DNA from: Entophlyctis helioformis
Lineage: Eukaryota > Chytridiomycota > Chytridiomycetes > Chytridiales > Chytriomycetaceae
Direction: 5' to 3'
Assembly: GCA_025526915.1 (NCBI GenBank)
Contig: JAHLKH010000333.1
Location: 1-19,539 of the forward strand
Length of the DNA stretch: 19,539 nucleotides
Numbering within the stretch: the stretch's first letter is position 1; each line of letters begins with the position of its first letter. The position numbers were made by a program, and so were the translations under genes. The notes beneath the pieces were generated by a model. That model was not told the DNA's origin. It saw nothing but the letters and a program-made list of their open reading frames with translations, and made no database searches. Of this stretch, positions 1 to 19,539 are shown one piece after another.

Positions 1-519
1 GGGACCTTCTCGTCGGCATTGACGAGCTCCTGGCCGTTGAAGATCACACTGGCGGACGATGTGAAGACCAGCTTGCCAACGCCGGCAACAGTGCAAGCAT
101 GGATGACGTTCTTGGTGCCTTCGACATTGACCTTGAAGTACACCTCCGTGGGCAGGCCGTGCGGCGGAGACGCAGTGTGGATAACCACTGTCTTGCCTGT
201 GCACGCCTTCAGAACGTCGTCGGGCTTGGTGATGTCACCAACGACAAACTCGGAGAGACGGGCATCTTCGAATGTCTGGCGCAGGTCGAAGATGGAGACG
301 ACATTGCCTCGAGCCAGCAGCTGGTTGACAATGGCGCGGCCAAGGAAGCCGCCGCCGCCGATAACAAGATAGTGATCGCTTGTGGGCTGTTCAGCAGTCA
401 GCCAGTCCAGCAGTCAGTTAGTCCCAGTGTGTGCGTGCGTGCGTGTGTACGGCCAGCGGAGGCGCAATTCTAACGGACTGCCATTCGTTTTGGTGAGAAA
501 CGTTTAATTGGCCCTTCAT
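1..519 (-). CDS. ERG26: Sterol-4-alpha-carboxylate 3-dehydrogenase, N-terminal part (ERG26/NSDHL type), partial
   Basis: Removes the C4 carboxylate of sterol intermediates with NAD(P)+ during C4 demethylation in ergosterol/cholesterol synthesis, usually at the ER. The exon at 386-1 reads as a Rossmann-fold short-chain dehydrogenase: LVIGGGGFLGRAIV (nucleotide-binding GxxGFLG), then VVSIFDLR, VVGDITKPDDV, VVIHTASPP, VNVEGTKNVIHAC and LVFTSSASV, in the order expected for 3-beta-HSD/NSDHL proteins. That exon has no start codon; its 5' side has a splice acceptor (aacag before 386) with a CTAACTGAC branch site. A 64-nt intron (387-450, GTAC..CAG) would join it in frame to a 23-codon first exon beginning at ATG 519. 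The catalytic YxxxK and the C-terminus lie beyond the left edge. Exon 1 is inferred; family assignment is firm, though a close 3-beta-HSD paralogue is possible. Confidence 0.82.
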
Positions 520-547
520 CTGAGGGGTGGGCAATAGGGCGAGGGAA

Positions 548-565
548 TGCCGGCAGTTGCCGGCA
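548..565. repeat. Twin TGCCGGCA palindromes
   Basis: Two identical 8-bp perfect palindromes, TGCCGGCA, lie at 548-555 and 558-565, separated by GT. They sit roughly 30-45 bp upstream of the proposed ERG26 start. They could be a dimeric binding site in that promoter, or an end signal of the neighbouring element. The function is unknown. Confidence 0.45.
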
Positions 566-743
566 AAATGCCCGACATCCAAACAATTACCAAGAATCAT
601 TGAATTAAATTGGACGCGAGAGGCGTCGAATGTAAGGCAAGCATAACACACGATGGAAGGTTCGAGTCAGCAACCAGCATGGACGACAGCGGGCGAGGCA
701 CATCCAACGAGTGCTTACCTTCGTAAAGTGACCCTATTGGTCG

Positions 744-761
744 ATCGGGAGGTGCCCCGAT
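744..761 (-). other. Perfect 6-bp hairpin immediately after the Fanzor stop codon
   Basis: On the minus strand the stop codon (764-762) is followed directly by ATCGGG, a six-base loop GCACCT, and CCCGAT. In TnpB and Fanzor systems the guide (omega) RNA usually comes from the 3' end of the nuclease gene and the element end, so a stem here is worth noting. A six-pair stem can also occur by chance. Confidence 0.3.
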
Positions 762-3700
762 TCATATTGTGCTGGAAGTCACAGCACGTGGAGTTGCATG
801 TGCCTTGCTGGCTCGTGACCCGCGGACAGACCGTGTCCGTGGTGGAGGCGGCAGGACGATGGGCGGATCGGGTGGTCTTGGAGGCCGCTGGTTGACAGGC
901 AGCTCAGGTACTGGAAGCTGCTGGACGACAGGCTGACTGGCCTTTGTGTGCGTCAAGTAGAGCGGCCGCTCTCCATCGAGCAAATGCCCCAGTGCGACCA
1001 TTCCGATGTTGGTGGCTCCAAGCACGTCTCGGTGGTAGACGGCCTTGCATGCTGTGCACTCGTAGCGTCGCAGGTTGGTGCGGTTCTTGTCTGGGATCCG
1101 TTGCTTGCACTGCGGGCACATCTGGCTGGTGAGGTTCTCGTTGCAGCGGTAGATCTGTGTGTGTGTGTGTGTGTGCATGATCGTGTGGTCAGTTGGTGCA
1201 CAGATGGATGGATGGATGGACAGCGTGGCATCAGACGCACATAGGCATATCCAGACGACCGCAGATGCCTGATGAGAAACTTCTCAAACACTGCATGCCG
1301 GCCACCCTCGCCAGTAAAGTCGATGCCCAATGCCCAGACAACGGGATGTCCTTCTCGGGTTTGGTCGAAGGGCAGGCCTTGAGATGCAGGAGATGCGCGC
1401 TTGCCAGTGGTCGATCCTGCCAGCTTCATGATGCCTTCAAGAGCATGTCCGCGAATAGACATGCTGTTGCTGCGCATGGAAAAACGCTCGGCCTTGACCT
1501 TCTGTGGAATGCCATGCCATGCCACTCAATGCAATCAGCAGGCGATCAAGCAGCATGGCGATCATGCCAATGCATTCAGAAGCAGAGAAAACATACCTTT
1601 GCATTCAGGAATGTCGAGCAGTACGCCAAGCAGCGAAGATCCCAAAAGGCTCTCTCGCCTGCTGAGACGTGGATCGGCATGCTTTGCCATCTTGAAGGCA
1701 ATCGCCTCATGGATGTCGGCTGCCTTGGCATATCGGCCATTGAACCTGGCACAAGAGACAGGCGCTGTGAGTTGATCTGGTCAAGAGTGCACAGAGTCAT
1801 TGCATACATACCATCGCAGAAGTTCGCGCTCAGCTTGAAACATGCCAGAGGAGAGCACATAGTTGGACTCGTGCGTGTATGTGCCGGTATTGACGTTGAG
1901 CAGCATGCTGGACGCGCCAAACAGGTACCGCTGGCCCCAGTCTAGACTGACAACGCGAACAGTCTGGTAGCCCTTTTCGGCGAGCAGCTTGTTGGCATCA
2001 GCAACATCAGGTAGTCGCTGGGATGCATTGAAGTTGCGCTTGGCCTGTCATGCCATGGCATGAGTGAGGGATGTGCAATGCATGTGCACCAATGCGCGAG
2101 GTTAGCATGCAAGTGACATACAAGGTTTGGCACTTTTGGCTTGGCAGCTGTGGATGGCATGTCAGTTGGTGTGGACAGCAAGTACGCGTCTGGATTGGCA
2201 CAGCAACTCACATTCGCCGTTGAGGTAATCAGGCACACAATCAGCCTCATTGGCAAGACTGGGAAGCTCGCATGAAGACGCCGTGTCGGGACCTGCGAAG
2301 CAAGGCGGCGGTTAGAATTGATGTGTGCACCAAAGCATCCAAGCACGGCACATACTGCAAGGCGACTCTGGACGGTCTGTGCGATAATCGCGAACCAACT
2401 GGCCGACGCTGTATCCGTTCGAGATGACGCTACTCATCCGTGTCCGTTTGGTTGGTCTCGCTGGGGGTAGAGCATCAACCGCAGCCTGGATGAAGTCCTG
2501 CGCTCCTTGCCACGCAGACGCTGCTTCTTGGCCGCTCGCGTCGCCTTGGCTCTAGCCGCTTTCTTGGCCTTGGTGTTGGCTGCGTCCATTTCCGCTTCGG
2601 CTTCTGCCGGCGTTTGATACCGGCCTTTCTTGGGGCGGAGGCCGGGAAGCAGGACGTCCATGACGCAATTCTCGCGACTCGAGCTGAATGCCTTCTTGAT
2701 CTCGCTGTCGGTTGACTTGAGTGTCAACTTTTTCGAGCCAGGCTCTTTGAGAAAGGTGGATTGTTAGTATCAAATCATAAAAAGATGGCACAAACAGGCA
2801 GTGCAACTTACTGATCGCAGCAAGTAGCTCCTTTCGCAGTGCTTGCAAAGCAGGATCCTGCCCCTTGCTGTCGCGCTCCTTCTTTGTCCCCATCACAGAC
2901 CAAAAGAGTGTCCTCTCTGTGATGAGAACGAAAGGGTCGCAGCTTGCCGGCTGCGGGCAAAGCTTGATGCTCTGTCTCCCAGCGAGATTGCGCAGCGCAT
3001 GGAACTTGCCGGGATGCGACAGCGACTCACTGAGCACAATCGCAGCGAGCTCGTCTAGCTCTGGAGGTAGCACGACAACGGCCTTGCCCTCTGTGGCTGA
3101 GGAAGAGCTGGATGCTGCGGCCTTCTTGCTGCGTGGCTTCTTTGGTGCGTCCTTGCCCTCCGTGGCTGGCGATGGGCTCGGCGCCGCACTCTCGGTGGTG
3201 GCAGCCTTCCCGACACATGGCTTCTTGGCGTCCTTGGCAGCGGCGGCCTTAGCAACGCGTGGCTTCTTGGCGGCTTTGGCAGCAGCACCGTTGGCAGCCG
3301 TGGCGTCCTTGGCAGTGGTGTCCTTGCCGACGCGTACCCTTGTCGGTGATTGAAGTGCTGGACGCGGTCCGCTTGTGGGTTGGCGCGGGGTCCTTGCCGA
3401 CGCGTACCTTCTTGGCTATGCCGCCCTTGTCGGTGATTGAAGTGCTGGACGCGGTCCGCTTGTGGGTTGGCGCGGGGTCCTTGCCGACGCGTACCTTCTT
3501 GGCTACGCCGCCCTTGTCGGTGATTGAAGTGCTGGACGCGGTCCGCTTGTGGGTTGGCACGGCGTCCTCAGTGGCAGCCTTCCCAACGCGTGGCTTCTTG
3601 GTGGCTATGGCAGCAGCAAGCCTGGCGTCCCTGGTGGCTTTGGCAGCTGCATCCCTGACGGCTTTGGCAGCTGCACGCTCGGCGTCCCTGGCGGCTTTGG

Positions 3701-5267
3701 CAGCTGCACGCTTGGCGTCCCTGACGGCTTTGGCAGCTGCGCGCTTGGCGTCCCTGGCGGCGTTGGCAGCTACACGCTTGGGATCCTTGGCGTCTGCGGC
3801 GTCCTTGGCAGCTTTGGCAGCAGCGCGCTTGGCGGCGTTGGCAGCAGCACGCTTGGCGGTCTCAGCGTCCCTGGCTTTCTTGATCAGGTACGTAGTCCAC
3901 GCCGTCGCTTGCTTGGGAGTTGAACCGCGCACAAGCTTGAGGCACGCTGCAAACACCAGGTCGGACTGGCTTCCAATGTAGTGCTGCGCCAGCATGGCAC
4001 ACACACTCTTGGCGAGGTTGCTGAAGATATCATTCGCAGCTTCCGCGCAGAGGCTGCCGTCAAGCCTGTCTGGTAGAGCCGGCTCCTGCGCGACGGCTGG
4101 CGGCATTTTGGGCTGTGGTATGCCTTTCTTGATCGCATTGGCGTGCACCATGCCTCGCGTCCATGACCGGTGCATCATCAGCTGCATGGCCGTGACGAGC
4201 CACGCGTTGATCGTGCTCATATTGAGACCCGGCTGGGCCATCTGCTTGCCACTGAAAATGTACGACAGGTGGCGCAGCATACAGGCCATGGACGTCTCGC
4301 CGCCAGAAGCGCTGCTGATGATCTCCGTGAGCAGCTGGTTCGCTGTTGGCACCGCCGGTGCTGCTCCTGGCTGCTCAGACTCGTCGGCGTCCTCAGACTC
4401 GTCGGCGTCCTCAGACTCGTCGGCGTCCTCGATGTCCTCAATGTCCTCATACTCGTCGGCGTCCTCGCTGTCCTTTGACTTCTTGACCCTCTCGTGCAGA
4501 CATATCTCGAGTCTCGTGCCCGTGGCGAGTGGCACCGGATCGCCAAAGCGAGGATCGCTGCTCTCTGGGTTGTACAAACTTGAGCCATACATGATCCGCG
4601 CGTTGATGCCCTTTCTGAGCGTAAATCGGCCGGACAGGAAATCCTCCCTTGACACGCCACCGGGGCGGTTGGTGCGTCTGAGTTGCTGGGATCGTCGAGG
4701 GCTCGGATATCATCGTGCTCAAGAAGCAGAACCCGGTCTGCTTTTCTTGGAACCACTGGTAAACGTGGTATTTTGGCGGGAGGGGCGCGTCTTGAACGAT
4801 CTCGAGGAGCTCTTCAAGGACGGCACCAATGACGATAAGGCCGGCCTGCCGAGTACCGACGGTGAACGAGTACACACGGGTAAACTTGTCCTCGACGATC
4901 AGATCCCGCGTCCATGTCTCTGGCGTCTTCCTGCCATGAAGGCCATGGAATCTGACGCGCAATGGATCACTCGAGGTAAGGTCCTGCACACCACGCCAAG
5001 CTGCCAGTCAGTACATGCATCGCCATGCATGCAGGCAGAATGGCGATCCTAAATCGTACCTCGTATAGCACTCTCATGCCACAACGATCAGCCGCGTCCA
5101 CAGCGGGTCGATCGGTCGCGTCCACAGCGGGTAGATTGGTTGCGCCTCCTTTTGATTGCCGCACCTTGTCGCCGATGGCCGCAAGGAGTGTTATGAATCG
5201 CGCGGTAACGATCTGGCTCATCTTTCTGAGCTTCAGCTGTAGTGCCCGTCGTGAGCGAATGACGACT
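762..5267 (-). CDS. Fanzor (eukaryotic TnpB-like) RNA-guided nuclease with long N-terminal extension; frame breaks in the extension
   Basis: Fanzors are OMEGA nucleases with a RuvC fold that cut DNA guided by an RNA. Core exons: 2356-2744, 2292-2212, 2147-2122, 2044-1812, 1745-1597, 1524-1241 and 1154-762, all phase-compatible. RuvC-I is VVSLDWGQRYLF (near 1940), followed by the typical THESNYVLSSG..ERELLRW block. RuvC-II is YRCNENLTSQMCPQCK (1150-1105). RuvC-III is YHRDVLGATNIGM (about 1041-1003). D, E and D are all present, and CPQC/CTAC form the zinc ribbon. The C-tail is proline-rich. Upstream exons are 5267-5060 and 4983-2812. They carry an acidic ESEDAD run, lysine/alanine hendecads and 29-aa repeats, with no fold I recognise. 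Frame breaks lie near 4734, 4663, 3338 and within 2434-2549. A separate gene could start at ATG 5221; otherwise it continues the XPG gene upstream. Confidence 0.78.
1155..1240 (-). other. Fanzor intron whose 3' splice site lies in a (CA)n microsatellite
   Basis: The 86-nt intron between the RuvC-II-proximal exon and the zinc-ribbon exon starts GTGCGT after GCCTAT. It holds a short TGGA tetranucleotide array (plus strand 1204-1220) and ends in an uninterrupted (CA)n run whose last CAG is the acceptor. The splice keeps phase 0 and gives AY-IYRCNENLTS, the expected RuvC-II context. The usual pyrimidine tract is replaced by the dinucleotide repeat. Confidence 0.65.
1156..1177. repeat. (TG)n dinucleotide microsatellite
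   Basis: About eleven TG units on the plus strand, inside the last intron of the Fanzor gene and touching its 3' splice site. A length change should not alter the reading frame, but it could affect splicing. Confidence 0.9.
3321..3570 (-). repeat. 87-bp tandem repeat coding 29-aa units (THKRTASSTSITDKGG..)
   Basis: Exact 87-bp spacing separates the repeated TGTCGGTGAT landmarks at 3341, 3428 and 3515. Each unit encodes THKRTASSTSITDKGG, then V or I, then AKKVRVGKDPAP, a basic serine/threonine-rich motif. Units are nearly identical, which implies recent duplication or homogenisation. The copy that is last in reading order (3321-3350) lacks 17 nt within its GGxAKKV codons, which shifts the frame of everything downstream. 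Confidence 0.85.
3600..3870 (-). repeat. 33-bp tandem repeats coding lysine/alanine/arginine hendecads
   Basis: Degenerate 33-bp units such as GCTTTGGCAGCTGCACGC on the plus strand recur through this stretch. On the minus strand they give 11-residue units of the kind KRAAAKAARDA. Eleven-residue periodicity rich in A, K, R and D fits long amphipathic or coiled-coil helices, as in LEA proteins or H1-like tails. It probably forms a flexible or helical, basic, nucleic-acid-friendly linker. Confidence 0.8.
4378..4431 (-). repeat. Three 18-bp repeats coding an acidic ESEDAD tract
   Basis: Three perfect copies of GACTCGTCGGCGTCCTCA (plus strand) lie in tandem at 4378-4395, 4396-4413 and 4414-4431. 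They encode an acidic Glu/Asp/Ser run in the middle of the composite gene. Acidic tracts like this often act as casein-kinase-II targets or charge-balancing partners of nearby basic regions. Confidence 0.85.
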
Positions 5268-5325
5268 CTACCAAAACACGCATGTCAGCAAGTGCTCTCA
5301 CGGCACATCGCACAGCATACATCAC

Positions 5326-8157
5326 TTACACTCGCGTTGTGCCAGAAGGAAACCTGCGGTGCTGCAGGCCTGACCTTTGCCTGTTGGTCTTCGCGGCCTT
5401 CTTTGCCTCAGTATCTACAGCTTCCGTTTCGCTCTTCTTTTTGAGCTTGGCGAGCATGGCTGGCGTGAGAGGGCGTGGTGCCTGCAGAGGTTGGATGGCA
5501 ACATGAGCAATGCATTCCGAGTGCACAAAATACATATGCAAGCATCAATGGTACATCAGAACTAACCGTCGTCTGGGTGTCTGCAGCTCGATTGAGAGAA
5601 AAGACAACCCGCTGTGCTTGTCCAGGCCAACAGTTGGTAGATGACCATTTACGCTTGGGCGGCGTTGGCGGTTGAAGCCCCTGTCAATTGGAAAAATGAG
5701 CGACTGCACCAAGTCATCACATGCACACACGGCCAGTGTAGACAGAGACGCACCGATGCCTGCTCGATGATCGACTTTAGCAGAGCAATAGCCTCGGCTG
5801 CTGCTCGACAAGTGTCACTGGTTGGCCCTTCGTTTGAGCTTTCAGGTCTTTCAGCTGTTTTATGGCCCTGTCGCGGATTTCGGCAAAGGTCTTTGAGGAA
5901 ACGCGGCGGGTGTTGATCTTGCCTTGATACTTGGGTTTCTGCTTGTTTTTCTGCGTTTCTGGTACTAAAGTAGCACATTCGACAAAGGCAGCACTGTGAG
6001 TGGATGGTGTCAAGTCATTCTGATGCAAGCAGCACGTACTTGGAGTTGATGAATGCTCAAAGGGTACGCATGGAGGATACACGATCTTGTTCAGCTGGTT
6101 CTGCATCACCAAAGCGACAGTCTGTTCGATGGACAGTGGATTGGGTTAGACACTTCAAGGCAAGAAATGCACATGAGTCCAAGTCATGCAGAAACTTACG
6201 GTTGCATGCTGAATGGCCCAAGCTGGTTTGTTGAGCAACGTGCGCGCTTCCCGTACAGGAGGCTTCTTGCAGGCAAGCGCTACAAGTCGCGCGCTTGCCG
6301 CCCGGCTGATCCTCGCCAGAATGTCGCGGCCCGCGACTCCGCCATGATTGCCAGAGAGACGGCCCGCCGCGTGCTTGACAATGCAGTCAAATGCGATCGG
6401 GCAGCCGTTGACCTGCTCAAACGCGGTGTCCATTTGCTCGCTGCTGACAATGGTCTCGAGGTGCCGGTTGATGTCGCTCTGCGTCAGATGCACGACGTTG
6501 GAGTCTGGGTGTCGTTCTTGCCAGTTGGAGTGGGTCAGGAGGCAGCCGTCATGTCGCTGGCAACTGCATCACGATCCAAAAGTTGCATCAAGGACAGGAG
6601 AACAGAGTCAGCAATGCGAGAACCTGCAGAGATCGCATGCATGAGTACCTTGGTTGAGCTGCGGCGGTCTTGACGGCAGCCTTGCCGCTGTCATTCCATG
6701 TGGTGATAGATGGTCAGTACAGTGCTCTGCATGCAAATGCATCAACAGTGCCGCGTGCTTGACCGATCGCGCAATGACTTGCCTCTGCCCTTGCGCATCG
6801 CGAGATTGACCGCTGCTTCTGCTTGGGGCTTTGAACGCCGCAGCGGAAGCTCCTGACTCGTCGAGGTAAACGAAAACGTCAAAGGCGTTGAGAAATGCCT
6901 TGGCGAGGTCCTCGCCTCCGATTGGCAACAAGTCCTTGACGTACGCGTCCCTGAGGCCCGTCAGGAAGTCGTCGGAAAACTTGCGGTTGCGGAGGCGATC
7001 ACGGAAGCCGGCCAGATCCGTGATTCCCTTGCTTATCACGCCATCAACGTACTCGTTAATGAACTTGGCACCAAAACCAATGCCTGCAAGATGATGTGAG
7101 TGGCAACGCATGTTAGTCGGCATCGCAGCATGGATGACAATACAGAGCATGAAGCCAGGAATCGCACGCACCACGCCCGTAGCAATCGAAAAAGTCATTC
7201 TTGGCGAATGCAGCTAGAGTTCGGCAAGAGCCATCGAACTCGTACACTCCCATGGCTGACGCAGTGGACGGGATACCTGCATGGTTATAAGACCGGATCT
7301 CGCTGTCATGTCCCTTGCGCATGCTCATCGTGATGACAGGGCAGCGGCCGTCGCAGTGCATCACCAAGTCCGAGTCGTTGGCGATAACCACCATTGGTGT
7401 GTCGCTGTTGCAAGATGAAGACTGTTAGCCGTCAATCAAAACATACAGTTGCGATGGCGGTCAATACCTTGGATTTCTTGCATACTCGGCTGCGCACCGG
7501 GCGATGCAAACGTCCGCCTCGTGGTCACACCAATGAGCCGTATGCTGTGGCTTGGTCTCGAGGATCTCCGCGATCGCCTCGTAAATACGCTGCTTGTCGT
7601 CGTGCGTGAGCGTGAACGAACGTCGCAGCGCCTGTCTGTCTTTCCTGGATCATTGATGGTTAGTTAGAATCGCCTCGATGTGGCATGAAGAAGTGGACGC
7701 ACCTGGTCAAGTGTTTCGATCTCTTGCACTTGCCGCGTTTGCGAATGCACCGCAGAACAGTGGCCACCCCATTCAGGACCTTAACGGCACGGTGCCTGTG
7801 CTCGATCTTAAGCCCAGAGTCGCCGTGCTGACCGTCAACATGAAAGACGTATGTGTGCTTGTCGCCGAACTTGCCAATGAACGACTCGAGTACTGGCTCG
7901 AGGACTGACTTTCGTTCGGCCATGGATGGTTGTAGATCAGGCCTTCCTTGCCCGATAAAGTACGCAAAGAAGACGCTCATCACATCGACGTGGACAATGC
8001 CGCAAGTGCTGGGTGTGGCCGTGTTGGTGTCGCTCGGATCTCGTGGCAGTTGTGCATTGTCCAACACAAATGTCAACGCCGAAGACCAAGGCACGTCCTT
8101 GTGTATGACGACGGCCTTTGCCTTCCTGGAATGTGCAGACTGGCCGATGATGCCCAT
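5326..8157 (-). CDS. XPG/FEN1-superfamily PIN-domain nuclease (possibly the N-terminal half of a composite XPG-Fanzor protein)
   Basis: A nuclease of the structure-specific 5' flap/XPG family, expected to cut branched or flapped DNA with two metal ions. Exons: 8157-7703, 7644-7468, 7404-7172, 7083-6779, a short one near 6681-6649, 6563-6200, 6121-5754, 5680-5567 and 5481-5330. The protein starts MGIIGQ, as XPG-family proteins start with MGI. N-region metal ligands are D58 (VHVDV) and D108 (FHVDG). The I-region has E194 and D196 (CDHEADVCIA), then D221 and D223 (ANDSDLV). A helix-two-turn-helix follows at about 289 (GIGFGAKFINEYV). The tail has CDK/NLS-like PTPPKRK and many lysines. One frame break lies near 5826-5828. 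A TAA at 5328-5326 would end the gene, but a strong GTAAGT donor overlaps it and splices in frame to the next exon. It does not match FEN1, EXO1 or XPG closely by eye. Confidence 0.78.
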
Positions 8158-8161
8158 GTTG

Positions 8162-8214
8162 TGCGTGTGTGCGTGCGCGGCTGCTGATCGTGCGTGCGCG
8201 GCTGCTGATTGTGC

Positions 8215-8251
<37 letters not shown>

Positions 8252-8290
8252 CGTGTGCGGTTGCTGATCGTGCGTGCGCGGCTGCTGAAA
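8162..8290. repeat. Minisatellite plus (GT)n tract just upstream of the nuclease start codon
   Basis: Four copies of a roughly 21-bp unit, core GTGCGTGCGCGGCTGCTGAT, lie two on each side of a (GT)n run of about 28 bp (8217-8245). The array ends within 5 bp of the ATG at 8157, so it forms the 5' untranslated region or proximal promoter of the minus-strand XPG-like gene. Alternating purine-pyrimidine DNA of this kind can adopt Z-DNA and changes length readily. Confidence 0.8.
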
Positions 8291-9044
8291 GCTCAATCAG
8301 ACAGTTGCAGAGTGTCGCGGAAAGTTCGAAATCGCTTCTCCATTCCTTGAGGCGAGCAGCCCGATGGAACAATGGACAAAGGGCTCCACGCCTCGTCCTC
8401 CATGAGCATGGCCGTGGATGGCAAGCTGGGCTCGGCACAAGGCATTTGTTCCCTTTGGCCGAGCACAATGATTGGATGCCACTGGTCGCCAAATTTAATA
8501 TCATTTCATTGTTCTTGGCCAGTCACTCTGAGCAGCAAACAGATGGCATTGATGCGGATCGTCTCTGCTTTGAGGCTGGCTTACAGCCCATCTTGAAGGG
8601 TATGGCTTGATGGCCACTGGGCAGCATACCAAGGGCCATCCTGCTTGTGGCAGTCTCGACTGGTGACAGCCGGCATTCTTCTGCAGAGACAACCGCGTCA
8701 CAGCAGACCTTGACGTCTTGGTTGATGCTGGAGTGCGATGGCGCGCACAATGGCGCACGCGTCGGTAGAAGCGCCACCCCTCTTGAAACAGGCAGTGATC
8801 TAAGGGTTGGTGGCACCCAGAGCGCCACGCCCATTGTCAAGTTGAAGTGGCTTCTGAGATCATCAACCCAGATCGCCTCGATTCCACGATGCTCATAGGT
8901 TGAATCTGCAACCAAAGGCTTGCTTGATGCTCAACGGGGTTTGGGTGTTGGCATGGCAGCCACAGCACTGGTTGCCCATCCAGCCTTGTTCATAGGGTCC
9001 ATGCCGCAGTTGGAATCACCAAGTGCGCATGGAATTGCTAGATC
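8291..9044. other. Unassigned region, no convincing gene
   Basis: Open frames of about 130 codons occur on both strands (minus 8915-8523; plus 8209-8610, then 8647-8898 in the same frame after one stop), but none contains a motif I recognise. No splice pattern joins them convincingly. It could be a decayed transposon or the upstream regulatory region of the nuclease gene. Confidence 0.5.
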
Positions 9045-9404
9045 TCATCCGTGTGAATTCCTCCAACCTGATGTCCAGCCCTCCTTTGTGCTCTGAGCAG
9101 TACTGAGATGCGCCATATCGCTATCTGGCTCCTTGGAACAGAGATTGCCAACCAACACCATGACAATCCTCCAATCTTTGACCGAGTAGTCATCCCAGAT
9201 CTCACAAATGTGTCGCACTTTCTTGTGATGATGGTGCAAGGCGAGTTTCTCCTTGGGCACAGTGTCTTCATTGCCAACTTTGGATGCTGTTGACTTCAGT
9301 CGCCAGCAGGTCTGAGACGACTTGTTCTTTGCAGCCTGCAGTCGATCAGCCCTTTGTTGTTGACCGAGACTGTGCATGCTGCTCGTCATTGCATTCACGG
9401 GCAT
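9045..9404 (-). CDS. Hypothetical protein, 119 aa, unrecognised
   Basis: An ATG-started frame of 119 codons. The N-terminal half is polar and basic (GQQQRADRLQAAKNKSSQT). Then come a four-histidine run (LALHHHHKKVRH) and a hydrophobic-aromatic segment (CEIWDDYSVKDWRIVMVLVGNL) that looks more protein-like than random sequence. No domain is recognised. It could be an exon or remnant of a transposase, or spurious. It is oriented like the nuclease gene downstream and roughly divergent from the small gene at 9706. Confidence 0.25.
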   Translation of the reverse strand: MPVNAMTSSMHSLGQQQRADRLQAAKNKSSQTCWRLKSTASKVGNEDTVPKEKLALHHHHKKVRHICEIWDDYSVKDWRIVMVLVGNLCSKEPDSDMAHLSTAQSTKEGWTSGWRNSHG

Positions 9405-9705
9405 GCTGACAAGTCAGGTGGGTATGGCTGTTGGCTGTGGATGACGGGGTGCGACGACATCGTGCCTTGAATGCAAGACTTGCTGATTATCTGCGCTGCT
9501 GGCTGTTGCAAAGACACTCGTCACTGCGACCTTGCTGTCTACACAAAGGCAGCCAGGACAGAGGTTGACATGAGTGGGCAGAATTGCTGCAGGCATTCTG
9601 TGTGTATCGCCTCGACAGTTCTCAAAGTCAGACCAATCCAAGCGCGAGGCCTTACAGCAGCTCAACGATACGCGGCAGCTCAATGATACGCCGAGTGATC
9701 CATCC
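9405..9705. other. Intergenic stretch upstream of the D-box ORF
   Basis: No gene or clear signal is seen. The frame of the 9706 gene stays open upstream to about 9574 without an ATG, so a 5' exon or a longer 5' untranslated region is possible. Confidence 0.5.
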
Positions 9706-10158
9706 ATGACCTCGTTGGTGAGCTCGTCTGCCTCTTGTGTGATGGCTGTCAACAGTTGCGACTCTGTTGACACTGTGTGCCTTGACAATCTCGACGACGA
9801 CAAGGACGTTGTGGACGAGCATGGACAGCCAGCCGTTGCTGTAGCTGCCACGCCAACAGCCAGCCGCCGTGGAGCGACAAGCAAGCGGAAGAGAGCAGCA
9901 GCAGCAGATGCCAATGCGTCTGTGTCGGCTGTGACGTCGGTCGTTCGGACATTGCAGCAGGCAGCCTCAGCAGCAGACACAAGTGCGCCGACTGGACGCA
10001 GAAGGCCAACAGCTGCAACAGGCAATGGCAGGACAGTCCTTGGTGACATTACCAACACGCAACCAACTGCTGCCCCTGGGACGGGCTCAGTAGTCCACAA
10101 GCCAGCGTCAAAGCGACTACGACTTGAGAAGGCATCGGCTGCAGACCGCTCAGAGTGA
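9706..10158 (+). CDS. Small nuclear-type protein with a cyclin-like destruction box, 150 aa
   Basis: An unspliced frame of 150 codons, disordered and rich in Ala, Ser, Thr and Asp. It has a nuclear-localisation-like SKRKR near residue 65 and a second basic patch KPASKRLRLEK near the end. Residues 109-117 read RTVLGDITN, a perfect extended destruction box (RxxLxxIxN) of the RxxLGDIxN form known from mitotic cyclins. The anaphase-promoting complex reads this signal for degradation. No cyclin box follows, and none is visible downstream to 10854. It could be a truncated B-type cyclin, a securin-like or other cell-cycle substrate, or a coincidental motif in a hypothetical ORF. The start at ATG 9706 is the first ATG in frame. 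Confidence 0.45.
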   Translation: MTSLVSSSASCVMAVNSCDSVDTVCLDNLDDDKDVVDEHGQPAVAVAATPTASRRGATSKRKRAAAADANASVSAVTSVVRTLQQAASAADTSAPTGRRRPTAATGNGRTVLGDITNTQPTAAPGTGSVVHKPASKRLRLEKASAADRSE

Positions 10159-10854
10159 CTGGGAATCTGGACAAGAATATGAATTTGGATTCAAAAAGAT
10201 TGGAAATTGGATTCAAAAAGTCTGAAAATTGGATGCCAAATTGAACAAAATTCGAGGCAAACCAGCCGACCAATCAGGTGCCAGCGCAAGGTTTTCTATG
10301 GGAACGACAGGGGGTGGTCAAAAATGGAAAAAAGACTACGGATTTCTTTATGAGAATCTCCAGACGAGAGAAGCCCAACGCACTTCTCCAAGTTGCATCC
10401 CCGTCCTTGGTTGCTGAGAAACTGATGGCCCAAGATTGCGTGGGGTCGTCCTCCTTCCTCTTGTTTCGATTTTTCTATGGGGCTTACTTCGAAATTGTTT
10501 CTAGACGTCTACAGGCGTCTGTGTTGCATTCTGAAAAGTGCGCCGTGTAGAGGGAGACGAGAGGAGTCGAATGCACTTGTTTCCAGCCCCATTGGACCAC
10601 ATCTGACCTCACCCGCCGCCATCTTCCTCCACCTCCCAGTTCCCTGAGGACGCTCCGGCAGATCAGCTTGCAATTTCTGCTTCCGCTCGCTTCTCCACAG
10701 ATCGCGACCCCCACAGATCACGAGCAGTTGCTTTGCAGCAGCAGCAGCGTCCCTTGTGAGCTCTTGGTGCATGTGCGGCTGCCTCCGTGTGCACACAGCC
10801 AGCTGACAACTCTCTCTGTGCGGCACCAGGCCATCTCCACATCCTCTGTCGCAA
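10159..10854. other. AT-richer intergenic region, about 700 bp
   Basis: The first 350 bp are visibly richer in A and T than the flanks and hold a 22-bp tandem repeat (listed separately). The last 300 bp regain the local composition and include a CAG trinucleotide run (about 10734-10749). This part probably carries the promoter and 5' untranslated region of the zinc-finger gene. No coding exon is recognised. Confidence 0.5.
10185..10250. repeat. Three tandem 22-bp AT-rich units
   Basis: Units begin TTGGAT at 10185, 10207 and 10229. The first two share TTGGATTCAAAAAG and the third is diverged. They lie 27 bp after the stop codon of the D-box ORF. Confidence 0.75.
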
Positions 10855-11343
10855 ATGCCGTCCAAGAAGCGTCCAAGGACGACTGAGGATAACCCGACGT
10901 TCATGGTGTGCGGCTGCGGCTTCGTGTACGTCCAGGACAACCCTGACCAGCCCAACATCGCCATGCACCTGAACTCCAAACGTCACCAGAACGAGCTGGA
11001 GATGACAGCTGCCACGACTCGCCCTGTCACCCTCTTCTTCCGTCCTGTACAACCATCTGCGGTGCAACCTGCGGCACCACCTGCCGTTGCTGCCGAGCCA
11101 GCCAGCGATCCAGCAGTCGAGGCATTGCCAGACGACGTTGTGATGGATCAAGATGCCGCCGATGAGGACGCCAGCGACGATGAGGACACCTGGGTCGATC
11201 CTCCATCTCAGGCCGTCGTTGCGCTCGCTGCATCTGCGCTGCTCGCCACGCCTCCGGTGCAGCCGTCCATGCTGTGTCTTGGCAGTGGATCATTGAATGA
11301 ACTTGTCTTGCACCAGCCTCAAGAGCAGCCTGCATTCAGCTGA
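10855..11343 (+). CDS. Small zinc-finger protein, 162 aa, transposase-N-terminus-like
   Basis: An unspliced frame from ATG 10855. It opens with a basic MPSKKRPRTT. A zinc finger follows: C19 and C21 (CGCGF), then H38 and H44 in NIAMHLNSKRHQNELE. The H-x5-H spacing is typical of U1/matrin-like and transposase-type fingers, although C-x-C is tighter than the usual C-x2-C. Next comes TTRPVTLFFRP, similar to the ITSFF segment that often follows such fingers in transposase N-termini and reminiscent of a PCNA-binding motif. The rest is Pro/Ala-rich with an acidic DEDASDDEDTW run. No catalytic domain follows. It may be a domesticated or truncated transposase N-terminus, or a small nucleic-acid-binding protein. 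No introns are evident. Confidence 0.55.
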   Translation: MPSKKRPRTTEDNPTFMVCGCGFVYVQDNPDQPNIAMHLNSKRHQNELEMTAATTRPVTLFFRPVQPSAVQPAAPPAVAAEPASDPAVEALPDDVVMDQDAADEDASDDEDTWVDPPSQAVVALAASALLATPPVQPSMLCLGSGSLNELVLHQPQEQPAFS

Positions 11344-11536
11344 CAGACGGCACTCGCAGGCCACATCTGTCTCTAGCCCAGCTCTGGCTTGGCTGGCATC
11401 ACTGTGACACTGGCTGTCCATGTGGCAGACCAGCCGGTGGAAACGGGCAGTGAGCAGCTCGAGTTGGAGCAGAGGACGTCTGCAAGAACAAGCGAATGCC
11501 ACGCATCAGAAGGCCAAGAGATCGACGGCCGTGTAT

Positions 11537-11578
11537 GTCACGTGACCACAGATCACGCACTCGTGACTATCACGTGAC
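11537..11578. promoter_or_regulatory. Cluster of TCACGTGA palindromes
   Basis: GTCACGTGAC at 11537-11546 and ATCACGTGAC at 11569-11578 both contain the perfect palindrome TCACGTGA, the core bound by bHLH-zip factors (Cbf1/USF type; it also fits the yeast centromere CDEI consensus RTCACRTG). Between them TCACG-CACT-CGTGA (11553-11566) forms a third, spaced inverted pair. Starts are 15-17 bp apart. The binding partner and function here are unknown. Confidence 0.5.
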
Positions 11579-11689
11579 TGGAGGTATCGTGGGTCCGTCG
11601 CTTCAATCCTTGTTTCGAAATTTTTGGAGGCGCATAAAGGCGTAAATCAAAATCTTCAATTGACTGCCCCCTGGGAACGAAATCAATTA

Positions 11690-11707
11690 CCCCCCCCCCC
11701 CCCCCCC
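11690..11707. repeat. Poly-C homopolymer, 18 bp
   Basis: Eighteen uninterrupted C residues on the plus strand, six bases beyond the glutathione synthetase stop codon. In the transcript this is an rG18 run at the start of the 3' untranslated region, able to form G-quadruplex-like structure. Long homopolymers are also prone to sequencing error, so the exact length is uncertain. Confidence 0.85.
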
Positions 11708-11713
11708 TTCATC

Positions 11714-13988
11714 TCAAATAAGGAACGGCGAGTCGAGAACGGCATATCCCGCGGCAACTCCTCCCTCGTCAGAGTCCGAGGTCTTGGTGCGCAGCAAATG
11801 GCCGGGCGCCTCGTTCAGATGCTCGGTGACTCCATCGCTGCAACCAGTATGCACATATGATCAGCAAACGGATAAAGAAAGGCATCGGGCAATGGTGGTC
11901 CGTTTGTACCTGATGTATGTGCCATAAATGCCCAGCTCGCTGACAACATCCGCAACAACCTGCGCGCCGCGGCGAACAAGATAGTTTTGGAAGGGCGGGG
12001 GCTTGATGACATCCATCAAAATATAGGCCTTGCGCTCTTGCAGCGAGAGCTCCAAGAGCTTTTCGCGGACGTGGTCGCCATAAAAGTTGTTACCTGTCCA
12101 ATGCCCATTTTCAAGTCGGGTCGATGTTGCCAAGTGTCAGTTGCGCCACCAATGCGAGCGGTAGATGGAGCCTGACGCCTCGCCACAAGAACGAACCTCC
12201 GCCCTCGCGTTGTGGCTTCATCACAAAGTCGCCAGGCGACTGCAATGCACGCTCATACGCTGCCAAGCCTTCTGGCGACTCGTCAAGTGGATAGAGACCA
12301 GTAAACGACGATCGGACGAGAGCTGCTTCTGTAGGATCGGCAATAAACCTGCATACGGCATGGATAACCCAAACGGCTTAGCTGGCCAGTGCTTGGGCCT
12401 GCAATTGCCATCATTTGAGCGTGCGCGCTTACTTTTCGAGCACACCCTGGCCAGCAAGCACCTGCTGGACCTTCTTGGTGCCTGCCAATTGGTACGCGAT
12501 TGGAGGGCACTTGATGGCGCACGAGAGCTCAATGGTCTGGCGTCCCGTCCACTCCTTCACGCGCGGCAAGCGCAAGGTCGCATTGCAAGTTGGTAAGTGA
12601 CAGGAGCGTTGTGCACAAGTCTCTCAGTCACAGCCAGACGAAATGACATACCTGTTCGGTAGGGTAGTCGCCAGGACCATATCCTGCACGGTAGTACACA
12701 AGAGCCACCTCGTGGCCACCGCTGCCGAGGCAAAAGCATCAGTCGCGTCGACACAACCAGAACATGCTGTGCACGTATGGTAGGCTGCGTTTCTGCGCGC
12801 TGTCCAGGGACCAAGATATGCTTACATGGCGAGCTTGTGGCTGTCGGCATCAACGTGGGCATCTCTTGCCACTTCGGCAAGAGTGCGGCGGATCAACTTT
12901 GCGCCAAACCTGCAGGTGTGCAAGGTACCACGGTAAGCAGTCAAGACACCGTGTTTGGCTGCATCTGCATAGTTACATTTCAAACAGGCGATACTCGATC
13001 CAGCGCTGATCAAAGATGTTGTGCTCTCCTGCCTGAACAATCATGAGAACAACAGCTCTGCGAACAAAAAGTGGAAATGTAAGCCCATGCCAAGAGGAGA
13101 GAGTCAGTCATCAGGATACCACTGGGATGAGGATAGCCCGTTCGCAGCAAGGGATCATACTTGTCCGATCCATAGAGTTGCCAGGCCTTGCCGAGAGCAG
13201 CAGCAGTGCCATCAAGGGATCCGTTGGCAGGGAGAGCGGACGTGTGGATATCAGGCGTCGAGGAGGACAGATCATTGAAGAAGTTGGTGCGATCGGCAAG
13301 GTGCAGATGCATGGACGTGGTGATGGACGACAGCCCCGAAAAGGCTGATGAAATGGAATTCAGCTCGACCTGCTGGAGCTTGGACTGCGAGTCTGGCGTT
13401 GGCTTGTGCACAAGATAATCGGATCTGTGGATGCCCATCCAGATCTTTTGTGCCGACGGATGCGCCAAGGCCACCTTGTAGATGCCGTACAAGCGCCAAG
13501 TGAAGTCGTCGACGTTGGACAGGCTGGCGGCAGTGGTGATCGCGTGATGGCAATGCGGATCAATGTCGGCACAAGCCACTCACGACGGATAAACGGATCA
13601 CAAAGTCGAGGGCGAGACAAAGAGGAAGCTGGCCGAGGAGCAGAGGGGAGAAAGGAGACGGCAAAGAGAGACTGCATGCACAGGCAGTGGCAGGCAGTGG
13701 CAGGCATGTGCATGTGTACCTGCTCATGACAGATGCCAGAAAGGCATCGTCGCGGGCAATCTTGTCGACGAGGCGGTTGAAGAGAGGCTGCAGATGGAGT
13801 GCCTGCTCGTAGCAGTCCCGCGGGTATGGGCTTGGAAAGAGGGCAAGCGGTGCATGGACGGCGAGAGGGTAGTCTGCGCCTCGGGCACGCATGACAAGCC
13901 CGTGGGCGGTTGCCCAGTCTACAGCCTGCAGTGTGAGCTCCTCGAGCTCACGTTGCGGTGGAGCCGGCGGCCAGCTTTTGAGAACCAT
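11714..13988 (-). CDS. GSH2: Glutathione synthetase, complete, nine exons, 482 aa
   Basis: Joins gamma-glutamylcysteine and glycine with ATP, the second step of glutathione synthesis, in the cytosol. Exons: 13988-13720, 13523-13161, 13057-12977, 12909-12826, 12721-12652, 12554-12433, 12348-12197, 12093-11910 and 11837-11714. All phases agree with no frame errors. Motifs in order: [11 protein letters not shown] and [13 protein letters not shown] near the N-terminus; [24 protein letters not shown]; the substrate-domain [63 protein letters not shown] (ATP-grasp glycine-rich loop); [24 protein letters not shown]; and the C-terminal [24 protein letters not shown]. Length fits eukaryotic GSS (about 475-490 aa). 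The first ATG in frame is 13988. It shares a 140-bp divergent promoter with the SNAPC3 gene. Confidence 0.97.
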
Positions 13989-14128
13989 GCTGGCCAGCGT
14001 GCCATGCCCAGAGCCCAAGAGTCAGCAGCCTTCATGGACGGCTTGTGGACGACGCACATCTGCGAGCTGGCCACCACACTGACCTTGATTGCTTTGGGTC
14101 GGCAAGGTTGATCTTGAGGTCGGCAGCG
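13989..14128. promoter_or_regulatory. Divergent promoter between glutathione synthetase and SNAPC3
   Basis: The two start codons (ATG 13988 on minus, ATG 14129 on plus) face away from each other with only 140 bp between. Both transcripts must start within or near this segment unless the starts are misplaced. No TATA box is obvious. Confidence 0.55.
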
Positions 14129-15964
14129 ATGATTTTGGACGAGATCCGACAAAAGTCGCTGCGGCTGCGTCAAGAGGCTCGACAGCTGGCCCACGCAGCA
14201 CAAAACCACGACGGAGATGGGCACGACGAGGGTCGTCTTTCAAGGCAGAGCAGTACGTTTGACGCAGCGAGCACAGCGCCTGCGTTTTGGGCAGGCTCCG
14301 TCGCTGCTACCGCCAACTCCAGTCGCCGGAATCCTCCTGCTGGTGCGGCACTCCAGTCAATCGAGTGAGTGCTGCCTGATGCCGCAGTTGTTCGCTCTTG
14401 AACTCCTCTGGCACCGCATGTCCAGAAGCATGTCCAGAAGCATGTCCAGAAGCATGTCCAGATTACTGACTGCGAGTCGGGCCAGTCCAGAGCAGTATGT
14501 GCGGCTCAAGCGTCTGATCGGTCCTCAAGAGAACGACTACATGGCGTCGTCTCAAGCACGGGCGGATGTCCACTCTGATCGAGGCAGCAATGGTGCACCG
14601 ATCCCAGCACAGGTGTGGCCGGTCCAACGCTCTGCAGCATCTGGACCGCAAACGACAACGACTGCTGCAAGCATTGAACGCGAGTTGCGCTTGCCCTCGC
14701 CCTTGCCGCTGATGGCGACGATCCAATGCAAGGTTGGACAATGTGGAGCACATCCCCCACTGGACACGATCCCTGTACGCCGTGGCTCTTCTCCGCTAAT
14801 CCAACATATTAACTGCAGGTATTCGCCAGGAACTCGTCATTGAAGTATCTTTCCGCAACCCCAAGCGGCCTGGCCGAAAACTCGCATCACTCAAGGTGCT
14901 TGGCAGCCAGACACTGGCCGATGTGCGTGACGCCTTTGTCTGCATGAGCGACATGATTGCAGTGGAGAGCAACGATCAATTGCACGTCCGATCTGCGGCA
15001 ACAAACACAAGCAGATTTACACGCATGCCCGGAGCTGCTGGCACTCGCAGCCGAAGAGCAAGTGGGCAAATGGAATCCGGCAGTTCCCTGGCACTTGCAC
15101 AAAGTGATGCGTTGGAGACATCAGCTGGATCAATGCTGAACACGGGGCGGCAAGAGGCCTACTTTTTTATCGAGAACGTCTTTTATGTTGATGTGCGCAG
15201 CCATGGAGCCATGGACTGTAGCCAGTAAGCTTTGAATCATTCGCGCGTGCTCGTTCGCTTGGTTGGATGGCTGGGGCAGCGCGCCGATACTGAATGGATC
15301 TACGCTGGATCACCACTTTGCACCGGGCTTGGCGCCAGGGTTTTGCGCCAATGGATGCTGGCAAACAAGGAATCGTTTGGCGTCGCCCCGGTCAAGGCGG
15401 TGCTTATGGAGAATGCGAGACTTGACAGCCTGGAGCTAACCCTCGGCCAGTCATATCTATACATGCATCAGGGCAGCTGTGGACATACGTTTGTCTTTGA
15501 CCGTGTCAGGTAGGTATCTTCATGGTCCTGTCTTTGAGTCGGCAATATGGCACCTAGATAGACATGCCCACTCACGCGCTTGTGGCATACGCAACAGTCT
15601 GTTCAATCCCCATCTTGACTCGTCGCAGGCCCAAGAGTATCCTGTTGTTGTCGCCGCCTCGGCCATCGTGCCCCTCAAATGCTCGGTATGTGAGGTGTTT
15701 AATGCCAGGTGAGGATATCCCTTCGACGCAATGTCTGCAGTATGTCGTTGCTAAGCTGGCCGCTGATCGTCTGTCTGTCGGCTTGCCGGTCCGTCCATCA
15801 GTCAAGCCACCTTTGATGACATGCTTACCGCCGAGACACCGACACTCTGGTGCGATGGCTGCTTCGAAGAGTTTCATCTGGGCCTAGAAAACGAGCCAAT
15901 GTACACTGCGTTTCGAGCTGGCATCATCCAGACAGAGTTCTCTGTTGATCCCTCTGTAAAATGA
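14129..15964 (+). CDS. SNAPC3: snRNA-activating protein complex subunit 3 (SNAPC3/SNAP50)
   Basis: A subunit of SNAPc, which binds the proximal sequence element of snRNA gene promoters for RNA polymerase II and III. Well-supported exons: 14819-15224, 15339-15509, 15598-15708 and 15802-15964, all in phase. Diagnostic motifs: SLKVLGSQTLADVRDAFVC; FFIENVFYVDVR; MDCS joined to QVLRQW; then KAVLMEN..LDSLELTLGQSYLYMHQGSCGH; and the C-terminal zinc site built from HQGSCGH, CSVCEVFNA and WCDGCFEEFH. The usual CEH of the family is CGH here. The N-terminal exons are less certain: ATG 14129 to 14364, a 61-nt intron, an exon from 14426 with four SMSR repeats, and further short exons before 14775. Stop TGA is at 15962-15964, 88 bp before the Timeless start. 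Confidence 0.88.
14416..14461 (+). repeat. Four 12-bp tandem repeats (GCATGTCCAGAA)
   Basis: Nearly four perfect copies of a 12-bp unit within the SNAPC3 N-terminal region, coding SMSR repeats if translated. Each copy carries a potential CAG acceptor, so splicing could choose among several in-frame sites. Confidence 0.8.
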
Positions 15965-16052
15965 ATGCACATTTGTGGTCTCCGCTTGTCATCCCCGTCG
16001 CCTGCCGTCGCTCAGATCGACACAATTTTGTCCGTTTAACCCCAATCGACAC
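15965..16052 (+). other. 88-bp gap between SNAPC3 stop and Timeless start
   Basis: Holds the SNAPC3 3' end and the Timeless promoter on the same strand. Such tight tandem spacing supports the reading of a compact genome. No polyadenylation signal is obvious. Confidence 0.6.
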
Positions 16053-19000
16053 ATGTCCGGACAAGTGGACGACCAGGAGCTGTACGACAACCATGTCCTG
16101 TCAGTCTGCGCGGCGCTCGGTGGTCTTGAGCCTCTGGGCACTGGCTCCTCTGAGCTTGTATACGTCCCAGGAGACGAGGCGCTTGGTGTGTAACAGTTGG
16201 CAGACCCCGCTTCTTCATCTGCCAGCTCCGTGCGGGAATGCATGTCCGAAAACTGACCACCATCCGCATCAACTTGGCCCGCAGCCTGTCTCCGCGACCT
16301 GAAGCGGTTCTTGCGGAGGGCCGAGCAGCAGCGAGACCGTCGTGTCCACCACTTGCTGCGCAAGTGGCACATCGTTCAAAAGGACCTGCTTCCGATGCTC
16401 GTGGCCAGCATCCGTAATGACCAACTCAAGATCGCAAGCACAATCTGTACGTTTAGGGATGCAACGTTCCACATTGGCGAGCCGTCAGTGAACCGTGTGT
16501 GGCCGCAGGCTGACCCTTGCCTCTCTCTGGCTCTTCAGGCGAACTGCTTGTGCCGCTCACCTGGCCTTTTGATGCCGAGGGCCAGCTTGCGTACCACGAT
16601 GAGCTCAAGGAATACCAAGAGGCATTTCTCCAGCAAGACGTGTTTGCGTCCATCCTTGCTGTGATGGTGCACTTGTTCTCGATCCCGCACGGGTAAGCGG
16701 GGCCGTCTTGTCCAGTTATGGAACGCACATGCACTTTATGTGCTCAGGTGGCACCAGCACAGCACGTCTGGTGCACATCTGATGCACATCCGATGCACAT
16801 CTGCTGACCAACACGTGCTTCAGCCTGCGCCATGAGAGAGATCATGCCCGTCTCAGACTGCTGCTCTGTCTCTTTCGCAACTTGCTGGCATTCTTTGACA
16901 CACAAGTGTCCGTGACAGCCTCTGCTGAAGTCCAATGGAGGTCTATTTTACAGGTATGGGATTGCATATCCATGCATCAATGCATATCTTCCACGTTGGC
17001 CTTTGATCATGGCTTGAACTAACACCTGGCACGATGCTGCGTTGCGGTGTGCAAACGCAAAAGGAGCAACTTGTGACCAGACTCTACAGCGACGGGGTTG
17101 TAGATCTACTCATGTCCCTTTGCGGCAGTCTTGGGGAGTCAGAGTTTGACGGCTGGAACACTCTCCTCGTCGAAATCTTCTACTACATGTTCCAACGGCG
17201 CGACATCAGCGTGCTGTTGAGCAGTGTATGTGAACAGGACAAGTTTGGCTTGGTGCTGAATGGCGGTGCTGTCCATCCGCCTGGTTGTTACTGACGACTC
17301 TAGATGTAGGATCGGCAAGGTAGTCAACTTGAGCAGCTGTTGAAGAAGGAGAAGGCAAGCGTATCGACGGCAGGGCGACCACGCACAACGCGCCATGCGC
17401 GTTTCGGTGGCACATTTTCGGTTGCGCTTCCTGTGAGTCTGAATCCGTGTGCGTTCCGTGATGTGCTCGTGGGCGACTTACGCAACTTGGTTTTCGGCCC
17501 TTTACTGCAGAATGGAACGATGGTTAACACTCGCAAAGTGGCGGCTGTGGCATCATCTTCAGCAGACGTCTTGCCCATGGCCGCACCAAGGCTCAAGCGA
17601 ACCCAAAAGGTGAGGCTCATTGCAACACCTATCCAAAGCTTGACGACCTTTACAAGCCGTCGTGTTGCTTTTTTCAACATCTGGGCAACAGGATATGCCA
17701 TCAAAGATTCCAATCGAAACGCCGCAGGCCCAAAAGGCATTTTCGGCAATTGCGATCCAGTTTGTCAAGGAATGTTTCAATGGTGCGTTGATTGGCAGCG
17801 TTTGCGTTGATGTTGTCGCGTGCCACTCGAATGCATCCTTACCTCTTCAGCTGCATGGCTTACATAGATCTTGCTGTGTCGATGAAACGCGACATTGATC
17901 GAGAGCGGATCTATATCAAGCCGCAAGACACTGTGCGGTTCATCTGGCTCTGTCAATTTGGTCTTGAACTTCGACGTGACGCCTGCCGCACTGGCACAAT
18001 GATTGGGCTTGACTCGATCTTGGGTGTGCTAAACACACCAAACATTGTCTTCACACTGCGACGGTTGTCTGCAAGCCGCGACGAAAAGGTCCGTTTGTGC
18101 ATGCCATGTCAGCCTGCGCATTGCGAGATGAAGGATGTCGAGCGACTGACTTGCCTTGCTGGTCAGAGTCCTGTTGAAACCACTTTTTGCTTAAAGTTTC
18201 TGAATCAGCTGGTATGCTCGCGTGTGAGCCATGGCACAATGAGACTGGCATGCAGTCACTCACAGTTTGGCATCTTTGCTCGCTTATATGTTTGTTGAGC
18301 AGCTGCTCGCAATTGAGGAAATGATGCACCAAACTGGTGATGCGGGAATGTTTGATGTGGCGACGCAGCTCATCTCGACGCTATTCTACGAACATGATAA
18401 CGCGCTCTTGCTTCGAAGTCTCTGCAAGGAGTCGCGCGCACACTCGAAGAGGTAGGCCTGGCAGGTCGATAACCCTTGGCAATCATGCAAACGCGTCGGC
18501 ATACAGCAAGGATGGCGTACTCACAAGGTCATCCCGCCATCAACCAACGCAGCTATCTGGAAACCCTTGTTGCGTGCATTGACACCTTGCTGGGAGTGAC
18601 CGAGCGTGTGCTGGCCGAGCAAGGAATGCTTGTTACCAGAAAGAAGTCGCGTGCACGAACCAGCAAAGCACCAACAAGCGCGGCAGATGGTGCGTGTTCT
18701 GCATGCATAAAGTACTGCTGGTACTTACTGCACGAGCCTGCTATGCATTTGGCTGACCAATCCAGCCTATTCAGACGGTAACGGAACCGGCATTGGAGTC
18801 GATGGTGACAACACACTGCTCGCATCTGCACCAGCTGTTCAACAGCCGACTGGCGACGATGCATCGGACGCAGAGGACAACGAGCAGCCTCGCTACGTTG
18901 AGCAGGCATTTGATTTTCGATCGTACATGGCCGTATGTGCCGTGGCGCTGCTCATCCCCTGATTGATTAGCTGATAGCAGGATCTAATCGCATTTCTCTT

Positions 19001-19539
19001 CCCTAGGGGTTTGCCACGGACGGCACAGTCGCGACGTACTGCCAACTGCTGCGATTCTACCCCGATTTGGAGAACGAAACAGTCGAGCAGATTGTGCGCA
19101 TGCTCAGACGCCTATTCCAAGACCATGGCTGTCAAGAGTCCTTCTACAAGGTGGTCATGGCACTGGACAATCGGTTGCATTCTGTCGACCAAGAGTCTGA
19201 CTGATCGGACTCTTTGAAACAGTTGTCGGTCATGGAACTCTTTGGTCAGATTGCCAATGCACGCGGAGCCGGCCAAGCGTCTACGAGTGGGCTGCACAAA
19301 GAGCTTCTATCGTTTGTGGCACTGGTGGTCGGAACGTTTGTCGAACAAGTCAGCTCGAATGCTGAAAGTGGGCCGCTGGCGTTGCTCAAGGCGAGTTTGT
19401 TCGCGTCATGATGTCTGACGTGCGCCAAAGAGCTTACACGGCTAAAACTGGATGCATTCACATGCCAGATTGTGTTTGGCGGAATCCGGAGCGACAAGGA
19501 GCTTTCGCTTGCCAACAGTGACGTAAGTTGTTACAGGGC
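16053..19539 (+). CDS. TOF1: Timeless/Tof1/Swi1 replication fork-protection protein, 5' part, 16 exons visible
   Basis: Partner of Tipin/Csm3 in the fork-protection complex that travels with the replisome, aids checkpoint signalling and pauses forks. Exons: 16053-16185, 16285-16446, 16539-16692, 16824-16953, 17064-17225, 17310-17432, 17511-17609, 17692-17782, 17868-18088, 18167-18211, 18303-18451, 18511-18689, 18766-18932, 19007-19150, 19223-19390 and 19469-19522; the last intron runs off the edge. About 727 codons are seen, with no frame errors. Motifs: CLRDLKRFLRR; WHIVQKDLLPML; CELLVPLTWPFD; LLLCLFRNLLAF; LLVEIFYYMFQRRD; TRHARFGGTFSVAL; DIDRERIYI; LISTLFYEHD; YVEQAFDFRSYMAGFAT; LLRFYPDLENETVEQIVRML. 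These follow the Timeless N-domain order. Acceptors at 18302 and 18510 were chosen by phase and are less certain. Intron 19391-19468 begins GC rather than GT. Confidence 0.95.
19391..19468 (+). other. Candidate GC-AG intron in Timeless
   Basis: Exon 15 would meet a stop within about nine codons if read through. Removing 78 nt, starting GCGAGT after CTCAAG and ending CATGCCAG with a GCTAAAAC branch-like site, restores phase. It joins ALLK to IVFGGIRSDKE, after which a clean GTAAGT donor follows. GC-AG introns are a known minor class of U2 introns. Confidence 0.6.

Follow-up and report, generated by a model that had tools for sequence, protein, structure and literature searches.

A transposon family of Entophlyctis helioformis with linked XPG/FEN1-like and TnpB/Fanzor-like domains in a predicted spliced gene

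Organization of the element and its gene

The window, a 19,539-nucleotide stretch of E. helioformis DNA (contig JAHLKH010000333.1), carries on its minus strand one copy of a transposon whose full-length form comprises 19 exons and 18 aligned introns, with a predicted product of about 1,830-2,025 residues. Alignment with a near-identical copy, C15, breaks off at positions 520 and 10307, and at 10308 other sequence directly adjoins the element. The product would begin with an XPG/FEN1-like nuclease domain and end with a TnpB/Fanzor-like RuvC domain and zinc ribbon; between them, in N- to C-terminal order, would lie a second domain, the variable linker and a middle region. The parts are encoded as follows:

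About 520-10307, minus strand: transposon copy, 9.8 kb (limits of the C15 alignment)
6783-8157, minus strand: XPG/FEN1-like domain with seven invariant acids; exons 8157-7703, 7644-7468, 7404-7172 and 7083-6783
5754-6687, minus strand: second domain (aligned exons, open in C50, C1 and C15); exons 6687-6649, 6563-6200, 6121-6040 and 5964-5754
5060-5680, minus strand: variable charged linker (exon model and alignment); exons 5680-5567, 5481-5330 and 5267-5060
5268-5329, minus strand: intron 10 (GTAAGT...TAG)
2356-4983, minus strand: middle region with acidic and Ala/Lys repeats, conserved in translated comparisons; exons 4983-2812 and 2744-2356
2122-2292, minus strand: two short exons ahead of RuvC (exon model, aligned introns), 2292-2212 and 2147-2122
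762-2044, minus strand: TnpB/Fanzor-like RuvC and C4 zinc ribbon (PF07282, motifs); exons 2044-1812, 1745-1597, 1501-1241 and 1154-762
522-770, minus strand: conserved 3' non-coding end, continuing as far as the tip of the element; candidate scaffold for a guide RNA (omega/reRNA)

The middle region is, from its position, a candidate recognition lobe. Splice ends of the GT/GC...AG type were found at 150 of 162 intron-by-copy places, with intron boundaries that had been adjusted once, after inspection of the alignment. Intron 10, predicted in the initial annotation, has GT...AG ends in all nine aligned copies. The acceptor of intron 12 is AA in C50, C298, C53 and C1 under the exon model used, and two residues of the C50 protein may therefore be intronic.

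Open frames in the window copy and its relatives

The two nuclease domains had initially been annotated as intact and as parts of one spliced coding block. Compared with C15, the coding exons of the window copy have frame-changing differences near positions 5800 (1 nt missing, in the second domain), 4717, 4675, 3409 (70 nt), 2500 and 1670 (2 nt missing, within the RuvC part), while 8-nt and 1-nt gaps near 1361 and 1346 jointly restore the frame. One nucleotide is missing from C15 too, near 1890. The longest open stretch of the spliced window copy is 612 codons, and random-phase splicing reaches 715 (maximum of 500 trials), so that neither the intactness nor the single coding block can be upheld for this copy. 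Judged by its sequence, it is a broken member of the family, whether through decay or through assembly error.

The single block is found in related copies. C50 and C1, which look like members of the same subfamily, have a spliced frame that runs uninterrupted across both domains (1829 and 1845 codons, predicting proteins of 1829 and 1845 aa); the open frames of C15, C298 and C109 measure 1801, 1859 and 1400 codons, respectively, with the ATG of C298 out of frame with its long frame. Each of the frames of C50, C1, C15 and C298 exceeded all 500 random-phase splicings. Altogether, seven of the nine aligned copies, the window copy included, have an interrupted frame or no start codon in frame. The whole C50 protein had no match at 1e-3 in a protein database (7991 sequences scored, candidates being 0.55-1.75 times its length).

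Two or more adjacent genes of one transposon, expressed separately, would let the nucleases travel together without forming one protein. The JGI models found, which are short (242-520 aa) and hold XPG-side pieces only (P0003 seems, by eye, to cover the XPG-like domain and part of the second domain), are consistent with such an arrangement, as are the length and variability of the linker and the mid-gene frame breaks in several copies. It is nevertheless hard to reconcile with the frames of C50 and C1, unbroken across 18 aligned introns, and with the distant C109 copy, which is open over its 1400 codons and keeps standard ends at 13 of 18 introns; we regard separate genes as very doubtful.

Linkage of the two domains across the genome

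At least 118 XPG loci, among them that of the window, were located in the genome. A zinc ribbon lies on the same strand within 8 kb downstream at 52 of the 118 loci listed (about 2.4 expected by uniform chance), and 50 of these 52 ribbons are 5.26-6.85 kb from the XPG-like domain. Among 68 listed XPG loci whose nearest zinc ribbon is within 15 kb, 64 have it downstream in the same orientation, the same-strand order annotated in the window. These figures refer to one species, E. helioformis, and to the best 150 of 205 zinc-ribbon candidates; for the locus counts, rows judged to fall in a locus already counted were omitted and the remainder merged within 3 kb. Three zinc-ribbon loci with no listed XPG nearby were inspected: C109 has a collinear XPG-like region (28-36% identity), and in the other two the collinearity extends as far as the contig end or close to it. 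A proven class of 'XPG-less Fanzors' was rejected on this basis, one of the three loci having the domain and two being cut by the contig end.

The RuvC and zinc-ribbon part

The zinc ribbon PF07282 was recognized at 1005-1157 of the window (42.4 bits; cut-off 26.3) and, also above cut-off, in the C50 protein (9.8e-11); the NCBIfam model guided_TnpB scored 4.2e-7, below its curated cut-off. The motifs are VVSLDWGQRY for RuvC-I, an alternative Glu in NENLTSQMC and a last YHRD. Bao and Jurka (2013) gave the Fanzor/TnpB pattern as D-X(125-275)-[TS][TS]XX-C4 zinc finger-X(5-50)-RD, and C50 conforms to it with D1557, T-S at 1746, C1750 to C1773 and RD at 1779-1780. The alternative Glu of the TnpB family is placed six residues ahead of the zinc ribbon in an excerpt of PMC10711439; a scan with the Glu position unconstrained gave 29 matches, every one reading NENLTSQMC, with overlapping loci counted repeatedly. 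The same excerpt describes DPG in RuvC1 as near exclusive to Fanzors. A scan that would have admitted DPG returned DWG in all 16 matches (overlapping loci again counted repeatedly), and by its RuvC1 motif the family falls outside the Fanzors in the narrow sense. Of the annotated Fanzor domain, the zinc ribbon was thus confirmed, but not the Fanzor-typical RuvC1.

With its Glu just ahead of the zinc ribbon and D-W-G in RuvC1, the protein resembles the TnpB-family members with alternative Glu and D-hydrophobic-G described in that excerpt (PMC10711439), from which it differs by its location in a spliced eukaryotic transposon and by the fused XPG-like domain. SpuFz1 of Spizellomyces punctatus, a Fanzor1, is likewise a fungal transposon gene with RuvC and zinc ribbon, but occupies a locus of ~2.1 kb with just one ORF, compared with 9.8 kb, 19 exons and a predicted product of about 1,830-2,025 residues here, and has DPG instead of DWG and, as far as the sections consulted describe it, no XPG-like domain (PMC10432273). 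In PDB searches with the RuvC part the sole TnpB-like chain was AI-designed (E 0.25 and 0.6), among chance matches, and pattern scans of viral (27 and 109 stretches matched) and prokaryotic (22) contigs yielded no confirmed relatives.

The XPG/FEN1-like domain

The start annotated for this domain, the ATG at 8157 on the minus strand, was borne out, and the acids named with it (D58, D108, E194, D196, D221 and D223) occupy exactly these positions in C15, together with a seventh, D281. Seven conserved acids have established roles in FEN1-type nucleases. In the transposon sequences they read D D E D D D D, invariant in six of six aligned, as against D D E E D D D in the host FEN1; the order is that of FEN1/EXO1/XPG (Rad2) enzymes and the spacing is similar (50, 87, 2, 25, 2 and 58 in C50; 53, 69, 2, 19, 2 and 52 in host FEN1), although longer between acids 2-3, 4-5 and 6-7, and the domain belongs to a transposon protein. 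An M-G-[IV] start is present in four of the six aligned sequences.

Profile searches of the spliced product, as initially proposed, placed the zinc ribbon of C50 above cut-off and every XPG profile below it: the best was XPG_I_2 (E 0.0087, 16 bits; curated cut-off 24.2), which matched four of six members at E values up to 10, and the match list of XPG_I (PF00867) contained none of the transposon XPG loci. The XPG piece had no matches when its sequence was searched against the PDB, a PDB search with the XPG profile gave four, none of them a nuclease of the XPG kind, and PHROGs and NCBIfam gave nothing useful for the XPG set. An hhalign comparison of nine transposon XPG sequences with host FEN1, EXO1 and RAD2 scored 14.4, which lies inside the spread of 30 shuffled controls (maximum 21.5). 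Two fold models, for which P0006 was excluded from the alignments as a chimera, were of low confidence (pLDDT 41 and 44); the first recovered XRN1, EXO1 and poxvirus OPG089 nucleases in Foldseek at non-significant E values (0.18-0.80), and for the second no XPG-like chain was among the best 50 of 157 matches. Membership of the XPG family appears weaker than the initial annotation stated: the invariant acids and their order are its basis, and profile and fold matches are sub-threshold or null. An N-terminal domain of another PIN-like or unrelated kind, FEN1-like in its acids by convergence, would have to reproduce seven invariant residues in the FEN1 order at similar spacing and, past the last Asp of C50, a DY...RGI...AV stretch as in host FEN1 (by eye); the nuclease names among the non-significant Foldseek matches of the first model also point away from convergence, which we consider distinctly improbable.

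For XPG exons 2-4, dN/dS was 0.19-0.41 in 10 of 10 pairs, ratios that are rough because dS was at least 0.95, near saturation, in nine of them; the only unsaturated pair, C50-C298, gave 0.31. Exon 6 gave values of 0.26-0.79; those of RuvC exons 18-19, 0.43-1.03, are distorted by a frame break in C49 and by the tail. Selection on the XPG part is suggested by these ratios. They also bear on the idea of a dead gene family, spread by the machinery of another element, in which the fused frame would be a passive relic: the window copy is frameshifted, most aligned copies are interrupted or lack a start, and at the DNA level introns are conserved as much as exons. The two fully open copies, the XPG ratios below 0.42 in every pair and the 95-99% identity of most copies to the window across the XPG region and upstream all speak against a relic, the least probable of the readings weighed here.

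Element ends and mobility

The window element ends at its 3' side (gene sense) with ...CCCACCCCTC at about 522, and most other copies read have a 5' tip, GAGGGG...TAATTGATT, that is absent from the window copy. The family ends are imperfect terminal repeats starting GAGGGG, with target duplications of ~9 bp (each end was matched at 40 scored places, out of 201 and 83 candidates). Flank repeats of at least 7 bp were present in 7 of 10 copies, compared with 1 of 90 mismatched pairs; 11 copies had been taken, of which C1 was left out because its 3' tip was unlike the pattern. In C82 and C112 the repeats are set apart from the element ends, and the flanks of C98, C89 and C15 share just 4, 5 and 6 bp, respectively. 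By these shared ends and duplications, which substantiate the transposon setting proposed for the locus, the elements are a DNA transposon family of E. helioformis, window locus included. A Helitron assignment based on the 5' TC end was rejected because most other copies read continue past it to GAGGGG.

Target duplications of 9 bp would fit the MuDR/MULE superfamily. The MULE transposase PF10551 had no candidates in a six-frame search of the genome made without intron handling, and in a Pfam search of the whole C50 protein the zinc ribbon alone exceeded its cut-off, with no transposase recognized in the element. Terminal repeats and duplications in an element with no recognized transposase would suit an XPG-like domain working in transposition itself, by flap removal or by cutting excision or insertion intermediates, with the Fanzor-like part as an accessory. 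FEN/XPG enzymes are hydrolases, however, and we know of none that joins DNA. The Spu-1 Fanzor elements of S. punctatus are likewise described, in the text consulted, as having no transposase between their ends (PMC10432273), and we think a role in transposition unlikely.

The 3' non-coding end has a mean column identity of 86% over 20 copies (20 of 27 distinct sequences were aligned). Its consensus fold has an energy of -47.1 kcal/mol, with a compensatory change at 1 of 51 pairs, and Rfam had no match within the window. A conserved 3' non-coding end by the terminal repeat is also the site of the SpuFz1 guide RNA, and neither element has a recognized transposase, as far as the SpuFz1 sections consulted go (PMC10432273). 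The scaffold of a candidate guide RNA probably comes from the 3' tip of the element and its guide segment from the flanking DNA.

Proposed function

What the sequence shows directly is the element, the linkage of the two domains, a fused frame in intact copies and the catalytic-residue pattern; from these we infer a single translated protein with both activities, RNA guidance and a repair role. Taken as a whole, a transposon-encoded XPG-Fanzor-like fusion with guided cutting and a function in repair is the explanation that we favour, tentatively and with slightly less than an even chance of being right. In the proposed action, the RuvC part, guided by RNA, would break a site that has lost the element or an allele that lacks it, and the tethered flap/5' nuclease would trim 5' ends or flaps at the break. 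Such trimming would bias repair towards using the sister or homologue that still carries the element as template, by which the element would be restored. Precedents are a homing model put forward for TnpB (PMC12477157) and an EXO1-based Cas9 editor that is reported to have increased HDR (PMC11107001). As initially claimed, we found no description of an XPG-Fanzor fusion in the literature searched; what Fanzors do for their eukaryotic hosts or elements is given as unknown in PMC10432273. A tethered flap nuclease would point to repair of the cut as that role and would open the homing idea to a test with mutants of either active site.

A more specific version, which is possible but which we hold to be less likely than the general one and on balance doubtful, is a self-contained homing machine in one polypeptide. 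The Fanzor-like cutter, with its unusual RuvC1, would be joined to a FEN1/XPG nuclease that processes ends and steers repair to recopy the transposon. Editing tools geared to template-directed repair could also take the fusion as a natural model. The evolved logic of such a machine would be that of the engineered Cas9-EXO1 'exonuclease editor' (PMC11107001), which likewise pairs an RNA-guided cutter with a FEN/EXO1-type nuclease; that editor is man-made, whereas the E. helioformis arrangement is natural and has a TnpB-family cutter.

Linkage of the XPG and zinc-ribbon domains across the genome

Searches covered the 29.6 Mb Entophlyctis helioformis genome (482 contigs, the window being C333), and three merged searches yielded at least 118 XPG loci, to which the linkage counts refer as listed. 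For 52 of the 118 listed XPG loci, the nearest zinc ribbon lay on the same strand and at most 8 kb downstream, where uniform chance would give approximately 2.4; in a further 12 it lay 8-15 kb downstream. The remainder had it on the opposite strand at most 8 kb upstream (1), 8-15 kb upstream (3) or more than 15 kb away (13), or were on contigs with no listed zinc ribbon (37). Conversely, an XPG locus in the same orientation lay no more than 8 kb upstream of 51 of 150 listed zinc ribbons and 8-15 kb upstream of 12; 5 had one within 15 kb in another arrangement, 26 had one more than 15 kb away, and 56 were on contigs with no listed XPG locus. Three zinc-ribbon loci lacking a nearby listed XPG were inspected: C109 (copies are named after their contigs) contained a collinear XPG with 28-36% identity, and C153 and C164 were collinear with the element up to or near the contig end.

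The XPG relatives in the protein database were Entophlyctis helioformis entries. One of these JGI models, P0006, joins an XPG-like start to another stretch, through insertion or as a gene-model chimera; the second stretch, judged by motif, presumably resembles a Copia retrotransposon. At L111 (1904-3161, minus strand), a fragment of the element's RuvC/zinc-ribbon gene adjoins host FEN1 exons. The TnpB/Fanzor zinc ribbon was scored at no fewer than 150 places (205 candidates) in 29.6 Mb, all above the curated cut-off, a very large family load for this genome.

Gene structure and reading frame

Introns occupied the same 18 positions across copies (alignment of six, later nine copies), with GT/GC...AG splice ends at 150 of 162 places (nine copies, 18 introns), the boundaries being defined on the window copy with one adjustment made after the alignment was viewed. 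The distant C109 copy had such ends at 13 of 18 introns. After splicing, the frame was open for 1829, 1845, 1801 and 1400 codons in C50, C1, C15 and C109, respectively; 1859 codons were open in C298, but its ATG sits in a different frame. C49, C13b, C53 and the window copy had interrupted frames, the last with frame-changing differences from C15 near 5800, 4717, 4675, 3409, 2500 and 1670. When splicing was repeated with random phases (500 trials per copy), the true open length exceeded the random-phase value in 500/500 trials for C50, C1, C15 and C298; the window copy showed no excess (612 codons versus up to 715 in 500 trials). Very probably, the XPG and RuvC parts are carried in one protein. 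Intron lengths suggest that C50, C1, C53 and C298 belong to a single subfamily.

C-terminal domain and proposed mechanism

The C-terminal domain matched PF07282 above cut-off and NCBIfam guided_TnpB at 4.2e-7, under its curated cut-off, and contained a C4 ribbon as well as the alternative Glu. According to PMC10711439, DPG is near exclusive to Fanzors, and alternative-Glu proteins with D-hydrophobic-G are assigned to a separate clade. RuvC1 was DWG in all matches scanned; the predicted fused protein thus carries the alternative Glu and fits the Bao-Jurka motif, and lacks the Fanzor DPG mark. dN/dS in RuvC exons 18-19 was 0.43-1.03, in a comparison that includes the C49 frame break and a variable tail.

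In one model described for TnpB (PMC12477157), an emptied or element-free site is cut and then repaired from an element-bearing copy; an EXO1-based Cas9 editor favours repair from a template in mammalian cells (PMC11107001). Here, the RNA-guided part would cut the emptied or element-free site, repair would copy from the element-bearing copy, and the tethered 5' flap/end nuclease would, by analogy with that editor's nuclease, promote this route. The XPG part is probably a working nuclease; that it steers repair is a tentative proposal.

Element limits and other features of the window

Comparison with the near-identical C15 copy set the element limits at 520-10307. The window further contained:

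3-413, minus strand: piece of a gene of the 3-beta-hydroxysteroid dehydrogenase family (PF01073, 6.9e-30), adjoining the element 3' end
9574-10158, plus strand: open frame of 194 aa inside the element, opposite in strand to the fused gene
11861-13579, minus strand: glutathione synthase pieces (PF03917)
14800-15513, plus strand: SNAPC3 subunit pieces (PF12251)

Pfam gave no hit for the 194-aa frame at E values of 0.1 or less; this frame may represent either a second gene or noise.

Searches with the two element ends gave 40 scored matches each, out of 201 and 83 candidates. By eye, most copies read started with GAGGGG or a longer G run followed by TAATTGATTTCGTTCCC and terminated in ...TTGCCCACCCCTC, the two ends forming an imperfect inverted pair. 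Repeats of 9 bp directly adjoined both ends in C144, C121 and C264, and at least 7 bp were common across the ends in 7 of 10 copies, versus 1 of 90 mismatched pairs, in the flank comparison. The window copy is without the 5' tip; from 10308 onward, CAGGGGGTGGTCAAAAATGG stands in its place, which by resemblance we take to be possibly another transposon's end.

Conserved 3' end and apparent mosaicism between copies

Across 20 sequences, the last approximately 250 bases were conserved, with columns averaging 86% identity, and foldable, with compensatory change in just 1 of 51 pairs; by eye, a hairpin varied in length and kept its self-complementarity in several versions. In Spizellomyces punctatus Fanzor1 (SpuFz1), the guide RNA occupies the corresponding place at the 3' end (PMC10432273); on sequence grounds, the element 3' end is a candidate guide-RNA source.

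DNA identity by block was compared in four cross-family pairs. Identity was 0.47-0.80 for blocks 8151 to 2719 and 0.69-0.96 for blocks from 2243 on (RuvC and 3' end), introns included. The RuvC part and RNA end seem to have been exchanged or homogenised among copies as one block. In the comparison of the window from 522 to ~2300 with C15, C50, C49 and C13b, 3' blocks were closer than 5' blocks, as block exchange or gene conversion would produce. Element introns were conserved about equally to, or above, adjoining exons in the cross-family pairs.
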